The notes under the pieces were generated by a model. It did no database searches. It saw only the letters and a list, made by a program, of their open reading frames with translations, and was not told the DNA's origin. From positions 496,001 through 560,000 of the forward strand of contig NZ_CP107961.1 of NCBI RefSeq assembly GCF_036077095.1: a DNA stretch of 64,000 bases, given 5' to 3'. A program made the position numbers and the translations under genes. Of the stretch, positions 1 through 64,000 are shown piece by piece (the stretch's first letter is position 1; each line of letters starts with the position of its first letter). The stretch comes from Streptomyces sp. NBC_00376. Lineage in GTDB: Bacteria > Actinomycetota > Actinomycetes > Streptomycetales > Streptomycetaceae.

Positions 1-76
1 AGCTACACCGGCCACCGCCGGCGCTCCTGCCGCCTCAGCACCTGACCCCGGCCATGCCGAGCAGGTCAGCAATTGG

Positions 77-823
77 GTGATCTGCGATCATGTCGAGATG
101 TCGATCACTGTCTCCGTGCCGTGCCCGACGTGTTCGGGGCGCGCCCGGCCTGCCTGGTCGGAGAGTCCTGCGCCGCGCTGGGCCGCGCTGGCTGGCACAG
201 CGCGTGTGGAGTGGGCGGACGGCACTCTTTGCGGCCTGCCGCTGGACTCGCGTGAGCTGTTCCCCAGGGCGGAGTCGCTGCCGCTGCCCGGCGAGGAGCG
301 GGTGGTCAGGGTGCACGGGCCCTTCCTCGCCGATGACCGAGTCCCGTTCTGGGCGCTGTTCGAGCCTGCTCTTGCCGCGCTGAACGGGCTGGACGAATAT
401 CCGGAGTTGATGCGGAACTGTGCGCTGATCGCTTGCACGCCCCTTGCCGTGCTCGCCCGGGGAAGCGGGTACGCCTGGTTGCGAGTCCGAGTGGAGGAGC
501 TCACGAAGCTGCGCGAGGCCGCAGACAGAATCCCGCCCTCGACTGCCGGCTCATTGGAAGACTTGCTCCCTGCGGATGGGGCCCGGATGACGTCCAGCCA
601 GGACGCTTCGGGCGGCCTGCGCTACTACGAATGGTCGATTCAGAGCAACATCGGGCGCTGGGCGGTGTGCACAGACGACGAGCACGGCATGGCTGTCCTG
701 CTCTACGGGGAGTGGGCTTTCGATCAGGACGACGTCGCTCTTGGCCATCGTCCGCTCTCCCCGTCCGAGACCGCCCTGCTGCGGGCCGCGTGGCCCGACC
801 CGCGCCCCGGCCGCAACGGATGA
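77..823 (+). CDS. hypothetical protein, about 248 aa
   Basis: I do not recognise this protein. It starts at GTG 77 or at ATG 98 (MSITVS...); the second gives a cleaner N terminus but neither has a strong Shine-Dalgarno. An early CPTC pair (CPTCSG) could bind zinc. The rest is a mixed alpha/beta, acidic, soluble protein with no signal peptide or membrane segment. Its centre is rich in aromatic residues (YYEWSIQSNIGRW), as in many small streptomycete immunity-like or DUF proteins, but that comparison is weak. It stands alone: a MITE-like element lies about 150 bp downstream. Codon use is typical of Streptomyces, which supports it as a real gene. Confidence 0.6.
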   Translation: MICDHVEMSITVSVPCPTCSGRARPAWSESPAPRWAALAGTARVEWADGTLCGLPLDSRELFPRAESLPLPGEERVVRVHGPFLADDRVPFWALFEPALAALNGLDEYPELMRNCALIACTPLAVLARGSGYAWLRVRVEELTKLREAADRIPPSTAGSLEDLLPADGARMTSSQDASGGLRYYEWSIQSNIGRWAVCTDDEHGMAVLLYGEWAFDQDDVALGHRPLSPSETALLRAAWPDPRPGRNG

Positions 824-974
824 TCCACTGCCCGAGTGCCAAGAGCGGCAGCCACAGCCGGGCCGGGTCTGGTGCCCGGCTGTTCTGAAGCGGAGCCGGA
901 GCGCTGAGGTCTGCAAGGCTGGTCGGGCGGCTGGCTTCGTTCACTTCAAGGGACAGCATTTGTTGGTGAGTTTG

Positions 975-1115
975 GGTTCTGGCACAACTTCTGTGATTAC
1001 GGCCTGTCGATCGCTGCGCCGGCTCGGGATGCGCGCGGAAACAACAGGTCAGCGGGTTGACCCAGCGTGAGTACGAGAAGAGGCAGAGCGGCATCACAGA
1101 AGTTGTGCCAGAACC
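975..1115. mobile_element. MITE-like element A, 141 bp with 23-bp perfect inverted repeats
   Basis: The ends 975-997 and 1093-1115 are perfect 23-bp inverted repeats beginning GGTTCTGGCACAACTTCTGT. They are flanked by an exact 8-bp direct repeat, TGAGTTTG, at 967-974 and 1116-1123, which marks a transposition event. The 95-bp interior has no coding capacity. A second element of nearly the same size and end sequence lies at 57146-57287. An 8-bp duplication is used by several transposase families (ISL3 and IS256 among them), so I do not name the autonomous partner. Confidence 0.85.
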
Positions 1116-1166
1116 TGAGTTTGGGCAGCAGAATGGTGCGAGCGGCAACCGGAATGTTCACGAAAT

Positions 1167-1739
1167 TCAGCGGTGCCTCGTGGGATCAGTCGACGACCCG
1201 AGGTCGTCGGGCAGCAGGGAGAACAGAACCAGGTCGACTCGAGCTCCGTGCACGAAACCAGCGTTTCGCAAGTTGCCTTCGCGGTGGAAGCCAGCCTTGA
1301 GTGCAACTGCCTGGGACGCGGTGTTTCCGGTGGCTGCTCGCAGTTCCATTCGTTGGAAGTGCTGGCTGGTCAGGAGCCAGTGCGCCAGCGTGCGGGTTGC
1401 TTCGGCTGCGATGCCGTGACCGCGCGCCCAGGGTGACACCCAGTAGCCAACTTCGCTCACCAGCGCTCGCCAGTCCGTTTTCTTCAAGCCGACTTGGCCC
1501 ATCAGGCGCTCGGTGCTGGCGTCGGTGATGGCGAATTGGATGCCGTCGCCGCTGTCCCGCATCGCGCGTGCAGTGGTTGTGCACCAGGCTGTGGCATCGT
1601 CCAGCGTGTAGGGCTGGGGAAGCGGAAGCCATTGTTGAGTGAGGGAGTCCGAGCAGCTTGCGTGTGTGTCCGGGATGTCGCTGCTGTCGAACGCGCGGAG
1701 GATCAGTCGTCTGCTGTGCAAAACCGTCTCGGGGAACAT
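1167..1739 (-). CDS. GNAT family N-acetyltransferase (RimJ/RimL-like)
   Basis: This is a single-domain acetyltransferase of about 190 aa, likely to move an acetyl group from acetyl-CoA to an amino group of a protein N terminus or small molecule. The N terminus (ETVLHSRRLILRAFDSSDIPD) is the usual first strand and helix of RimJ/RimL proteins. The core shows VSEVGYWVSPWARGHGIAAEA, where RGHGIA is the acetyl-CoA pyrophosphate loop, and NTASQAVALKAGFHREG, the conserved NxxSxxxxxKxGF segment. The ATG at 1739 is preferred over an upstream in-frame start because family homology begins there. The substrate cannot be told. A MITE lies just beyond its 3' end and a decayed IS21 upstream. Confidence 0.85.
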   Translation of the reverse strand: MFPETVLHSRRLILRAFDSSDIPDTHASCSDSLTQQWLPLPQPYTLDDATAWCTTTARAMRDSGDGIQFAITDASTERLMGQVGLKKTDWRALVSEVGYWVSPWARGHGIAAEATRTLAHWLLTSQHFQRMELRAATGNTASQAVALKAGFHREGNLRNAGFVHGARVDLVLFSLLPDDLGSSTDPTRHR

Positions 1740-1840
1740 ATCCGGCTCCGTCCGCAACCGACCGACTGGTCCGAGAGACGGTAACAAGGGCCGCCGGTCC
1801 GTAGATCGGCGGCCTGGTCAGAAGCGAAACAGGCTGCCAG

Positions 1841-2700
1841 TCAGCTGGCTGCGACTTGCTCTTCGGCTTGCGCTCGTGTGCTGGCGAGGCGGTAGGAGTC
1901 GGTGCCGGTCTCGATGATCGTGCCGTTGAACGTGAGGCGGTCGACGATGGTCGCGCAGAGGCGGGGGTCGGTGAAGGCAGGGTGCCGGCCCGCAGTGCGG
2001 TGGCCAGGCCCGCGACGACATGCTCGTGGGCGAGGTGCCGGTTCAGCAGGAGGACCTCGATCAGCGCCCGGCTGCCGTCGCGCTCGCCGTGGAGCTTGCG
2101 GGCTGGGCCCACCAGGCGTTGTGGACCGGGGTGAACTTGCCTGCGGAGCGGGCCTGTTCCAGGGCCGTGGCACCGGGGAAGGCACCGGGCTTGCGGATGA
2201 GGGCTTCGAGATAGTGGTCCAGATCCAGGCGACAGCTGCCCTTCGCGATCAGCCTCTCGTGCCGGGCCACTTCGACGTTCTTGTCGTAAACCACCAGATG
2301 AGAGGCGTGCAGGACGACGCGCACCCGCTTGCCGATGAGGCGGGCCGGGACCGAGCAGCGGTTGGTGCGGACGGCGATCTGGCTGTAGCGGTCGACACGT
2401 GGCGTGAACAGTCGGCCGGTTTCGAATGGCTCCTGGGGCAGCGGCATCAGCAACGGCTGTTCGACGGCAAAGTACTCATCAACGGTCCGTGGCCGTGAGC
2501 CGATCCGGCGGTGCCCGTCGTGCAGGTCCCACTGGTCGACCATCTCGTTCAGCTCGGCGAGGGAGTCGACTTCCGGGACGGGGGTGAAGTGGTTGCGGCG
2601 GAAGTAGCCGATCATCCCTTCGACGCTGCCTTTCTCGTGGGCGCCTTCGATGCCTGGGCGGCAGTAGAAGCTCTCGATGTTGATCTTCCGTGGGTTCAGG
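1841..2700 (-). pseudogene. IS21 family remnant (istA C-terminal part and istB tail)
   Basis: Reading leftward from about 2700, the sequence encodes the C-terminal part of an IstA transposase (IEGAHEKGSVEGMIGYFRRNHFTP, then VARHERLIAKGSCRLDLDHYLEALIRKPGAFPGA). A frameshift near 2100 follows (ARKLHGERDGSRALIEVLLLNRHL). Next comes only the last 35 or so residues of the IstB ATPase (IVDRLTFNGTIIETGTDSYR), so most of istB is deleted. The istA N terminus, with the catalytic DDE residues, is missing beyond 2700. No terminal repeats were recognised. It is dead and serves as evidence of past transposition. Confidence 0.8.
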
Positions 2701-2950
2701 AAAACTGAAGGCTCCGTAGCGCGAACTCAGGGGCTCGATGGGAACTCTGCTGCGTGAAAGGGGCGGGTTGCCACAGCGGAGAACAGGTAGTGGGCGACGG
2801 ACCTGGACCCGATGTCGGCGTACACCTCGAAGTCTCACCTGCGTACAGGTGAACGTGCCCGGTCGAGTGCCGCCGCATCGCGTGGAGCAGATGGCCTGGC
2901 AGCGTCGCATTGTGCGCCATGACAGTAGATCGGCGGCGCCGGAAACTTGT

Positions 2951-3709
2951 GTGACAAAGCCGCGAGCCCTTGGCACAATCGGTCAGTTGCCCTGCCCTGC
3001 CCGGTTCTGGAGGAACGTCACGGCTGTCAATTACGAGCTTGCTCCGGCCTGGTTGCCGTGGTCTGCCGTCGATCCCGACCTGATTGCCTTCGACTGGGAC
3101 GATGAGGAGGGCTCTCAGGTCGCCACAGTGATCGCCTCGATGGTTCCTCCTGCCGGCGCCGGGTGGGATGAGAGACATCGCTTTACCACCGAGGTCACGG
3201 CGCTTCTGGCGGCCCGATACGGCCGATGGGCCTGCGGATGGCATTGGGCGGTCGGCGAGGGCGGTGGTGGTGGCGTCGTCACCAGCTGGTGCTGCACCTC
3301 CCATTCCGTGGGCGAGCCCGCAGCGACGGCCGCCAAGGTGGTCGCGTCACTGCTGGAGTGGCGCGACTGGCTGGAGGAGCTGGCCGAGCGGTTCGCGCAG
3401 ATGGCGCCGCCCGCCGAGGCGGATGCCGATGGTCGCAGTTGGCACCTGGAACGGGCGGCTACCCGACTGGTGACGGTGGTAGTGGACCGCACGGGTGCCG
3501 AATGCGGCTGGTATGGCCTCTGCCACACGGTTCTCACGTGGTTCCTCTCCTCCACGGGCATGGGGCTGGAGACTGCGAAGCAAGCGGTCGACACTGCGAT
3601 TGGTGGACGGTTCAAGAGCTGGACCGAACCGTCGCGCACCTTGGTCGACTCCGTAGGAGAGGATCTCGCCGTAGGCCTGACCGGAGAGCAGCCTTACCGT
3701 GACCGCTGA
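2951..3709 (+). CDS. hypothetical protein upstream of and coupled to a Fic protein
   Basis: I do not recognise the family. GTG 2951 or TTG 2987 are the plausible starts; a GGAGG follows soon after and the protein-like composition begins around NYELAPAWLPWSAVDPDLIAFDWDDEE. It is soluble, Trp-rich and acidic, with a Gly-rich loop (GEGGGGGVVTSWCC) near the middle and a helical part (EWRDWLEELAERFAQM). Its stop at 3707-3709 overlaps the Fic start at 3699 by 11 bp, so the two are translationally coupled. Toxin-like Fic proteins are often encoded with a small partner or antitoxin; this one is larger than the usual antitoxins and I see no clear inhibitory (S/T)xxxE(G/N) motif, so a partner role is inference. 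Confidence 0.65.
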   Translation: MTKPRALGTIGQLPCPARFWRNVTAVNYELAPAWLPWSAVDPDLIAFDWDDEEGSQVATVIASMVPPAGAGWDERHRFTTEVTALLAARYGRWACGWHWAVGEGGGGGVVTSWCCTSHSVGEPAATAAKVVASLLEWRDWLEELAERFAQMAPPAEADADGRSWHLERAATRLVTVVVDRTGAECGWYGLCHTVLTWFLSSTGMGLETAKQAVDTAIGGRFKSWTEPSRTLVDSVGEDLAVGLTGEQPYRDR

Positions 3710-4334
3710 CGCCTTGGCCGCCTGGTGCCATGTCAGGAACCAGGTCGACTGGGCTTCAGTGGTCGGTGAGACGCCGGCCCCGGTCGAGGCGACCGTGGAC
3801 GGCCTCGGCACCTGGTGCGATGCGGGAGGCCGTTCCTCGAATCCGGCTCGAGGCGACCGACTACTCGCGGCGCTGGCTCAATCGCGCACCGACGCTTCCC
3901 GTAAGCGCCCCCTCACCTGCGTGCTTCTGGCTAAATGGCAGCGGCTTGTCCTCGGCCAGCCCGACGTGTCGTTCCGGCAAGGCGATGCGTTCGCTAAGGG
4001 CGGCCGTGAACGCTATGCACTTACGCCGCACACCCAGCGGGACTTTGAGCACTGTCTGCGCGATAGCGCCGACCCGAGAGTCCCCCTGGCCTCCCGTGCG
4101 GCCAGGGCCTACCTGGACGTCGCCTTCTTTCACCCCTTCCCGGATGGCAACGCCCGCCTTGCCATGCTCACCCTCGCCTACGTCTTGGAGCTGGAGGGAG
4201 TTCGGCTGGATCAGACCGGCCCCTTGCAGACCACGCGTTACGCGGACGACGCCGTCGGCGCGGCAGACCTGGCTGCCCTGGTCTCCGTCCTCATCCGCTC
4301 GACCCATCACCGTGCGACCAGAGCCCGTTGCTGA
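3699..4334 (+). CDS. Fic/DOC family protein
   Basis: Fic proteins usually transfer AMP from ATP to a hydroxyl side chain of a target protein. This 211-aa protein carries the catalytic motif as HPFPDGNAR at about residues 145-153, against the family consensus HxFx(D/E)GNGRxxR. The His and the DGN anion-binding loop are kept; the second glycine is Ala, a substitution seen in Doc-like members, and the distal Arg is replaced (RLAML). The preceding helix (RAARAYLDVAFF) also fits the fold. SVVGET at residues 20-25 loosely resembles the inhibitory (S/T)xxxE(G/N) helix but lacks the final G/N. The GTG start overlaps the upstream gene by 11 bp. Confidence 0.85.
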   Translation: MTADALAAWCHVRNQVDWASVVGETPAPVEATVDGLGTWCDAGGRSSNPARGDRLLAALAQSRTDASRKRPLTCVLLAKWQRLVLGQPDVSFRQGDAFAKGGRERYALTPHTQRDFEHCLRDSADPRVPLASRAARAYLDVAFFHPFPDGNARLAMLTLAYVLELEGVRLDQTGPLQTTRYADDAVGAADLAALVSVLIRSTHHRATRARC

Positions 4335-4512
4335 GAGCGCAACCTCCCATCAGGTTCCCTTGACCTTGACCAGTCTGGCCGGGGGGTGAGCACGTATATC
4401 CGTACGCGGCTGCGCACGTCGATTGATGTGTACGTCGACACCCGACTCAGGTGGAGAATGGTGGGCGTCAGCCCATGACCGCGATCCGGCGGCAGTTGCG
4501 GGAGACTGTGGG

Positions 4513-5175
4513 GTGCCTACCTCCAGATCGCTTGCAACCTCCGACGAGATACGTGCGTATCTCATCGATCAGTTGAATCTCGCCCTGCGTCGTCCCGGAG
4601 TGTTCGGGAACGAGCTGGCCTTGCGCATGCTGATGGATCACTTGCTGTTCGTGGAGCGCCAGCCCGAGGCATTGGCCGAGCAGCAGCGTGTCTGGGAAGA
4701 GCGCGGTGCCTGGTCCAGTACCGGCGTCGCGGGGGTGTTCCGCGATCAGATCCCGGACCGCTATTACGAGTACGGCATTGCCTCGGTGTATGCCGAGTTC
4801 GCACACCGCCGCGGCTGGCTGAAGCCCGACCGTGTGTTGAACCCTGCCGAATACGCAGTCCTGCAGGGTGCGGTCCGCCAGTGGGCGGGCGAGGACCGCG
4901 TGTGGACGGACGTCGTCGACAAGTTCGGTACCCCGTCCATGTTGTTCGGCAGCAACAATCGCTTTTACGGCAAGACTCTCGGCTACCTGACTGAGAACCC
5001 GGAGGAACCGATGGTGTCCTTCCATCTCTGGAGCGGCAGTGCTCCGGGAGCCGAGCAATCGTGGCCACCTGAGCACGAAGAACCCCTCCTGCTTGCAGTG
5101 CGCTTCGGAACGGGGCTCTTCGGCCAGACCTTCACCTTCACCCCGGAGGGCCGGCGACGGCTCCCTGTGGAGTAA
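4513..5175 (+). CDS. hypothetical protein, about 220 aa
   Basis: This family is not recognised. The frame is open from 4423, but GTG 4513 with a GGAG 9 bp upstream (4501) gives a better N terminus, VPTSRSLATSDEIRAYLIDQLNLALRRPGVFG. The protein is soluble. It has a helical N half with aromatic-rich blocks (RDQIPDRYYEYGIASVYAEFAHRRGW) and a C half of beta type (LFGSNNRFYGKTLGYLTENPEEPMVSFHLW). The layout is like proteins called hypothetical in many Streptomyces accessory regions. It converges on an integrase remnant only about 10 bp downstream. Confidence 0.65.
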   Translation: MPTSRSLATSDEIRAYLIDQLNLALRRPGVFGNELALRMLMDHLLFVERQPEALAEQQRVWEERGAWSSTGVAGVFRDQIPDRYYEYGIASVYAEFAHRRGWLKPDRVLNPAEYAVLQGAVRQWAGEDRVWTDVVDKFGTPSMLFGSNNRFYGKTLGYLTENPEEPMVSFHLWSGSAPGAEQSWPPEHEEPLLLAVRFGTGLFGQTFTFTPEGRRRLPVE

Positions 5176-5185
5176 AAACTCGAGA

Positions 5186-5740
5186 TCAGAGGGTGTTCGG
5201 TGCCTGCTCTGCTTCCGATTCCGTCACTGCGCTGGTGTAGCGGAGGCTGGCCTTGGCGCCGAGGGAGAAGGCGTGCGCGAGATGAAGGGGGCGCCGTTGG
5301 CGATGGCTTCTTCGAGGATGCGGTCCTGCCTCAGCTGGTCGACGCCCATGGGCAATTCTTTGACCAGCCTGTCCATCCAGAACGTGCCCACCGCCGTTGT
5401 TGTGGTGGCGGTGTTCCTGGTGATCAGCAGATGTGGGTTGGCGCTGTTCGACCATCGGCGGTGACGGTAGGCGAGATACTCGCCGATCGCCTCGGCGGTG
5501 TAGTCGTCCAGGGGACGGTTCAAGCCCCCAGGGTCGAGTCGCCGTCCGGGCAGGTCCACTTGCTCCACCAGCATCGAGCGAATCTGGCGGGCGGGCAGCG
5601 CATGGATACCGGACAGGGCCACGACCACGCGAAGGGCCGGATCCTGCAGTGCGGCATGAACGACGGACTCCACCTGGTCCGCGGTGAGTGTTGCGGGGAT
5701 TTTGATCGCGGTCTTGCCGCCCTTACTGACTTCGGCTCGT
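5186..5740 (-). pseudogene. tyrosine recombinase/phage integrase C-terminal fragment
   Basis: Read leftward, this is the C-terminal catalytic part of a site-specific integrase: AIKIPATLTADQVESVVHAALQDPALRVVVALSGIHALPARQIRSMLVEQVDL, then DDYTAEAIGEYLAYRHRRWSNSANPHLLITRNTA. The last part shows a frameshift near 5290 before SLRYTSAVTESEAEQ, which resembles the final LGISPKTAxRYTxA helix. The catalytic Arg region is represented by SGIHALPARQIR, with the expected Arg apparently changed. The 5' part is cut off by the IS630 element whose left end is at 5726. No attachment site could be found. Confidence 0.65.
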
Positions 5741-6225
5741 CAGGGTGAGGCTGGGTGGTCGAGGGTGAGGCCGGTGCCGGCTATGAAGCCGTCGAGGGTG
5801 TCGGGCCGGTACTGGAGGCGTTTGAGCCGGTTGCGGACGAGCGTTTCCAGGCGGTCGAGGGCGACGACGGCGAGGTTGGCCAGGCTGCGTTTGACGTGTG
5901 CCCATACCCACTCGACGGGGTTGAGGTCGGGGGAGTAGGCGGGCAGCAGGAACACCGTCAGCCATGCACGCTCGGCGATCAGCTCACGCATGGCGTGGGA
6001 GACGTGGGTGTTCAGGCGGTCCCAGACCAGCACGATCGGTGCTTTGACGAGTTGGTGGACACCGTCGATCAGTGCGATGAAGTCGCGCTCGCTCATGCTG
6101 CGGCGCTTGCCTCTGCCGGCGGGGTGGGTACGCAGGCGGTGGCACAGACGGGTGCGGGAACCGGGCCGCATGGCAAGCAGTCCGGCCACCGACAGCCGTC
6201 CCGAGCGTCGCCCGCTCACCGTCAC
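5740..6225 (-). CDS. IS630 transposase, second frame (DDE catalytic part)
   Basis: This frame carries the catalytic half of the IS630 transposase. VLVWDRLNTHVSHAM holds the second Asp and LLPAYSPDLNPVEWVWAHVKR the final Glu. The first Asp (EDEAG) is also in this frame but upstream of the start at 6225, at about 6320, so a fusion product made by frameshifting is required for activity. The two frames overlap by 4 bp (6222-6225). The catalytic residues all look intact, so the element may still be mobile if frameshifting works. Confidence 0.8.
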   Translation of the reverse strand: MTVSGRRSGRLSVAGLLAMRPGSRTRLCHRLRTHPAGRGKRRSMSERDFIALIDGVHQLVKAPIVLVWDRLNTHVSHAMRELIAERAWLTVFLLPAYSPDLNPVEWVWAHVKRSLANLAVVALDRLETLVRNRLKRLQYRPDTLDGFIAGTGLTLDHPASP

Positions 6226-6818
6226 CTGCGGTGTGCGGCCGCGTCGGCCCCAGGTGCGTCCCCTGGGCGGCCTGCGGGTGAAGCCTGCCTCGTCCTCGAA
6301 GCAGACGTAGCCCCCGCAGGCCGCCCCGGCTCTTTTACCTCCGCCCAGGTCGCCTCCTTACAGACGGTGACGGCCTGCTCGTCGCGCTCGGCGCCCCGCC
6401 GCGCGGGGACCTGCGGGCTGAAGCCGAGCCGGTGCATCAGCCTCGTCGCGCCGGAGACGCTGTAGGAGACGTGGAACTTCCTGCCGATCAGCGTGGCGAC
6501 CCTTGCCGCGGTCCACACCTGGTCCTCCACCCAGCCGTGCGCGGCCGGACCCTGCTCCAGATACGCGGCCAGCTTCTCCAGACAGCGCTCGGACAGACGG
6601 CACCGCGATCCGCTCGGGCCACGGGAAGCCAGAGCCCGCACACCACCCTCCCGCCACAACTGGTGCCACTGGTAGGCCGACTTCCGGCTCACCCGCAGAC
6701 GCTGTGCCACCTCCAGCGGCTTGATGCCGTGCTCGAACAGCTCAGCCGCCTGCAGCCGTACCGACTCCCGGCGCAGCCGACCCGCAGCAGTCAGCCCGCC
6801 CCCATCCGCATACCTCAT
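6222..6818 (-). CDS. IS630 transposase, first frame (helix-turn-helix part)
   Basis: The first reading frame encodes the DNA-binding half of the transposase: MRYADGGGLTAAGRLRRESV, a helix-turn-helix (GIKPLEVAQRLRVSRKSAYQWHQLWREGG) and the segment VATLIGRKFHVSYSVSGATRLMHRLGFSPQ. After about residue 150 (AEVKEPGRPAGA) the true protein continues in the other frame, because the first catalytic motif FEDEAGFTRRPPRGRTW is encoded near 6320 in the frame of the downstream gene. The change happens in a G-rich stretch, so it is either programmed frameshifting, common in this family, or a mutation. The tail of this frame (ASRTRQASPAG...) is therefore not meaningful. Confidence 0.75.
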   Translation of the reverse strand: MRYADGGGLTAAGRLRRESVRLQAAELFEHGIKPLEVAQRLRVSRKSAYQWHQLWREGGVRALASRGPSGSRCRLSERCLEKLAAYLEQGPAAHGWVEDQVWTAARVATLIGRKFHVSYSVSGATRLMHRLGFSPQVPARRGAERDEQAVTVCKEATWAEVKEPGRPAGATSASRTRQASPAGRPGDAPGADAAAHRR

Positions 6819-7155
6819 CCACCACCGAATACAGCCACCACACCGAGCCCCTCAGAGACTTCGAGAAAGTTCACCCCAACGAGCCGAAGTCAGTATGCGA
6901 GCCCACCAGTCAACCGCCGCCACGATATGCCCGGTCGTTGATGCCCGCCGGGGTCTCAATGACGACTCGGAGCAGTAAGTCATTACGGCTCGGCTGCAGC
7001 ACGGCACCTGGAGATACGAGTTCACGAGTCGCCTCCCTGACGCAGCACCCATGCCCCGCGGCTCCGCGCCGGTCGCCGCCGCGCGATGCGGGCTGACCAG
7101 TCCCAAGGCCGGCATCGTCCTCAATTTCTGCTTGGGAACGACGCGCAGCCGGTTC

Positions 7156-8049
7156 TCAGACGACCAGGACCCGGCGCCCGCGCGTGTGACCGGTCTGGCT
7201 GTCGATGTGCGCCGCCGCGGCCTCGGCGAGCGTGTACGACTTCTCGACCGGGATGTGGAGCTTTCCCCGCGAGATGAGGCCGACGGCCTCGGCGAGCGCT
7301 TCCGGCACGCTCCCGGCCACGCCGGAGAATCGGACACCGAACTCCGGCGCGGCGAGGTCGGCGATGGAGATCACCTTCTGCGGATCCCCGGTCAGCTCGA
7401 CGAGCTCGCGGATCACGCCCGAGCCGGCCAGATCGAGAGCTGCGTCGACATGGCCGAGCCGCCGTACCCGCTCGACCCAGCCTTCGCCGTACGTCGTGGC
7501 GAGGGCACCCAGGCCGTGCAGGTAGTCCTGGTTCGCGGCTCCGGCCGTGCCGATCGCCCTGATGCCGCGGTCGCGGGCGATCTGCAGCACCGCCGATCCG
7601 ACTCCTCCGGACGCACCGCTGACCAGCAGCGTCTGCCCGGCCTGCACACCGACCTCGCGGATGATCCGCAGCGCGGTCTCCACCACGGAGGGGTATCCGG
7701 CCGCCTCTTCGAAGTTCAGTCCCTCGGGCATGCGGGCCCAGGCCGACAGCACGGCGAACTCGGCATAGGTGCTTGCGCCTTCGCCGAATACGTGGTCGCC
7801 GACCTCGACCTCTTCGACGCCCTGGCCGACCTCGTCCACCACCCCGGAGGCGTCCAGCCCGACTCCGGAAGGCAATTCGAGCGGATGGGCCTTCAGGATC
7901 TGGCCTTCGCGGATCCTCCAGTCGACGGGGTTCACACCCGCCGCCCGCACGGCGATGCGTACCTGGCCAGGGCCCGCGTGGGGCTCCTCGGCGTCGACGA
8001 GTCGCAGGACGTCCGGACCGCCGAACTCGTCAAAGCTCACTCTCTTCAT
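7156..8049 (-). CDS. zinc-independent MDR family NADP-dependent oxidoreductase (quinone reductase type)
   Basis: The protein belongs to the medium-chain reductase family, zeta-crystallin branch, which reduces quinones or enones with NADPH and needs no zinc. MKRVSFDEFGGPDVLRL is the usual N terminus, VRAAGVNPVDWRIREG the substrate-side motif, and LLVSGASGGVGSAVLQIARDRG the nucleotide-binding Rossmann motif, here GASGGVG. About 297 aa is slightly short for the family (typically 300-330). Start ATG 8049 is chosen over 8061 because homology begins MKRVSF. It is divergent from a TetR gene across 70 bp that holds a palindromic operator, so repression by that TetR is likely. Confidence 0.9.
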   Translation of the reverse strand: MKRVSFDEFGGPDVLRLVDAEEPHAGPGQVRIAVRAAGVNPVDWRIREGQILKAHPLELPSGVGLDASGVVDEVGQGVEEVEVGDHVFGEGASTYAEFAVLSAWARMPEGLNFEEAAGYPSVVETALRIIREVGVQAGQTLLVSGASGGVGSAVLQIARDRGIRAIGTAGAANQDYLHGLGALATTYGEGWVERVRRLGHVDAALDLAGSGVIRELVELTGDPQKVISIADLAAPEFGVRFSGVAGSVPEALAEAVGLISRGKLHIPVEKSYTLAEAAAAHIDSQTGHTRGRRVLVV

Positions 8050-8065
8050 TCCGTCGACCATAACC

Positions 8066-8076
8066 CTAACGGTTAG
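8066..8076. promoter_or_regulatory. probable TetR operator, CTAACGGTTAG
   Basis: The 11-bp odd palindrome CTAACGGTTAG lies in the 70-bp gap between the divergent oxidoreductase and TetR genes, extended on both sides by AAC/GTT half-site copies (AACCCTAACGGTTAGCGTTTAAC spans about 8062-8084). It is placed to control both promoters. Assignment to this TetR is inferred from position. Confidence 0.6.
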
Positions 8077-8119
8077 CGTTTAACAACGGTTGCGTTTTTG
8101 GATCTGGTAGCGTGAGAGT

Positions 8120-8719
8120 ATGACCGTGCCATCCGGGCGACGCGAACGCAAGAAGGCCGCGACCCGTCAGAAGATCGCCGACACCGCCCTGCGAATCTTC
8201 CTGGAACGCGGGTACGACAGGGTGGGCATCCGCGACGTGGCCGCCGAGGCCGACGTCGCCGTCACCACGGTCTTCTCCCACTTTTCCTCGAAAGAGGCCC
8301 TGGTGTTCGAGCAGGACCAAGACTTCGAGCAAAGCCTCACGCAGGCGGTCACCAACCGGGCACCGCACGAGCCGCTCATCCCCGCGCTGCGCCGGGAGAT
8401 CCAGGCCCTGGTGCGACATTGCACGGGGGACAGTGCCGCCCCGATCCGGCGCATGATCGATGAATCACCCGCCCTGCGCGAGTACGAGGAGTCGATGGGA
8501 CTGCGCCATGCAGAGTCGCTGGCGACGGCCATCGCCGCCGATCCCGACCTGTCACAGACCACAACGGCCTGCCGGACGATCGCGAGGTTCGTGATCGACG
8601 CCTACTCCCTGGCCCGTGACGCGGCCGATCCACAGACCGCGGTGGACGAGATCTTCCGGATGATCGAGGCCGCCTGGACCGTCACCTTCCCCTCCGGAAA
8701 TCCCACCGGCACGGCCTGA
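8120..8719 (+). CDS. TetR family transcriptional regulator
   Basis: This is a 199-aa one-component regulator. The N-terminal helix-turn-helix reads KKAATRQKIADTALRIFLERGYDRVGIRDVAAEADVAVTTVFSHFSSKEALV, residues about 10-60, a textbook TetR_N domain. The C-terminal ligand domain has the motif YEESMGLRHAESLATAIAADP seen in actinobacterial repressors of the AcrR type. The start ATG 8120 follows 40-odd bp after the operator. It faces away from the quinone-reductase-like gene at 7156-8049, its most likely target, with autoregulation. The ligand is unknown. Confidence 0.9.
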   Translation: MTVPSGRRERKKAATRQKIADTALRIFLERGYDRVGIRDVAAEADVAVTTVFSHFSSKEALVFEQDQDFEQSLTQAVTNRAPHEPLIPALRREIQALVRHCTGDSAAPIRRMIDESPALREYEESMGLRHAESLATAIAADPDLSQTTTACRTIARFVIDAYSLARDAADPQTAVDEIFRMIEAAWTVTFPSGNPTGTA

Positions 8720-8903
8720 CCCTGGCCAGGACTCGGCCCCGCTCGGCGCCGTCCCGCCGAACCCCAACGGCAGAGCGAAAGCATCTGGAGCCAATACGCC
8801 ACCTGCGGTCACCATCCGGCCGGACACCGGGACGAACTGACGACAGTTGAATACGCGAGCCCACCAGTATCGAGGCCGTGTACTTCATCAGGATCGCATG
8901 CGT

Positions 8904-9060
8904 TATAGTTGATCTTGAAGGTTCGCCGCAACTCGCGGTGACTGACACTGCGTTGGTGGTCCAAGGAAAGACGCCCCGCTTCCCGTGGGGAAATGCAGGT
9001 GCAAGGCCTGCCCAGCGCTCATTCACGAAGCCCTTCCCTCCGTCAGGGAAGGGCTTCGTC
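8904..9060 (+). ncRNA. candidate small RNA, about 150 nt, with promoter-like -10 and strong 3' hairpin
   Basis: A -10-like TATAGT at 8904-8909 is followed by about 110 nt of strongly structured, non-coding sequence. Short helices include CGCAACTCGCG near 8933-8943 and CCCCGCTTCCCGTGGGG at 8974-8990. The stretch ends with a perfect 15-bp hairpin at 9025-9059. No good reading frame with a ribosome site crosses it, and the gene downstream starts only at 9264. The layout (promoter, folded body, intrinsic terminator) is that of an independently transcribed sRNA of the size known in Streptomyces (around 160 nt), but I cannot match it to a named family, and it could instead be a leader of the VOC gene. 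Confidence 0.5.
9025..9059 (+). terminator. perfect 15-bp stem-loop terminator
   Basis: ACGAAGCCCTTCCCT (9025-9039) pairs perfectly with AGGGAAGGGCTTCGT (9045-9059) across a 5-nt loop. There is no T tract, as is common for Streptomyces terminators. It closes the candidate small RNA and may also act on the opposite strand. Confidence 0.75.
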
Positions 9061-9263
9061 ATGTTCCCCTGGTACAACTTTCAGAGAGCGTCACCTGGGC
9101 CCCGCCGCCTACTTCGCCCGCCGAAGACGCCGCCCGCAACGAGCGAGACGAACTCGTTCCGCAAGACCGGTGTCGCCGAGCAGGAGCAGCGCCAGGCCGC
9201 GGCCGGAGTCGCTCGCAGGAAGGCCCTGACTTCTCTGTCAGGCCTGCCTGGGATGTTCCGGGT

Positions 9264-9719
9264 ATGGAGATGACGGTGCAGCTGACGATCGACTGCTCCG
9301 ATCCGCAGAGAATGGTGGCTTTCTGGGCCGAGGCCCTGGGCTACGTGCCTGAGCCTCCGCCTGGCGGGCACGCCACGTGGCGTGCCTACTGGGCGGCGAT
9401 GGGGGTGCCCGAGGCGGAGTTGCCGGCCGGTGCCGGGGATATCCCTGAGTTCATCATCGATCCCGCGGGACGTGGGCCGAGGGTGTGGTTCCAGCAGGTT
9501 CCGGAGCCGAAGGTCGCCAAGAACCGGTGGCACTTCGACCTGAAGGTCGGTGGGGGTCGTGACGTCCCGCTGGACGTCCGCACACAGCGGGTCGAGGCTA
9601 CGGTGGAACGGCTGGTCAAAGCCGGTGCCACCGTGCTGCGGACCAAGGATGAGCCGGACATGGGGCTCTACGCCGCCGCCATGCGCGACCCCGAGGGCAA
9701 CGAATTCGACGTCGCCTGA
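9264..9719 (+). CDS. VOC family (glyoxalase-like) protein
   Basis: A 151-aa vicinal-oxygen-chelate fold protein of the glyoxalase-like branch. MEMTVQLTIDCSDPQRMVAFWAEALGYVPEPPPGG is the first beta-alpha-beta unit typical of these proteins, PRVWFQQVPEPKVAKNRWHFDLKVGG the segment that crosses to the second half, and MRDPEGNEFDV the closing strand with the metal-site Glu position (EGNEFD). The ATG 9264 start fits the family; the frame is open further upstream only by chance. Members bind or modify small hydrophobic compounds and some give drug resistance by sequestration. No partner gene is adjacent. Confidence 0.85.
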   Translation: MEMTVQLTIDCSDPQRMVAFWAEALGYVPEPPPGGHATWRAYWAAMGVPEAELPAGAGDIPEFIIDPAGRGPRVWFQQVPEPKVAKNRWHFDLKVGGGRDVPLDVRTQRVEATVERLVKAGATVLRTKDEPDMGLYAAAMRDPEGNEFDVA

Positions 9720-9832
9720 AGACCATTGCCACGATGCTGGTCATAGCCACTCGTTCACGGCTGGGACCAGCACCGTCGCCTCGTAGCGTACGGCGAGCTT
9801 GTCGGACCCCGTGGCCACTGCCCTGTGCCTTT

Positions 9833-10390
9833 TCACGAACCGTCCACTTGGTTCGACGGTTTGGCGGTCGCATCCTTCAGGATTTGGACGGCTGTGTTCT
9901 CGATCGGTGTTGGCCGGCCGGAGAGACGGTGGACCATGACCCTGGTGCCGTCATCCAAGGCACCCGCGAAAACGGAGGCACCCCGGGTGACGCCGTTGTG
10001 CCAGCGCAGGCGCCCTGACGTCTGCCAAGTCAGTGCGGGTTCGCCCAGCTTTCGTTCGACGAGCAGCTTGGTCACCAGTCGCGCGGTCTCGCGTGGGGTG
10101 GCCCACATCCCTCCGGCGGGCAGGATCGCGCCACTCATGTTCCAGGGGCGGAGGGGCCGGCCCAGGAACCCGCGTGCACTGAGTCGTCCGGCCGGTGGCG
10201 GGTTCGAGGTCACCTCGGTGATGTCCAGGGGAGTGAGAACGTGACGGTTCAGAAGCTCCTCGTACGGCGCGCCCGCCGCAGCGGAGAGCGCCGCGCCGAG
10301 GACGGTGTAGCCGAGGTTGGAGTACTCCGCTTCTCCGCCCGGCGGCCCGGTGGTGAAGGTGTCGAGGCGTTCCAGGACGGCGTTTGGAGT
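9833..10390 (-). pseudogene. serine hydrolase/class C beta-lactamase-like, C-terminal part
   Basis: Reading leftward from about 10390, the frame is open and encodes the later part of a beta-lactamase-family serine hydrolase: EAEYSNLGYTVLGAALSAAAGAPYEELLNRHVLTPLDI, with YSN as the second active-site motif (YxN), and HNGVTRGASVFAGALDDGTRVMV, where HNG sits in place of the KTG/HxG motif. The N-terminal third with the catalytic SxxK is absent: the homology stops at about 10390, where the TauD-like fragment begins in the opposite direction. The fragment reaches its natural stop at 9833. Confidence 0.8.
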
Positions 10391-11238
10391 GCGCAGAACG
10401 TGGCTGCCGCCCGCACCGTACTCACCGGTGGCGGCGCGCAGATGCTGCTGTCGGCGCTGGCCGGCCGGCTGGACCGCAGCGATCGGCCTTGGCGGGGTGG
10501 GCGCTGCCGGCGCTGCCCGCCACCCTCGGGAACGAGGAACTGCAGGTGGTCGCTGCCGGTGTGCTGGCCGCGCTCGGCCGCCCGTTCAACTCGATCCGGC
10601 AGGGGGGGCGGCCGGATGCGGATTGGGGGGAGACCACCGCGGTGAAGGAGGCGGCGTCGTTCGGCGGCACAGGCGGGCAGGCCCTGCACATTGACGCCCC
10701 GAACGTTGAGTACGTTCCGGAGTACACGAGCCTGCTGGTGCTGCGGGGCGATCCGGCCGGTGGCGGCGTGTCCCTGCTCGGTGACCTCCGGGCGGCGATG
10801 GCCAGGCTGGGGGAGGCCGACCGGCAGGCGCTGCGGGAACAGGTGTTCTTCGAGGGCAAGGCTGAGAACCTGCGCGGTGTCGGGGCGCCGCGGATGCCGT
10901 TTCCCGTCCTGGAGGGCGACCAGGACGGACAGCCGGCCTGGGTCCGCTGGGCGGGGAAGATGCTCCGCGACCCGCGCAACACCGGACGCACCGCGGTACT
11001 GGAACGCTTCGCGGCCGCTTTGGCGCAGACCACCGTCGCGGTCACGCTGGGGCGCGGGCAGCTGCTGGTCGTCGACCAGCGGCGGATCGCTCACGGCCGT
11101 ACCGCGCTCGGGCCCCAGCAGGGTTTCGCGGACGGTACGCGGCGCTGGATCATGCAGGCCAAGGCCACTTTCGATCCGGCTGCGCCCGCCCACCAGGTCC
11201 TGGCCGGCGCTGCGGCGGGGAGGCGGAACGATGCCTGA
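10390..11238 (+). pseudogene. TauD/TfdA or clavaminate-synthase type Fe(II)/2-oxoglutarate dioxygenase, truncated and frameshifted
   Basis: The body encodes a 2-oxoglutarate-dependent oxygenase. ALHIDAPNVEYVPEYTSLLVLRG holds the iron-binding HxD, and RRIAHGRTALGPQQGFADGTRRWIMQ holds the distal His and the 2-oxoglutarate-binding Arg. N-terminal codons are in another frame (VAAARTVLTGGGAQMLLSALAGRLDRSD, about 10399-10482) and join the main frame near 10485, so a frameshift is present, and the extreme N terminus is lost at the junction with the serine-hydrolase remnant. The start used by the remaining long frame (about 10384) has no homology. It overlaps the flavoprotein fragment downstream. Confidence 0.75.
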
Positions 11239-11657
11239 GCCGACGGACGCTAGCAGTGGTCGGGATCGGTGTCGTCGGTCTCGCGGTGGCCGTCGAGCTG
11301 CTGCACCGCGGCGTGCACGTGACCGTGGTGGGACCGCGAATCGGCACACACCGGGGACAGGGCACACGGGCAGCCGGTGCGATGCTCTCCACCTTCTCCG
11401 AACTGGAGCCGCACCACGACACGCAGCGGACGGGACCGCTCCGCCGGGGCGAGTCGACGGGGAAGGGCACCGAACGGTCGGTCGGGAGACCGCAGGCGCC
11501 CATCCACCAGCCTCACGAGGCCGCGTGCCGCATCAAGTGGGTCACCGGCCACGAACCCCTCACTCCCGCCCTCGACGACGTCGTCCTGGTGACGCCCCCG
11601 AACTGTGTCACCGGCCGCACCGACGCGGAATACTGCGCCGGAACATGCCATCCGTAG
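11232..11657 (+). pseudogene. FAD-dependent oxidoreductase N-terminal stub
   Basis: The first 45 or so codons encode RRTLAVVGIGVVGLAVAVELLHRGVHVTVVGPRIG, a dinucleotide-binding GxGxxG-type Rossmann motif followed by the acidic-end strand, as at the start of D-amino-acid oxidase or glycine-oxidase type flavoproteins. After about 11400 (GAMLSTFSELEPH) the similarity fades and the frame runs on through unrelated sequence to 11657. It begins within a few bases of the dioxygenase stop, so the two were probably translationally coupled parts of one biosynthetic or catabolic operon before decay. Confidence 0.6.
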
Positions 11658-11726
11658 GACAAGGGAAGCATGAGGGCAACGGCGCGTGGCCTCACGGGAG
11701 CCACTACTGAGGGGAAGGGCCGCGAC

Positions 11727-12524
11727 ATGCAGGGATGGCCGATTTACCTGGGTCTGCTTCTAGTCATCTCCCTGTGGGCAGGCCGCCAGTGGTTGGAGCG
11801 GCGACAGGTGCATCAGCTCACGGGAGAGGTGACCGCTGAGCCGCCCGTTCCCACACCTGACCGGCCTGAGCCGGTGCTGCGCGCAGCAGCGGCACGGGGG
11901 GAGGCACGGGCCATGCTCGAACTTGGCGACCTGGGCCTGCTCAAGCGAGACGTGCCCCAGGCGCTGTCATGGTGGACGAAGGCCTTGGAGGCGGGCGACG
12001 ATCTGGCGGCCTACCGCCTTGCCGATCTCCACCAGGTACTCGGTGACACAGAGAAGGCCTCGCTCCACTTCCGGCGCGCCGTCGAGGCCGGAGTGCCCGG
12101 AGCCGCCAACGACTACGCCATGTTCCTGATCGGTCAAGGCGACGACGCCGGCCGTGGACAACTGCTGCGTGCCGCCGAGGAAGGCGACTCGTCGGCCATG
12201 TACAACCTCGCCTACCTGGCGGCTGAACGCGGCGACCTGACCGAGAACGAGCGATGGAGTCGAGCCAGTGCCGAGGCCGGACACCCCGGCGGAGCATTCT
12301 CCCTGGGCCTCCTCGCCTACGAGCGCGGTGACCTGGAGGCGGCGGAGACCTGGTACCGCAAAGCAGCCGGGGCACAGCACTCGGATGCCATGTTCAACCT
12401 CGGAAACCTGCTGCGCGAGCGGGGAGACCTCGACGGCGCGGAACACTGGTACGGTCGGGCCGCTGCGGCAGGCGTTGCGGAAGCCGCCGAAAACCTCGTC
12501 CTCCTGCGCCGCACTAGCGGCTGA
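11727..12524 (+). CDS. membrane-anchored Sel1/tetratricopeptide repeat protein
   Basis: A 265-aa protein. MQGWPIYLGLLLVISLWAGRQWLERR is a single N-terminal membrane segment (residues about 4-20), followed by a short linker and then Sel1-like repeats: ARAMLELGDLGLLKRDVPQALSWWTKALEAGD, SSAMYNLAYLAAERGDLTENERW, GGAFSLGLLAYERGDLEAAETWYRKAAGAQ, SDAMFNLGNLLRERGDLDGAEHWYGRAAAAG. Such repeats form a superhelix for protein binding. ATG 11727 with a GGGGAAGGG upstream is preferred over an in-frame start at 11670. The repeat domain should face the cytoplasm or cell exterior depending on orientation. No operon partner is visible. Confidence 0.85.
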   Translation: MQGWPIYLGLLLVISLWAGRQWLERRQVHQLTGEVTAEPPVPTPDRPEPVLRAAAARGEARAMLELGDLGLLKRDVPQALSWWTKALEAGDDLAAYRLADLHQVLGDTEKASLHFRRAVEAGVPGAANDYAMFLIGQGDDAGRGQLLRAAEEGDSSAMYNLAYLAAERGDLTENERWSRASAEAGHPGGAFSLGLLAYERGDLEAAETWYRKAAGAQHSDAMFNLGNLLRERGDLDGAEHWYGRAAAAGVAEAAENLVLLRRTSG

Positions 12525-12784
12525 TCGCACAGTGCCACCGGGGTCCGCGCATAGCCGAGAGCGGCGCGGGCCCCGTCGTCGTCTCGCCTCACTGCACGAG
12601 GAGTTTGGACATGCTGATGTGCTCGGTCGATCTGCGCACCGCCTCGGGACCGTGGCAGTGGAGCGCTGGACAGCCATCAGTCAATTCGACACTGCCGAAT
12701 CCGACAACCCACTTGCTGATTTTGTCGGGGTGAACGGGGGTCTGACGCAGGTTGTGTGGTGTGGTCACGGAGCGTCAGGCCAGA

Positions 12785-12948
12785 AGGGTTCGCTTGCGCA
12801 GGAGCGGGAAGCTGGCGCCTCCGAACATTTTTCAGCGTCTTGATCCGGTTGACGGCGCCTTCGACGTGGCTGGAGTTCCAAGACGTGGTGAGTCCGGCGT
12901 GGACGGCGTCGTAGTCGCTGTTCAGGCCGCCTGCGAAGGTGCTGATCC
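12785..12948 (-). pseudogene. ISL3 family transposase, C-terminal remnant
   Basis: Read leftward, GISTFAGGLNSDYDAVHAGLTTSWNSSHVEGAVNRIKTLK is the C-terminal catalytic end of an ISL3 transposase (the S-G-VEG-VNRIK motif with the last Glu). It is followed by a frameshift and a scrambled copy of the usual ending (FPLLRKR). The rest of the element is gone. It directly abuts a cupredoxin-like scrap at 12952. Confidence 0.75.
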
Positions 12949-12951
12949 CGG

Positions 12952-13015
12952 GCCATCGAGATGTGGCCGGGGAAGGTGCAGAAGAACGAGTAGTTGCCGC
13001 CGGCCTCCGCTTTGC
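12952..13015 (-). pseudogene. cupredoxin C-terminal scrap
   Basis: About 20 codons read leftward as GGNYSFFCTFPGHISMA, which matches the copper-site loop of azurin/plastocyanin-type proteins (YxFxCxFPGHxxxM, with Cys, His and Met ligands). Nothing of the upstream beta-sandwich is present. It ends exactly where the ISL3 remnant begins, so it is probably a deletion or insertion scar. Confidence 0.45.
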
Positions 13016-13292
13016 GGTGCCGACGGCGGGAGAGGCCTTTCTCCGGGGCGCAAGTCATCTTGGTGGCGGCGGTGATCGCGGTGTTGTCTTCTGATTGCCG
13101 GCGCCGACCGGTGTTCCTGACTTGTGGTCAGGTACGGGCTTCTTGAGCTGGGTTCGTGAAACCCAATGCCGTTTCATGGAACCGAATCGCTGAGACAGAA
13201 CCTGGACACTCGCGGGATCATTTCAGGATCGACGCGGCCCTAGTGTCGTCGGTGTCAGCAGGAAACACCGCAACCGAAAGCCGCTGGAGATC

Positions 13293-13976
13293 ATGATGCG
13301 CTCGCGTCTCGCCGCTCGTTCCGCCCGTCTCGTCCTTGCTGCCGCGGCCGTGACGGCCCTCGCGGCCACCACCACCGCCTGCGACCCCGACGACGTCGCG
13401 GACGCCGGCAGCTCCGCGGCCCCCTCCGCTGTCGCCTCCGGCGGTAGCGATGGGAGCGACAGCTCCTCCAGCGACAGCCCTTCCACCGGCGGCTCCAGCT
13501 CCCGCGGTTCCAACTCCGGCGGCTCCGCCGTCAAGACCGAATCCGGCGACGGCGGGAAGAGCAGCTACGGGCAGTCCTGCGGTACCAACGACCTGGACTT
13601 CACGGTCACTTGGGAGGCTCAGCCTGTCAGCTACTACCTTGTCACCGCCAAGGCCAAGTCCGGCATCACCTGCTACCTGGACGTCAACACCCCCAGCGTC
13701 TCCTTCGGCTCCGACGCCGACGGCGTTGCCTCCCCCGTCGGACAGGGCGGCGAAGACCCCATCAAGCTCTCCGGCTCCGCCGTCGCGTACACCGGTATCA
13801 ACCCCAAGACCACCGACGGCGAAGGCGGCACGGAGTTCGGCAACGTCATCATCGCCACCACCGAGGACGACCCCAACCCTGCCGAGCTCGAACTCCCTGA
13901 CATGGCCACCGTGGACAAGCCCATCGTCACCAACTGGTCCACCAAGCGCAACGAGACGGTCCCCCGCATCATCTGA
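13293..13976 (+). CDS. DUF4232-like secreted lipoprotein
   Basis: A 227-aa lipoprotein. Residues 1-30 are a signal peptide (MMRSRLAARSARLVLAAAAVTALAATTTAC) with the lipid-attached Cys at about 30. A Ser/Gly-rich linker follows (residues about 38-90, wall-spanning), and then a beta-type domain, YGQSCGTNDLDFTVTWEAQPVSYYLVTAKAKSGITCYLDVNTPSVSFGSDADG. This resembles the DUF4232 domain common in actinobacterial lipoproteins, including its Cys pair (SCGTND...TCYL). Start ATG 13293 has GGAG 6 bp upstream. The function of DUF4232 is unknown. It appears monocistronic. Confidence 0.85.
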   Translation: MMRSRLAARSARLVLAAAAVTALAATTTACDPDDVADAGSSAAPSAVASGGSDGSDSSSSDSPSTGGSSSRGSNSGGSAVKTESGDGGKSSYGQSCGTNDLDFTVTWEAQPVSYYLVTAKAKSGITCYLDVNTPSVSFGSDADGVASPVGQGGEDPIKLSGSAVAYTGINPKTTDGEGGTEFGNVIIATTEDDPNPAELELPDMATVDKPIVTNWSTKRNETVPRII

Positions 13977-14189
13977 TCAACCGGCTTCCAGCGCCTGGAA
14001 CACGAACTCCCGCGAAGTCTTCCTCCCCACGCGGATGAAGGGTTCCACCAAGGCCTTGGCGGAGATCACTGTCGTGCCCACCGCCTCGGAGACCTTGCTC
14101 ATCCAACGGCAGCATCCTCGGGAACGGCCGGCAGCCGCATCCGGTCAGGGGCGAGGACACCACGCAGCGGGAAGCGAGGCCGCCCGCTT

Positions 14190-14558
14190 TCATCCCGGCC
14201 GGTCCCGTGGGACCAGCGGCAGGAGAGCCCCCATCACCTTCTCAGGATCGGGGACGGAGAGCGCCAGCCGGCTGAACGGCGCGCTGCGGTGGAATTCCAC
14301 ACACAGCACCGGTGTGCCAGCCCGCACCAACGTGAAGTCCAGGCCCTCCCGTAGGTGCCGGACACCCGCGCACACCTGTCCGGGGATGCAGATCCCCCGA
14401 TCATGCTCACCACGAAGCGCACGCCACCAGTCGGGCTCGATATGGACCTGGCGCAGCGCCGACACCGGAATCCGCACATTGCGGTGGTGTGCCAGCGCCT
14501 TCTCCAGCCAGGACAGGTGTACGACGATGTCGGTCCCCTCGACTGCCAACCTCGCCAT
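14190..14558 (-). CDS. hypothetical protein, about 122 aa
   Basis: The likely start is ATG 14558 (MARLAVEGTDIVVHLSWLEKALAHHRNVRIPVSALRQVHIEPDWW), with GAGAGG a few bases upstream; the frame is open further upstream but without typical sequence. The pattern of short beta strands (VEGTDIVVHLS, RIPVSALRQVHI, FTLVRAGTPVLCVEF) and a final helix (PEKVMGALLPLV) is that of a PH-like or DUF-type streptomycete protein. I cannot name it with confidence. It converges on the lipoprotein gene. Confidence 0.7.
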   Translation of the reverse strand: MARLAVEGTDIVVHLSWLEKALAHHRNVRIPVSALRQVHIEPDWWRALRGEHDRGICIPGQVCAGVRHLREGLDFTLVRAGTPVLCVEFHRSAPFSRLALSVPDPEKVMGALLPLVPRDRPG

Positions 14559-15031
14559 AGCCTCTCCCTCATGGTCGGAGCGCCCCGGCACATCCCGATG
14601 CTTCGGAACCCGCTCCAGGCCTGCGTCGTCGGCCAGATTTACATCAAACCGTCGCATTTCCCTCGGCGCGACACCCCTGCCTCCACGGGGCAGTTTCAGG
14701 TTCACGGAGGTGCGAACGGCGAGGAGAGACGATGTCGTCGGCGCTTCCGGTGCCGAGCTCGGCGAGGATCGCGTCACAGAAGGTGCTGCGCAGACCGCAC
14801 GGCGCTCTGCGCTGCCCCGCCTACAGCTCGTTCCCCGACTCCTGGGCGCGCTTGCGGGCCTTGACCCAGGGGGTCAGGCGGGATGGCGAGGCCGTTCCTC
14901 AGCAATGGTGCGGCCACCGGGTTCCCGCGCGGTGGGCCGCAACGGGAGTGCCGGGCGCGGCGGCCGGGAATTGTGCCTCCCTGCCCGTCTCACTCTCCGC
15001 ACGCGGATCACGGGTGAGCTATCCTCCGCGC
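14559..15031. other. intergenic stretch, nothing recognised
   Basis: This 473-bp gap between divergent genes shows no credible coding sequence on either strand; the open frames through it are GC-driven. It should contain the promoters of both flanking genes, but I could not pick out clear elements. Confidence 0.4.
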
Positions 15032-15664
15032 ATGCGTGGACAGTTCACCGGCTGGCCGGAGCAGGCCATGGACGTGTTGTGGCAGCTCCAGGGCGAGCCG
15101 ACCCGCGCGACCCGCGAGCGCTACCGCGCGGACCGCGAACGCCTGGTCCGGCAGCCGATGATCGCCCTGCTCAACGAGGTCGCGGACACCGACCCCCGGT
15201 ACGAGGACTTCTCCGTCTGGCACTACCGCACCAACTCCTGGTGGTGGCAGCACCAGGGCGCGGTGATCCGACTCGGCCGCAAGATCGAGATCGGTCTCCG
15301 GTTCTCCCTGGACGGCCTGCGGATCCAAGGCGCCTGGTGGTACCCCGATCCCGGCCAGGTGAACATGTTCCGCAAAGCCGTGGCCTCCGAGAGGAGCGGC
15401 CGCGAACTGTGCGCCATCGTCGAGGCCGTGCGGAAGAAGGGCTACGACATCTCCGGGGACGTGATGAAACGCCCGCCGCGCGGCTATCCGACGGACCACC
15501 CCCGTACGAACCTGCTGCGCCACCGTTCGCTGATCGCCGCCCGTCCCCTCGGCTGCGAGGAGTGGCTGCACACCCCTGAGGCGGTCGACCGGGTCCTCTC
15601 GGCCGCCGCTGACCTGGACGCCCTGCTGATGTGGTTGGTCCGCCACGTGAAGCGCGCCGCCTGA
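15032..15664 (+). CDS. DUF2461 family protein
   Basis: A 210-aa protein of the DUF2461 (TIGR02453-like) family. It shows the typical YRADRERLVRQPMIALLNEVADTDPRYEDFSVWHYRTNSWWWQHQGAVIRLGRKIEIGLRFSLDGLRIQGAWWYPDPGQV region and RGYPTDHPRTNLLRHRSLIAARPLG, where the family has G(Y/F)..DHP..ELL+.K.......L. The biochemical function is not known. The start ATG 15032 is where family similarity begins; the frame upstream is open by chance. It stands alone. Confidence 0.85.
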   Translation: MRGQFTGWPEQAMDVLWQLQGEPTRATRERYRADRERLVRQPMIALLNEVADTDPRYEDFSVWHYRTNSWWWQHQGAVIRLGRKIEIGLRFSLDGLRIQGAWWYPDPGQVNMFRKAVASERSGRELCAIVEAVRKKGYDISGDVMKRPPRGYPTDHPRTNLLRHRSLIAARPLGCEEWLHTPEAVDRVLSAAADLDALLMWLVRHVKRAA

Positions 15665-15839
15665 CATCACCTCGGCCGCTGGCGGCTGCGAGGCGGGCAG
15701 CGATAGTCGGCCCTGTGACTCTCTACCTCAGAGTTGGGCGCGTGCTGAGCGGCTCGATGCCGCGCGGACGGTCGACGCCCTTCATACCCAGACCGATGTG
15801 CGCTTGGCTCTGGACGGCCCCTGCCCAGGCGGGCAAGTA

Positions 15840-16045
15840 GGTCGACCAGTGCCGGGCCGTGTCCGGCACCTGGTACTCCGCGTACGACGGCCTCACCCTC
15901 GACTCCGCCTCCCGCATCGACATCGACCACGTCGTCCCCCTCAAGGAAGCCTGGCGCTCCGGGGCCTCGGAGTGGTCGACGCCCGAGCGGCGTGCCTTCG
16001 CCAACGACCTGGTCCACTCGCAGCTGATCGCGGTGTCGGCTGTGG
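15840..16045 (+). pseudogene. HNH endonuclease (secreted nuclease type), internal fragment
   Basis: The frame reads QCRAVSGTWYSAYDGLTLDSASRIDIDHVVPLKEAWRSGASEWSTPERRAFANDLVHSQLIAVS. This is the core of the Streptomyces secreted HNH family: DIDHVVPL is the catalytic DH, and NDL...QLIAV the following segment. The N terminus lies behind a stop just upstream and the C-terminal part (normally N(Q/R)SKGD...W.P) is missing. At about 16045 it runs into a SARP fragment on the opposite strand, so both genes lost their 3' ends at one junction. Confidence 0.75.
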
Positions 16046-16233
16046 CCCGACTCCCGTGCCGAAATCGGCGGATCGTCCTCCCACAGCGCATCGATGAGCC
16101 GACTGATGGGCACCACCTCGTCGGCGTGCAGCAGGAGGTATGCGAGAACGGCCCGCTGCTTGAGCGGCCCCAACTGCACCAGCTGCCCATCCGACAACAC
16201 CTCGAAAGGCCCCAGCATCCGGAATTCGATCAC
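16046..16233 (-). pseudogene. SARP/AfsR-type regulator N-terminal stub
   Basis: The start ATG 16233 opens MIEFRMLGPFEVLSDGQLVQLGPLKQRAVLAYLLLHADEVVPISRLIDALWEDDPPISA, the winged-helix DNA-binding start of a Streptomyces antibiotic regulatory protein (GP.E......+.LG..KQRALLA.LLL..N..V....L...LW.DDPP). Homology ends after about 60 residues where the HNH fragment begins in the other direction. Full members have 260-1000 aa, so this is a stub. Confidence 0.85.
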
Positions 16234-16683
16234 TGCGCCACGTCAATCGCGGCATCGTCCTCGACATCGGTTAGCAGGGCCGAATGCCAACCAAGAGTGT
16301 CATTCGTATCACATTCCGTCACGATGGTGGGGGTCGATATCCGCCGCTACGTGGGTGGTCACAGGGCTCACGTCCCGGCGACGGGGGCACGGTCTGCTGT
16401 GAATCTTCCCGAACGATCTCGTCACCCGGATCCGCGGCTCCCTCAAGGCCGATCCGGCCGACATCCTCGCTGCTCTCGACGGGCTGCTGGCCAAGCAGCT
16501 GCAACCCCTGCGAGGGGTTGGCGATGCCGCCGCCCCGGCCGCGTGGGCACGTTCCACCATTGCGCCTGGCTGGACACCGAGAGGTGTACGTCGACCGCAC
16601 ATCACGTGATGTGACATAGATCACCTTGTCACATTGGAGGCGTCATGTGTTTATCTACAGCTGTCCAACATTTGGAGGTTTGT
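16234..16683. other. intergenic stretch with a short coding remnant and regulatory sequence
   Basis: Between 16403 and 16609 (+) a codon-like frame reads FPNDLVTRIRGSLKADPADILAALDGLLAKQLQPLRG; I do not recognise it and it has no start, so it is probably a gene remnant. From 16598 on lies a perfect palindrome and the leader of the GntR gene, with two GGAGG sites before two possible starts. Confidence 0.45.
16598..16613. promoter_or_regulatory. 16-bp perfect palindrome upstream of the GntR operon
   Basis: CACATCACGTGATGTG is a perfect even palindrome 30-70 bp before the GntR gene start, where an operator would be expected. A second dyad-like element, TGTCCAACATTTGGA, lies at about 16662-16676, right before the downstream start and of the type (T-GT-N-AC-A) bound by FadR-type regulators. 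Which one the GntR protein binds is not known. Confidence 0.5.
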
Positions 16684-17409
16684 ATGGAGGGGTTGAGAGA
16701 GCCGCGCCGCGCCGCGACCCTGTCCGCCCAGGCCGCTGATCAACTACGGGAGCAGATCGCCTCCGGCCGCTGGCCGGTCGGTAGTCGCGTACCTTCCGAA
16801 CACGAGTTGGTCGCGATTCTCGGAATCAGTCGCAACACCGTGCGAGAGGCCTTGCGTGCTTTGGTGCATCTGGGCCTGCTGGAAGCCCGTGCCGGAGACG
16901 GCACCTACGTCCGGGTCGCCAGCGAGTTGGAGGCAGTGCTGGTGCGCAGGGCGGCAACGGCACACCTGTCCGATGTCTTCGAGCTGCGCGCGGTATTGGA
17001 GGAGCATGCTGCGGGGCTGGCCGCGCAGCGTCGGACGAGCGCAGACGTGAAGCGATTGCGGGAGCTGCTGCGCAAGGCGCAGGAGACCAACTGTGCTGGT
17101 GAGATGACCGCGTTGGCTGACGTCGATGGCTCATTCCACCTGGCGGTGGTGGAAGCCGGCGGGAACGGGTTGCTTGCCGAGGTCTACAAGCACTTGGGGA
17201 GCGCGCTGGCCGCAGCGGTCGCCGAGCTGACCTGGGGCAGGGATATCGCCGCCGAACACGACCACTGGCACACCACCCTCGTAGAGGCCATTGCGGCGGG
17301 AGATGCGGTGACTGCCCGCTCCGCCGCCTCCACGCTCGTGCGGATCAGCCGTCGCGCCGCGCTGGGGCAAGAAGGGGTGGATGAGCGTGACTGTTCCGAA
17401 AGGCGCTGA
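16684..17409 (+). CDS. GntR family regulator, FadR/FCD subfamily
   Basis: A 241-aa regulator. Residues about 10-75 form the winged helix: AQAADQLREQIASGRWPVGSRVPSEHELVAILGISRNTVREALRALVHLGLLEARAGDGTYVR, the classic GntR signature. The rest is an all-helical FCD ligand domain (VFELRAVLEEHAAGLAAQRR, ALADVDGSFHLAVVEAGGNGLLAEVYKHLGSAL), whose Asp and three His positions usually bind a metal and a carboxylate ligand. ATG 16684 has GGAGG upstream; an in-frame ATG at 16645 also has GGAGG and would add 13 residues. The 3' end overlaps the MFS gene by 29 bp, so it is the first gene of a three-gene operon that it probably controls. Confidence 0.9.
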   Translation: MEGLREPRRAATLSAQAADQLREQIASGRWPVGSRVPSEHELVAILGISRNTVREALRALVHLGLLEARAGDGTYVRVASELEAVLVRRAATAHLSDVFELRAVLEEHAAGLAAQRRTSADVKRLRELLRKAQETNCAGEMTALADVDGSFHLAVVEAGGNGLLAEVYKHLGSALAAAVAELTWGRDIAAEHDHWHTTLVEAIAAGDAVTARSAASTLVRISRRAALGQEGVDERDCSERR

Positions 17410-18655
17410 CGCTCCCGGGGGCGAATCCGACGGTCACCAGGGCGGAGCGCCTCGCGTGGGGTTGTTCCTGGTTGGGATCTTGCTTGTTGCGGCGAATCTG
17501 CGGGCGCCGCTGACAGGTGTCGGCTCGGTGCTGCCGATGATCGAACACGACACCGGCTTGTCCAGCACCGCGGCAGGACTGCTCAACGCTTTGCCACTAC
17601 TGGCTTTCGCGGCCACGTCACCGCTGGTGGGCAGGAGTGCGCAGCGCCACGGAACCGAGCGCGTCTTGTGGATCGCTTTGCTGGTGCTGACGTTCGGCAT
17701 TGTGCTGCGCTCGCTACCAGGCGTGGTGACCTTGTTCGCCGGCACCGTGGTCATGGCAGCAGCGATCGCCTACGGCAACGTGCTGCTGCCCTCGCTGGTC
17801 AAGAGCACTGTTCCCGAACGGCGGATCGCCGCAGTCACCGGGCTCTACGTCACTGTCATGGGGTTGATAGCCGCGGTCTCCTCCGGGGTGTCCGTGCCCC
17901 TGGCTGACCATCTTCCCGGAGGATGGCATACCGCGTTGGGCTGCTGGGCGGTGCTGGCGCTACTCGGGGTCCTGGCCTGGGCACCGCAACTGGTCCGTCG
18001 CCGGCCCGTAACATCCACCGCCCCCGGAGTGGGGCAGGCGCATACCCTGTGGCGTTACCCACTGGCCTGGCAGGTCAGTGCGTTCATGGGGCTGCAGTCC
18101 CTCGGTTTTTACACCACGATCGCGTGGTTGCCCAGCATCGTGCACGACCACGGCGCCTCCGAAGGCGCCGCCGGCTGGCAGCTGTTCCTGCTCCAGGTGA
18201 CCGGTCTGGTCTCCAGCAGTACTGTGCCGATACTCGCCCGACAATTCACTGACCAACGGCTGCTGGCCGTCAGCGGTTCATTGATGTGCGCCACCGGATA
18301 CCTGGGGCTGCTCCTGGCCCCCGAGATGGCGACCGCGTGGAGTGCGCTGATCGGCCTTGGCGGCGGCGCCTGCCTGGTGTTGGCACTGACGTTCCAAGGC
18401 CAGCGTGCGGCCGACGCGCCCCAGGCCGCCGCGCTGTCCGGCATGGCCCAAAGCGTCGGCTACCTCCTGGCCGCCGTTGGGCCCCTGCTGTTCGGCTCAG
18501 CCCACGACCTCGCCGGTGGGTGGACTGTCCCGCTCGGCCTTCTTGTCGCGCTGACCCTCGTTCAGGGCCTCCTCGGCCTTGGAGCTGGTCGCGCCGTCCG
18601 CCTCCCGCAAACAACGACCGCCCAGCTGGCACCGGAAAGGATTCGACCCGCATGA
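17381..18655 (+). CDS. MFS transporter, CynX/NimT type
   Basis: A 424-aa, 12-segment major facilitator of the CynX/NimT branch (cyanate and 2-nitroimidazole carriers). The first helix contains ILLVAANLRAPLTGVGSVLPMIEHDTGLSSTAAGLLNALPLLAFAATSPLVGRSAQRHG, the strongly conserved NLR-P-T-VGP region followed by the loop between helices 2 and 3. A cytoplasmic break (RRRPVTSTAPGVGQAHTLWRYP) lies before the second half, which begins LAWQVSAFMGLQSLGFYTTIAWLPSI. It sits between a FadR-type regulator and a NicX-like enzyme with overlaps on both sides, so it most likely imports that enzyme's substrate. A paralogue is at 33626-34756. Confidence 0.9.
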   Translation: MSVTVPKGADAPGGESDGHQGGAPRVGLFLVGILLVAANLRAPLTGVGSVLPMIEHDTGLSSTAAGLLNALPLLAFAATSPLVGRSAQRHGTERVLWIALLVLTFGIVLRSLPGVVTLFAGTVVMAAAIAYGNVLLPSLVKSTVPERRIAAVTGLYVTVMGLIAAVSSGVSVPLADHLPGGWHTALGCWAVLALLGVLAWAPQLVRRRPVTSTAPGVGQAHTLWRYPLAWQVSAFMGLQSLGFYTTIAWLPSIVHDHGASEGAAGWQLFLLQVTGLVSSSTVPILARQFTDQRLLAVSGSLMCATGYLGLLLAPEMATAWSALIGLGGGACLVLALTFQGQRAADAPQAAALSGMAQSVGYLLAAVGPLLFGSAHDLAGGWTVPLGLLVALTLVQGLLGLGAGRAVRLPQTTTAQLAPERIRPA

Positions 18656-19767
18656 ACGGAACGACCTGCTTCAGTTACTTGGACACTCCCATGGCAGCAC
18701 CGCTGTCCATCACCGAACTCATGCCCGGCGCCTATAACGTCATGGAGTACACCGCCGTTGCCGCCGGCGAACAGGTGCTGATCCTGACGGAGAACTCGGT
18801 GGACCCTGTGGTGGTGCAGGCACTGGCGGCAGCAGCCGCCTATCGCAACGCCGAGGTGCACGTTCTGGCCGTTCCCCCGTTCAGCGCGGGTGGCTGGGAC
18901 TCCGAGCGGCCATCACCAATGCTGTCGGCCATCCACGCCGAGGCTGATGTGGTGCTCTCCTGCACATGGTGGGGTGAGGTGCACAGCGACCGCTTGTTCT
19001 TCGATGAGGTTGCCAAGCGCAAGGCCCGGTTCCTCTCACTGCACCAGACCGCGACCGCATCGGCGCTGGCCACCGGTGCCCGCTTCCCGCTGGAGCTGTA
19101 TTTCGCCTTGGAAGCTAAGGCGACCGCACAACTCGCCGCAGCCAGCGAGATCCGGGTAACCACCGCTGCAGGCACCGACGTGACCTTCCGTGACTTCGTC
19201 ACCAGTGGCCATCACGCTCCTCTCATCGCTGGAATGTGGCGGCCCTTCCCTTACGGTGGCGTCAACTTCTACCCCAACCGCACCGACGGGCTGCTGGTCA
19301 TCGAGGAGTCCACGGTCACCGGCACACCGGCCGAGCCCACCACGATCGAACTCACCAACAACGTGGTAACAGCGATCGAGGGCGCGACTGCTGCCACCGA
19401 GCTACGTCACTATTCACCAAGGGGCTACTACCTGCGGCACGCCCTGATCGGACTCAACCCGAAAGTGCGCTCAAGCGGTGGCACCCAGTTCGAACGGGAG
19501 AAGCACGCCGGTGCGTTCTACCTTGGTCTGGACGCCCTGACCGAGGAGGGGGAGCCTGACCGTAGCGGGCCAGGACACGCCCACTGCGACTGCCAGTTCG
19601 ACAAGCCGACCATCACCATTGACGGCACACCCTTTATTGAGGACGGCCGCCTCCGCCTTCTCGAAGATCCCGAAATCCGCGAACTAGCCGCATGGTTCGG
19701 TCCCGCCGATGTGCTCCTCGATTCCAATCCCCGAATGGTGCTACCTGCCAGATACACGCGGTATTAA
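18652..19767 (+). CDS. M29/NicX-like metalloenzyme (2,5-dihydroxypyridine dioxygenase or aminopeptidase-T related)
   Basis: A 371-aa protein starting at ATG 18652, with a 4-bp ATGA overlap with the MFS gene. It resembles the family shared by M29 aminopeptidases and NicX, the non-haem iron 2,5-dihydroxypyridine 5,6-dioxygenase of nicotinate breakdown. Candidate metal residues are H263 (RHALIGLNP) and H309-x-H311-x-D313 (GHAHCDCQFDKPT); NicX binds iron with two His and one Asp in a similar order. The fold has an N-terminal alpha/beta domain (QVLILTENSVDPVVVQALAAAAAYRNAEVHVLAVPP). It is the last gene of the GntR-MFS operon, followed by a hairpin. A ring-cleaving or amide-hydrolysing role on an imported heterocycle is inferred. 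Confidence 0.75.
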   Translation: MNGTTCFSYLDTPMAAPLSITELMPGAYNVMEYTAVAAGEQVLILTENSVDPVVVQALAAAAAYRNAEVHVLAVPPFSAGGWDSERPSPMLSAIHAEADVVLSCTWWGEVHSDRLFFDEVAKRKARFLSLHQTATASALATGARFPLELYFALEAKATAQLAAASEIRVTTAAGTDVTFRDFVTSGHHAPLIAGMWRPFPYGGVNFYPNRTDGLLVIEESTVTGTPAEPTTIELTNNVVTAIEGATAATELRHYSPRGYYLRHALIGLNPKVRSSGGTQFEREKHAGAFYLGLDALTEEGEPDRSGPGHAHCDCQFDKPTITIDGTPFIEDGRLRLLEDPEIRELAAWFGPADVLLDSNPRMVLPARYTRY

Positions 19768-19836
19768 GGCCGTGTCCTATGGTCTGACTAACCCCCTGCG
19801 GTAGCCCCAAGACATTGTGCATGGCTACCGAGGCTG

Positions 19837-19869
19837 CACTATCTGGGCCGCGGAGTGGCCCAGATAGTG
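19837..19869 (+). terminator. stem-loop terminator of the GntR-MFS-NicX operon
   Basis: CACTATCTGGGCC (19837-19849) pairs perfectly with GGCCCAGATAGTG (19857-19869) over a short loop. It sits 70 bp after the NicX-like stop and before a convergent gene, so it can serve both strands. A further small inverted repeat, AGCACGGAGTGCT, follows directly. Confidence 0.8.
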
Positions 19870-19919
19870 GAAGCACGGAGTGCTTCAATAGCCCACCCTG
19901 TCGCGTAATTTATGCACCC

Positions 19920-21140
19920 CTACGGCGCGGTGGGCAGGTGTGGGGAGCGGAGCACGAGCAGGGTGATCTCGCTGGGCGCGAAGACGCGGAAGGGCGGGCC
20001 CCAGAAGCCGGTGCCGCGGCTGGTGTAGAGAAGGGTGCGGGCGCCATGGTGGCTGAGGCCGGCAAGGGCGGGCTGGTCGATGCGGACCAGGTGGTGGAAG
20101 GGCCAGATCTGGCCGCCGTGGGTGTGGCCCGAGAGCTGGAGGTCGATGCCTTCGGCTGCCGCCCGGTCGACGAACTTGGGCTGGTGTGCCAGGAGCAGGA
20201 CGGGCAGATCGGGGTCGGCGCCGTTCAAGGCTCCGGCGAGATGGGCGCGGTGGCCTGCCAGACCGGAGGACTCGGCGGTGACGTCGTCCACGCCGGCGAC
20301 CACGAGGGTGTCGCCGCCGCGTTCGAGCAGCAGATGGCGGTTGCGCAGCGGCTCCCAGCCCAGCTCGTCCATCAGGTCGACCCAGCCCTGGGCCTCGCTG
20401 TAGTACTCGTGGTTGCCGGTGACATACACACGGGCCCGGGTGGCCCGCACGGTACCGAGCGGTGCGGCCTGGGCGCGGCGGCGTTCGGCCGTACCGTCCG
20501 CGATGTCACCGGTGTGGCAGACCAGGTCGGCTTCCAGAGCGTTCGCCGTCTCGCACATCCGCGCCGACCAGCGGGTGCGATCGAGTGGGCCGTAGTGGGT
20601 GTCGGTGATGAGGACGACGCGGGTGCCGTCCAGCCCGGCACCCAGTCGCGGGAGTTGCACGTCGAGTCGGCGCACGCGTGGCACGCGGCGGGCCTCGGCG
20701 TACCCCCACGCGAGCAGTACGGCGGTTACGCCGAGGACGGCCCAGGTGACGATTCGGGCCCGGTCCTGACTCTCGCCGACGCCGGCCACGGTCAGGGCGA
20801 GCCGCAAGAGGACGCCGAGCAGAACGGACCAGGTGAACAGAACCCAGCTGGTGCCCAGCAGGGTGTCACCGATGATGGCCGCCCGGTCCTGTTGGCGCCG
20901 GCCGTGGCCGCGCACCATCGCGAGCGGCATACCAACGAGGCCGAGGACGAACAGGACGGTGCCGGCCAGCGTGACGGGCAGCGGCCAGTGCTGGCCGGTG
21001 TGCAGGAGCACCCAGCAGGGCACGGCCCACAGCAGGACGGGGGCGATCAGCGGGATGTAGCGCATCAGGCGGTGCAGTCGGCTCTGCCGCGGCGCTTGCG
21101 CTTCACCCTCGGCGGGCCGGGTGTTGCTGGTGGCGGTCAT
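19920..21140 (-). CDS. membrane-bound metallophosphoesterase (YkuE-like)
   Basis: A 406-aa protein. Four or five membrane segments fill residues about 25-160 (YIPLIAPVLLWAVPCWVLL, LAGTVLFVLGLVGMPLAMV, LLGTSWVLFTWSVLLGVLLRLALTV, IVTWAVLGVTAVLLAWGYA). The calcineurin-like domain then has all metal motifs: ITDTHYG (D-x-H), HTGDIADG (GD), YVTGNHEYY (GNHE), LLLAHQPK (H) and LSGHTHGGQIWP (GHTHGG). The YkuE-type arrangement suggests action on a membrane phospholipid or isoprenoid phosphate. ATG 21140 has GGAGGGGAAG just upstream and is preferred over a GTG-type start 72 bp earlier. It converges on the NicX operon. Confidence 0.9.
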   Translation of the reverse strand: MTATSNTRPAEGEAQAPRQSRLHRLMRYIPLIAPVLLWAVPCWVLLHTGQHWPLPVTLAGTVLFVLGLVGMPLAMVRGHGRRQQDRAAIIGDTLLGTSWVLFTWSVLLGVLLRLALTVAGVGESQDRARIVTWAVLGVTAVLLAWGYAEARRVPRVRRLDVQLPRLGAGLDGTRVVLITDTHYGPLDRTRWSARMCETANALEADLVCHTGDIADGTAERRRAQAAPLGTVRATRARVYVTGNHEYYSEAQGWVDLMDELGWEPLRNRHLLLERGGDTLVVAGVDDVTAESSGLAGHRAHLAGALNGADPDLPVLLLAHQPKFVDRAAAEGIDLQLSGHTHGGQIWPFHHLVRIDQPALAGLSHHGARTLLYTSRGTGFWGPPFRVFAPSEITLLVLRSPHLPTAP

Positions 21141-21303
21141 GCTTCCCCTCCCTGACCAGGCTGCCGTCTCGCGCACTGTATCCGGTCGCCCTCGGGCCGG
21201 CCGGACCGGCATTCATGGGCGCGGCCCCTTGGGGCGAAGGGTTCTCTGCATGATGGCAAGACTCCGCCGCGGACACCTCCCTTGGCATGAGCCGGGCAGG
21301 GTG

Positions 21304-21560
21304 CTACTGCCTTCCCCGGCTGAGTGGTGCGGGATTGCGGCTGGTCCAATGGTGGCGGTGGTGGCGAACGTGGTCGGGGTTGATGTAGTGCCACCGGTGG
21401 CGTTTGAGTTCGGATTGCAGGCGGTCCGTCACGGTGTCCACGACTCTAAGGTCGTCGGTCAGGACGTACGCTCCGGCGTCGAAGAGGACGTGGCAGTTCG
21501 GGCAGAGGCACAGCAGGTTCCAAAGCGGGGAACCCCGTTCTGGTGGGAGAGGGAAGCAGT
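21304..21560 (-). pseudogene. HNH endonuclease C-terminal fragment (SRA-YDG/HNH type)
   Basis: Read leftward, NLLCLCPNCHVLFDAGAYVLTDDLRVVDTVTDRLQSELKRHRWHYINPDHVRHHRHHW is the end of an HNH domain of the kind that follows an SRA-YDG domain in modified-DNA-dependent endonucleases (CLCPNCHxxFD..). Everything upstream (the AAHI..L HNH start) is lost where the sequence joins the Ymh-type gene at about 21555. It keeps its natural stop. Confidence 0.7.
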
Positions 21561-22046
21561 GACCCGCACCATTGCCCAGTTGGAGGCTGAGCAGGAACTC
21601 GCCGACAACCTCGGCTCCGGTGCGCCCCAGCTGGACGCGTCGACGATGCATCCGTGGGTGTGGGGCAGTGTCCAGGGCCTATGGGGGAGTGGGCACTACC
21701 GGCAGGCCGTCGGGATGGCGGCCGTAGCTGTGAATGCCCAGTCGCAGGCCAAGCTCGGGCGGAAAGACTTGTCGGAGTCGAAGCTCCTCGGTGAGGCGTT
21801 CAGCATCAAGCCGCCCGAGGCAGGGAAACCGCGGCTTCGTCTCGGCCCGAACGACGGCAGTGATACGTGGCGCAGCCGTCACGAGGGCGCTGGTGCGTTC
21901 GCGCGCGGCGTGTACTCCGCGATCCGCACCCCGATCGCTCACGAGCAGGGGACGAGCTGACGGAGAGTGAGGCGCTGGAGATGCTGGCCGCGTTCAGTCT
22001 CCTCGCGAACTGGATCGACGATGCGACCGTGGAGACGGCCTCGTAG
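21559..22046 (+). pseudogene. TIGR02391/Ymh family protein with C-terminal frameshift
   Basis: From GTG 21559 the frame reads VTRTIAQLEAEQELADNLGSGAPQLDASTMHPWVWGSVQGLWGSGHYRQAVGMAAVAVNAQSQAKLGRKDLSESKLLGEAFS through RSRHEGAGAFARGVYSAIRTPIAHEQG, the Ymh (TIGR02391) domain with its conserved R-P-AHE. At 21950-21960 the frame breaks in GGGG: the proper ending ELTESEALEMLAAFSLLANWIDDATVETAS continues one base away to a stop at 22046. The N-terminal part of the family protein is shortened by the junction with the HNH fragment. The frameshift may be real decay or a homopolymer sequencing error. Confidence 0.75.
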
Positions 22047-22058
22047 CATCCGCTGCGC

Positions 22059-22656
22059 TCAGGCGGGTGTCAGGCCGCTGGTGTCCAGGTCCAGATTGAA
22101 CGGGTCTGGGAGACGCAGCACGGCACCGAAGGGGTGGGGGCCGTCGACGCGGGTGTAGCCCAGGTGCCCGGGTTCGGAGAACAGGGTGACGCTGCCCTCG
22201 ATCCGGTCGACGAGGAGGTAGAGCGGGGCCCGGTACTCGGCGTACCGGCGGCGCTTTACGCCCCGGTTGGTTTCCGCGTTCGACTCCGACGTCACTTCCA
22301 CGACGAGGAGTGTCTGGTCGGGGAGCAGTGCCCCCCACCCTTCGCGAGGTCCTCGGGAACGACGGCGATGTCGGGGACGTACCAGTTCGACGACCCGAGC
22401 AGGTCCAGGTTCCCCGAGCCTTCAACGCAGCCGAGTTCATCGACCCGGTCCTCGAGCTGCCGGCGCACTATTCGGGCGGCACGTTCATGGTCCCAGGTCG
22501 GCGACACGGGCTCGATGATCCCCTCAATGATCTGAACACGGTCCCCGCGGATGTGCTGAACGGCGTACTTGAGGGCGCGCTCGGAGTCGATGCCGTAGCC
22601 GTAGCCGGGTGCGCTCGTGATCTGTTCGGCCTCTGATGGTGGTGCCTGAGAGCATC
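22059..22656 (-). pseudogene. Uma2 family (DUF820, PD-(D/E)XK-like) protein, frameshifted
   Basis: The protein is spread over frames: GYGIDSERALKYAVQHIRGDRVQIIEGIIEPVSPTWDHERAARIVRRQLEDRVDELGCVEGSGNLDLLGSSNWYVPDIAVVPEDLAKGG, then after a break in the GGGGGG run near 22332, LLVVEVTSESNAETNRGVKRRRYAEYRAPLYLLVDRIEGSVTLFSEP. PDIAVVP and LVVEVTSES are the Uma2 nuclease-fold motifs (D..VV.......E(V/I).S.S). A further shift near the start (about 22650) separates the ATG from the body. Uma2 proteins are a large family of unclear function in streptomycetes. It converges on the Ymh gene. Confidence 0.75.
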
Positions 22657-22837
22657 ATGCCCTGACCGCCCGTAGCGACGCGCGGGGCACGGGTGATATG
22701 AGACACCGCGCAGAACCGTACCGGCCGTGGCCAGCGGGCCGCATGGTGCAGGAAACAGCACCGAGCTGGGCCTGAGCGCCTGTGCGCCCCACCGGGCCCC
22801 CTCCCCGCGGCCATAACTGTGACAGACCGTCGATTGC

Positions 22838-23050
22838 ATGGGCGGACGCTGCGGGAAGTGCCATGGCCTATCAATGCCTGACGACGACCTGGTGAACGTC
22901 GCTCCTGGGGAGCACTGGTGCGAGAGGTGCTGTGAGGACTGGGCGTACGACGGTCTGGTTGAGGGACGGAATCGTGGTGAAGACGACTTGCCGACCATGC
23001 CGATCGGTGATCCTGATGAGGCGCAGCACCGGCGAGGAACAGCGGCGTAG
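22838..23050 (+). CDS. small protein with two CxxC pairs (possible zinc ribbon)
   Basis: A 70-aa frame starting at ATG 22838 reads MGGRCGKCHGLSMPDDDLVNVAP then EHWCERCCEDWAYDGLVEGRN. CGKC and CERC are 23 residues apart, which is compatible with a small zinc ribbon. Codon positions look coding through residue 50. There is no strong ribosome site. Not recognised as a family. Confidence 0.4.
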   Translation: MGGRCGKCHGLSMPDDDLVNVAPGEHWCERCCEDWAYDGLVEGRNRGEDDLPTMPIGDPDEAQHRRGTAA

Positions 23051-23153
23051 GGTCCGCGCCTGGCCGATGCGTAGTGTGACTGGGCGCCTGAGTTGGCCCG
23101 GACCGCGAACTGGAATGCCAAGGGGGCGCAGCGGTCGGATAACTCCGTTCTAG

Positions 23154-24534
23154 TAGGGCTTTGTTAGGTGGTGTCGTAGGGCTGCCATGGGGTGGGTTGT
23201 CGGCAGGTGGGGCAGGTTCCGGTCCAGGTGGCCAGCAGATGTTGGAGGAGGTCCAGGGCCTGGTAGAGGGTCAGGCCCTGGCAGGGACTTTTGGGCAGGT
23301 CCGCTGTTCGGTCAGGAACAGGTGGGCGGCGGTGACGAGGGTGACGTGGCGGTGCCAGCCGGTGAATGAGCGGCCTTCGAAGTGGTCGAGTCCGAGGGTG
23401 GTCTTCAGCTCGCGGTAGTCGTGCTCGATGCGCCACCGTAACTTCGCGAGGCGGACCAGATCCCGGGCCGGGATGTCGGCTGGCAGGTTGGATATCCAGT
23501 ACTTGACCGGCTCGTCCTCACCCTCGGGCCACTGGGCGATCAGCCAGGTCAGGCCGATGACACCGTCGGGAGCGGGCTTTGGACGGCGTCCCGCGAGCCG
23601 GATGCGCAGGAACACGAAGCGGGAGGTCATCGCGGCTTTGGAGCCCTTGCGCCAGGTGACCGTCACCGCTTTGTCGCGGCCGGCGGCCAGGACGTGTTCG
23701 CGCAGGCTGAGTGGGCGGGTTCGGTAGCGGGGCAGCGGCCTGGGACCGAGCCCACCGTAGGGCGGCTGGTGGGGCTTGGCCGCCTCGGCATGAGCGGTCA
23801 GTTCGCCCTTGACCTGCAGTGCGTAGGCCAGGCCCCGGTCTTCCAGCGCGTGCCGGAAGTCGGCGTTCGCGCCGTAGCCGGCATCCGCGACCAGCACCGC
23901 GGGCCACAGTCCGACCGCTGCCAGTTCGTCGAGCATGTCCAGCGCGAGCTGCCACTTCGGCCGGTGACGCTCTTCGTCGGGGATCCGGCAGTGGGCCCGC
24001 CGGTCCGCCGCTTCTGGGCTGTCCCAGCTCTGGGGCAGGAACAGCCGCCACGAGAGCGGGCAGGATGCGGTGTCGGAGGCGGCATGGACGCTGACGCCGA
24101 TCTGGCAGTTGCCGACCTTGCCCAGGGTGCCGGAGTACTGCCGGGCCACCCCGGGCGAGGACACTCCGTCCTTGGGGAAGCCGGTGTCGTCCACCACCCA
24201 CACCTGCGGACGCACCACCCCGACCGCACGGCGGGCCAACCCCGCGCGGACTGTGCCCACCGGCCAGGTCGAGGACGTCATGAACTGCTGCAACTGCTGA
24301 TGGTCCACACCCAGACGCCCAGGCGATCGGCTGCATCGACTTCCGACGCCCGTCCAGCAACAGACCCCGCAGATACAACCGGCCCTTCACCCGCTGGTCA
24401 GCACGTCTCAGCGAAGCGAACACCTCCCCGGCGAACTCCTCCAACCGGCCACGACACAAAGCGAGTTCATCCGCCCTCATACCAGCAGGAAACCACCAGA
24501 ACCACCGCCTGCCCAGACACGTAACAAAGCCCTA
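23154..24534. mobile_element. IS701 family insertion sequence, 1381 bp, with CTAG duplication
   Basis: The ends TAGGGCTTTGTTA (23154-23166) and TAACAAAGCCCTA (24522-24534) are perfect 13-bp inverted repeats. They are flanked by CTAG at 23150-23153 and 24535-24538, the 4-bp target typical of IS701. The transposase inside is frameshifted twice. An IS4 element is inserted exactly at its right border. Confidence 0.85.
23164..24480 (-). pseudogene. IS701 family transposase, two frameshifts
   Basis: The start MRADELALCRGRLEEFAGEVFASLRRADQRVKGRLYLRGLLLDGRRKSMQPIA leaves frame near 24320, and the main frame resumes at VDHQQLQQFMTSSTWPVG. The DDE core is then intact: VVDDTGFPKDGVSSPGVARQYSGTLGKVGNCQIGV (first Asp), LVADAGYGANADFRHALED (second), LRWRIEHDYRELKTTLGLDHFEGRSFTGWHRHV (Glu region). 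A second shift near 23300 separates the true tail LPKSPCQGLTLYQALDLLQHLLATWTGTCPTCRQPTPW. The copy is probably inactive but was recently complete. Confidence 0.85.
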
Positions 24535-24541
24535 CTAGGGC

Positions 24542-26010
24542 CAATACCGGTGACTTTGTTGGTGGTGGGTCGTTGGGTGTGGTGTGCCAAGGCCTGGACA
24601 GGTGAAGTCGTCGGGTGAGCGGTTGTCGGACCGGATCGCTCTGGGTGTGCTGACGCGGGTGTTTGCGCCCGAGTTGGTGGATGAGGTGGTTGTTGGGTGT
24701 GGGCGTCTGGAACAGCGGTCGCGGCTGTTGCCGGCCCGGGTGGTGGTCTATTTCGTGCTCGCGATGTGTCTGTTCTCCGGGCAGGGCTATGAGGAGGTGG
24801 CCCGACTGCTGACGCAGGGGCTGGAGCGGGTGCGGCGGTGGGAGAAACCGTGGCAGGTGCCCACGACAGCGGCGATCGGCCGGGCCCGCCGGCGATTGGG
24901 GCCGGAGCCGTTGAAGGTGCTGTTCGCGCGAGTGTGCCGGCCGGTGGCCGCCCCGGACACTGCTGGTGCCTGGTATCGGCAGTGGCGTCTGGTTGCGGTG
25001 GACGGCACGGTCTTCGATGTGCCGGACACCGGGGCGAACAGCGATTTCTTCGGCCGGCCCGGCTCGGGCCGGGGACAGCAGCGCAGTGCCTACCCGCGGG
25101 TGAGGGTCGCTGCGCTGGTGGAGTGCGGGACACACGCGGTGTTCGCCGCGGCGACCGGCCCGCTGTCGGTTCATGAACAGCAGTTGATTCCCGGCCTGCT
25201 GGGCCGGCTCGAGCCGGGAATGCTGCTGATGGCCGACCGCGGCATCACCGGCTTCGAGCTGTGGCGGGCCGCCTCGGACACGGGCGCGGACCTGTTGTGG
25301 CGCGTCCGGAAGAACATCGTGCTCCCGGTCCTCGAAGCCTTCGACGACGGCTCCTACCTGTCCGAGATCGTTGCGGCAGGCGACCGCAAGCACCGGGACC
25401 CGGTCCGGGTCCGCGTCATCGAGTACACCCTCGGCCGCGAGGACGCCGACACGGTCTACCGGCTGATCACGACCATCTGCAACCCGCAGGAGGCCCCTGC
25501 GGCCGACCTGGCGGGCCTCTACCATCAACGCTGGGAGATCGAGAACACCCTGGACGAGATCAAGACCCATCAGGGCGGACACCGCCTCGTCCTCCGCTCC
25601 CAGTACCCCGATGGCGTCGAGCAGGAAATCTACGGTTTCCTTCTTGTCCACCACGCACTCCGGGACGTCATGCACCACACCGCTCACCAGGCCGGCCTCG
25701 ACCCCGACAGACTGTCCTTCACCCGCACCCTTCGCATCGCTCGCCGCCACGTCACCGACCAGGCGGCACTTTCCCCCCTCACGACTCAGTCGAGCCCTGA
25801 CCCACGCCATCCGTGAGCTGCTGGAACGACTCCTGCCACCCCGCAGGCAACGCTCCAACCCCCGTGTCATCAAACGCAAGATGGCCAACTGGCACCTCAA
25901 ACACACCCACCACCGCAACCCACCCCGACCACCCGCAGCAGCAATCACACTCATCCCGCCCACCAAACCCGCCAGCAGACGCCAGAAGAGCACCTAAATC
26001 ACCGGTATTG
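24542..26010. mobile_element. IS4 family insertion sequence, 1469 bp, with 10-bp duplication
   Basis: Inverted ends CAATACCGGTGA (24542-24553) and TCACCGGTATTG (25999-26010) are perfect over 12 bp. The direct repeat CTACTAGGGC at 24532-24541 and 26011-26020 is a 10-bp target duplication, as expected for IS4. It includes the last 3 bp of the IS701 and its CTAG, showing that the IS4 copy came later. Confidence 0.85.
24584..25997 (+). pseudogene. IS4 family transposase with frameshift near the C terminus
   Basis: From 24584 the frame reads SGERLSDRIALGVLTRVFAPELVDEVV, with the DDE residues in WRLVAVDGTVFDVPDTGANSDFFGRPGSG (D), MLLMADRGITGFELWRAA (D) and YHQRWEIENTLDEIKTHQGGHR (E, in the Y-2-R-3-E-6-K signature of IS4). 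After RRHVTDQA the frame slips in the CCCCCC run near 25777; the proper ending FPPSRLSRALTHAIRELLERLLPPRRQRSNPRVIKRKMANW continues to a stop at 25997. If the slip is a sequencing error or is bypassed, the element could be active. Otherwise the tail is lost. Confidence 0.85.
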
Positions 26011-26192
26011 CTACTAGGGCCTGCCCGGCGGATGATGCAGAATCCCTGAACGGACGTTCTTCCCAGGTACGAAGAGGTCCTGACTTGGGCTGAACCTGTG
26101 GTGGCCAGCCGACACTCTCGGCGGGGCAAAGAAGCCGTGCGCCCCGTGACCGTGATTCGGTGACGGGGCGACGGGGTGCAGGCCGACTGACC

Positions 26193-26894
26193 TCAGGGCT
26201 GGTCGCCGATGTAGCGGAAGATCTCGTGGTTGGCGTTGACGCCCCAGACGGTTCCGTCGGCTGCGGCGCTGATGTCGGTCAGGCCACCGGGGACGTTGTG
26301 CCACGGATTGGCGTCGTCGTTGGTGAACCTGTAGATCCCCCCGTCGGGGTTGATGCCCCACACGTTGGACCGGGACCCGGCCGAGATTCCCGACAGACCA
26401 CCAGGGATCTTCTTCCAGTGGCCGGTGGAGTCCTGGTCGCCGATGTAGCGGAAGATCTCGTGGTTGGCGTTGACGCCCCAGACGGTTCCGTCGGCTGCGG
26501 CGCTGATGTCGGTCAGGCCACCGGGGACGTTGTGCCACGGATTGGCGTCGTCGTTGGTGAACCTGTAGATCCCCCCGTCGGGGTTGATGCCCCACACGTT
26601 GGACCGGGACCCGGCCGAGATTCCCGACAGACCACCAGGGATCTTCTTCCAGTGGCCGGTGGAGTCCTGGTCGCCGATGTAGCGGAAGATCTCGTGGTTG
26701 GCGTTGACGCCCCAGACGGTTCCGTCGGCTGCGGCGCTGATGTCGGTCAGGCCACCGGGGACGTTGTGCCACGGATTGGCGTCGTCGTTGGTGAACCTGT
26801 AGATCCCCCCGTCGGGGTTGATGCCCCACACGTTGGACCGGGACCCGGCCGAGATCCCCGACAGACCACCACTGATCTTCTTCCAATGAGCCAT
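26193..26894 (-). CDS. tectonin-type beta-propeller protein (six repeats)
   Basis: A 233-aa protein built of three 78-residue units, each containing two tectonin repeats: HWKKIPGGLSGISAGSRSNVWGINPDGGIYRFT and WHNVPGGLTDISAAADGTVWGVNANHEIFRYI. The WxxxPGxLxxIsxgxdgxVWGvNxxxxIyR pattern is that of tectonins (Physarum tectonins, TECPR), which form six-bladed propellers and often bind sugars. Six blades would close one ring. It has no signal peptide. The three units are almost identical in DNA as well, so they arose very recently or are kept alike by gene conversion. ATG 26894 is the start. Sugar binding is inferred from the family. Confidence 0.85.
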   Translation of the reverse strand: MAHWKKISGGLSGISAGSRSNVWGINPDGGIYRFTNDDANPWHNVPGGLTDISAAADGTVWGVNANHEIFRYIGDQDSTGHWKKIPGGLSGISAGSRSNVWGINPDGGIYRFTNDDANPWHNVPGGLTDISAAADGTVWGVNANHEIFRYIGDQDSTGHWKKIPGGLSGISAGSRSNVWGINPDGGIYRFTNDDANPWHNVPGGLTDISAAADGTVWGVNANHEIFRYIGDQP

Positions 26895-26902
26895 GTCGAC
26901 CT
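26201..26902. repeat. three tandem 234-bp repeats
   Basis: The unit beginning GGTCGCCGATGTAGCGGAAG starts at 26201, 26435 and 26669; period 234 bp, in frame with the tectonin gene. The copies differ at only a handful of positions, mostly at the outer borders (for example CACTGATCTTCTTCC at the gene start instead of AGGGATCTTCTTCC). Confidence 0.9.
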
Positions 26903-27395
26903 TGTTCCCCTCGTTCGTGCCCTGTCTTCAGGTGCTTGACTGAGGCTAGATCGGCTGAATGGCCCAATATTGTGATTGATCAACAAAATGATCCGGAAAT
27001 GGCTGTTTGAAGCCGATCCTTTCCCGCCTGCCTGGCGAACGGGCCAGTTGGCCACGGACACATTGGCCGGATGCGCGGTCCCACCTGCGGGGGATCGACG
27101 CAGCGGCACGACACGTGCAGGAGAAGGCTGCATCGCGCGACAGGCCCCCGGAGTATCCGGGGCCGGGGCCTGTCGTCGCACGCCTATGATCCGCCGGACA
27201 GGTCTAGGCGGCCTGTACGTCAGGCCCACCCCGACCACAGACCCGACCACGGGCCGACGTAGGCCGACCACATTCCCGACCACCGCAGGCCAGGGCCAAC
27301 ATCCTGCTCCTGGACCACGATCCCGGCCGCCGCGCCGGCACCCCGTTGCACGGGAGCCCGGCGGCCGGGTCGACCGGCGATGCGCTGCCCGTACG
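26895..27395. other. intergenic stretch
   Basis: Between the tectonin start and the possible small gene I see no gene in 500 bp. It contains an AT-rich patch (26955-27000: CAATATTGTGATTGATCAAC) likely to hold the tectonin promoter, and the duplicated structured segment from 27231. Confidence 0.5.
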
Positions 27396-27405
27396 ATGAC
27401 CGGCG
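27231..27405. repeat. duplicated structured segment, copy A (inverted relative to copy B at 57308)
   Basis: The reverse complement of this 175-bp segment closely matches 57308-57456. Over the first 115 bp the two differ at only about eight positions. Its core can fold into a long GC hairpin (GGCCGCCGGGCTCCCGT...GCCGGCGCGGCGGCC). The left part contains several GTGGTCGG-type short repeats on the minus strand. It is not clearly coding. Its role is unknown. Confidence 0.7.
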
Positions 27406-27632
27406 TGACCGTCCGCCGTGCCCTTGGCGCAGGCCCCCAGGCTCCCGCGCCCAGCATCCGCGCAGCCCAGGCCGACCTGCTCGACACTCTCCCCGGAGAG
27501 CGCCTGTCCGACCTCGACGAACTGCGAGCCCGAGGCGTCCTCGGCACGCGCCCGGCTGCGCCCCCGTCCCCGCGGCGGACCCTCGGGACCGGTGGCCGCG
27601 CCGACGAGAAACTGCCCCACCAGCCCGCCTGA
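27396..27632 (+). CDS. possible small protein, 78 aa
   Basis: From ATG 27396 a frame reads MTGVTVRRALGAGPQAPAPSIRAAQADLLDTLPGERLSDLDELRARGVLGT, with a Pro/Arg-rich tail. LSDLDELRARGVLGT resembles the start of a short C-terminal SHOCT-type helix, but the rest does not match. No ribosome site is evident. Low-confidence call. Confidence 0.25.
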   Translation: MTGVTVRRALGAGPQAPAPSIRAAQADLLDTLPGERLSDLDELRARGVLGTRPAAPPSPRRTLGTGGRADEKLPHQPA

Positions 27633-27685
27633 CCCCCCTCGGCACTGGTGCGCTGCCCCCGTGGTGCCGTGCCGTACCCGTGAAA

Positions 27686-27728
27686 CGCCCGGTGGGCGGC
27701 ACCCGCATGGGGTGCCGCCCACCGGGCG
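27686..27728. terminator. 19-bp GC stem-loop terminator
   Basis: CGCCCGGTGGGCGGCACCC (27686-27704) pairs perfectly with GGGTGCCGCCCACCGGGCG (27710-27728), loop GCATG. It lies 35 bp beyond the stop of the autolysin gene on the minus strand and is its terminator. Confidence 0.85.
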
Positions 27729-27762
27729 TTGGTGGCGCAGGGGTTAGCCGGCTGGAGGGAGA

Positions 27763-28933
27763 TCAGATGAAGGTGATGTCCCAGTGGACGCCGCCGCCGC
27801 GGGGGATTTCGTAGACGTACTCGGCGGAGATCCCGTTGAGGGTGCCGTGCCAGCGGGCGTCGGTGCCCCGCGGGGCGCCCTTGCGCTGGGTGGTCTTGAT
27901 CCAGTTGGTCACGCAGCTGCCCTCGTCACGGGTACGCAGGTCGAGCTTGTAGCCGCCTGCGTGGGAGTGGTTGCCCCTGGTGCTGTGGCCGGACTCGGTA
28001 CCGCCGGTGATGACGATGGTGCACCCGCCGCTGGCCTTCTTCAGAGCGATGACGCCCTGGATGGTGCGGGCACGGACACCTGCCAGGGAGGTCCGGCCGA
28101 CCGGGGCCTTGATGCCGGCCGCGGCGAGCTGCGCGAGGGCCTGGCGCTGGGTCAGCCTGCCGTTCGCCGGAGCGGGCGTGGTCGGGGCAGGCGTGGTCGG
28201 GGTGCTCGTCTTGGTTCCGTTGACCAGCTTGTTCCACGTCTTCGGACCGACGACACCGTCAGCGGTCAGCCCGTGGGACCGCTGGAACGCAGCCGTCGCG
28301 TTCCGGGTGGCCGGACCGAACGCACCGTCGACCGCGATGCGGTTCCCGTACCCGGCGAGCTGCGCCTGGGCGGCCTTCACCGCGGATCCGTTCGCGCCCT
28401 GGCCAACAGTGCGGACCAGCTTGTTCCAGGTGTTCGGGCCGATGATGCCGTCCGCGGTCAGGCCATGGGACCGCTGGAACGCGGCGGCGGCGTTCTGGGT
28501 GTTCGGGCCGTAGATCCCGTCGGCGGTGACGGACTGGCCGGCCGCGGCCAGCAGGTGCTGGGCGGTCGTGACGTTCACGCCACGCGCCCCGTTCTTCAGC
28601 AGCGGCCAGACAGCCGTGGACGGAGCAGGCGGCGTCGTTGTACCCGTTCCCGGAGGGGTGGGGGCCGTCTGGCCAGGAGCCAGGTGGGCGAGGGCGCGGA
28701 GCTGGGTCAGCGTGCCCTTGTAGACGTTGATGTCGGCCCTGCCCCGCAGGCCGGGTACCGTCCCGTTCTCGGTTTACTGCCAGATCGACCAGTACCTGCC
28801 GCCGACCGGAGCGGGCTCACGCGTTCCGCTCTCGTAGCGGGGCTGCCACAGCGGGCTGTTGGCCAGGGCGCCGGTGTTGCCGCGCAGACAGGTGTCGGCG
28901 AAGTCCTTCGAGGTGTAGACGATGGGGGGGCCT
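27763..28933 (-). pseudogene. GH25 muramidase - peptidoglycan-binding - carboxypeptidase-like autolysin, 5'-truncated with a nonsense codon
   Basis: Read leftward from the IS3 border: PIVYTSKDFADTCLRGNTGALANSPLWQPRYESG...YWSIWQ is the end of a GH25 lysozyme domain. A TAA at 28774-28776 stands where a Tyr codon is usual (WQY), then NGTVPGLRGRADINVYKGTLTQL completes the domain. Two PG_binding_1 domains follow (VTADGIYGPNTQNAAAAFQRSHGLTADGIIGPNTWNKLV and VDGAFGPATRNATAAFQRSH...), then a Pro/Thr linker and a C-terminal domain with GHSTRGNHSHAGGYKLDLR, like M15-type or Hedgehog-fold zinc peptidases. A 271-aa part downstream of the stop could still be made from GTG 28578. The GH25 catalytic start is lost at the IS3. 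Confidence 0.8.
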
Positions 28934-28955
28934 TGACCCCGGATTGTGAACACGT

Positions 28956-29858
28956 CTATGCGGCTTGGGCCAGGGTAGTTGCTGCGGGTTGGAGGCCGTT
29001 CTCGTAGGCGATCGGGGATCTTTGGCCGAGGCGGGAGTGCCTGCGTCGGGTGTTGTATCGGGTCAGCCGGCGGAAGGCGTCGAGCCTGGCCTCGCGCTCG
29101 CTCGGCCAGGCCTTTCGGCCTTTGAGTGTTTCTCTCTTGAAGGCTGCGTTGAAGCTTTCCGCGGCGGCGTTGTCCGCGCTGGACCCGATCGCGCCCATAC
29201 TCTGCTGGACCCCTGCTGACCTGCAGATCTCGGCGAAGGCCCTACTCGTATATTGCGAGCCGTGGTCGGTGTGCATGATCGCTCCTGCCAGGCTCCCGCG
29301 GGTCCGCTCGGCGGCCGCCAGGGCGTCGGTGACGAGCTCGGTCCGCATGTGGTCGGCGATCGCCCACCCGGCCAGCCGGCGTGAGGCGAGGTCGATGACG
29401 GTTGCGAGGTAGAGCGGCTTCGCGCCGCTGACCGGCAGGTATGTGATGTCCCCGACGTACTTCGTGTTCACCACAGCCGCGGTGAAGTCACGCCCGATCA
29501 GATCTGGCGCCTTCGCCGCGGCCTGGTCCGCGACGGTGGTGCGGTGCCGGCGGCGCAACCGGACTCCCTCGAGCCCGATGGTCCGCATGATCCTCGCGAC
29601 GCGTTTGTGGTTGATAGCCGGGCCGTCCCCGTCACGGAGCTCGGCGGTGATCCTCGGAACTCCGTAGGTCCCGTTGGAGTCCTGGTGGACCTTGCGTATT
29701 CGGGCCGCGAGCCCGGCCTCGACGGCCTGCCGGGCCGCTCTTGCGGCTGCGGTGCGGCGCCAGTAGTAGAAGCTCGAGCGGGCCAGGCCGAGGATGTCGC
29801 AGAGCCGCTTCACGCCGTGACGGCGCTGGTGATCCTCAACGAACTGGTAGCGGTTCAC
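28956..29858 (-). CDS. IS3 family transposase OrfB (DDE integrase domain)
   Basis: A 300-aa catalytic subunit, full length. The N part MNRYQFVEDHQRRHGVKRLCDILGLARSSFYYWRRT is the HTH_21 region. The rve core has VGDITYLPV (Asp 1), IMHTDHGSQYTSRAFAE (Asp 2) and GSSADNAAAESFNAAFKRE (Glu), and the ending RYNTRRRHSRLGQRSPIAYE is typical. It overlaps OrfA by 4 bp (29855-29858), so a fused OrfAB is expected by -1 frameshifting, as in other IS3 elements. All catalytic residues are present. Confidence 0.9.
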   Translation of the reverse strand: MNRYQFVEDHQRRHGVKRLCDILGLARSSFYYWRRTAAARAARQAVEAGLAARIRKVHQDSNGTYGVPRITAELRDGDGPAINHKRVARIMRTIGLEGVRLRRRHRTTVADQAAAKAPDLIGRDFTAAVVNTKYVGDITYLPVSGAKPLYLATVIDLASRRLAGWAIADHMRTELVTDALAAAERTRGSLAGAIMHTDHGSQYTSRAFAEICRSAGVQQSMGAIGSSADNAAAESFNAAFKRETLKGRKAWPSEREARLDAFRRLTRYNTRRRHSRLGQRSPIAYENGLQPAATTLAQAA

Positions 29859-30160
29859 CAGCGCGTCTCCGTCGCGAAATACCGGGCCGCCTTACGGAGG
29901 ATGTCGCGTTCTTCCTCGAGTTCGCGGATCCTCTTGCGTGCTGCGGTCAGCTCCGCCTGAACGTCGTTGCCTTCGGTTCGGGCAGCGGTCGGCGGTGCGG
30001 AGTGAGCGCCGGGCCGGCGCCCGTCCGCGGCTCGGATCCAGTTCCTCAGCGTCTCGGTGTTCACCCCGAGATCAGCGGCGACCGACTTGATTGTCGCTCC
30101 CGGCCTCGACCGGTACAACGTGACCGCGTCCGCCTTGAAATCGGCGGGATAGTGCTTCAT
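29855..30160 (-). CDS. IS3 family transposase OrfA (HTH)
   Basis: About 101 aa from ATG 30160: MKHYPADFKADAVTLYRSRPGATIKSVAADLGVNTETLRNWIRAADGRR is the HTH_Tnp_1 domain, and VQAELTAARKRIRELEEERDILRKAARYFA the leucine-zipper that pairs the subunits. Upstream in-frame starts exist but would lie in or next to the inverted repeat. Confidence 0.85.
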   Translation of the reverse strand: MKHYPADFKADAVTLYRSRPGATIKSVAADLGVNTETLRNWIRAADGRRPGAHSAPPTAARTEGNDVQAELTAARKRIRELEEERDILRKAARYFATETRW

Positions 30161-30232
30161 CCCCACAGGGACTCCGTTCTCCTGGACCATCAAGATCCAA
30201 GTCTCTCCGGTGTCCAAAATCCGGGGTCAAGG

Positions 30233-30930
30233 TCCCGGTGACCTGTCGGCCATGGCGACGCGGACGGGTCCGGGGCGTGAACGTTCCTTGGTTCGGGCTG
30301 AGACGCTGCGGGCGTCAGGACGCGCAGGCAGCGACGGTGCTGGGCGACACTCCGCTCGGCGGCCTCGCTCAGGTTGTGCCACAGATGCCATCGATCCGCG
30401 ACCTGCACAGCCTGTGGTGCTCCGACAGTGGCACCTTCAGCGAAGAAAGGCGCGCGGTCCCGGCATACGATCTCGACACCGGGCCGCTGTGCGAGCCAGG
30501 CGGCCAGGCTGGATGCCTCCCGGTCCGGGAGCAGATCGATCGGACGGCGGGTCTCAACGTCCACCAGCAAGGTGCCGTAGTGGCGGCCCTTTCGGGTGGC
30601 GTACTCGTCGACGCCGACCACCCGCGGTGCGGGCACCTCCGGCTCAGGCAGAGCGTCGACCAGGCGCACAAATTGTTCCCGCATCGGAACCGCCGAACCC
30701 GTAACTGGAGCACGACGCTTCGCCCGGCGCTCGGCGCGTCAGCGGGAAACCGCAGGTAGGAGCTGTGGACCCGAGTCGACCAGGCCCCGCACCCTGGGCA
30801 GGCGGCGCCGACCATGATGCATTGCGCGTCAACACGCACTATCTCGGTGTTCACGTCTACCGACAGCACCGCGATGTCCGCGATCGACGGGAACAACAGC
30901 TCTTTCAACCGGAGTGCAACCTCTTCCACA
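30233..30930 (-). pseudogene. ISL3 family transposase, N-terminal two thirds, decayed
   Basis: Read leftward: LKELLFPSIADIAVLSVDVNTEIVRVDAQ...[40 protein letters not shown] is the zinc-binding start of an ISL3 transposase. Part of the middle is missing, and after a frame change [90 protein letters not shown] follows, with the first two catalytic Asp (GVDE, CRDR). The rest is removed by the IS3 end at 30232. Confidence 0.8.
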
Positions 30931-31288
30931 GCCCGGACTTTCAGCCCAACCGCCACGGCGACGGCTGTTTTTCGGGCGAATTCCGAAGCTGTCCCGAGGG
31001 GGTCGGATGTCACTCACAGTGGCCGCTGCACGGAAGCTGAGCCAGAACCTCGCTGATCCGCAAATTGTTGATGAGAACGGACGCCACCACATGATCGGCG
31101 CATCTTCCGTCGGCACAGTGTGCCGGAATATGGGCAGTTGTCAATGTTCTTCCCGCGAAGGTGTGATCATCCGGTTCGTCCGGGCGTGTCGGTGGCGATT
31201 GCCGGAAGCATGGTCCATGCCGGGATCAGCTTGCATGAGCGTCCAACGGCGCGCTCCCGGCTGGAAGTTCGCGGAAGGGGAGTCAGCG
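30931..31288. other. intergenic stretch, nothing recognised
   Basis: This 358-bp region between the ISL3 start and the lectin-like gene shows no credible gene. It is less GC-rich than its surroundings around 31050-31190 and should hold the promoter of the gene at 31289, whose ribosome site is GGAAGGGG. Confidence 0.4.
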
Positions 31289-33250
31289 ATGGCGAACGAA
31301 CTGCACTACGGGGACCGGCTCCAACTTCAAAACCTCTACTCGGGCGACGGAGGGTACCTCGACGTCAACGGCGGCTCCAGCGCCCCGGGGGCGAAGTACC
31401 AAGTGTCCACCGCGGTGGTCGCCAACCGTGAGCCGGCCAGCAGCACCTGGGAGATCGTCTCCGGGTCCTGCGCGGCCATCGGAGCGCCGGTCAAAAGCGG
31501 CGAGATCATCTACCTGCGCAACCTCTACACCGGCAACGGCGGCTACCTCGACGCCGGCAACGGAGATGCCACCAGCGTCCAGAAGACGGGCGGCGGCCTG
31601 TACGAGGTCACCACAGCCTGGGGCAAGGACCGCGACGGCAACAGCAGCCGCTGGCAGATCTTCGACATCACCTCCGCACCCCAGGACGGCCTCGTCCGTT
31701 TCAACGACACCGTCCAGCTGTGGAGCACCTACAAGGACCTCGGCGGCTTCCTGGAGACAAACCAGGCCAGCACCCTCACCGGCGCCCGCAACGACGTCGA
31801 CACCAACTCCTACTCCAACCGCTCCAACTCCAACGTCACCTTCTGGAAGATCCTGCCCGCCGTCTGAAGTCCGGTCCTCGCAGCGGAAGCGCCTCGACGC
31901 TTCCGCCGCAAGGACCCAAGCGGTGTCAGAGAGGTGAAGAGCTGCGGGGGCCTCTTCTTCACGCGGCTGGGCGTTCACGAGCCCAGGCAGTGGGAGGGCG
32001 GCCACGGGCGTGGGGCCGGTCAGTCTCCGCGGCTGAAGGTGGGCGGGCATCAGCGCTCGCGCCAGGCGGGAAATCTGCTCCAGGTCGTGGCGGTAGTGCG
32101 GGAGCTCGGTGCGCAGGCGGCGCTGGAGGGCCCAGAAGCGTGCCGCCTCCTGGGAGGTGTAGGGGCGGGTCTGCTCGGCGAGCAGCACATCCGCTGCGGC
32201 TCTCGGCCGCGACCAGGAGCCTTGAGGGGTGCGGTCGTTGCGGTAGAGGACGGTTCCGTCGCGCCCCCACACCATGACGGAGTCGGCCACCGGCTCCTGC
32301 TCGGCCGCGGCAACCGCGTCGGCGAGCACGGCGAGGTGCCCGTCGTGCCCGAAGGCGGTGGTGAACCGGCCGTGCCCGCCCAGCCGGTTGACGTCGGCAC
32401 AGCGCCTCGCGGTGCCCTGCCGGGAGTCGGCCGCCCGTACGGCCAGCACCACCAGCTCCACCCGGTAGCCCGCCCGCCGGTAGGCCATCGCGCTTTCCAC
32501 GAAGGCGGCCGGGCTGCCGGGGGCGACCTCGATCGTCACGTCCCCGCGCCGCTCTCGCACCGCCGCTTCGGCCATCGCCTGCCAGGCCCGGTAGTCCGCC
32601 CGGATCCGGTCCCCGGCCGCACGCGGCTCCTCGCGCAGCAGGTCGTAGTAGTCCGGGTGCATCGCCTTGAAGTCATCGCCGCTGATCCGTGTGGGCCGGC
32701 CGCGCAAGGCCCGGCGCAGCACCTGCGCCTGACTGGTCTTGCCGGAGCCGGGCTGGCCCATGACGAATACCGCGACCGGTCGCTCCTGCGGCGTGATGTC
32801 CTCCAGGAGCGACGGCGCGATCAGCACGTCCCAGATCCACCGGTGCTCCTCGGCGGAGAGCCGGTGGTAGTCGACGCCCGGCGCCTGCCTCCTCGCCTGC
32901 GCGGTACGCCGCAGCGGCTCGGCCAGGGCGGCGGCACGCTCGCCGTCGCGTCGCACTGCCAGGGCCCAGTCCTCGGGCAGCCCGGGATCGTGCGCACGCC
33001 GGTCGACATCGGCGAGCTGGCGGCGGAAAACGCCGGTCTCCGCCGCGTCCCACGGGCGTAACCGCTCGGCCAGCAACGCCTCCCGGGCCCCAACCGGGTG
33101 AAGCCACCGGCCGTCGGGGGTGACTTCGTTGGCGTACAGGACCTCACCCGCGCGCCGCACGACGACACGGTCGGCCAGGCGCCCGGCCTCGATCTCGGCC
33201 AGGGCCGTGGGCAGCGCCGCCGCGCAGGCGTCATGGTTGTCCCACCCCAC
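31283..33250 (-). CDS. zeta toxin family kinase, frame running on antisense to the next gene
   Basis: The N-terminal 440 or so residues are the real gene. VAVFVMGQPGSGKTSQAQVLRRALRGRPTRISGDDFKAMHPDYYDLL (residues about 158-204) has the P-loop GQPGSGKTS and the D-D-F-K segment of zeta toxins, which phosphorylate UDP-N-acetylglucosamine. RRGDVTIEVAPGSPAAFVESAMAYRRAGYRVELVVLAV continues the kinase fold. N- and C-terminal repeats (RAGEVLYANEVTPDGRWLHPV and DGTVLYRNDRTPQGSWSRP) flank the kinase. After about residue 440 (31930) the frame runs antisense through the lectin-like gene to 31283 and has no natural sequence, so the proper stop was probably lost. No epsilon antitoxin gene is adjacent. Confidence 0.8.
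   Translation of the reverse strand: MGWDNHDACAAALPTALAEIEAGRLADRVVVRRAGEVLYANEVTPDGRWLHPVGAREALLAERLRPWDAAETGVFRRQLADVDRRAHDPGLPEDWALAVRRDGERAAALAEPLRRTAQARRQAPGVDYHRLSAEEHRWIWDVLIAPSLLEDITPQERPVAVFVMGQPGSGKTSQAQVLRRALRGRPTRISGDDFKAMHPDYYDLLREEPRAAGDRIRADYRAWQAMAEAAVRERRGDVTIEVAPGSPAAFVESAMAYRRAGYRVELVVLAVRAADSRQGTARRCADVNRLGGHGRFTTAFGHDGHLAVLADAVAAAEQEPVADSVMVWGRDGTVLYRNDRTPQGSWSRPRAAADVLLAEQTRPYTSQEAARFWALQRRLRTELPHYRHDLEQISRLARALMPAHLQPRRLTGPTPVAALPLPGLVNAQPREEEAPAALHLSDTAWVLAAEASRRFRCEDRTSDGGQDLPEGDVGVGAVGVGVGVDVVAGAGEGAGLVCLQEAAEVLVGAPQLDGVVETDEAVLGCGGDVEDLPAAAVAVAVLAPGCGDLVQAAARLLDAGGISVAGVEVAAVAGVEVAQVDDLAAFDRRSDGRAGPGDDLPGAAGRLTVGDHRGGHLVLRPRGAGAAVDVEVPSVARVEVLKLEPVPVVQFVRHR
31289..31867 (+). 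CDS. lectin-like beta-structured protein, 192 aa
   Basis: From ATG 31289 with GGAAGGGG upstream. The protein repeats one motif three times: LHYGDRLQLQNLYSGDGGYLDVNGG, KSGEIIYLRNLYTGNGGYLDAGNGD and FNDTVQLWSTYKDLGGFLETNQA, each followed by a W-(Q/E)I(F/V) strand (TWEIVSG, RWQIFDI, FWKILPA). This triple layout suggests a beta-trefoil (MIR, fascin or lectin-like), intracellular as there is no signal peptide. Related proteins are often called hypothetical in Streptomyces. Sugar or protein binding is inferred. A long hairpin ends the transcript. Confidence 0.75.
   Translation: MANELHYGDRLQLQNLYSGDGGYLDVNGGSSAPGAKYQVSTAVVANREPASSTWEIVSGSCAAIGAPVKSGEIIYLRNLYTGNGGYLDAGNGDATSVQKTGGGLYEVTTAWGKDRDGNSSRWQIFDITSAPQDGLVRFNDTVQLWSTYKDLGGFLETNQASTLTGARNDVDTNSYSNRSNSNVTFWKILPAV
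31873..31916. terminator. long stem-loop after the lectin-like gene
   Basis: GGTCCTCGCAGCGGAAGCG (31873-31891) pairs with CGCTTCCGCCGCAAGGACC (31898-31916) with two or three mismatches; the inner GCGGAAGCG/CGCTTCCGC is perfect. It lies 6 bp after the stop codon. Confidence 0.75.
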
Positions 33251-33261
33251 GTACCGCGCCC

Positions 33262-33345
33262 GGCCCGCGAGCGGTTCAACGTCCCGGACCTCAACCTCGC
33301 CCGGTCAAGGACGGCACCGTCACCGATGTCGACAACGGCGAGTAG
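33262..33345 (+). pseudogene. tap: probable tap C-terminal remnant
   Basis: Immediately before tpg, codons read ERFNVPDLNLA and, after a one-base slip, VKDGTVTDVDNGE followed by TAG at 33343-33345. In linear Streptomyces replicons tap (telomere-associated protein) lies directly upstream of tpg and ends a few bases before it. The position and coding character suggest this is the last 25-30 codons of tap, but the assignment rests mainly on position. Confidence 0.4.
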
Positions 33346-33360
33346 GGGAGTACGCAGGCG

Positions 33361-33660
33361 ATGAGCATGTTCGGGGACAGCCTGGACAAGGCGGTGCAGA
33401 AGGCGTTCACCCGCCCGGCACCCAAGTCTGCGGGCCCGCAGATGCGGTACATGGTCAAGCAGCTCGGCGGCACGAAGGCGGTCGCCGAACTGCTCGGCAT
33501 GTCCCAGCGGCAGGTGGAGCGGTACGTGTCAGGCAAGGCCAAGAAGCCGCGCGCCGACCTCGCCGCGCGCCTGGAGCGCGAGGTGACGAAGCGGTGGCAG
33601 CCGCAGATCCGGGCCAAGGCCCGGGTCAGCGCCGCTGGGTGGACAGTGCCATCCCGATGA
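33361..33660 (+). CDS. tpg: telomere terminal protein Tpg, N-terminal half only
   Basis: Tpg is the protein covalently attached to the 5' ends of linear Streptomyces chromosomes and plasmids and primes end-patching. ATG 33361 with GGGGAG upstream opens SMFGDSLDKAVQKAFTRPAPKSAGPQMRYMVKQLGGTKAVAELLGMSQRQVERYVSGKAKKPRADLAARLEREVTKRWQPQIRAKAR, the characteristic N-terminal helix-turn-helix part. Full Tpg has about 184 aa; after residue 90 or so the sequence becomes AAGWTVPSR and stops, exactly where the convergent MFS gene begins to overlap. The C-terminal half, including the residue that carries the DNA, is missing, so the protein cannot act as a terminal protein. Confidence 0.85.
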   Translation: MSMFGDSLDKAVQKAFTRPAPKSAGPQMRYMVKQLGGTKAVAELLGMSQRQVERYVSGKAKKPRADLAARLEREVTKRWQPQIRAKARVSAAGWTVPSR

Positions 33661-34756
33661 CAAGCTGTGCGGCCGCCGTTACCAGCAGCGCCGCCATTGG
33701 CAGGGTCCAGCCGCCGGAGGCGCTGCGCAGCAGGCCGATGGCGAAGGGGCCGAGAGCGGCGACCAGGTAGCCGAGGGACTGGGACAGGCTGGACAGGGCG
33801 GTGGTCTCGGCGGGGCTGCTGCCGCTGTTGCCGATCACGGCCAGCACCAGCGGGAAGGAACACAGTCCCAGCCCGACCAGCAGGGCCCACATGACCGGCA
33901 GGTCCACCGGGGCAATGAGGAGTCCGGTGAATCCGGCGAGCATCGCCGCCGAGATGGCCATGAAGGCATGTCGCAGCCGGTCCGGCGCTCGGGCGAAGGC
34001 GAGTACCAGGAAGGTGGCCGGGATCCCGACGGCCTGGGACACCGCGAGGATGCCGCCCGCGCGGCCGCCGGACATGCCCTGGTCGGACAGCATCGTGGGC
34101 AGCCAGCCGATGATTGCGTAGCAGTTCAGTGCCTGGAGTGCGAAGTACGTGGTCACCAGTGCACCGAGCCGGGTGCGTGCCATCGTCCACGGCGAGATGT
34201 ACGTCCCGTTGGCGTCAGAGGAGGACGCAGGCCGGGCCTCGGGTGCCCGGACGAGCGCCCACATCAGCGTGGCGAGCAGCGCGGGCATCGCCCACACGGC
34301 CAGTCCCAGGGATGGGGAACCCGCCCACGCGGCGAGCGGTATGGCGACGGCCGCGCCCAGAGTCGAACCGAGGGCCATCACGGTGGTGTACACGCCGGTG
34401 AGCAGCGTGATCCTGGCCGGGAAGTGGGCCCGCAGCAGGGTCGGCAGCAGGACATTGCACAGGGCGAGGCCGGACATGCCGAGGACGGTTCCGCCGAGCA
34501 GAGCCCAGGTGGCGGGGATGCCGCGGAGAGTGAGCCCGGCCGTGAGGGCCGCGAGTGCGAGCAGCACGGTCCGCTCGGCTCCGAGACGTCTGGTGATGCG
34601 GCCCGTGAAGAAGCCGGCGGCGGCGAAGCTCAGGGTCGGCAGAGCAGGCAGTGCGGCGGCGGCCGCCGCACCGAATCCGAGGTCGGTCTGTAGGGCGTCG
34701 AGCAGGGCGGAGGCGCTGCTGATGCTGAGGCGGAGGTTCAGCGCGATGAGCACCAC
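33626..34756 (-). CDS. MFS transporter, CynX/NimT type (5' end possibly truncated)
   Basis: A second member of the family at 17381-18655. VVLIALNLRLSISSASALLDALQTDLGFGAAAAAALPALPTLSFAAAGFFTGRITRRLGAERTVLLAL covers helices 1-3, with NLR at the usual place; the second half begins GALVTTYFALQALNCYAIIGWLPTML. The protein keeps all of helices 2-12. The frame is open upstream of GTG 34756 to about 34830 (TTGRPFGRPRAAWLAGAG), which would complete helix 1, but no start is seen there and parB begins in the other direction, so the first codons may be lost. Its 3' end overlaps the truncated tpg by 35 bp: this gene was brought in between tpg and parB. Confidence 0.8.
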   Translation of the reverse strand: MVLIALNLRLSISSASALLDALQTDLGFGAAAAAALPALPTLSFAAAGFFTGRITRRLGAERTVLLALAALTAGLTLRGIPATWALLGGTVLGMSGLALCNVLLPTLLRAHFPARITLLTGVYTTVMALGSTLGAAVAIPLAAWAGSPSLGLAVWAMPALLATLMWALVRAPEARPASSSDANGTYISPWTMARTRLGALVTTYFALQALNCYAIIGWLPTMLSDQGMSGGRAGGILAVSQAVGIPATFLVLAFARAPDRLRHAFMAISAAMLAGFTGLLIAPVDLPVMWALLVGLGLCSFPLVLAVIGNSGSSPAETTALSSLSQSLGYLVAALGPFAIGLLRSASGGWTLPMAALLVTAAAQLVIGMALSTQRR

Positions 34757-34854
34757 GCCAGCTCCGGCGAGCCAGGCGGCGCGTGGGCGGCCGAAGGGCC
34801 TGCCGGTGGTGGGAGTGAAGCACCCCCGGCAGCAGCAAGCCCACCCTGGTTCAC

Positions 34855-35880
34855 GTGGCGCCCGACCAGGTGGCGCCCACCCCCCTCAACCCCCGCCAGG
34901 ACTTCGACCCAGTCAAGCTCGAAGAGCTCGGCAACAGCATGCGCACCGGGCAGCTTCAGCCGTGCGTCGGGATCACCCGGGCCCGCTATATCAAGCTGTT
35001 CCCCGAACACGAGGAACTTCTGCCGGACTGCCGGATCGTCATGGCCGCAGGGGAGCGGCGATGGAAGGCTGCCATCCACGTCGGACTCCCTACGCTCGAC
35101 GTACACGTCCGCGAGGACATCGCCGAGTCCCGCGTCAGGTTCCTCGCAGCTGTTCTCACAGAGAACGTCGAGCGGTCGAACTTCAACTACATCGAAGAAG
35201 CCCGTGGCCTTCAGCAGATGCTGGAGATGACCAACGGCAACCAGACACAGGCTGCAGAGAAGCTGCAGAAGTCGAAGCAGTGGTTCAGCCAGCGCATCGG
35301 TCTGTTGCGCCTCTCCGAGGAGATGCAAGAACTCGTCATCTCCGGCGAGCTCAAGGCCTTTCGCGACATGCGGATGTACTCGGCCATGCCGCCCAGCGAT
35401 CAGCTCGCCGCGTGGAAAGCCGATCGGATGGCTGCGAAGCAGAAGGCGGACAGGAAGGGATCCCCCACGCCTGCCCCTAGCCCCATGCCGGCCCCCGGCC
35501 CCGCGCCTGCGAGAGAGACCGCCGCACCGGCACCCAAACCTGAGCCTGTGTATACCGCGGTATACACACCCTCCAGTTCGGAAGCAGGCTCAGAGCAGCC
35601 CGAGCCGCGCGCAGAAGAGCCCCTGTCAGCCGAATCACCGGGCACTGTCCCGCGCGAAGCATTGCCCGTCCCTGTGCCACGCGACGCTGCTCCTGAATCG
35701 CCGGAAGTCGAGCCGACCCCTGCCGCCCCACAGCAGATGCAGGCCCTGGCCGCCAACTGGGAAAGGTGGTTTGACCGGCTGATGGAGGAGCTGTCCGAGC
35801 TGGACCGGCACATGCTGACGAAGAAGCTCCAGCGCGTGATGCTGAGTGAGACGAGCCGGGTCGAAGGCTCCCAGGCATAG
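34855..35880 (+). CDS. parB: ParB-like partition protein, N terminus lost
   Basis: ParB proteins load on centromere sites and direct segregation with ParA. The sequence in frame from about 34826 (TPGSSKPTLVHVAPDQVAPTPLNPRQDFDPVKLEELGNSMRTGQLQPCVG) is the ParB N-domain, followed by RIVMAAGERRWKAAIHVGLPTLDVHV (the GERR nucleotide-binding box), FLAAVLTENVERSNFNYIEEARGLQQML and the helix-turn-helix NGNQTQAAEKLQKSKQWFSQRIGLLRLSEEMQELV. A long Pro/Ala/Glu linker follows, then a C-terminal dimer helix (WERWFDRLMEELSELDRHMLTKKLQRVML). The real start lies upstream of the MFS junction; GTG 34855 would give a nearly complete protein. No parA is in the window. Confidence 0.85.
   Translation: MAPDQVAPTPLNPRQDFDPVKLEELGNSMRTGQLQPCVGITRARYIKLFPEHEELLPDCRIVMAAGERRWKAAIHVGLPTLDVHVREDIAESRVRFLAAVLTENVERSNFNYIEEARGLQQMLEMTNGNQTQAAEKLQKSKQWFSQRIGLLRLSEEMQELVISGELKAFRDMRMYSAMPPSDQLAAWKADRMAAKQKADRKGSPTPAPSPMPAPGPAPARETAAPAPKPEPVYTAVYTPSSSEAGSEQPEPRAEEPLSAESPGTVPREALPVPVPRDAAPESPEVEPTPAAPQQMQALAANWERWFDRLMEELSELDRHMLTKKLQRVMLSETSRVEGSQA
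35548..35567. promoter_or_regulatory. 20-bp perfect palindrome inside parB
   Basis: GTGTATACCGCGGTATACAC is a perfect palindrome with unusual AT content for this genome. It encodes VYTAVYT in the linker of ParB, where sequence is otherwise unconstrained. A centromere (parS-like) or autoregulatory site for this ParB is a reasonable inference; it differs from the chromosomal Streptomyces parS. Confidence 0.55.
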
Positions 35881-36179
35881 CGTCAAGCGTCATTGGCGGC
35901 CCCGTTCTCTCGCTTGATGGTGGGGGAGTGGAGCCGGCTTGTCGTGGCAGTTGGATCTGGTGGGCACCCGCGTCTGCCGAGGCTCTTCAGTTAAATGAGT
36001 GCGGTCTGGGGTCTCGCACACGCAGGTCGACCAGTTCACGTTGAAGACTCGCGATGACCTCGCCGCTCGTTCACGCTCGGACGGGCGTGAACGGCTGAGG
36101 TGCTAACGGCGTTTGCACCTCAGCCAGTACTACGGCGGCAGCCGAGATGGGTGCGCGCGGAGGGCTCGTAGAGTCGATC
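35881..36179. other. intergenic stretch with a terminator
   Basis: About 300 bp between convergent genes. It contains the 10-bp stem-loop at 36094-36124 and otherwise nothing I recognise. Confidence 0.4.
36094..36124. terminator. stem-loop between parB and a convergent pseudogene
   Basis: GCTGAGGTGC (36094-36103) and GCACCTCAGC (36115-36124) form a perfect 10-bp stem with an 11-nt loop. Confidence 0.6.
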
Positions 36180-36690
36180 AGCCGGTGCTGGACCTGTGCA
36201 CGGTTTGTTCCCAGAGGTTCAGTCCTGCGCGGAGGAGTTCGCGCAAGGCCGCGGTCTCCTCGTCCGTCCAGGCTCCCTCGCCAGCGGTCGGTTCGAGAGC
36301 TTCGCCGCCGAAGATCTTTTCGTAGGCGCTGTTGTGGATTGATCCTTGAGAGGGGAGGGGTGGGCCGGCCTTAAGGCTGTGGGAGAGGTCTTCGAAGAAG
36401 TTCCACGCGTCCAGCAGCAGTCCTGCCGGGACCGAGCCAGGCTAGGGGGCTCGACCCATCGCCGTGCGACGCCCAGATCGAGAGTGCCTTCGTCCTCCCA
36501 GACGAGCTCCCAGCCGTTGCGATCAATCACAGTATTCCTGCAGCGTCTTGGGGTCATGGAACGCGAGGAGTCTTCCGAGTTCGTCAACGGCGAGCTCATC
36601 GGCAGCATCGTCCTCTCCTGGCCGCCAGACCAGCGCCAGGTCCCCTCTCCTGGTCGTGATTGGGTACGGATAGTAGTCAGCCATACAGGG
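36180..36690 (-). pseudogene. hypothetical protein broken by frameshifts
   Basis: Read leftward across three frames: MADYYPYPITTRRGDLALVWRPGEDDAADELAVDELGRLLAFHDPKTLQEYCD (ATG about 36684), then DRNGWELVWEDEGTLDLGVARRWVEPP, then GLLLDAWNFFEDLSHSLKAGPPLPSQGSIHNSAYEKIFGGEALEPTAGEGAWTDEETAALRELLRAGLNLWEQTVH. Together they make one protein of about 165 aa. Breaks are near 36525 (a TGA where a codon was lost) and 36430. I recognise the shape as a common streptomycete hypothetical protein but no function is known. Confidence 0.65.
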
Positions 36691-36749
36691 TCTCCCTGGT
36701 GCTGCGGCGGCACCTGCCACGTGGGTCATCCTGCCTGCAGTGATCGTCG

Positions 36750-37090
36750 TGTGGTGACTTCGGATCAGGTGGAGCCGTGGGGTGCGGAGCTGGCGGGTCT
36801 GAGGTCGCGGGGCGCTGGGTGCTTCGAGCGGTCGGAGCCGCGGGCGACGGCGGTCGCCTATGTGAGGGGGTGCTGGCGGAGGTGCCGCGCAAGAACGGGT
36901 GGCAGTTGGCTGAGCAGGCCGATGCCGCGATGCCCTGGTCGACGCAGCGGCTGCTGGGGGGCATACCGCTGGGATGCAGACGGGGTCCGCGATGTGGTGC
37001 TGTCCTACGTGGTCGAGCGTCTGGGCGAGGCCGGCGCGGTGCTGGTCCTGGATGAGACGGGGTTCCAGCCCATGACCACGACGGCCTGAC
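36750..37090 (+). pseudogene. IS701 family transposase N-terminal fragment
   Basis: The frames combine to VTSDQVEPWGAELAGLRSR.CFERSEPRATAVAYVRG, LAEVPRKNGWQLAEQADAAMPWSTQRLLGGI and WDADGVRDVVLSYVVERLGEAGAVLVLDETGF, the start of an IS701 transposase up to and including the first catalytic Asp (LDETGF). Frameshifts fall near 36830, 36890 and 36965. The remaining two thirds are gone. It is a different copy from the one at 23154-24534, which has diverged sequence. Confidence 0.75.
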
Positions 37091-37654
37091 AGAAGTGCCG
37101 CGTCCTCGTTCTGCCGCCTGGTGGGGGAGCGGGGCCGTTGTCGTGTCAGACCAGTTCCGGTCGAGATCAGCCTCGCTGGCCCACCAAGCAGGTCGGCTGC
37201 AGGGACAAGGCGGCCCCATCAGAGGGTCACAGTGCCTCGGCCGTTGCCTGCACCGCTACCGGAGGTACGCGAACCCTCTGATGTGATGACTGAGGCCTAT
37301 GGCCTCCGGTTTCTCCGGCGACGTGGTGTGCGGCCAGAACGGCAAGGTAGCCAGGGCTCTGGCCGCCCCAGGGCTGTTCGAGGTGCACGGCCGGAGTGGT
37401 AGCGGGGGAGTGGACGGGGTCGATGAGGCCAGGGGGGAATCTGCAGCTCGTGCATGGTGCCGTCGCCGACGGCGGAGTTGCGAGGCATGCGGTGCCCCCG
37501 CGGAATGCGGCTATGTCAGCGGCCACGCCGGAACCCGTCCAGGTGTCGGGGCTGGAGAGTGTCGGTCCTGCAGGGCGAGGCTCGCTCGGAGAGTGCTGGC
37601 CGCACACCCTGACCGACCACGAAAAGAACTTCACGGACTACACCGGGTCTGGGC
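37091..37654. other. intergenic stretch, nothing recognised
   Basis: No credible gene in 560 bp. One feature is an 11-bp inverted repeat, CATCAGAGGGT (37217-37227) and ACCCTCTGATG (37273-37283), which might be an operator or an insertion scar. Confidence 0.4.
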
Positions 37655-38749
37655 ATGATTCCCACCGTGCATGTGGACAGGAACCATCGCGGGCAGGGAC
37701 GGTACTCGCTGACGGACACAGGAAGCGGCCATGTCTGGGGTGTCTGCGCCGAGGTGGAGGGATTGTTCCGGGAACCCCTGCGCGGGACGTACGAACTGTT
37801 CGGCTGGGTTCCGGACGGAGCTGAGGTGCGCGGCTGGGTCGGCAGCCGGGTGTGGTTGGTGCCGGAGGACAGGACGCTCGATGCCTGGCTGCTGGAGGAC
37901 GCGGAGAGCCTCGGTCGGCCCCCAGGAACGGACGGTCTCGTGCTCACCGGTCTGGACGACTACGAGGGCCCGCCCGAGGGGCACCGGGCTCCTGTCCGAC
38001 TGCACGACGGGTACCGGTGGCTGGGCTCCTGCCGGGAGTTCGCCCGCGTTCTGTCGCCCGAGCAAGTGGAACCTCCGGTCGTCCTGCGGGGGCTCGCCCC
38101 GAGTTATCGGCTACGGCGGGCACTGGCTACGGGCACCCGGCGCACGCTGGACCTGGAGGAGGTCTGGCTGGAGATACGAGACGACCGGGGCGAATCGCTC
38201 ACCGACCGGCTGCTGCGACCCAAAGTCCGTACGTGGCAGCCGTCCTCCCTCAGGACGGACCTGATTGATCTGGAACTCGACGGATACATCGCACCCGTAC
38301 CGGGATACGCCCGGCCCGTCTGGGAGCGCTGGCTTGCCGGCCCGCCGGACGCCCCTGGCGCCTGGACCAGGCTCGAAACCCGCCAGCGTGGGGCCTGGCT
38401 CGATCTCGTCCGGGAGCGGGGCTGTCGTCTCAAGCACCAGCACCGGGAGGCCGGACACACGTACGAGCTGGACGGTCGGCACATCACCGACGAACCGGGC
38501 CTCTACCTGGCACTCGGCGAGGCCGTCAACGGGCCGGGCGGCTACTTCGGCGGCTGCGTGGACGCCCTCGTGGACTGTCTGCGCGGCAACTTCGGCTACA
38601 CCGCCCCCGCGACCTTGCTCTGGCGGGACGCTGCGACTGCGCGCGAGCACCTGTCCCGCGTCTTGACACCAGAGGGCGAGCAGTATGACCAGGTTGCCCT
38701 GGTGCTCGAAGTCCTGACCGAGGGCAGGATGCACGTGGCCCTCACGTGA
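37655..38749 (+). CDS. barstar-domain protein with a long N-terminal region
   Basis: A 364-aa protein. The last 90 residues are a barstar fold: YELDGRHITDEPGLYLALGEAVNGPGGYFGGCVDALVDCLRGNFGYTAPATLLWRDAATAREHL, matching LdG..I.d...ly.al.e.l..P.yfG.NlDAL.DcL......p..L.Wr.s. Barstar inhibits secreted ribonucleases such as barnase, so this is likely an immunity or self-protection protein. The N-terminal 250 residues are beta-rich (YELFGWVPDGAEVRGWVGSRVWLVPED, LIDLELDGYIAPVP) and not recognised; plain barstars have only about 90-150 aa. No barnase-like gene is adjacent. The start ATG 37655 has no strong ribosome site. Confidence 0.8.
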   Translation: MIPTVHVDRNHRGQGRYSLTDTGSGHVWGVCAEVEGLFREPLRGTYELFGWVPDGAEVRGWVGSRVWLVPEDRTLDAWLLEDAESLGRPPGTDGLVLTGLDDYEGPPEGHRAPVRLHDGYRWLGSCREFARVLSPEQVEPPVVLRGLAPSYRLRRALATGTRRTLDLEEVWLEIRDDRGESLTDRLLRPKVRTWQPSSLRTDLIDLELDGYIAPVPGYARPVWERWLAGPPDAPGAWTRLETRQRGAWLDLVRERGCRLKHQHREAGHTYELDGRHITDEPGLYLALGEAVNGPGGYFGGCVDALVDCLRGNFGYTAPATLLWRDAATAREHLSRVLTPEGEQYDQVALVLEVLTEGRMHVALT

Positions 38750-38851
38750 ATTGGCCGCGCTGCCGCAGTAGTGACTCAACACTGCTGCCGCACCTTCGGG
38801 CCACTTACGCGCCTGACAGAGCCGAGCCGTGTGAAGGTGCCGACGGATGTA

Positions 38852-39247
38852 TCAGACAGCGCCGGACAACCTGTGCCACCAGTGACCACAACCGTTCGAG
38901 CAGTAGCGTTCGCGACGTCGCCCGTCGGCGATCGCGAGCACCGCGACCAGCAGTCGGAACGCCTTCCTACGTTCGTCGCGAGCAGTGAGAGAAGCGATCT
39001 TCCCAAGTTGATCGTTGATCCGACCGCGCGTGATCCGCACCGCCGGCGTGTGCGTCGGGCGCAGACCGGCACGACGGATGCTCCGGTCCGTCCTCTGCGA
39101 CGGCGCGCGCCTGGACAAGTGGTGGCGCAGAAACAGCAGCGCTTCGGACTGCTCCTCCGGGCCGAGTGCGTCGAACCACGCGATGCCCTGAGACATCGGG
39201 CGGAGCCCCTGGGTAAGTTCGTTGAGCATGACGACGCGTTCGGTCAC
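38852..39247 (-). CDS. DUF5958 family protein
   Basis: A 131-aa protein: MTERVVMLNELTQGLRPMSQGIAWFDALGPEEQSEALLFLRHHL ... SIRRAGLRPTHTPAVRITRGRINDQLGKIASLTARDERRKAFRLLVAVLAIADGRRRERYCSNGCGHWWHRL. This is the DUF5958 pattern (NELAQGL+PM.QG..WF..L....Q......L...), helical and intracellular. The ending RRRERYC..GC.H.WH may bind a metal. Residues 47-58 look as if read in a shifted frame (the neighbouring frame gives LVQARAVAEDGPE), so two compensating indels are likely. Function unknown. Confidence 0.8.
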   Translation of the reverse strand: MTERVVMLNELTQGLRPMSQGIAWFDALGPEEQSEALLFLRHHLSRRAPSQRTDRSIRRAGLRPTHTPAVRITRGRINDQLGKIASLTARDERRKAFRLLVAVLAIADGRRRERYCSNGCGHWWHRLSGAV

Positions 39248-40189
39248 GGCTGCTTCCCAGTAGACAAGCGGCGCTTCGCCGCGGAGCTGAGGTCAGTGGA
39301 ACCAGGCGGCGGGTCGTATAACCGCACCCTCCCTACCCATACGGAGCAGTCAATGCCCGTTCAGGACAGACGAAATCGACTGTGCGGCTTCCTGGCGGCC
39401 TGTCAGCGGTCCGGATATCTCGTCATACCAGCCCCTTGCTAGCAGGCCGCCAGCACCGCCATTCTGTCGGTCGCTTTTAGTGTGAGATGCGACTTTTCAT
39501 CGGTTTCAATCATAGTTTCGACTCGAACGGAACAGCCTTGTCAGTAGCGAGCCGCGCACCTTCGGCCACGGCGGACAGCTGGGCTTCTGTCACACGCGCA
39601 GTCGACGGTCAAGAACGGGCTGCACGCCCGCCACCGGCCTCCTGGCTTCACCGCCCCGCCCAAGGCGTCCTCGCCCGGCCGGAAGCGCGCGGGGTCGCAG
39701 TTTCATGAACATGTAAGCGTGGGAACTCAGGCTCGGTTCGGTGCGGGCACGTCGAGTTGATGAGGCTTCGCAAAAACGTCCTACGGCGAGGAGGGCGAGA
39801 TCGGGCCAGCCGCCGAGGGCCGCTAACTTCGTCTTCCCGGCGACGATGCGCCGCGCGTGCTGGGTCGCGGCAGACCTATACAGGAACGCTCGAACGGCAC
39901 GACGGCCGTCAGTTCGCCGAGGTGATCGGGGGCGAACCTCCCCGCGGCCACGGTCACCGTACGAGTGATAGCCGTCAGCGGCGACGGCAGGACAGAATGC
40001 AACAGCAACGGAGCTCCTCGGGAACAAGCTGTCTTGGTCGACTGCCTGTACCAACGAGCTCCGTTGCGCTTTGCCCTCGACCCCTCAACGCACTTGCGTG
40101 ACCTGCGGAAACGCTAACTACCCGGCCTTGGGGGAAGGCCCCACGTCCCGACTGGCGGCCCTCGACCTCGCAGCATGAGACCAATTGGG
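39248..40189. other. intergenic stretch, nothing recognised
   Basis: Over 900 bp with no credible gene. A minus-strand open frame at 39590-40054 has no recognisable motif and atypical composition, and I reject it. The region is relatively AT-rich at 39460-39560. It ends in an IS3 remnant at 40190. Confidence 0.45.
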
Positions 40190-40287
40190 CAACAGGGTCA
40201 TCGAGAGCTGGTACAACTTGCACCGACTGCACAGCAGCCTCGGCTACCGCAGCCCCGCCGACTACGAGACCGCACTGGCGGCCTGAC
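40190..40287 (+). pseudogene. IS3 family transposase C-terminal scrap
   Basis: The last 32 codons of an IS3 OrfB: GNRVIESWYNLHRLHSSLGYRSPADYETALAA followed by TGA. The downstream sequence GTGTCCGTCAAAGCGG (about 40300-40316) is of the type found at the right end of such elements. Nothing upstream is left. Confidence 0.75.
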
Positions 40288-40411
40288 CACCACACCAAGG
40301 GTGTCCGTCAAAGCGGAACAAGCTCAGATCTTCTCTGGCAAGAACAAGTGCGCCGCCCAGAAGTGGGTGCGAAACACGTTGGCCGCCCCGTCCCGCGCGC
40401 CACCGTGGCGC

Positions 40412-42055
40412 TCACGCGTCGCCGTTCGACCAGACCTGACGGGCGCCGACCCACGTGGCGCGCACCGGAACGGCCGCGAGGGCGTCGGGGGCGGTGGCGA
40501 ACAGGTCTTGGCCGAGCACGGTGAAGTCGGCCAGGTATCCGGGAGCGATGCGGCCCTTGAGGTGGGACTCGCCTGTGGCGCGCGCGGAGCCGACGGTGTA
40601 GACGCTCAGAGCCTCACGCACCGTCAGGGCTCGGTCGGCGCCGAGGACATCGCCCTCGCTGGTGCGCCGGGTGACCATCGTCTGGAGTGCGAGCAGCGGC
40701 TCGAGGGGACCCGCCGGGTGGTCGGACGAGCCCGCGACGACGACGCCGGCGTCCAGAAAGGAGCGGTGGTCACTGACCCGTTCGGCGCGCGCGTCACCGT
40801 AGTAGCGGCGCAGCTTGGAGCCGTGCCCGTGGACGAATGCGCCGAACGGCACAGGGGTGACCTCTGCGGCGCGGATCCGCCGGACCAGGTTCTCGTCGAC
40901 GAGGGAGCAGTGCTCGATGCGGTGGTTGATCCGCTGCTCGGGGTGGGCGGCGCGGGCTGCCTCAATTGCGTCGAGGACCTGAGAGACAGCCAGGTCGCCG
41001 TTGGCGTGCACGCCGACGCGCAGGCCTGCGGCGTGCAGGGCAAGCACCGCGTCGGCGAGCTCGGCCTCGTCCAGGAGCTGAATGCCGTTGGCGGACCCGG
41101 TCTCGGCCGGGTAGGGGTCGCGGCACAGGCAGGTGCCCCCGGCCAGCGCGCCATCCATGATGATCTTGACGCCGACGATGCGCAGCCACTCGTCGCCGAA
41201 ACCGGCGTGCAGGCCCGCGTGGCGCAGGGCGTCCGCATAGCGATGCCACAGGAGGGTGCCCACCCGCATGGTCAGCCGGCCGCGCTCGCGCATGTGCTGA
41301 TAGGTGCGCAGTGCGGCCGGGGGGGTCACGGCGTCGCAGACGGAGGTGATGCCGGCGGCGTGGTAGGCGGTGAAGACGTCGGCCAGCGGTTCGAGCAGGG
41401 CCTCGGGCGCTTCCTGCGGGAGCAGGGCGGCTTCGCCGGAGGCACGGTAGAGCTGGTCGAACCAGGTCCGCTCGTAGAGCCAGCCGTCCAGTCGGCCCGT
41501 CGTGTCGCGGCCCAGGTCGCCGCCGGTCTGGGGGCCGCTGCCGTCGTGCAGACCGGTCAGCGTCAGCGCCGCGGAACCGGCGACCGCCATGTGGAACGAG
41601 AAGTGGATCACCAGGACCGGGTGGCGGGTGGTGATCGCGTCGATCGCGGCGCGATCGAGGCGGCCGTCGGGGTCGGCGGCAGGGTTGTAGCCCTGGACGA
41701 CGATCCATCGGCCCGGCTCGGTGGCGGCCACTCGCGCCGCGAGCCGCTCCCGGGGGGTTCCGGCGCCCGCCCCCAGGTCGAGCCGGAGAGCGGCGTTGGC
41801 CACCTCCATGGGGTGGCAGTGCGCGTCGTGGAAGCCGGGCACCAGGTGGGCATCGCCCAGATCGACGGTCTCGGCGCCCGGCAGTGCCGCGTACGCCTCG
41901 GCTGCCTCGCCGACTGCGGCGATCCTCTCGCCGACGGTGGCGAGGACCTGGGCATCGGCCTCGCCGTCCAGGGTGGTGATACGGCGGGCCCGGACGATGC
42001 GCACAGGCGCGGGAGGGGCGACGGGGCCGTGCTGCCGGTTGATCGCGGTGGTCAT
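40412..42055 (-). CDS. YtcJ-like amidohydrolase (Amidohydro_3)
   Basis: A 547-aa metal-dependent hydrolase. Near the N terminus is VRIVRARRITTLDGEADAQVLATVGERIAAVGEAAEAYAALPGAETVDLGDAHLVPGFHDAHCHPMEVA, with the metal-binding HxH as HCH. LRVGVHANGDLAVSQVLDAIEAA and NHRIEHCSLVDENLVRRI carry the further His residues, and VVAGSSDHPAGPLEPLLALQTMV the final Asp. YtcJ-type enzymes hydrolyse N-substituted formamides and related amides. ATG 42055 is chosen because homology begins MTTAINRQHGPVAP; there is an AAGGAGA upstream. It is the last gene of an SSS symporter operon, 155 bp after it. Confidence 0.9.
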   Translation of the reverse strand: MTTAINRQHGPVAPPAPVRIVRARRITTLDGEADAQVLATVGERIAAVGEAAEAYAALPGAETVDLGDAHLVPGFHDAHCHPMEVANAALRLDLGAGAGTPRERLAARVAATEPGRWIVVQGYNPAADPDGRLDRAAIDAITTRHPVLVIHFSFHMAVAGSAALTLTGLHDGSGPQTGGDLGRDTTGRLDGWLYERTWFDQLYRASGEAALLPQEAPEALLEPLADVFTAYHAAGITSVCDAVTPPAALRTYQHMRERGRLTMRVGTLLWHRYADALRHAGLHAGFGDEWLRIVGVKIIMDGALAGGTCLCRDPYPAETGSANGIQLLDEAELADAVLALHAAGLRVGVHANGDLAVSQVLDAIEAARAAHPEQRINHRIEHCSLVDENLVRRIRAAEVTPVPFGAFVHGHGSKLRRYYGDARAERVSDHRSFLDAGVVVAGSSDHPAGPLEPLLALQTMVTRRTSEGDVLGADRALTVREALSVYTVGSARATGESHLKGRIAPGYLADFTVLGQDLFATAPDALAAVPVRATWVGARQVWSNGDA

Positions 42056-42210
42056 ACGTTCGGTCTCCTTCTTGTGCCTTGTTCCCGTACGGCTGGACAT
42101 GTCGCCGAGGACGGCGGCCGGACGGGAACGAGGGGGGCGGTGCGGTGGTGCGGCGACGTCCGGCGGACGGTCGCTCGTGACGGTGTGTCTTCGGGGAAGG
42201 GACTGCGAGG

Positions 42211-43674
42211 TCAGCGCACGGGTGTCGGGGCCGGCGCCGGGGCCTCTCGCTCCTCCTCGGCGGCACGGCTGCCCCGCAGGCGCAAGACCGCCTCGGCCAC
42301 CACTGCCACCAGGACGTTGACCGCCAGGGAGATGAGACCGTGGCTCACCGGACCGTCGTAGATGCCGCCGAAGGTCAGCCAGATGAGGACGGCCTCGCCG
42401 GCGACGATGCCCGCCCCCGCCGCTGGTGCGCGCAGCAACGGGCGCCTGGTCAGGGCGGCGGCCGTCGCCGGGGCCATCTGGGTGAGGCCGCTGTAGGTGA
42501 GCAGGAGCAGGTTGGCGAGAGCGTCGGGCCGGGTGATACCCAAAACGAGGGCGACCCCGACACCGGCCACCACAGTGGTGTGGTTGACGATGAGCGCGCG
42601 ACGGGGGTCCTGTACGCGCAGCACATTGCGGGCCACCATGGTCGACATGCCGAGCACGATGGCGGCGGCCGGGACCATGGCAGTGGCGGCCGCTGCGACG
42701 GCCACGACGCCCACGAGCCAAGCGGGCAGTGCCTGGGAGACCAGGGTGAGCAGGACTCCGTTGTTCCCGTTCACGGGAGCCGAGAGCGCGGTGATCGCGA
42801 CAAAGCCTACGATGATCGGGATGGCCTGGGTAGCTCCGTAGACGGGCATCCAGATGCTGTTCTTACGCAGGGCGCGCTCGGAGTCGGCGGCCATGACCGC
42901 GGGCCAACCGTGAGGCATCGTCATGAACAGCACACTGAACAGACTGGTCAGCATCGCGGTGAAGAACCAGACGGTGCCGTGCGGGCCACTGTGCGGGACA
43001 CTGAGCAGCTCACTGTGGTGGGAGCGCAGTTCACCGCCGAGGCTGCCGAGCCCGCCATGAAAGTGGGCGGGGACAGCGACGAGCAGGACGATCAGGACGA
43101 CCAACATCAGGGCGTCCTTGAAGTACGCGGTTCTGGCGACACCGTGGATGCCGGACCACAACACGAAGGCAACGATGAGCACCGAGGCGAGGATCATCGC
43201 GGGGGTGCCGACGTTGTCCTTGCCGGTGGCGAGTTCGACGACCAGGCCGAGTCCGGTGATCTGCAGTTGCAGATAGGGCAGCAGGAAGAGCACGCCGAAG
43301 ACAGCGGTGACGGTGCCGAGCAGGGGGCTGCGGTAGCGATCGGCGAAGAAGTCGCCTTGCGTGACATGGCCGCGTTCTCGCCCCATGCGCCACACGATCG
43401 GGCTGATGACGTAGAGGCCGACGTAGGCGATGGGCAGGTACGGCAGGGCGTAGACGACTGCGACACCGGAGCTGAAGGCCAGGCCCGCGAGGCCCAGGAA
43501 CGTGAAGGTCGTGTAGATCTCCCCAGCCTGCAGGAACCAGGTGGTCAGGGCGCCGAAGTTACGGCCTCCGACGCTCCACTCCTCAAGATTGGCGGCGGGC
43601 TTGCGACGGCCCATCATTCCGAGTAGGCCGATGACGACTATGCCGACGACGCAGACGACAAGGACGGTGCTCAT
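42211..43674 (-). CDS. sodium:solute symporter (SSS family)
   Basis: A 487-aa transporter with about 13 membrane segments. Features are MSTVLVVCVVGIVVIGLLGMMGRRKPAANLEEWSVGGRNFGALTTWFLQAGEIYTTFTFLGLAG (SSS signature EEWSVGGRNFG and the first sodium-site helix), FADRYRSPLLGTVTAVFGVLFLLPYLQLQITGLG and VVAVAAAATAMVPAAAIVLGMSTMVARNVLR. The type is that of the pantothenate/monocarboxylate or urea carriers. ATG 43674 overlaps the stop of the DUF3311 gene (43671). Together with that small protein it forms the usual SSS/DUF3311 two-component carrier. The substrate is likely the one hydrolysed by the amidohydrolase. Confidence 0.9.
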   Translation of the reverse strand: MSTVLVVCVVGIVVIGLLGMMGRRKPAANLEEWSVGGRNFGALTTWFLQAGEIYTTFTFLGLAGLAFSSGVAVVYALPYLPIAYVGLYVISPIVWRMGRERGHVTQGDFFADRYRSPLLGTVTAVFGVLFLLPYLQLQITGLGLVVELATGKDNVGTPAMILASVLIVAFVLWSGIHGVARTAYFKDALMLVVLIVLLVAVPAHFHGGLGSLGGELRSHHSELLSVPHSGPHGTVWFFTAMLTSLFSVLFMTMPHGWPAVMAADSERALRKNSIWMPVYGATQAIPIIVGFVAITALSAPVNGNNGVLLTLVSQALPAWLVGVVAVAAAATAMVPAAAIVLGMSTMVARNVLRVQDPRRALIVNHTTVVAGVGVALVLGITRPDALANLLLLTYSGLTQMAPATAAALTRRPLLRAPAAGAGIVAGEAVLIWLTFGGIYDGPVSHGLISLAVNVLVAVVAEAVLRLRGSRAAEEEREAPAPAPTPVR

Positions 43675-43892
43675 CGGCGCTCCTCCTGGAGGTTTTGGGG
43701 GTCGGCAGCGAGCGCAGTGCGGCGCCGCTCGACGAAGGCGAGGGCAGGGGTCAGGGCGAGGACCCAGACGACGGACCAGACCAGCAGGGACGGCATGCCG
43801 AACCACAAGTGCGGTCCGTTGACGAAAGGCAGCCAGACAGCTGACAGCAGGGCCACTACAGGCACGGCCGTCAGCAACCACGGAAGGCGCAT
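43671..43892 (-). CDS. DUF3311 family small membrane protein
   Basis: A 73-aa protein: MRLPWLLTAVPVVALLSAVWLPFVNGPHLWFGMPSLLVWSVVWVLALTPALAFVERRR. Two membrane helices with a P.L.G.P.LWFGMP..L.W...WV motif define DUF3311, nearly always encoded before an SSS symporter and overlapping it. ATG 43892 is used; the frame upstream has no typical sequence. It is the first gene of the operon and faces an Lrp-type regulator. Confidence 0.9.
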   Translation of the reverse strand: MRLPWLLTAVPVVALLSAVWLPFVNGPHLWFGMPSLLVWSVVWVLALTPALAFVERRRTALAADPQNLQEERR

Positions 43893-43987
43893 GGCGAACT
43901 CCGAGACATGTCGCGAGTCGGTGGTCGGCTGCCGAGAGACGGACAGCCACCGCGGCGGACGGCCGGCGGCCGTTGCCAAATCACACA

Positions 43988-44004
43988 AGGAGCTTGAAAC
44001 TCCT
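43988..44004. promoter_or_regulatory. inverted repeat between the symporter operon and the Lrp gene
   Basis: AGGAG (43988-43992) and CTCCT (44000-44004) form a short dyad, AGGAGCTTGAAACTCCT, in the 162-bp gap between the two divergent units. It lies about 50 bp before the Lrp start and 100 bp before DUF3311, and is a plausible operator for the Lrp-type protein. Confidence 0.4.
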
Positions 44005-44054
44005 GGAGTGCACCCCATGGATTTCTGCATAATTCATTCAGGAGAGATGCCACA

Positions 44055-45092
44055 GTGACCGATTCCGCCACCGGCTTCCTGGACGAGCTGGACCTGTCCC
44101 TGGTCAATGCGCTCCAGACCTCGCCCCGCGCGTCCTGGGCGCGGGTAGGAAGGGCCATCGAGGTCAGCCCGGTGACAGCGGCGCGGCGCTGGGAGCGGCT
44201 GCGCGCCCAGGGCCTGGTCTGGGTGACCGCGTACGGCGGAGCCTTCGTCAACCACCACCACTGTGTCGCCATCGTCGGCGTGGACTGCGAACCCGGCCGC
44301 ATCCCAGCGATCTCGGCCGCGCTTGCCGAGCAACCGCAGATCGCCAGCATCGAGCACACAGCGGGCCATCACGACCTGTCCCTCAACGTCATGGTGGACT
44401 CGCTGGCCGACCTCTCCCGGCTGCACACCGAGGTCCTCGGGAGACTGCCCGGGGTGCGTGCCACACACAGCCGGATCGTCACCCGGTTCTTCACCGAGGG
44501 CTCCCGCTGGGACATTCGCGCCATCAGCCGCGACCAGCGCGAGACAGTCCGCTCCGGGACGCCCCCCGCGGTGGGTGACGTCGATCCCGCACCGGCCGAG
44601 GCCGACCGGGAGCCGCTGCTCGCACTCGGCGCCGACGGGCGCGCCGGATACGGCGAATTGGCCCGGCGCACGGGAATGAGTGAGTCGACGGTGCGGCGCC
44701 GGGTGGCGTGGATGGTGCGCACGGGGGCCGCGCTGCCGCGCTGCGAGGTGGCCCACACCTACTCGCCGTATCCGGTGTTCGCCACCTTCCACGCGAACGT
44801 GCCCTCCGACGCCCTGGCCCGGGTCGGCCCCGCACTGGCCGCGCTGCCGGAGGTGCGGATGTGCGCGGCGACCACCTCGAACCACAACCTGGTGGTCAAC
44901 AGCTGGGTGCGCTGCACGCCCGACGTGCTGCGCCTGGAGTCGTACATCGCCGAGCGTTTTCCGGAGATCGCTGTGGCCGACCGCTCCCTCACGCTCGGCA
45001 ATCCCAAGCGCATGGGCTGGATCCTCGACGAGGCGGGGCGGGCGGTGCGGCACGTACCCATCGACCTGTGGCGACGGCCGGGGGTCGGCTGA
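44055..45092 (+). CDS. Lrp/AsnC family regulator with duplicated domains
   Basis: A 345-aa protein with two Lrp units. The first helix-turn-helix is FLDELDLSLVNALQTSPRASWARVGRAIEVSPVTAARRWERLRAQGLV, with a RAM-like domain after it (HHCVAIVGVDCEPGRIPAISAALAEQPQIASIEHTAGHHDLSLNVMV). The second HTH is LLALGADGRAGYGELARRTGMSESTVRRRVAWMVRTGA, followed by a second ligand domain. Tandem Lrp proteins of this length are common in Streptomyces and usually control the divergent operon, here DUF3311-SSS-amidohydrolase. The GTG start at 44055 follows GGAGAG by 7 bp. Confidence 0.9.
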   Translation: MTDSATGFLDELDLSLVNALQTSPRASWARVGRAIEVSPVTAARRWERLRAQGLVWVTAYGGAFVNHHHCVAIVGVDCEPGRIPAISAALAEQPQIASIEHTAGHHDLSLNVMVDSLADLSRLHTEVLGRLPGVRATHSRIVTRFFTEGSRWDIRAISRDQRETVRSGTPPAVGDVDPAPAEADREPLLALGADGRAGYGELARRTGMSESTVRRRVAWMVRTGAALPRCEVAHTYSPYPVFATFHANVPSDALARVGPALAALPEVRMCAATTSNHNLVVNSWVRCTPDVLRLESYIAERFPEIAVADRSLTLGNPKRMGWILDEAGRAVRHVPIDLWRRPGVG

Positions 45093-45236
45093 GCCACCAG
45101 CGTCAGTGCCTCTCACGCCGCGACGAGCCAATGGGCAGCGACACCAGCGCCGAGACGGCAGCCAATAGATGCCCCTATGGTTCGTCAAGCGGCAGCAGGC
45201 ACCACGGTTGTCGCCGGAGGCCGGATGTGCCGGTAG
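45093..45236. other. short gap before the IS6 element
   Basis: No gene or signal was recognised between the Lrp stop and the IS6 left end. Confidence 0.4.
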
Positions 45237-45307
45237 GGCACTGTCACGTTGGCGGGCGGCGTGGGAGGAACCTCGACGTTGATCATGCTGGAGGGGGATC
45301 GTCCGTG

Positions 45308-45536
45308 GTGAGCGCGTTGCCGTCGTATAAGGGGCACCGGTACCCGGTCGAGGTCATCTCCCACTGCGTGTGGCTGTGCTTCCGCTTTCCGCTCAGCTTC
45401 CGTGAGGTGGAGGAGCTGATGCTCCGGCGCGGTGTCACCGTCTCGTACGAGACGGTCCGCCGGTGGTGTGTGAAGTTCGGGCTGGCCTACGCCGACGGAC
45501 TGCGCCGCCGACGGCCCCGGCCCGGGGACAAGTGGC
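45308..45536 (+). pseudogene. IS6 family transposase, N-terminal part before the IS110 insertion
   Basis: From GTG 45308: VSALPSYKGHRYPVEVISHCVWLCFRFPLSFREVEELMLRRGVTVSYETVRRWCVKFGLAYADGLRRRRPRPGDKW, the zinc-finger-less HTH start of IS6 transposases. It is cut right after the KW codons, directly before the catalytic HLDEV, by the IS110. Confidence 0.85.
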
Positions 45537-45589
45537 TCTACCTTCTTGAACGGGTTGGTCCTCCCGTTCGTAGGGTGAGGACACCCAGG

Positions 45590-45720
45590 GGAGCTGGGTG
45601 TGGCTGACAAGTGGCTGCCGTTCGTGGCTTCAGGTGCTTGGCCGCCTGGCTCCCCACGACGACTCGGCCGCCGATTGGGAAGTGCGAACAAGTCGCTGTG
45701 TAGAGCAATGCCGGCGAGGT
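45590..45720 (+). ncRNA. IS110 bridge RNA candidate with four matching guide segments
   Basis: Bridge RNAs of IS110 elements carry a target-binding loop and a donor-binding loop, each with a left and a right guide. Here GACAAGTGGCT (45606-45616) equals the left target flank (45527-45537). TTCAGGTGC (45629-45637) pairs with the right flank GCATCTGGA (46974-46982) with seven Watson-Crick and two G-U pairs. ATTGGGAAG (45674-45682) equals the element's right end (46966-46974). GTAGAGC (45700-45706) is the complement of core plus left end GCTCTAC (45535-45541). The order target-left, target-right, donor-left, donor-right is that known for bridge RNAs. RNA ends are not defined. Confidence 0.8.
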
Positions 45721-45761
45721 CGTCCGTGGTACGCAAGGCATGTACGACCGAATGGAGCACG

Positions 45762-46958
45762 ATGAGCCGGATATGGGCGGGAACCGACTGCGGCAAGACC
45801 CACCACCACTGCCTGGTCCTGGACAGCGAGGGCGACACGCTGCTGTCGCGTCGGGTGGCCAACGACGAGCCGGAACTGCTGAAGCTGATCGGTGACGTCC
45901 TGGACCTCGCCGACGGCGGCAAGACGACCTGGGCGCTTGACATGACCGGCGGCGAGCCCGGCCTGCTGATCGCCCTTCTGGTCAACCATGGCCAGGAGCT
46001 CGTCTACATCCCCGGTATCGCGGTCAACCGGGCCACCGACAGCTACCGCGGCCAGGGCAAGACGGACGCCCGTGACGCCCGCGTGATCGCCGACCAGGCC
46101 CGGATGCGCCGCGACCTCCAGCCGATCCGCCCCGGCGACGAAGCCACGCTCGAGCTGCGGCTGCTGACCGACCACCGCGTCGATCTGGTCGCCGACCGCA
46201 CCCGCACCACCAACCGGCTCAAGGCCCTGCTGAACAGCATGTTTCCGGCCCTGGAACGGGCCCTCGACCTGGGTAACGTCGGCCCGCTGGTGCTGCTAAC
46301 CGGTTACCAGACACCGGCAGCGATCCGCCGCGCGGGCAGTCGGCGGCTGACCGCCTGGCTGCGCAACCGCAAGGTCTGCAACGCTGCTGCCCTCGCCGAG
46401 AAGGTGGTTGAGGCCGCCGAGCGCCAGCACACCGCCGTCGTGGGTGAGAAGGCCATCGCGAAGATGGTGCACACCCTCGCCAAGGAGGTGATGGTCCTCA
46501 ACGAGAAGATCACCGAGACCGACAAACTCATCGAGGGCCGGTTTCGCGAACACGAACTGGCCGACGTGATCCAGTCCATGCCCGGCATCGGCACGATCCT
46601 CGGTGCCGAGTTCCTCGTCGCCGTCGGCGGCAGCCTGGACGCCTTCCCCACGGCCGACCGGCTCGCGGCCTTCGCCGGCGTGGTCCCCGCCCCACGCGAC
46701 TCCGGCCAGGTCAGCGGTAACGACCACCGACCGACGAGATACCACCGTCGCCTGCAGCGCGTCTTCTACATCTCCGCGCTGGTCAGCGTCCAACGAGACC
46801 CCAACTCACGGAAGTTTTACGACCGCAAGCGCGCCGAGGGGAAACGGCACGTCCAGGCCGTCCTCGCGCTCGCACGCCGTCGCGTCAACGTCCTGTGGGC
46901 TCTGATCCGTGACCGACGGTGCTACCAGGTCATACCCTCAGTGACGACGGCGGCTTGA
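45762..46958 (+). CDS. IS110 family transposase (DEDD recombinase)
   Basis: A 398-aa recombinase from ATG 45762. The RuvC-like N domain has WAGTDCGKTHHHCLVLD (first Asp), WALDMTGGEPGLLIALL (Glu) and QGKTDARDARVIADQAR (DxxD). A coiled middle part follows (EVMVLNEKITETDKLIEGRFREHE), then the Tnp C domain SMPGIGTILGAEFLVAVGGSLDAFPTADRLAAFAGVVP and YHRRLQRVFYISALVSVQRDPNSRKFYDRKRAEGKRHVQAVLALARRRVNVLW, with the catalytic Ser region. All expected residues look present. The frame is open upstream to 45600 but that part belongs to the non-coding left end. Confidence 0.9.
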   Translation: MSRIWAGTDCGKTHHHCLVLDSEGDTLLSRRVANDEPELLKLIGDVLDLADGGKTTWALDMTGGEPGLLIALLVNHGQELVYIPGIAVNRATDSYRGQGKTDARDARVIADQARMRRDLQPIRPGDEATLELRLLTDHRVDLVADRTRTTNRLKALLNSMFPALERALDLGNVGPLVLLTGYQTPAAIRRAGSRRLTAWLRNRKVCNAAALAEKVVEAAERQHTAVVGEKAIAKMVHTLAKEVMVLNEKITETDKLIEGRFREHELADVIQSMPGIGTILGAEFLVAVGGSLDAFPTADRLAAFAGVVPAPRDSGQVSGNDHRPTRYHRRLQRVFYISALVSVQRDPNSRKFYDRKRAEGKRHVQAVLALARRRVNVLWALIRDRRCYQVIPSVTTAA

Positions 46959-46973
46959 CATCGGCATTGGGAA

Positions 46974-47461
46974 GCATCTGGACGAGGTCTTCATCAAGAT
47001 CAACGGCGAGCGGGAGTACCTGTGGCGGGCCGTCGACCAGGACGCAAACGTGCTCGACATCCTCGTCCAGGGAAGCGGGACAAAGCCGCGGCCGGCGCTT
47101 CTTTCGCAGGCTGATGAAGAAGACCGGTGCGGTACCGCGGGTGGTCGTCACGGACAAGCTTCGCTCCTACGGTGCCGCTCACCGCGAGGTCATGCCCTCC
47201 GTCGAGCATCGCTCCCACAAGGGCCTGAACAACCGGGCCGAGAACGGTCATCAGCCCACCAGACAGCGTGAACGCGCGATGAAAGGCTTCCGCTCCGCCG
47301 GCGGAGCACAACGCTTCCTGTCCGCGTTCAGCGGCATCTCACCCCACTTCCGACCCCGCCGCCACCTCATGGCCGCACCCGACTACCGCGCCGAAATGAC
47401 CGTCCGCTTCACCATCTGGGAGCAGATCACCGGCGCCACCGGCCTGCCCACCACACCCTGA
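46974..47461 (+). pseudogene. IS6 family transposase, catalytic part after the IS110 insertion
   Basis: The gene resumes as HLDEVFIKINGEREYLWRAVDQDANVLDILVQ (Asp 1), slips frame near 47075-47095, then FFRRLMKKTGAVPRVVVTDKLRSYGAAHREVMPSVEHRSHKGLNNRAENGHQPTRQRERAMKGFRSAGGAQRFLSAFSGI (Asp 2 in VTDK, Glu in RAENGHQP) and ends GATGLPTTP. Apart from the IS110 split it carries at least one frameshift, so the copy was defective in any case. Confidence 0.85.
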
Positions 47462-47540
47462 ACACACAGCCGGAACCCGACCGCACCACACCCTGTCACG
47501 CCGTCAGACACCCACCCAACAACGTGACAGTGCCCGCCGT

Positions 47541-47682
47541 CATGCTCTGGAGGCAGATCGACTCCAGCAGGTGGCTGGCCGTCGGCCTCGACACCCTGGC
47601 CGAAGCACACGCTCTGGCCGGTGATCACACAGCCGCGGCTCGTGCCCGCGACGAGGCCGAAGGGGCGCGTAAGGCTTACTGA
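47541..47682 (+). pseudogene. TPR-type C-terminal scrap (perhaps a SARP/AfsR or XRE-TPR regulator)
   Basis: The 45 codons MLWRQIDSSRWLAVGLDTLAEAHALAGDHTAAARARDEAEGARKAY form one tetratricopeptide-like helix pair ending at a TGA inside the IS630 end. The upstream part is lost at the IS6 right end, the downstream end probably natural or changed by IS630. The exact family is uncertain. Confidence 0.4.
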
Positions 47683-48105
47683 TTTCGGCGTTTCGGGGTC
47701 TGGATTTGTGTCGGGAGGGGTGACGCGGTCCGTCCGGGCCGGTATGCCGGAGGCATGCGGTATCCGGACGGGGGCGGGCTGACCGCCGAGCAGCGCAGGC
47801 GCCGGGAAGCGATACGGATGCGGGCCGTTGACCTCTTCGATGAGGGCGTGGAAGTCCCTTGCATCGCCCGGGAGTTACGGGTGAGTGAGAAGTCGGTCCA
47901 CCAGTGGCGCCGCACCTGGGGGACGGGCGGACGCGAGGCGTTGCGTTCCAGAGGCCCCTGCGGCTACGACTGTCGGCTCGGCCCGCACCTGCAGACCAAG
48001 CTCGCGATGTGGCTTGCTGAGGGGCCGCGCACGGCTGGGCGGACGGCCAGGTGTGGACCGCCGCGCGGGTACGCACGTTGATCGGGCGGAAGTTCCGACT
48101 CGTCC
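47678..48105 (+). pseudogene. IS630 family remnant (left end and truncated first frame)
   Basis: TTACTGATTTCGGCG (about 47679) resembles the end of the IS630 at 5726. The frame from ATG 47755, MRYPDGGGLTAEQRRRREAIRMRAVDLFDEGVEVPCIARELRVSEKSVHQWRRTWGTGGREALRSRGPCGYDCRLG, is the HTH part of its transposase. It goes out of frame near 48030, and the similarity ends at GRKFRLVRAA (about 48105). The catalytic half is deleted. Confidence 0.75.
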
Positions 48106-48249
48106 GAGCAGCGGGGACGCCGGAGCGACACGGTTTGCCGTGTCCACTGGCGTTCGACCTGGTCGATCTCTGCGGGCGTGACATTGTCGACTGCGGCGTT
48201 TGCGCGGTGAGGCTCACTGCTGACGGGAATACAGAATCTCTCGCTGAGT

Positions 48250-48858
48250 TCACCGTCGGCTTTCGGCCTGAGACGACCGATGAGGGCCGGTGCGTACGTG
48301 CGCACGCATCCCTTGCAGGCCGAACAGGATGAGAAGCTCAACCACGCCGCCGTCGGCGCTGCCCAGCCAGTGGGGCAAGGACGTGTCGAACTCGGCTGCC
48401 TCACCGGGCGGCAGCGTCAGGTCGCGGTCGCCGATCACGAGTCGCAGGCGCCCGTTGAGCACATAGAGCCATTCGAAGCCCTCGTGGGTCTGCGGGGTCG
48501 GTTCGAGTGGTTCCGGGTGGGCAGGGATGATCATCTTGAACGCGTGCACACCGCCCGGTCGCCGCGACAGGGGCACAAAGGTCATTCCGAACCGGCTGAT
48601 CGGCTTGAGGTGGATCCGGGGGTCGCCGGTGCGCGGGGCACCGACGAGGTCGTCCAGCGGAACGTCGTAGATACGGGCCAGCGCCAGCAGCAGTTCCAGG
48701 CTCGGCCGGCGCTGCCCGCTCTCCAGCCGGGACAGGCTGCTCTCCGACACGCCGGTCGTCGCCGCGAGGTCGGCGAGCGTGATGCCGCGGTCACGACGCA
48801 GAGCACGAAGCCGCGGCCCCACCGCGCCAAGCACGTCGTCGTCCGTCTTGCGATCCAC
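48250..48858 (-). CDS. XRE family regulator with cupin domain
   Basis: A 202-aa regulator. Residues about 10-65, VGPRLRALRRDRGITLADLAATTGVSESSLSRLESGQRRPSLELLLALARIYDVPLDDLV, are a clean HTH_3 (XRE). Residues 95-185, HAFKMIIPAHPEPLEPTPQTHEGFEWLYVLNGRLRLVIGDRDLTLPPGEAAEFDTSLPHWLG, are a cupin with H-x-G-x-E-W replaced by HEGFEW and the distal His (PHW). Start GTG 48858. It faces a methyltransferase gene, with an inverted repeat just before its own start, so it probably represses both and binds a small ligand through the cupin. Confidence 0.9.
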   Translation of the reverse strand: MDRKTDDDVLGAVGPRLRALRRDRGITLADLAATTGVSESSLSRLESGQRRPSLELLLALARIYDVPLDDLVGAPRTGDPRIHLKPISRFGMTFVPLSRRPGGVHAFKMIIPAHPEPLEPTPQTHEGFEWLYVLNGRLRLVIGDRDLTLPPGEAAEFDTSLPHWLGSADGGVVELLILFGLQGMRAHVRTGPHRSSQAESRR

Positions 48859-48864
48859 GCGGCC

Positions 48865-48885
48865 ATCTTGCCATTACCGCAAGAT
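48865..48885. promoter_or_regulatory. inverted repeat ATCTTG-N9-CAAGAT, probable XRE operator
   Basis: ATCTTG (48865-48870) and CAAGAT (48880-48885) are perfect arms separated by 9 bp, in the 87-bp gap between the divergent XRE-cupin and methyltransferase genes. It starts 7 bp from the XRE start codon, an ideal autorepression site. Confidence 0.6.
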
Positions 48886-48945
48886 TTCGTGCCAGGTCGT
48901 GGTGCGCCTGACAAGACTGAGCGCCTACCGACACAAGGAGTCTTG

Positions 48946-49572
48946 ATGAGCACCACCGAAGCGGTCGCCTTCTGGGACAGCGTCTACGCGGCCCGACCGG
49001 CAGCCGGCAACCCGCAGCCGAATGCTCGCCTCACCGAGACGGTGACGGGCCTGCCGCCCGGTGACGCGTTGGACCTCGGATGCGGCGACGGCGGCGACAC
49101 GCTGTGGCTCGCCAGCCAGGGGTGGCAGGTCACCGCCGCCGACATCTCGGCCGTGGCGGTCGAGCGGCTCGCCGTCCTCGCCCGCTCACACGGCCTGGGT
49201 GACCGCGTCACCACCGTGCGGGCCGACTTGCACAAGTCTTTCCCGCCCAGCGGATTCGACCTGGTCTGCGCCCACTACCTGCACACCCCCTTTGACCTGG
49301 ACCGGGCAACCGTACTGCGCTCGGCTGCGCACGCACTGCGACCGGGCGGGCGATTGCTGGTCGTCGACCACGGCTCGGCCGCGCCGTGGTCGTGGAACCA
49401 GGATCCCGACATCCGCTACCCGAGCCCGCGGGAGGTCGCCGCGGGTATCGACCTGGCTCCGGAGACATGGACGGTCGAGCGGGCCGACGCACCCCGCCGG
49501 ATCGCAACCGGACCGGACGGGCGCACCGCCGAGGTCACCGACCACGTCCTCCTCATCCGCCGCACCGCCTGA
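48946..49572 (+). CDS. class I SAM-dependent methyltransferase
   Basis: A 208-aa enzyme from ATG 48946 with AAGGAG 7 bp upstream. AVAFWDSVYAARPAAGNPQPNARLTETVTGLPPGDALDLGCGDGGDTLWLASQGWQVTAADIS has the SAM motif I (DLGCGDGGD) and motif II (WQVTAADIS). Later come DLVCAHYLHTPFDLDRATVLRSAAHALRPGGRLLVVDHG (motifs III and post III). The acceptor is unknown; the N-terminal FW(D/E)..Y resembles thiopurine/tellurite-type (TehB-like) methyltransferases. It is divergent from the XRE-cupin regulator and followed 44 bp later by a DinB gene start. Confidence 0.9.
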   Translation: MSTTEAVAFWDSVYAARPAAGNPQPNARLTETVTGLPPGDALDLGCGDGGDTLWLASQGWQVTAADISAVAVERLAVLARSHGLGDRVTTVRADLHKSFPPSGFDLVCAHYLHTPFDLDRATVLRSAAHALRPGGRLLVVDHGSAAPWSWNQDPDIRYPSPREVAAGIDLAPETWTVERADAPRRIATGPDGRTAEVTDHVLLIRRTA

Positions 49573-49616
49573 CACGGCGGTCGGCGCCCGCCCTCGACAA
49601 AGGAAGGCAGACCACG

Positions 49617-50034
49617 ATGCCCAGCACCACACGCCGCAACCGCCACCGCGACACCCCGCCGCCCCGGACCGGAAGCGACGAGATCGAGGTCTTGCGCGGA
49701 TTCCTCGACTACCTCCGGACCTCGATCGCCGCGAAGGTCGATGGTGCCCCCGAGCCGCAGGTGCGAACGGCCGCAGTGTCGTCGGGCACAAACCTGCTCG
49801 GCCTGCTCAACCACCTGACTTTCGTCGAGCGCTCGATGTTCCTCGGGGATGACGTCACCGACTGGCAGGCGACGTTCCAAGCCTCACCGGCGGACAGCGT
49901 GGCCGATGTCGTCGCGCGCTACCGAGACGCGGTCAAGCGCGCGAACGGCGTTCTCGACGGGTGCACCGATCTCGGCGCACCGGTTCCCCGGCCACGGCCG
50001 GACCGCCCCGCTCCCAGCATCCGCTGGGCAGGTG
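49617..50034 (+). pseudogene. DinB family (DUF664) protein, 3'-truncated
   Basis: From ATG 49617 with AAGGAAGG upstream: DTPPPRTGSDEIEVLRGFLDYLRTSIAAKVDGAPEPQVRTAAVSSGTNLLGLLNHLTFVERSMFLGDDVTDWQATFQASPADSVADVVARYRDAVKRANGVLDGC...PSIRWA, the DinB/DUF664 four-helix bundle with the first metal His in LLNHLTFVE. The last helix, usually following SIRWAL.H.IEE.ARH.GH, is missing: at 50034 the sequence becomes antisense to a FAD monooxygenase gene. The long frame that follows is not real. Confidence 0.8.
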
Positions 50035-50900
50035 TCGGTTCGGACCTGGACGATCTCCTGGGAGTAGAAGAAGGGGCTCGTCCGCATGCCGTCGATGAAG
50101 CGCTCGGTCTGCCAGCCCGCGTCGCGGAACCTGCTCGCCCAGAACTCCCGCTGGCGCTCGACGGGTTTCCGGTGGATCGCCGAGGCCTCCTCGGACTCCT
50201 CCCGCATCACGAAGTACACCTGGGTCTTGGTTGGGTTGTGGCTGCGGCGCATGACCTGACGGCCGCCCGGGATCATGTAAGTGTCCCGGATGTTGCTGTC
50301 GGACGCTGTGCGCGGGATGAACCAGTAGGCCATGTGGATGCCGACCCGCCAGTACGGGTCGAAGTCCGCGGGGAGGATCGCCCGACGGGTGCGCGATCCC
50401 TCCCCGTCCGCGCCGACCAGGAGGTCGAACTCGCCGGAGGAGCCGTCGGAGAAGTGCGCGATGACCTTCTTTTCGTCCTGCTCGAAGCCGTCCACGCTCA
50501 CGCCGAAGACGTACTCAGTGTCCGCCTTCGACGCGTCGTGCAGGATGCGCACCAGGTCACCGCGCATGATCTCGTACTCGGAGGTGAGGGTCTGTCGGCC
50601 ACGGCCGGAGGTGTTGGCCATGATCGTCGCCTTGGCCCTGCCGCGCGCGTCGACGAAGGCGACACCCGCCTCGTCCACCAGCTTGCCGCGGACGGCGTCA
50701 AGAAGCCCCATCCGCTCGACGGCCTCGATGCCCTGCCCCCGAAGGTCGACCTGCGCCCCGGTGGCCCGCAGCGCCGAAAAGCGTTCGACGACGGTCACCC
50801 TGTGGCCGCCCCGCGTGAGCCAGAAAGCCAGCGCCTGGCCTGCTATCCCGCCGCCGGCAACAAGGACCCGAAGGGGGCGCGTTCCCGATCCGTTGGCCAT
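50035..50900 (-). pseudogene. FAD-dependent monooxygenase (PHBH/TetX-like), 3'-truncated
   Basis: From ATG 50900 the protein reads ANGSGTRPLRVLVAGGGIAGQALAFWLTRGGHRVTVVERFSALRATGAQVDLRGQGIEAVERMGL (GxGxxG FAD site and VVER), FDLLVGADGEGSRTRRAILP (the DG motif) and TYMIPGGRQVMRRSHNPTKTQVYFVMREE. It stops at QEIVQVRTDT, just before the GD(A/S)AH..P motif that binds the FAD phosphate, where it joins the DinB fragment. The family includes TetX and many antibiotic-tailoring hydroxylases. Two tetO-like sites lie upstream and a TetR gene is divergent. The truncated protein cannot bind FAD properly. Confidence 0.85.
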
Positions 50901-50915
50901 GCCGGTCACCCCGAA

Positions 50916-50963
50916 ATCTATCAGTGAATGATTCGTCTCCAGGGTCATCTATCAGTGATAGAT
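50916..50963. promoter_or_regulatory. two tet-operator-like sites
   Basis: ATCTATCAGTGATAGAT (50947-50963) is a perfect 17-bp palindrome identical in its core, CTATCAGTGATAG, to the tet operator of transposon Tn10. ATCTATCAGTGAATGATT (50916-50933) is an imperfect second copy. Both lie in the 71-bp gap between the monooxygenase (start 50900) and tetR-like (start 50972) genes. Confidence 0.85.
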
Positions 50964-50971
50964 TCGTCAAC

Positions 50972-51550
50972 GTGACCAAGCTGAACCGTGAGATCGTCGT
51001 CTCCGAAGCGCTCGACCTGCTCGACGAGGTCGGGCTGGACATGGTCAGTACGCGGCGGCTGGCGAAGCGGCTGGGTGTCGAGCAGCCATCGCTCTATTGG
51101 TACTTCCGCACCAAGAAGGATCTCCTCGCCGCCATGGCGGAGGCGGCGATGGCACCGCATGCGGCCGCCCCGCTGCCCATGCCCGACGACGACTGGCGCG
51201 ACTGGTTCCTGGACAACACGCGAAGCTTCCGGCGCACCCTGCTGATGCGCCGGGACGGCGCACGCCTCCACGCAGGCAGCACCCCCGCCAACGACCTCGA
51301 CCAGATCCGCCGCAAGATGGACTTCCTGATCACCTCCGGAGTACCTGAGCGGGACGCGCAGATGGCGATGCTGACCGCCAGCCGTTTCACGGTCGGCAGT
51401 GTCCTGGAGGAGCAGGCGGACGCTGACTCTGGCGACGGCTCAGATTCACCGGCGGACATGCCCGTGATCGACTATGAGTCGGCATTTGAGGCTGGCCTGA
51501 CCCTCATCTTGGACGGCCTGGTGTGCCGCACCGCGATTGGTGATAGATGA
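50972..51550 (+). CDS. TetR family regulator with TetR_C domain
   Basis: A 192-aa repressor from GTG 50972: VTKLNREIVVSEALDLLDEVGLDMVSTRRLAKRLGVEQPSLYWYFRTKKDLLAAMAEA, residues 1-58, is very close to the helix-turn-helix of classical TetR (LNRE.V...ALELL...G....T.R.LA..LGV.QP.LYWH...K..LL.A). The C domain (FRRTLLMRRDGARLHAGSTP, LITSGVPERDAQMAMLTASRFTVGSVLEEQA) is the TetR_C_1 family that binds tetracycline-like ligands. An earlier in-frame ATG at 50924 would place codons over the operator and is unlikely. The adjacent tetO-like sites support DNA specificity like that of TetR. Confidence 0.9.
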   Translation: MTKLNREIVVSEALDLLDEVGLDMVSTRRLAKRLGVEQPSLYWYFRTKKDLLAAMAEAAMAPHAAAPLPMPDDDWRDWFLDNTRSFRRTLLMRRDGARLHAGSTPANDLDQIRRKMDFLITSGVPERDAQMAMLTASRFTVGSVLEEQADADSGDGSDSPADMPVIDYESAFEAGLTLILDGLVCRTAIGDR

Positions 51551-51587
51551 CAGGGTTTGACGACAGATAGGGTCCATCCCTCCGTAC

Positions 51588-51625
51588 GGCGCTGTCACGT
51601 TGTTGGGTGTGTGGGTGTCTGAGCT
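51588..51625. repeat. stray IS6-type terminal repeat
   Basis: GCGCTGTCACGTTGTTGGGT (51589-51608) and the next bases GTGTGGGTGTCTGA strongly resemble the right end of the IS6 at 47534 read inward. No IS6 coding sequence follows, so this is a scar. Confidence 0.6.
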
Positions 51626-51748
51626 TGTCGTTTAACCTCGCAGGTCACCCGACCTGCTGAGCTGCGGTACTTCCCGAGACAGCGGAGACGGCCGTTCTCC
51701 ACGCTTCGAGATGTCGAGTCACGAAGCACGAGAGAACGGCCGCTGCCT

Positions 51749-52555
51749 ATGAGTCTCCCCGTCGACGCGCCCGCAGGCCGAGCATTGGGTCTCCTGTCCC
51801 GCTTTCGGGTTGAGTTCTACGAATGCCTCTACGCCCGCACGGACACACTCTTCGAGCTCACCGACGCGGTGCTGTGCGCGGATGGGCCGGTGAAGACCCT
51901 GGTCGAGCTGTCGCTCGCGGTCGAGCGCCGGCGTGGGCACGGCGCCCTGTACGCCGCGCTGGACCGGGGCTGGCTGGAGCCGGCCCGACTGCGTCGCACG
52001 CTGGCCGGCTTGCCGCTGCCGAAGGCGGCCGACGGCAGGATCGTGCTGGCCGTCGACGTGAGCAACTGGCTCCGCCCCGACGCCCCCACCAGCGACGACC
52101 GGCTCTTCTGCCACGTCTACGGACGCGGCGACCGCAAGACGGACCAGTTCGTGCCGGGCTGGCCGTACTCCTTCGTCGCCGCCCTGGAGGCCGGCCGCAC
52201 CTCCTGGGTCGCGCTGCTGGACGCTGTGCGCCTCGGGCCGGCCGACGACTCAACCACCGTCACCGCCGCCCAACTGCGTGATGTCGTCGAGCGGTTGACA
52301 CAGGCCGGACACTGGCAGCCCGGCGATCCCAAGGTCCTGATCACGATGGACTCCGGCTGCGACGTCGCCTACCTCTCCCACGCTCTCGCGGACCTGCCGG
52401 TCGTCCTGATCGGACGCCTGCGCTCGGACCGCGTCATGCTCCGCGACCCCGGCCCCGCCCGCTCCGGGCCGAAAGGCGGACGGCCGCGTCGGCACGGTGG
52501 CGTCCTCACCTTCGCGAAGCCCGAGAGCTGGCATCAGCCCGAGGTCACCACGGGC
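51749..52555 (+). pseudogene. putative transposase (NF041680-like), N-terminal two thirds
   Basis: From ATG 51749: MSLPVDAPAGRALGLLSRFRVEFYECLYARTDTLFELTDAVLCADGPVKTLVELSLAVERRRGHGALYAALDRGWLEPARLRRTLAGLPLPKAADGRIVLAVDVSNWLRPDAPTSDDRLFCHVYGRG, then GWPYSFVAALEAGRTSWVALLDAVRLGP and VLITMDSGCDVAYLSHALADLPVVLIGRLRSDRVM. This is the DDE-type transposase family common in Streptomyces (NF041680, named from memory), with Asp in AVDVSNWLRPD and TMDSGCD. The start is preceded by the repeated GGCCGTTCTC/GAGAACGGCC ends (about 51688 and 51731). After TFAKPESWHQPEVTT it passes in frame into a beta-lactamase. Confidence 0.8.
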
Positions 52556-53289
52556 ATCGACGCCGCAGAACCGGTGGTCACCGCGTCCGTGTTCAAGGTC
52601 CCCGTCGGGCTGGAACTCGCCCGGCAGGCGGCCGATGGCGCCGTCGATCTTGCCGAGCGAGTCACGGTGGCACCGGGACGCTCGACCCCCGGTTCGTACG
52701 GCCTCGCCACGTTTCACCAGGAGGTCACGATGTCCTGGCACGACCTGGCTGTGCTGATGATCGGTGTCAGCGACAACATCGCCACCGACCTCATCCTCGA
52801 AAGGGTGGGCAAGGCTGCGGTTGCCGAGTCGTTGGAGCGACTGGAGCTTCCGCAGACGGCGGTCCCGCACCGGGACGACGAGCGGATCCTGGCCGCGTTG
52901 CCGGCCGAACGGATCCGCGAGCTGCGCGCACTGACTCCCGAAGCGACCTGCCGGACCAGCGCACAGGAGCCACTCGCTTGCTGGGACTGATCTGGCGCGA
53001 CGAAGCCGCGCCCGCTGCGGCCTGCGCGGATGTCCGGCGCTGGACGGAACTACAAGTGTGGCCGCACAGGCTGCGTTCCGGCTTCGGCGACGAGGTCAGG
53101 GTCAGCGGCAAGACCGGCACCCTTCCCACGGTGCGCAACGAGATCGGCGTGGTGGAGTACCCCGACGGGGGCCGGTACGCGGCGGCCGTTTTCACCAGGG
53201 CCGTCGACGCTCGTTCGAGGGTTCCCGCGCGCGACGCCTTCATCGGGTTCGCGGCCGCCCAGGCGGTGGACTGGCTCCGGCAGCGATGA
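52556..53289 (+). pseudogene. class A beta-lactamase-like serine hydrolase, N terminus replaced and frameshifted
   Basis: Continuing in frame from the transposase: GIDAAEPVVTASVFKVPVGLELARQAADGAVDLAERVTV contains SVFK (SxxK). MSWHDLAVLMIGVSDNIATDLILERVG holds the SDN loop. After a frame slip near 52965, LLGLIWRDEAAPAAACADVRRWTELQVWPHRLRSGFGDEVRVSGKTGTLPTVRNEIGVVEYP holds KTG. All three class A motifs are thus present, but the signal peptide and first strand are gone and the slip separates KTG from the rest. The result is a 413-codon transposase/beta-lactamase chimeric frame to 52990 and a separate tail to 53289. Confidence 0.85.
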
Positions 53290-53544
53290 GCGCCGAACAC
53301 GCACATGCTGGTGATGCGCGCTGCGGCATCCGGTGTCGGCGTACAAGTGAACGTGCACCACCTCGTACGAATGGGCACGATCAGAGTCGCGAGTTTCCCC
53401 TGGGAGTCTTCGCTTCCTTGCCTGAGTGGTTCTCGGTTCGGTGTCCGGTCTTGGGTGCTGCGGACCGGGCTGATTCGGTTTGTTTCATGGAGTGTTGAGC
53501 GTCGATGGCCGAGCGCTGCCCGTCGACTACGCGACCGTCCACGC
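53290..53544. other. gap with no gene recognised
   Basis: Between the beta-lactamase tail and the aquaporin stump I see no gene; the stretch 53350-53480 is less GC-rich than its surroundings. Confidence 0.4.
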
Positions 53545-53871
53545 CGAACCGGCATGGGACGCCACCGCGATCCTCACGGCGGAGACCGGAGTCCTCGTCC
53601 TGCTGACCATGATGCTCTCCGTGCTCCTGGCACACCCGGCCGGCCGCAGACTGCTCCCCTGCGCGGTGGGGCTCGCCACCGCGGTCATCATCGCGACGTT
53701 CGGTCCCCTCAGCGGCGGATCGGCCAACCCGGCACGACAGTTCGGTCCGGCGCTCCTGGCCCAGGACACCACCCACCTGTCTACCTGCTCGCTCCGGTGC
53801 TCGGCGCGGTGCTGGGAGCAGCCCTCGTGGTTCTGGCCAAACCCCTGACCGCACAGCGGCCCCGGTGCTGA
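53545..53871 (+). pseudogene. aquaporin/MIP family C-terminal half
   Basis: ATAILTAETGVLVLLTMMLSVLLAHPAGRRLLPCAVGLATAVIIATFGPLSGGSANPARQFGPALLAQDT covers membrane helices 4-5 and the second half-helix with the NPA motif (NPAR). After a one-base slip near 53785 the last helix follows, VYLLAPVLGAVLGAALVVLAKPL. The N-terminal half with the first NPA is missing. The family conducts water or glycerol. Confidence 0.8.
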
Positions 53872-54054
53872 CAGAGAGGGAAATCACCAATCGGCTATCG
53901 CAGCGGACCGGAACGCCGACCCACGCCGGTGTCCAGATCTCGCCGCCGGGGCGGCTGGCGCAGACGCATCTCGTCTGGTCCCGCCTTGGCTTCGAGCATG
54001 CTGACGGCGGGCAGGCGGGAGACGAGCGACGTCTATGCCGCGGGCCCCGCCGCG

Positions 54055-54540
54055 CTATCTGCCCGGCCGGGCAACCTCCTCAGGCACCCTAAACCGTTCA
54101 TGGAGTTCTTCGGCAAAACGCGTCCGGTAGATGCCGTGGACGATGGTCCAGGGAGACTGGTAGCCCCTGTGCTCTGGGTCCGAGACATCCTCGTCCCACG
54201 GCACTACGCAGTCTGGAAGCGGCCGCGCACGGCCCAGATACATCTGTGCAGCCTCTTCCAACTGCACTTCTCCTGCGATCACCGAGCTCCATAGCCCGCA
54301 GCCCTGCCCGACCACCCACATGCACAGATCTTCGGTGCTGTCTTCGGACCAGGCGTCCCCATCCACGCTCACGCCTTCCGAAAAGTCGGCCAGCGAATCA
54401 GCTGCGGACTCGTACGCGAGCGCGAAGGCTTCAAGGACTTCCCGCGGCTGGGACTTCAACCACAATTCAAGGGCAGACAGGCGCGGTCGTGTCGCTTCCA
54501 GGACTTCCCAGAACCAATCAGGAACATGATCCGGTCCCAT
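54055..54540 (-). CDS. DUF4240 domain protein
   Basis: A 161-aa protein from ATG 54540: MGPDHVPDWFWEVLEATRPRLSALELWLKSQPREVLEAFALAYESAADSLADFSEGVSV...EDLCMWVVGQGCGLWSSVIAGEVQLEEAAQMYLGRARP. The W-x-x-(V/L)(E/D).....S...L...L....+..L..F...Y..... pattern matches DUF4240, small acidic helical proteins often linked to immunity clusters in Streptomyces. Function unknown. It is preceded upstream by no obvious partner. Confidence 0.75.
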   Translation of the reverse strand: MGPDHVPDWFWEVLEATRPRLSALELWLKSQPREVLEAFALAYESAADSLADFSEGVSVDGDAWSEDSTEDLCMWVVGQGCGLWSSVIAGEVQLEEAAQMYLGRARPLPDCVVPWDEDVSDPEHRGYQSPWTIVHGIYRTRFAEELHERFRVPEEVARPGR

Positions 54541-54725
54541 TTCGGCTCCCGTGTCGATGGCTGCGGTACCCGCCCGACCGTACAGCGGGATGGAGTCCCC
54601 TGGGCACACCCAGACTTCACCGTCGGCGAATGGCGCTCTCCATCCGCGCAGTCACCGGATTACAGTCAGGCACTGCCGCTGCAGCAGTGGGCGGCTGACG
54701 GAGCATCGGCTGCAGTGTGGTGTGC

Positions 54726-55225
54726 TCAGTCTGTGAGGAAGGCACCTTCGCGGCAGGTGCGGCAGACGAAGGCGTAGTCCAGCTGGCCGCCGAGGTTCAT
54801 CGCGGTCTGCGCGGAGATCCCTTCCTCCAGATGTGCCGCGAATTCCGTCGTGCCGGTGCAGGAGGGGCATGCGGGCAGTCGGTCGTCCTCAAAGTAGGAG
54901 GGGCTGCCTCCGAGTGACCCGAGCACTTCGCGTTGCTTCCCAAATCGTTCTTCGGGTTCCCACTTCCATCCCGAACGGGCAAGGTCGTATGCGTCAGGCG
55001 CGAGGTCGTCGTGTCGTAGTTCTCTTCGGGATCGAGCGTCACGACGTGGGTGCGGATGGCTGAGGTGGCGGGCAGCAGCGTCGCTCCGGTCTCGGGCACG
55101 ACGGGGAGATGAGCGACGAACTGCAGCGAACCTCCACAGCAGGAGCCGCACATGGGCCAGGCGAATCCTGCAGGAGCCAGCGGCACGCCCCCGGTACGCG
55201 GTACGTCGGAGTCGGCGCGGTCGCG
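54726..55225 (-). pseudogene. DUF1963-like protein, 5' end replaced by a transposase fragment, frameshifted
   Basis: Read leftward: DVPRTGGVPLAPAGFAWPMCGSCCGGSLQFVAHLPVVPETGATLLPATSAIRTHVVTLDPEEN, then in another frame DAYDLARSGWKWEPEERFGKQREVLGSLGGSPSYFEDDRLPACPSCTGTTEFAAHLEEGI...LDYAFVCRTCREGAFLTD. The paired (W/F)P.C..C..(P/L).F(V/L)(A/Q).L and G.P.(W/Y)....+..CP.C...T.F.A.L segments are typical of DUF1963-type proteins, with zinc-like CxxC pairs. The N terminus lies under an ISL3 fragment that joins at about 55225. Confidence 0.6.
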
Positions 55226-55852
55226 GCAGATCATCCGCACCTCGGGATGATCTCGCAGCCAGGACGCGAAGGTGCTCGCGGCGCGATCGGCAAGCACGTC
55301 GAGCGGACGGTGGGTGGACATGTCGATGAGGATCGTCGCGTAGGTCCGTCCGCGTCGCACGGCGAACTCGTCGACGCCGAGAAGCGGGACCGAGCCCGAG
55401 GACGGGAGCGGCAGCGCGCGGATCAGCCGGAGCAGAGTGTCCTTGCAGGTGCCGATAGCCATGCGTTCGCAGAGGCGTGCTCCTGCCCGGCCGCCCAGGA
55501 ACAGGGCCATGTCGGTGAGCTGGGCAGTGAGAGCGTCCGTGCGGCGTGCGTGGCGCCGGGTCAGGTTCGGTATCTGCTCGGCGAACGTCCGTCGGTCGCA
55601 TTGATCGTTCCCGCACACGAGCCGGCGGGCCCGTAGTTCCAGTCGTACACGCTTGCCTGCGACCGGACGATCCGCCAGAGCCCGCGGGTAGTAGCAGTGC
55701 ACTTTTGAGGATCTTCGTCCGCAGTCGGGACATGCGGCCGACGCGGCTTGCGACCGCACAGCCAGCCGAACCTCCGTATCCGTGAGTGCCACTTCCTCGA
55801 CCTGAACCCCGACACCCGGCAACAGAACGTCCGCGACGCGAACCCCACCCAT
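55226..55852 (-). pseudogene. ISL3 family transposase, N-terminal half
   Basis: From about 55852: VADVLLPGVGVQVEEVALTDTEVRLAVRSQAASAACPDCGRRSSKVHCYYPRALADRPVAGKRVRLELRARRLVCGNDQCDRRTFAEQIPNLTRRHARRT is the zinc-binding and HTH start. GSVPLLGVDEFAVRRGRTYATILIDMSTHRPLDVLADRAASTFASWLRDHPEVRMICRDRA is the core with two catalytic Asp (GVDE, CRDR). It stops at CRDRAD and continues without a break into the DUF1963-like sequence. The element end was not found. Confidence 0.85.
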
Positions 55853-56037
55853 CACACAAGATCGATGCCCAACTACCCCCAAAATAGCGACAGAGCCCAA
55901 GAAGTGGACCAGAGCCCGACTTTTGATGTCGCTCATGTGCTGCGGGGCCGCCCGCTTGGGCATGATGAGAACCGGAACATCCCGTCAAGCGGGCACCGCA
56001 CCGCCGAGGCCGACACGGCCTGCGCCGACCTCGCGAT

Positions 56038-56805
56038 TCACGAACTCGGGAACAGGGGCCCACCTGCCATCAGGCCGCCGTCGACAAGGAGGATGTGCCC
56101 GGTGACGTAGCTCGCCTTGTCGGAACCCAGGTACTGGACGGCCTCGGCGATCTCCTCCGGGGCACCCGCCCGGTGCATGGGAAGCACCGAATCGACCGCG
56201 TCACGCGCCGTGTCGTCCCCGGTGAACCGCTCGTACATCGCGGTCCGGGTGTAGCCAGGCGCGACCGCGTTGACCCGGATACCGTGAGCGGCGCCCTCGA
56301 GTGCGGCCGCCTTGGTGATGCCGACGACGGCGTGCTTGCTCCCGACGTACAAGGTCGCCCCGGGGTAACCCATCAGGCCGTAGCCGGAGCTGACGTTGAC
56401 GATGCTACCGCCGCCCTGTTCCCTCATGACCCGGAACTCGTGCTTCAGGCACAGCAGCGTTCCCTTGACGTTGGTGTCGAAGGTGGCCTGGTAACTCTCG
56501 TCGGTCACCTCGGTGACAGGGCCGGGTGTTCCCTCGGTGCCGGCGTTGTTGAAGGCGACATCGATCCGCCCGAACCGAGCGACCGCGCGGTCGACGAGGT
56601 CCTTCACATCGGCGTCGAAGCGGACGTCGGCACGCACGAACTCGGCCGGGGCACCGAGGTCGGCCAGCTCCCTGGCAAACTGCTCACCCACGTCCTCGTG
56701 GCGGCCGGAGACCACAAGGTTCGCGCCTTGACGGGCGTAAGCCAAGGCTGTGGCGCGGCCGATACCGGTGAGCGCTCCCGTGATGAGGACGACTGGATCA
56801 GACAC
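56038..56805 (-). CDS. SDR family oxidoreductase
   Basis: A 255-aa short-chain dehydrogenase of the classical type. VVLITGALTGIGRATALAYARQGANLVVSGRHEDVGEQ holds TGxxxGIG and an R(H) suggestive of NADP. NNAGTEGTPGPV is the NNAG motif, SIVNVSSGYGLMGYPGATLYVGSKHAVVG carries the catalytic S, Y and K (YVGSK), and GIRVNAVAPGYTRTAM the PG motif. The family reduces or oxidises alcohols and ketones; substrate not predictable. Start ATG 56805. It stands alone. Confidence 0.9.
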   Translation of the reverse strand: MSDPVVLITGALTGIGRATALAYARQGANLVVSGRHEDVGEQFARELADLGAPAEFVRADVRFDADVKDLVDRAVARFGRIDVAFNNAGTEGTPGPVTEVTDESYQATFDTNVKGTLLCLKHEFRVMREQGGGSIVNVSSGYGLMGYPGATLYVGSKHAVVGITKAAALEGAAHGIRVNAVAPGYTRTAMYERFTGDDTARDAVDSVLPMHRAGAPEEIAEAVQYLGSDKASYVTGHILLVDGGLMAGGPLFPSS

Positions 56806-57145
56806 GTCGAGGGTCCTTCCTGCAACTACCTAGGTGAACGACGGGCAAGCGGTTCGGAACCCGCACGACACCGGGTTCCTCTTCGGGTAGGGGCGTATCC
56901 CCCGGTGCGCCCGCAAGGAAGGTGTCCCAGCCGGACGACAGCCGCATCGGACCCGACCGCCGTATCCATCGAACGGCGGCACTTGATGGTCCGTATGGCC
57001 CACGGACGGCGGCCGGGACAGACGACCCGAAAGCGGTCACGCGGGCGGGAGGCGAACGCCGCAAGCCCCCTGGTGACATCAGAACAAATCGCGAACTCGC
57101 TCAGCCAGTGACTCCCACAGTCACATCGAAACGACTCCCGCGGTC
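56806..57145. other. intergenic stretch, nothing recognised
   Basis: A 340-bp gap between the SDR start and MITE B. It should contain the SDR promoter. A minus-strand open frame through it has no recognisable motif. Confidence 0.4.
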
Positions 57146-57287
57146 GGTTCTGGCACACATTCCGTGAGCGATCTTGAGTCCGGCCTCACCGGACCCCGGT
57201 GACACGTGGTCCGCGCAGCTCACATGGCGCGCGCGCCTCCTGCTGGCGAGAGCCAGCGAGATCTTTCACGGAATGTGTGCCAGAACC
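57146..57287. mobile_element. MITE-like element B, 142 bp with 22-bp perfect inverted repeats
   Basis: The ends 57146-57167 and 57266-57287 are perfect inverted repeats beginning GGTTCTGGCACACATTCCGT, matching the ends of element A (975-1115) at 18 of the first 22 positions. The interiors of A and B are unrelated and non-coding. No 8-bp duplication flanks this copy (CCGCGGTC / GAATCTCG), so a later rearrangement is likely. Confidence 0.75.
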
Positions 57288-57307
57288 GAATCTCGTGAAC
57301 AACGCCA

Positions 57308-57456
57308 GTCATCGTACGGGCAGCGCATCACCGATCGCCCCGGCCGCCGGGCTCCCGTGCAACGGGGTGCCGGCGCGGCGGCCGGGATCGTGGTCCAGGA
57401 GCAGCGTGTTGGCCCTGGCCTGCGGTGGTCGGGCCCGTGGTCGGGGCGGGCCCGGC
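57308..57456. repeat. duplicated structured segment, copy B
   Basis: Closely matches the reverse complement of 27231-27405; only about eight differences in the first 115 bp, then a deletion among the GTGGTCGG-type repeats. It contains the same GC hairpin. It lies between MITE B and the IS5-type element. Confidence 0.7.
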
Positions 57457-57513
57457 CGGCTAGGCCGTGTCTCTTAACTGCGGGCACGCGCGAGAGGCTT
57501 CGGCCGAGCCTCG

Positions 57514-57604
57514 TAGAATCGTGGTGTGGCATTCATGAGCACTCCGCACTGCTGCTTCCACTGATCGGGAGGCTGTGAGGGCGATGCCGGACGGCATCGC
57601 CCTC
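57514..57604 (+). promoter_or_regulatory. promoter-like -10, nine-codon leader peptide and hairpin (attenuator candidate)
   Basis: TAGAAT at 57514-57519 fits a -10. An ORF from ATG 57535 to TGA 57564 encodes MSTPHCCFH. GAGGGCGATGCC (57577-57588) then pairs perfectly with GGCATCGCCCTC (57593-57604), a 12-bp terminator-like stem. A short leader followed by a hairpin before a 23S rRNA methyltransferase is the layout of drug-inducible attenuation. Confidence 0.6.
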
Positions 57605-57744
57605 CTCGGTATGCCTGCCGCGTGACCCGCGTTTCGGCGCTGCCCGCATCGAGGGCCGCCGCCGATCCGTCCTCCTTGGACGGCCATCTTCTGAGCGCGC
57701 GTGCAGGCACGGTCCCTTCCCTTCACCGTTGCCAGGAGTGTCTT

Positions 57745-58593
57745 GTGCCTGTTTCGCTTCCCCCTGCCCTCGAATCGTTCCTCGATCTCCTGCGCTGTCC
57801 GACGTGCGGCGCTTGTCTCCACCCCGGCCGCGGCGCGCTGCGCTGCCCGGCGGGCCACACCTTCGACATCTCCCGTCATGGCTATGTCAGCCTCCTGACG
57901 GGCGCCCGTGCCACCAGCAGCGACGACGCGGCCATGGCCCGAGCCCGGGACCGGTTTCTGGCCACCGGCAGGTACGGGCCGATCCGCCGGATCGTGGCTC
58001 ACCTGGCGGCCGACGCCGTGCCCGGGCAGAGCACCGTGGTGGACGTGGGGTGCGGCACTGGCTACTACCTGGCCGGCGTCCTCGAGCAGTTGCCCGGTGC
58101 CCGCGGTCTGGGTCTGGACACCTCGGTGCGCGCCCTGCGCGCGACGGCCCGTGCCCATGAGCGAGCAGCCGCTGCGGCCTGGGACGTTTTCCGCCCCCTG
58201 CCGCTGGCCGACGGGATGGCCGACGTCGTGCTGGACGTGTTCGCCCCGCGCAACCCATCCGAGTTTCACCGGGTGTTGCGCCCGGGTGGTCGGTTGGTCG
58301 TGGTACGTCCGACCGGGCGGCACCTGCTCGAATTGCGCAGCCAGGTGCCCGGAATGGTCGCGATCGACCCGGCCAAGGAACGTCGTCTGCACAAGGTGCT
58401 GACCCCTTTCTTCGAGGCCGCGGGTACCGAGCTGGTGGAGTACGTCACGTCCTTGACCCGACCGGAGGCTCTTGATCTGGTGGGGATGACGCCGAGCGCA
58501 CGCCATCTGAACGGTTCGGACCTGGGCGATTACGGTCTCGTGCCCGACCAGGTCACCGTGTCCGTGCTGGCCACTGCCTACCGGCCTCGGTGA
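57745..58593 (+). CDS. RlmA/TlrB-like 23S rRNA (guanine-N1) methyltransferase
   Basis: RlmA-I methylates G745 and RlmA-II (TlrB of the tylosin producer) G748 in 23S rRNA; TlrB contributes resistance to tylosin-type macrolides. GTG 57745 gives 282 aa, the family length (an in-frame start at 57622 would add 41 atypical residues). The zinc finger LRCPTCGACLHPGRGALRCPAGHTFDISRHGYVSLL is followed by DDAAMARARDRFLATGRYGPI, the SAM motif TVVDVGCGTGYYLAGVLEQ and ADVVLDVFAPRNPSEFHRVLRPGGRLVVV, which is close to the VFAPRNPxExxRxLRPGG of TlrB. It overlaps the transposase start by GTGA, so both are co-translated inside the mobile element. Confidence 0.85.
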   Translation: MPVSLPPALESFLDLLRCPTCGACLHPGRGALRCPAGHTFDISRHGYVSLLTGARATSSDDAAMARARDRFLATGRYGPIRRIVAHLAADAVPGQSTVVDVGCGTGYYLAGVLEQLPGARGLGLDTSVRALRATARAHERAAAAAWDVFRPLPLADGMADVVLDVFAPRNPSEFHRVLRPGGRLVVVRPTGRHLLELRSQVPGMVAIDPAKERRLHKVLTPFFEAAGTELVEYVTSLTRPEALDLVGMTPSARHLNGSDLGDYGLVPDQVTVSVLATAYRPR

Positions 58594-59507
58594 CCACAAG
58601 CGGGCGCACGCGCCTACTGACAGACGAACAGTGGGCACGCCTGGCGCCCTACCTTCCCTGTAATACGGGGAAGGTAGGGCGCCCGTTCGCCGACCACCGC
58701 CGCGTCATCGAGGGAATCATCTACCGGTACCGCACCGGGATCCCCTGGCGAGACCTGCCCCACGAGGTGTTCGGACCCTGGCAGACGGTGTGGAAGCGAC
58801 ATCGCAGGTGGGCCGCTGACGGCACGTGGGACTCGGTTCTGGCGCGACTGACCTCCCAGGCAGACTCGATCGGCGAGATCGACTGGACGGTCTCAGTGGA
58901 CTCGACGATCAACCGGGCTCATCAGCACGCCACGAACACGACTCGGCCCGAGTCGGACACCGGCGCTGCCACCCGCCGCGGCGAGAGCGAGGCTACGGTG
59001 ATCGACCGTGAACCCGCGGCGCACGCAGCAGGCCGATCCCGCGGCGGCCTGACAACCAAGATCCATCATGCCGTGGACGGCAACGGCCGCCCACTGGCCA
59101 TCGTGGTCACCCCGGGCCAGGTCCACGACGGACAGATCCTGCCGCTTCTGCTGGGCGATATCCGGGTCCCGCGATGCGGCCGAGGCAGGCCACGAACCAC
59201 ACCGGACGCCCTGCTCGGAGATAAGGCGTACTCCTCCAAGCAGATCCGCGCAGACCTCGCGTGCCGCGGTACACGCGCTGTCATCCCCGAACGTATCGAC
59301 CAGCAGGCAAATCGCAAGAGAAAGGGCCGTGCCGGCGGCAGGACTCGAACCTTGGACACCGAGACCTACAAACGTAGGAACGTCGTAGAACGGTCGTTCA
59401 ACCTGCTCAAACAATGGCGGGGCCTGGCCACGCGCTACGACAAGCTCGCGATCGTCTACCGTTCTGCAGCAGTGTTGGCGGGGGTCATCACCTGGCTACG
59501 GAGTTGA
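58590..59507 (+). CDS. IS5 family transposase
   Basis: A 305-aa DDE transposase. RTRLLTDEQWARLAPYLP...GRPFADHRRVIEGIIYRYRTGIPWRDLPHEVFGPWQTVWKRHRRWAADGTWDSVL is the DUF4096-type N domain. WTVSVDSTINRAHQHA carries the first Asp, DALLGDKAYSSKQIRADL the second, and YKRRNVVERSFNLLKQWRGLATRYDKLAIVYRSAAVLAG the Glu. All catalytic residues are intact and there is no frameshift. It starts at GTG 58590 inside the methyltransferase stop and ends 11 bp before the right terminal repeat finishes. Confidence 0.9.
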   Translation: MTTSGRTRLLTDEQWARLAPYLPCNTGKVGRPFADHRRVIEGIIYRYRTGIPWRDLPHEVFGPWQTVWKRHRRWAADGTWDSVLARLTSQADSIGEIDWTVSVDSTINRAHQHATNTTRPESDTGAATRRGESEATVIDREPAAHAAGRSRGGLTTKIHHAVDGNGRPLAIVVTPGQVHDGQILPLLLGDIRVPRCGRGRPRTTPDALLGDKAYSSKQIRADLACRGTRAVIPERIDQQANRKRKGRAGGRTRTLDTETYKRRNVVERSFNLLKQWRGLATRYDKLAIVYRSAAVLAGVITWLRS

Positions 59508-59589
59508 GAGACACGGCCTAGTTTGAGGACCTGGACCTCACCGACACTTACACGAGAAGCGGAGCAATAGTCAAGACTTGTGGATTAAG

Positions 59590-60069
59590 TCAGCCTGGTT
59601 TCTTGAGGTGATGGAGTCGGTGGTGTGCCGCATTGCGGACTCGGCGGGTCCGCCCGCGTTCTGCGAGTAGTCGCAGGACGTCGGGTGCGGTGACGATCTG
59701 TGTGGTCACGGCTGTGCGCTGGAGCCAGTCGGAGGCATCGGTGAGCTCCTCGGCGGCCCACGGCTCTCTCAGAGCGAGGGTCCTGAGCAGGCGCCATTCG
59801 TGGAGTCGGGTGGTGAGAAAGTCGTGCTGGTCGATCACCCTGGACATGGCCTGGGCCCATGCCGTGAATGCCGGGTCGGTGATCAGTTCGGTGGCCCGGC
59901 GGTCCAGGTGTCGGCTCACCGCGCTGACGGCCATGCTGGTGTCCTCATCGCGCAGAACAGCAGCCAGCAGATCGGCTTCGTCGGCCGCGGCGACGGACTG
60001 CAGGGCCTGGAGGTAGTGAGCGAATCGCCGGTGTTCGGCGGGCTCGTCGCTCTGGCGCCGGCTGTTCAT
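59590..60069 (-). CDS. hypothetical helical protein downstream of an IS256 transposase
   Basis: A 159-aa protein from ATG 60069: MNSRRQSDEPAEHRRFAHYLQALQSVAAADEADLLAAVLRDEDTSMAVSAVSRHLDRRATELITDPAFTAWAQAMSRVIDQHDFLTTRLHEWRLLRTLALREPWAAEELTDASDWLQRTAVTTQIVTAPDVLRLLAERGRTRRVRNAAHHRL. It is entirely helical and soluble. I do not know the family. It begins 38 bp after the transposase stop on the same strand and is probably co-transcribed, so it may be an accessory or passenger gene of that element. Confidence 0.7.
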   Translation of the reverse strand: MNSRRQSDEPAEHRRFAHYLQALQSVAAADEADLLAAVLRDEDTSMAVSAVSRHLDRRATELITDPAFTAWAQAMSRVIDQHDFLTTRLHEWRLLRTLALREPWAAEELTDASDWLQRTAVTTQIVTAPDVLRLLAERGRTRRVRNAAHHRLHHLKKPG

Positions 60070-60107
60070 GCCGCCTTGCCTTCCGGTCGTTCCATGAGGT
60101 GGCCGTT

Positions 60108-61319
60108 CTAGAAGCGGGCGCCGGCCCGGACGAGGGCGACGAGGTGGGGTGCGGTGACCGCTCGCCAGCGGGCCTGGGCGGATTCCACGAGCTTGAAGAC
60201 CATCGCGAGGGCGGCGGCCGGACTGCCGGCACCGCGGGTGACCTTGGTCCGAAGCTTCACCGTGCTGAACGTCGACTCGATAGGATTTGTCGTGCGCAGG
60301 TGGACCCAATGTTCGGCGGGGAAGTCGTATAAGGCCAGCAGCTCGTCGACCTCACCGGTGATCTTCTTGGTGGCCTTGGGCCACTTCGCGCCGTACGTCT
60401 TCTCGAACGCGGTAACCGCCTTCTCCGCGTGCGCGCGGTCCTCGGCGTTGTAGATCTCCTGCAGGACCGCTCGTGCTCCGGGCTGCGCAGACTTCGGTAG
60501 CGCGTTCATGACATTCCGCGTCTTGTGAACCCAGCACCTCTGGTGCCTGGCCTGCGGAAACACCTCCGCCAGGGCCCGCCACAATCCCATCGCGCCGTCC
60601 CCGACGACGAGCATCGGATCCGTCATCCCGCGACGACGGCAGTCCCGCAGCAGGTCGGCCCAGGACTCCGTCGACTCGCGCAGGCCCTCAGCGATCGCGA
60701 TCAGCTCCTTGGTCCCGTCGACGCGGACGCCCATCAGGACCAGGAGGCAGGAGCGGGTCTGCGAGAGGCGGATCTCGGGGTGGACGCCGTCGGCCCATAC
60801 ATAGACGTAGTCGGATTCAGCCAGGTCACGGCGCTGGAACTCCGCGTGGTCGGCGGTCCACTGCTTCGTCAGCTGGGTCACCGTGGCCGGCGACAGCCCG
60901 GCCGCCGAGCCCAAGAACTGCTCCATCGCGGGCACGAAGTCACCCGAGGAAAGGCCGTGCAGATAGAGCAGCGGCAGCACCTCGCTGACCTTCGGGGACT
61001 TCCGGCACCACGGCGCGAGGATCTTCGAGGAGAACCGCTTGCGCTCGCCGGTCTCCTCGTCGACCCGCTTGTCGTTCACGCGTGGGACAGCGACCTCGAC
61101 CGGCCCGGCGGCCGTCGTCACCGTTCGCGGCCGGTGGCGGCCGTTGCGGACCACCAGTCGACGGCCGGCCTTGTCACGCTGCCCGGCGAGCTCGGCTATG
61201 TACTGATCAACCTCCGCCTCCAGGGCGGCGGCCAGCATTCGCCGGGCGCCCTCCCGGACGATCTCGTCGATCAGGGAACCGGCCTCAATGGTGCCGTCCT
61301 CGTTGACTACGCTGAGCAT
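60108..61319 (-). CDS. IS256 family transposase
   Basis: A 403-aa mutator-type transposase, full length. DEIVREGARRMLAAALEAEVDQYIAELAGQRDKAGRRLVVRNGRHRPRTVTTAAGPVEVAVPRVND is the N-terminal DNA-binding part. The DDE residues are in YVWADGVHPEIRL, PMLVVGDGAMGLWRAL and HLRTTNPIESTFSTVKLRTKVTRGAGS. The motif CxxH (QRCWVHKTRNVM) of IS256 is present. I could not identify its terminal repeats. It has landed inside the Z1-domain gene, whose N-terminal part is missing. Confidence 0.9.
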   Translation of the reverse strand: MLSVVNEDGTIEAGSLIDEIVREGARRMLAAALEAEVDQYIAELAGQRDKAGRRLVVRNGRHRPRTVTTAAGPVEVAVPRVNDKRVDEETGERKRFSSKILAPWCRKSPKVSEVLPLLYLHGLSSGDFVPAMEQFLGSAAGLSPATVTQLTKQWTADHAEFQRRDLAESDYVYVWADGVHPEIRLSQTRSCLLVLMGVRVDGTKELIAIAEGLRESTESWADLLRDCRRRGMTDPMLVVGDGAMGLWRALAEVFPQARHQRCWVHKTRNVMNALPKSAQPGARAVLQEIYNAEDRAHAEKAVTAFEKTYGAKWPKATKKITGEVDELLALYDFPAEHWVHLRTTNPIESTFSTVKLRTKVTRGAGSPAAALAMVFKLVESAQARWRAVTAPHLVALVRAGARF

Positions 61320-61528
61320 GGGCGTGCCCTCCCAACCGACGGTGCAACGTCGGTCTACTCGGTGACCTATCGATCACTCGGGAAGGTACGCCCTTTCACG
61401 TCCCAACCCGAGGCCGATCCACAGGTCTTGAGCATTGCTCTTCGCACCTGGTCCCGGACTTCATCTACAGCATTCCGCTACCGCCGCACCAGGCCGGACC
61501 GGAAGAGCGACTTCCTCTCGTCCGCCTG

Positions 61529-63088
61529 GTGACGGACGAGGAAGCCTGGCTGCCCGCAGGACACCGTTCCGGTCACGTGCCCTCTCCCGCATTGCCGGGA
61601 TCCCTGTGCTCCGCGATCGACGCGTTCGTGCTGGCCTGTGCCGTGCGCAGGGCGCGCGGGCAGACTCGGGCGCACAACTCCATGCTGGTGTCGGTCAGCC
61701 GGTTCGTCACCGTGCAGGCACAGGTCCGTGACCAGGTGGCCGAGCGTGTCAGGCGCATCGCTGACGGCCTCCGAGAGCCGGGCAGTCCACACGCGAGCTC
61801 CCTGATGTCCGGCTTCGAAAGCATGTGGCGCTCAGACTTCGTCCCGACGAGCGGAGCCTCCTCGGACACGGACATATCGCAGATCTCGTGGGACGAGGTA
61901 GTCGGGCATCTGTTCGCCGCAGTCCGCAAGATCACCGTCATGTCGGTCAACGGCAGCTCCGTCAGCTTGCCCGGATGGCGCGAGTACGACCGCAACGGCC
62001 TGAGTGTCGTGGCCGTGGGCGGTACCAAGCTGGGGCCGGGAACCGTCCTCGAAGGCCTCACCATCAGCTACTGCCTCAGATCCTCATCCACCTACGACAC
62101 GCTGAGCCAGTTCACCCTGTCGCTCGCACGTCGCACCGCCTACGCGGACTTGTGCCGCCTCTACGCCAGCCGCGAGGTCCTGGAGGCCCAGGAGCTTCTG
62201 ACGGCGATGCTCGACGACCAGCGCCAGGAGATAGGAGGGATGGCCGAGCTCGGCATTTCTCCCCGGGACGTGGCACTGCAACTGCATCCCGCCCGCGTCT
62301 TGCGGAGTGCTTCCGCGGACGACGACCTGCCGTCGGCGGGGGCGGAGCCGCAGAACCTGTCGGGTACGTCATGGGAGACACTGCGCTTCACACTCGCGCC
62401 GGAGGCACTTGACGAAAACCTGCGGGAGCTGGAGCGCTTCGTCCAGCACATTGGGGAACCCCGTGCGGCCCAGAAAGCCCACGCCGACGGGAACCTCGTG
62501 TGGAGTGACGTGCGGCCCGAGACGGTTCTGGAACGGTTCCTCGATGTCTACCGGCCAGCCTCCCTCCGGCTGACCGAGCGCATGGACCGGCTCCGCGCCT
62601 ACATCCGCCGATGTGTGGCCCGGGGCGAGCTGAGGCAGTGGACCGTCCAGTTGGTGAGCCCGTCGAGGGCAACCAGTTTGACCGAGGTGGCCAGCCATCG
62701 CATCGGACTGGTCGTCCGCAGGCCCGTCGAACCCTTCACTGGGGAATCGTTCGCGGTCCGACGACTGTCCAACCCGAGAAACGAACTTGTGGACCTCGAC
62801 GAGGACCAGTACGCCGCCGCGCTCGACGCGACCCGCGCCGCCGTGATCGGCGAGGAGCCGGGAGCGGGCGCGGCCCGCGTGCCCATGTTGCCCTCCCGTC
62901 CGGCGGTGAATGCCGTACGGCGTCCCGATCAGGCTTTGCTGTCCATCTACCTGGTCCGCCATCCGTTCCAGGACCATGCGAAGGAGGCCGGCAGCCCCCT
63001 GGTAGGGATCGCCGTCGCTCTTCCGGTGTCGCCGACGTCCACCGAGCCAGGGGCCGGTGTGCGTCCCGAGAAGCCTGGCGGCAGCTGA
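61529..63088 (+). CDS. Z1 domain-containing protein, N-terminal part removed by IS256
   Basis: The Z1 domain (PF10593) occurs in large proteins of DNA-modification-linked defence clusters, with MutL-type ATPases, PD-(D/E)XK nucleases and cytosine methyltransferases. The frame is coding from about 61390 (HLVPDFIYSIPLPPHQAGPEERLPLVRLVTDEEAWLP), although the first GTG is 61529. PALPGSLCSAIDAFVLACAVRRARGQTRAHNSMLVSVSRFVTVQAQVRDQVAERV is the core Z1 signature (L..AI..F.LACA.R..RG....HNSMLVH.SR...VQ..V). The C-terminal part is complete (LLSIYLVRHPF...PLVGIAVALPVSP). Roughly the first 400 residues, with the helicase-like start, are gone. Confidence 0.8.
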   Translation: MTDEEAWLPAGHRSGHVPSPALPGSLCSAIDAFVLACAVRRARGQTRAHNSMLVSVSRFVTVQAQVRDQVAERVRRIADGLREPGSPHASSLMSGFESMWRSDFVPTSGASSDTDISQISWDEVVGHLFAAVRKITVMSVNGSSVSLPGWREYDRNGLSVVAVGGTKLGPGTVLEGLTISYCLRSSSTYDTLSQFTLSLARRTAYADLCRLYASREVLEAQELLTAMLDDQRQEIGGMAELGISPRDVALQLHPARVLRSASADDDLPSAGAEPQNLSGTSWETLRFTLAPEALDENLRELERFVQHIGEPRAAQKAHADGNLVWSDVRPETVLERFLDVYRPASLRLTERMDRLRAYIRRCVARGELRQWTVQLVSPSRATSLTEVASHRIGLVVRRPVEPFTGESFAVRRLSNPRNELVDLDEDQYAAALDATRAAVIGEEPGAGAARVPMLPSRPAVNAVRRPDQALLSIYLVRHPFQDHAKEAGSPLVGIAVALPVSPTSTEPGAGVRPEKPGGS

Positions 63089-63462
63089 CCGGGCATACGG
63101 ATGGATATGGGGCGCGGGCCGATTTTGCGCATAAATGGCGGGTTCTGTCGCAGTTTTAGGTCGACGGGGCCCACGGCTCCCCGGGCTGCATATCCGAAGG
63201 TCAGCGGTGGCAGAGGCGTTCTGCAGCGGCTCCGCCGGGCACTGCACAGGAACGCGAGGCGCTCAGGCCGCGGCTTTGCCGACGTCCTCTTCCTCCGAGG
63301 CGTCGTCCAGGTACATCCATCGGCGAACCACGGTGTAACCGGACGGGAGTTCGTTGCCCGTCAGCTCTCTGTACCTCGCCTTTGCTGCATCGCTGGACCG
63401 ATGCCCAGGAAGGAGCCTCCGCAGGAAGGGGGGTCTGATGCAGGGTTGGGTGACAGGTTTGG
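63089..63462. other. gap with a short coding remnant
   Basis: On the minus strand 63263-63400 reads SSDAAKARYRELTGNELPSGYTVVRRWMYLDDASEEEDVGKAAA and a stop, the C-terminal end of a protein I do not recognise. Otherwise no gene in this 370-bp gap. Confidence 0.4.
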
Positions 63463-64000
63463 TCACGCGGCCAGGAGGGCCGGTGTGGTCATGACGGTTT
63501 CGTATTCGACGGGGGTCAGCCGACCGAGTGAGGCTTGTCTGCGGCGTCGGTGGTAGGTCCGCTCGATCCAGGTCACGATCGCGATCCGTAGTTCCTGGCG
63601 GTTGGCCCACTTCCGTCGGTCGAGGACATTCTTCTGCAGCAGGCTGAAGAAGGACTCCATGGCCGCGTTGTCGCCTGCCGCCCCGACCCTCCCTATCGAG
63701 CCGGCGATCTGGTGCCGGCCGAGCGCTTGGACGAACTTCCGGGACCGAAACTGCGACCCGCGATCGCTGTGCAGAACACAGCCGGCGACGTTCTCACGTC
63801 GGGCAACAGCGTTGTCCAGGGCCGCGACGGCCAGACGGGACTTCATCGGCGAGTCGATGGAGTAGCCCACGATCCGCTTGCTGAAGACGTCCTTGACCGC
63901 ACAGAGATACAGCTTCCCTTCTCCCGTGACGTGTTCGGTGATGTCGATGAGCCACAGCCGGTTCGGTGCGCCGGCGGTGAAGTCCCGGCGGACGAGGTCG
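63463..64000 (-). CDS. IS3 family transposase OrfB, partial (cut by the window end)
   Basis: Read leftward from the window edge: [66 protein letters not shown] carries the first Asp (IDITEH). [57 protein letters not shown] carries the second Asp and the Glu, and [21 protein letters not shown] the usual ending, with a stop at 63463. The frame is open to position 64000, so its start lies outside. It is unrelated in detail to the IS3 at 28931-30232. Confidence 0.85.

Follow-up and report, generated by a model that had tools for sequence, protein, structure and literature searches.

An IS110-type element of Streptomyces with predicted bridge-RNA guides to IS6-family transposase genes

Described RNA-guided elements and the present locus

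IS621 is an IS110-family element with a leader upstream of the recombinase gene, a bridge RNA whose two loops carry left and right guides for the target and for the donor, a dinucleotide core, and a promoter that forms at the circle junction (as set out in PMC11208160 and PMC11208158). The element analyzed here resembles IS621 in its recombinase family, in the position of its leader, in having a dinucleotide core, in two predicted loops with the corresponding guides, and in a putative circle-junction promoter. However, the core is GC instead of the CT described for IS621, the recombinase has 398 aa compared to 328 aa in IS621 (PDB chain 8wt6), the right target guide is supported over five bases past the core, unlike that of IS621 in these accounts, and the target is a transposase gene, whereas IS621 is described to insert into REP sequences.

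Target choice by an RNA from the non-coding region is also described for ISEc21 and for the seekRNAs of IS1111/IS110 elements, where targets differ from one IS or group to the next and the transposases of the IS110 subgroup comprise 395–455 aa (PMC11187229). In contrast to the present case, these are other elements with other targets, and the RNA of IS1111 elements is encoded downstream of the gene (PMC11187229). The same source provides examples of elements aimed at mobile DNA: IS4321/IS5075 of the IS1111 family are, like the element studied here, of the RNA-guided type and directed at another transposon, but their target is the terminal inverted repeat of the Tn21 family and not a transposase coding sequence, and ISKpn4, ISPst6, and ISPa11 (IS1111) are likewise aimed at repeated or mobile DNA, namely integron attC sites and REP sequences (PMC11187229). 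The kind of element is thus known, with IS1111 members aimed at Tn21 ends and attC sites as precedents for mobile-DNA targets in this source. New here is the target, i.e., the catalytic codons of a rival transposase; no IS110 element aimed at IS6 genes was found in the open-access literature by title or abstract.

The element, its recombinase and its predicted bridge RNA

The locus lies in a 64,000-nt stretch (the window) of the 10.04 Mb genome of Streptomyces sp. NBC_00376, which is assembled in three contigs. Without its core, the IS110-type element occupies positions 45537–46973 of the forward strand and consists of a 225-bp leader and a 398-aa recombinase gene; its ends are set by guide, core, and flank, and all 11 copies in the genome are identical over 1437 bp. 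A sequence-only reading of the window had drawn the element from 45537 to 46975. A core GC is present at 45535–45536, where it is common to the target and the circle junction, and again at the right boundary (46974–46975), so that the element proper stops at 46973. No terminal inverted repeat was seen by eye at the two IS110 ends.

The interrupted gene encodes an IS6-family transposase and is split between the codons for DKW and those for HLDEV, with the IS110 element in sense orientation. The D of LDE in this target presumably corresponds to the first aspartate of the catalytic DDE triad. The host IS6 is bounded by exact 15-bp inverted repeats (at 45237 and at 47520); its left part (45237–45536, forward strand) comprises the terminal repeat at 45237–45251 and a gene start near 45305, and the right part (46974–47534, forward strand) ends in the repeat at 47520–47534 and has a shifted frame, i.e., the gene carries an additional frameshift to the right of the insertion. 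The two pieces match positions 1–70 and 111–196, respectively, of the NCBIfam profile transpos_IS6 (NF033587), with 69.8 bits on 45305–45535 and 67 bits on 47081–47458, both being fragments that score under the whole-protein cut-off of 125. Pfam DDE_Tnp_IS240 (PF13610) matches the right piece only, and the left piece had no match in the Pfam profile search. By eye, no clear target-site duplication was found at the outer ends of the host IS6 copies.

The recombinase gene (45762–46958, forward strand, stop codon included) matches PF01548 (DEDD_Tnp_IS110, 5.6e-52) and PF02371 (Transposase_20, 1.6e-20), both over their cut-offs, as well as NF033542 (IS110 RNA-guided transposase) with 224 bits against a cut-off of 140, and phmmer comparison with the PDB returned the chains of IS621 and ISCro4. 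Judged by eye and by spacing, residues D9, D59, D101, and D104 fit the spacing of D11/E60/D102/D105 in IS621, so that D seems to occupy the usual E position of the DEDD motif; the C-terminal domain contains an SG motif. The stretch 45762–46955 also shows a weak match to a TIGR-Tas endonuclease model (40.1 bits, cut-off 100).

Four guides had been proposed in the leader in the order, and with the shared GC core, of described bridge RNAs, and sequence comparison bears out all four positions. GACAAGTGGCT (45606–45616) equals the left flank GACAAGTGGC (45527–45536) plus the first base of the element; the left target guide itself, GACAAGTGGC at 45606–45615 of the forward strand, covaries with the flank in relatives. 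The right target guide TTCAGGTGC (45629–45637, forward strand) pairs with the right flank GCATCTGGA (46974–46982) through seven Watson-Crick and two G-U pairs. On the donor side, the left guide ATTGGGAAG (45674–45682, forward strand) equals the right end of the element (46966–46974), and the right guide GTAGAGC (45700–45706, forward strand) is the reverse complement of the core plus left end, GCTCTAC (45535–45541). Identity of left donor guide and right end was found in 29 of 40 parsed loci, with one base off in seven and the other four probably misparsed.

The predicted bridge RNA of ~180 nt would span 45550–45730 of the forward strand, starting downstream of the circle-junction promoter and ending where the second stem closes. 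RNAalifold on 29 leaders predicts a pair of long stem-loops that both contain an internal loop and, farther in, a small hairpin: a target-binding one (45588–45655, forward strand) with loop strands at 45605–45616 and 45629–45640, and a donor-binding one (45658–45724, forward strand) with loop strands at 45671–45683 and 45697–45711. Each of the four guides falls within one of these consensus loops. In the consensus stems 98.9% of cells pair, compared to at most 61.4% in slid versions, a count that leaves out the five pairs placed by RNAalifold within the donor loop and the pairs beyond the two stem-loops. The target-binding helix is paired in 97.9% of cells, with three pairs changed on both sides, and the donor-binding helix, which hardly varies, in 99.4%; covariation is modest because the stems hardly vary. 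The expectation of the sequence-only reading that the guides would lie in internal loops is thus confirmed for the consensus but not for the minimum free energy fold of the single sequence, in which CAAGTG of the left target guide pairs with TGCTTG at the right one and the donor loop does not form. The energy of the latter fold is no better than that of shuffles (z -0.74). An Rfam search of the window gave no model at gathering score.

Circle-junction promoters are known for IS110 elements (PMC11208160). In the present element, the joined ends would bring TTGACA of the right end (46954–46959, forward strand; -35-like) to a distance of 17 bases from TACCTT of the left end (45539–45544, forward strand; -10-like), and the circle junction would thereby create a promoter with consensus-like boxes. 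In 33 of the 38 loci whose two ends were parsed, TTGAC precedes the -10-like box by 17 bases, and in two more by 18 bases; the misses are L005 (TTGATT) and two cut-down elements, L049 and L055, whose right end is probably misparsed. The -10-like box reads TACCTT in 31 loci, TACCGT in five, and TACTTT and TGCCTT in one each. In the inserted state the boxes lie apart, so that expression of the RNA would require transcripts reading through from IS6 or from other promoters.

Judging from ends, guides, and flanks, it is highly probable that this IS110 element, with a bridge RNA encoded at its left end, is guided to the IS6 gene by ordinary IS110 bridge-RNA recombination. By analogy to IS621, on which we model transcription of the bridge RNA, pairing, and chemistry, excision would join the ends in a circle and form the promoter TTGACA-17-TACCTT, which would drive the bridge RNA. 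The circle junction (right end, GC, left end) would then be bound in the donor loop and GACAAGTG-GC-AYCTGGA, i.e., the codons around LDE of IS6, in the target loop, with strand exchange by the recombinase at GC. The product would be an IS6 gene interrupted between DKW and HLDEV by the element in sense orientation.

Insertion sites and guide–flank covariation

Ten of the 11 copies in the source genome are located in IS6 genes at the same codon, all in sense orientation, with GACAAGTGGC as the left flank and GCATCTGGA or GCACCTGGA as the right flank. A single G in the right guide pairs with both the CAC and the CAT flanks at the histidine codon, and sites of both types are filled. In two of these copies the IS6 gene ends soon after the insertion (L066) or is frameshifted at it (L065). 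The eleventh copy (L059) lies within an HTH_26 gene at TACAAGTGGC / GCACCTGCG, where, core included, the left guide fits at 9 of its 10 bases and the right guide at its first seven. The 17-mer GACAAGTGGCAYCTGGA occurs in the same genome at three intact sites and, with one mismatch, at four more, 7/7 of them in IS6 genes; hence 10 of the 13 exact sites are filled, whereas none of the four sites with one mismatch is (Fisher p 0.015).

In other genomes the same left guide was found at L001, L002, L040, L044, L055, L056, L119, L122, L123, and L125. These are ten additional, distinct locations, and the left flank is IS6 in 10/10. Over all genomes, this guide thus occurs at 21 distinct locations, of which 20 are IS6 genes by their left flank and the exception is L059. 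Copies in unrelated sequence without a guide match, which the sequence-only reading had named as evidence against itself, were not found among these 21 locations, as L059 is a near-match; its claim that the guides are aimed at IS6 transposase genes is well supported. The right flank is readable and matching in 16 of the 20 IS6 locations (L123 with one changed base); the right end is not readable in L044, L055, and L056, and L125 has a foreign right side. In these counts, L126 equals L002 over 1.5 kb, L106 equals L056, and L107 equals L040 in the printed flanks, each pair being counted once; L121/L119 and L123/L120 are one place each, and L109, a leader fragment without the left end, is left out of the 21. 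L040 and L056 carry the right guide TTCAGATGC, which in L040 would give an A-C mismatch with its own flank. An exact guide search of 392 genomes of the genus gave three positives, the source genome included, and the exact 17-mer was present in 4 of 61 genus genomes, at seven intact sites, 7/7 in IS6 genes.

Several of these loci show further peculiarities. At L119, on a plasmid of NBC_00053, the IS110 element is itself split by an insert of ~1.2 kb whose genes carry the annotations transposase and winged helix-turn-helix protein. The leader fragment L109 (G142:C163) contains the IS6 target guide but no left end and lies outside any recognised element. At L125 (W02:C1:154681 region), TCTACC adjoins the right end, with the junction at GC, and lies within an open frame that, by eye, resembles a group II intron reverse transcriptase; since GCTCTACC at this site is also the element's own left end, the locus looks like a donor-type junction with a left-end look-alike.

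A different origin of this distribution would be that the IS110 element once entered a single IS6 and was afterward carried along by IS6 transposition or homologous recombination, with the guides irrelevant to its spread. L061, L062, and L069, which reside in near-identical IS6 hosts with different surroundings, could be such carried copies, as could L122 and L002/L126, which likewise share much of their IS6 flanks. However, the left 200 nt of the ten IS6 hosts in the source genome are 72–95% alike, save for L061/L062/L069 (99–100%) and L060, in which an indel shifts the ungapped count, so that at least eight host classes at ≤95% left-flank identity surround an identical element. At a distance of 17–40 nt, identity on the left/right is 0.76/0.60 between filled sites, 0.74/0.70 between filled and empty sites, and 0.70/0.82 between empty sites; the left values are slightly in favor of carriage (0.76 vs. 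0.74), but identity plotted against distance reveals no raised tract adjoining the element. In addition, L059 lies outside IS6, and relatives obey the same guide–flank rule at other genes. Carriage or gene conversion may thus explain a few copies, e.g., L061/L062/L069, but not those in diverged hosts, and as a general explanation it is very unlikely compared to guidance by the bridge RNA.

The relatives comprise 56 related-element loci in Streptomyces and a few Streptacidiphilus, Actinacidiphila, Kitasatospora, Yinghuangia, and Actinopolymorpha. In 34 insertions, which represent 30 distinct guide pairs, 6.74 of the 8 non-core bases of the left guide agree with its own flank (4.51 after shuffling) and 4.18 of 7 bases of the right guide pair with its own flank (2.05 after shuffling); 0 of 20,000 permutations were as good on either side. 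This set consists of 32 of 44 parsed rows plus L059 and L124; the 12 dropped rows (L002, L040, L044, L055, L056, WIN, L015, L016, L018, L028, L033, L041) either repeated the guide and target of a kept row or had a guide or flank that was not parsed. Left positions -6 to -3 match in 31–32 of 34 insertions (15–20 expected), the outermost left base is weakly supported (11/34 vs. 6.9 expected), and positions -8 and -7 vary little across the family. On the right, positions 1–5 past the core pair in 19–28 of 28 insertions (11–14 expected), whereas positions 6 and 7 are at expectation (11/28 vs. 10.6 and 17/28 vs. 16.7). Accordingly, the right 9-mer originally proposed is backed by the family over the five bases past the core but not over its two outermost ones. 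In L010 and L031 one additional base separates the guide match from the core, and L026 and L034 have one left-guide mismatch.

These data also bear on the idea that the target is recognized by the recombinase protein itself, the leader being similar to the target only through descent or capture of the flank. The low variation at left-guide positions -8 and -7 would permit a protein preference there, but left positions -6 to -3 and right positions 1–5 vary among elements and follow the guide, and the segments sit in loops where IS621 has its guides (PMC11208160), which makes this idea less probable still than carriage. Chance matches in a G+C-rich leader, though short G+C-rich words do recur in Streptomyces DNA, are a negligible prospect in view of the permutations on both sides and of the intact 17-mer sites in the 61 genus genomes, all of which are in IS6 genes. 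RNA guidance hence remains the preferred reading.

In a tree of 32 recombinase genes, which does not contain the IS6-guide elements L044, L055, L056, L119, L122, and L125, the five IS6-guide rows group together in a single clade (100/99), surrounded by relatives with other targets, and a single origin is the simplest reading. Other targets were observed among the relatives. L007, with another guide (TTCATCGCGC / TTCGAACGC), is inserted antisense in an IS6 gene at the conserved RERAMKGF, and pieces beside L006, L012, L017, L027, and L124 match DDE_3, DUF4096, Transposase_mut (two loci), and rve_3. Together with L007, transposase or integrase pieces amount to 6 of 10 loci, the ten having been picked by eye from 37 loci tried and considered without a background rate. 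Many relatives (L006, L010, L014, L022, L024, L027, L029, L030, L035, L038, L046) share a left guide TCAnnnnGC, which reads GCN NNN TGA on the other strand, and insertions are frequently found at gene 3' ends in this frame. With the inserted end of the ATTAGGAAGC clade, a TAA would follow two codons later. Targeting of stop codons in general was considered and rejected, being only a trend (13/25 TCA-guided insertions vs. 10/48 in the background; Fisher p 0.008, with kinship ignored) that does not apply to the IS6 clade.

Possible specialization on IS6 and its meaning

Ends, guides, their placement in consensus loops, repeated insertion at one site, and guide–flank covariation are all direct observations. 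A further-reaching and tentative interpretation, to which we give somewhat less than even chances, is that this IS110 lineage has specialized as an RNA-guided parasite of IS6 and acts in effect as a natural drive against a rival transposon. The guide reads conserved codons that IS6 can hardly change, its one G accepts both CAC and CAT, and most exact sites are filled, which would fit an adaptation; the confinement to one clade and few host genomes speaks against a strong claim of this type. The guide may instead simply have happened to hit a multicopy gene. If the parasite interpretation is true, IS6 gives IS110 a harmless, multicopy, and orientation-fixed home.

Regardless of how the association arose, an identical element at the same codon of many diverged genes provides a clean natural experiment on bridge-RNA programming. 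Counts of filled and empty sites, one near-cognate miss, and relatives with other guides amount to data on specificity and guide switching, and these concern the GC-core branch of IS110-type elements, whereas the structural work cited here is on IS621. With its insertions inside the active-site codons of another transposon family, this apparently RNA-guided element also offers a concrete case in which to ask whether mobile elements turn RNA guides on one another.
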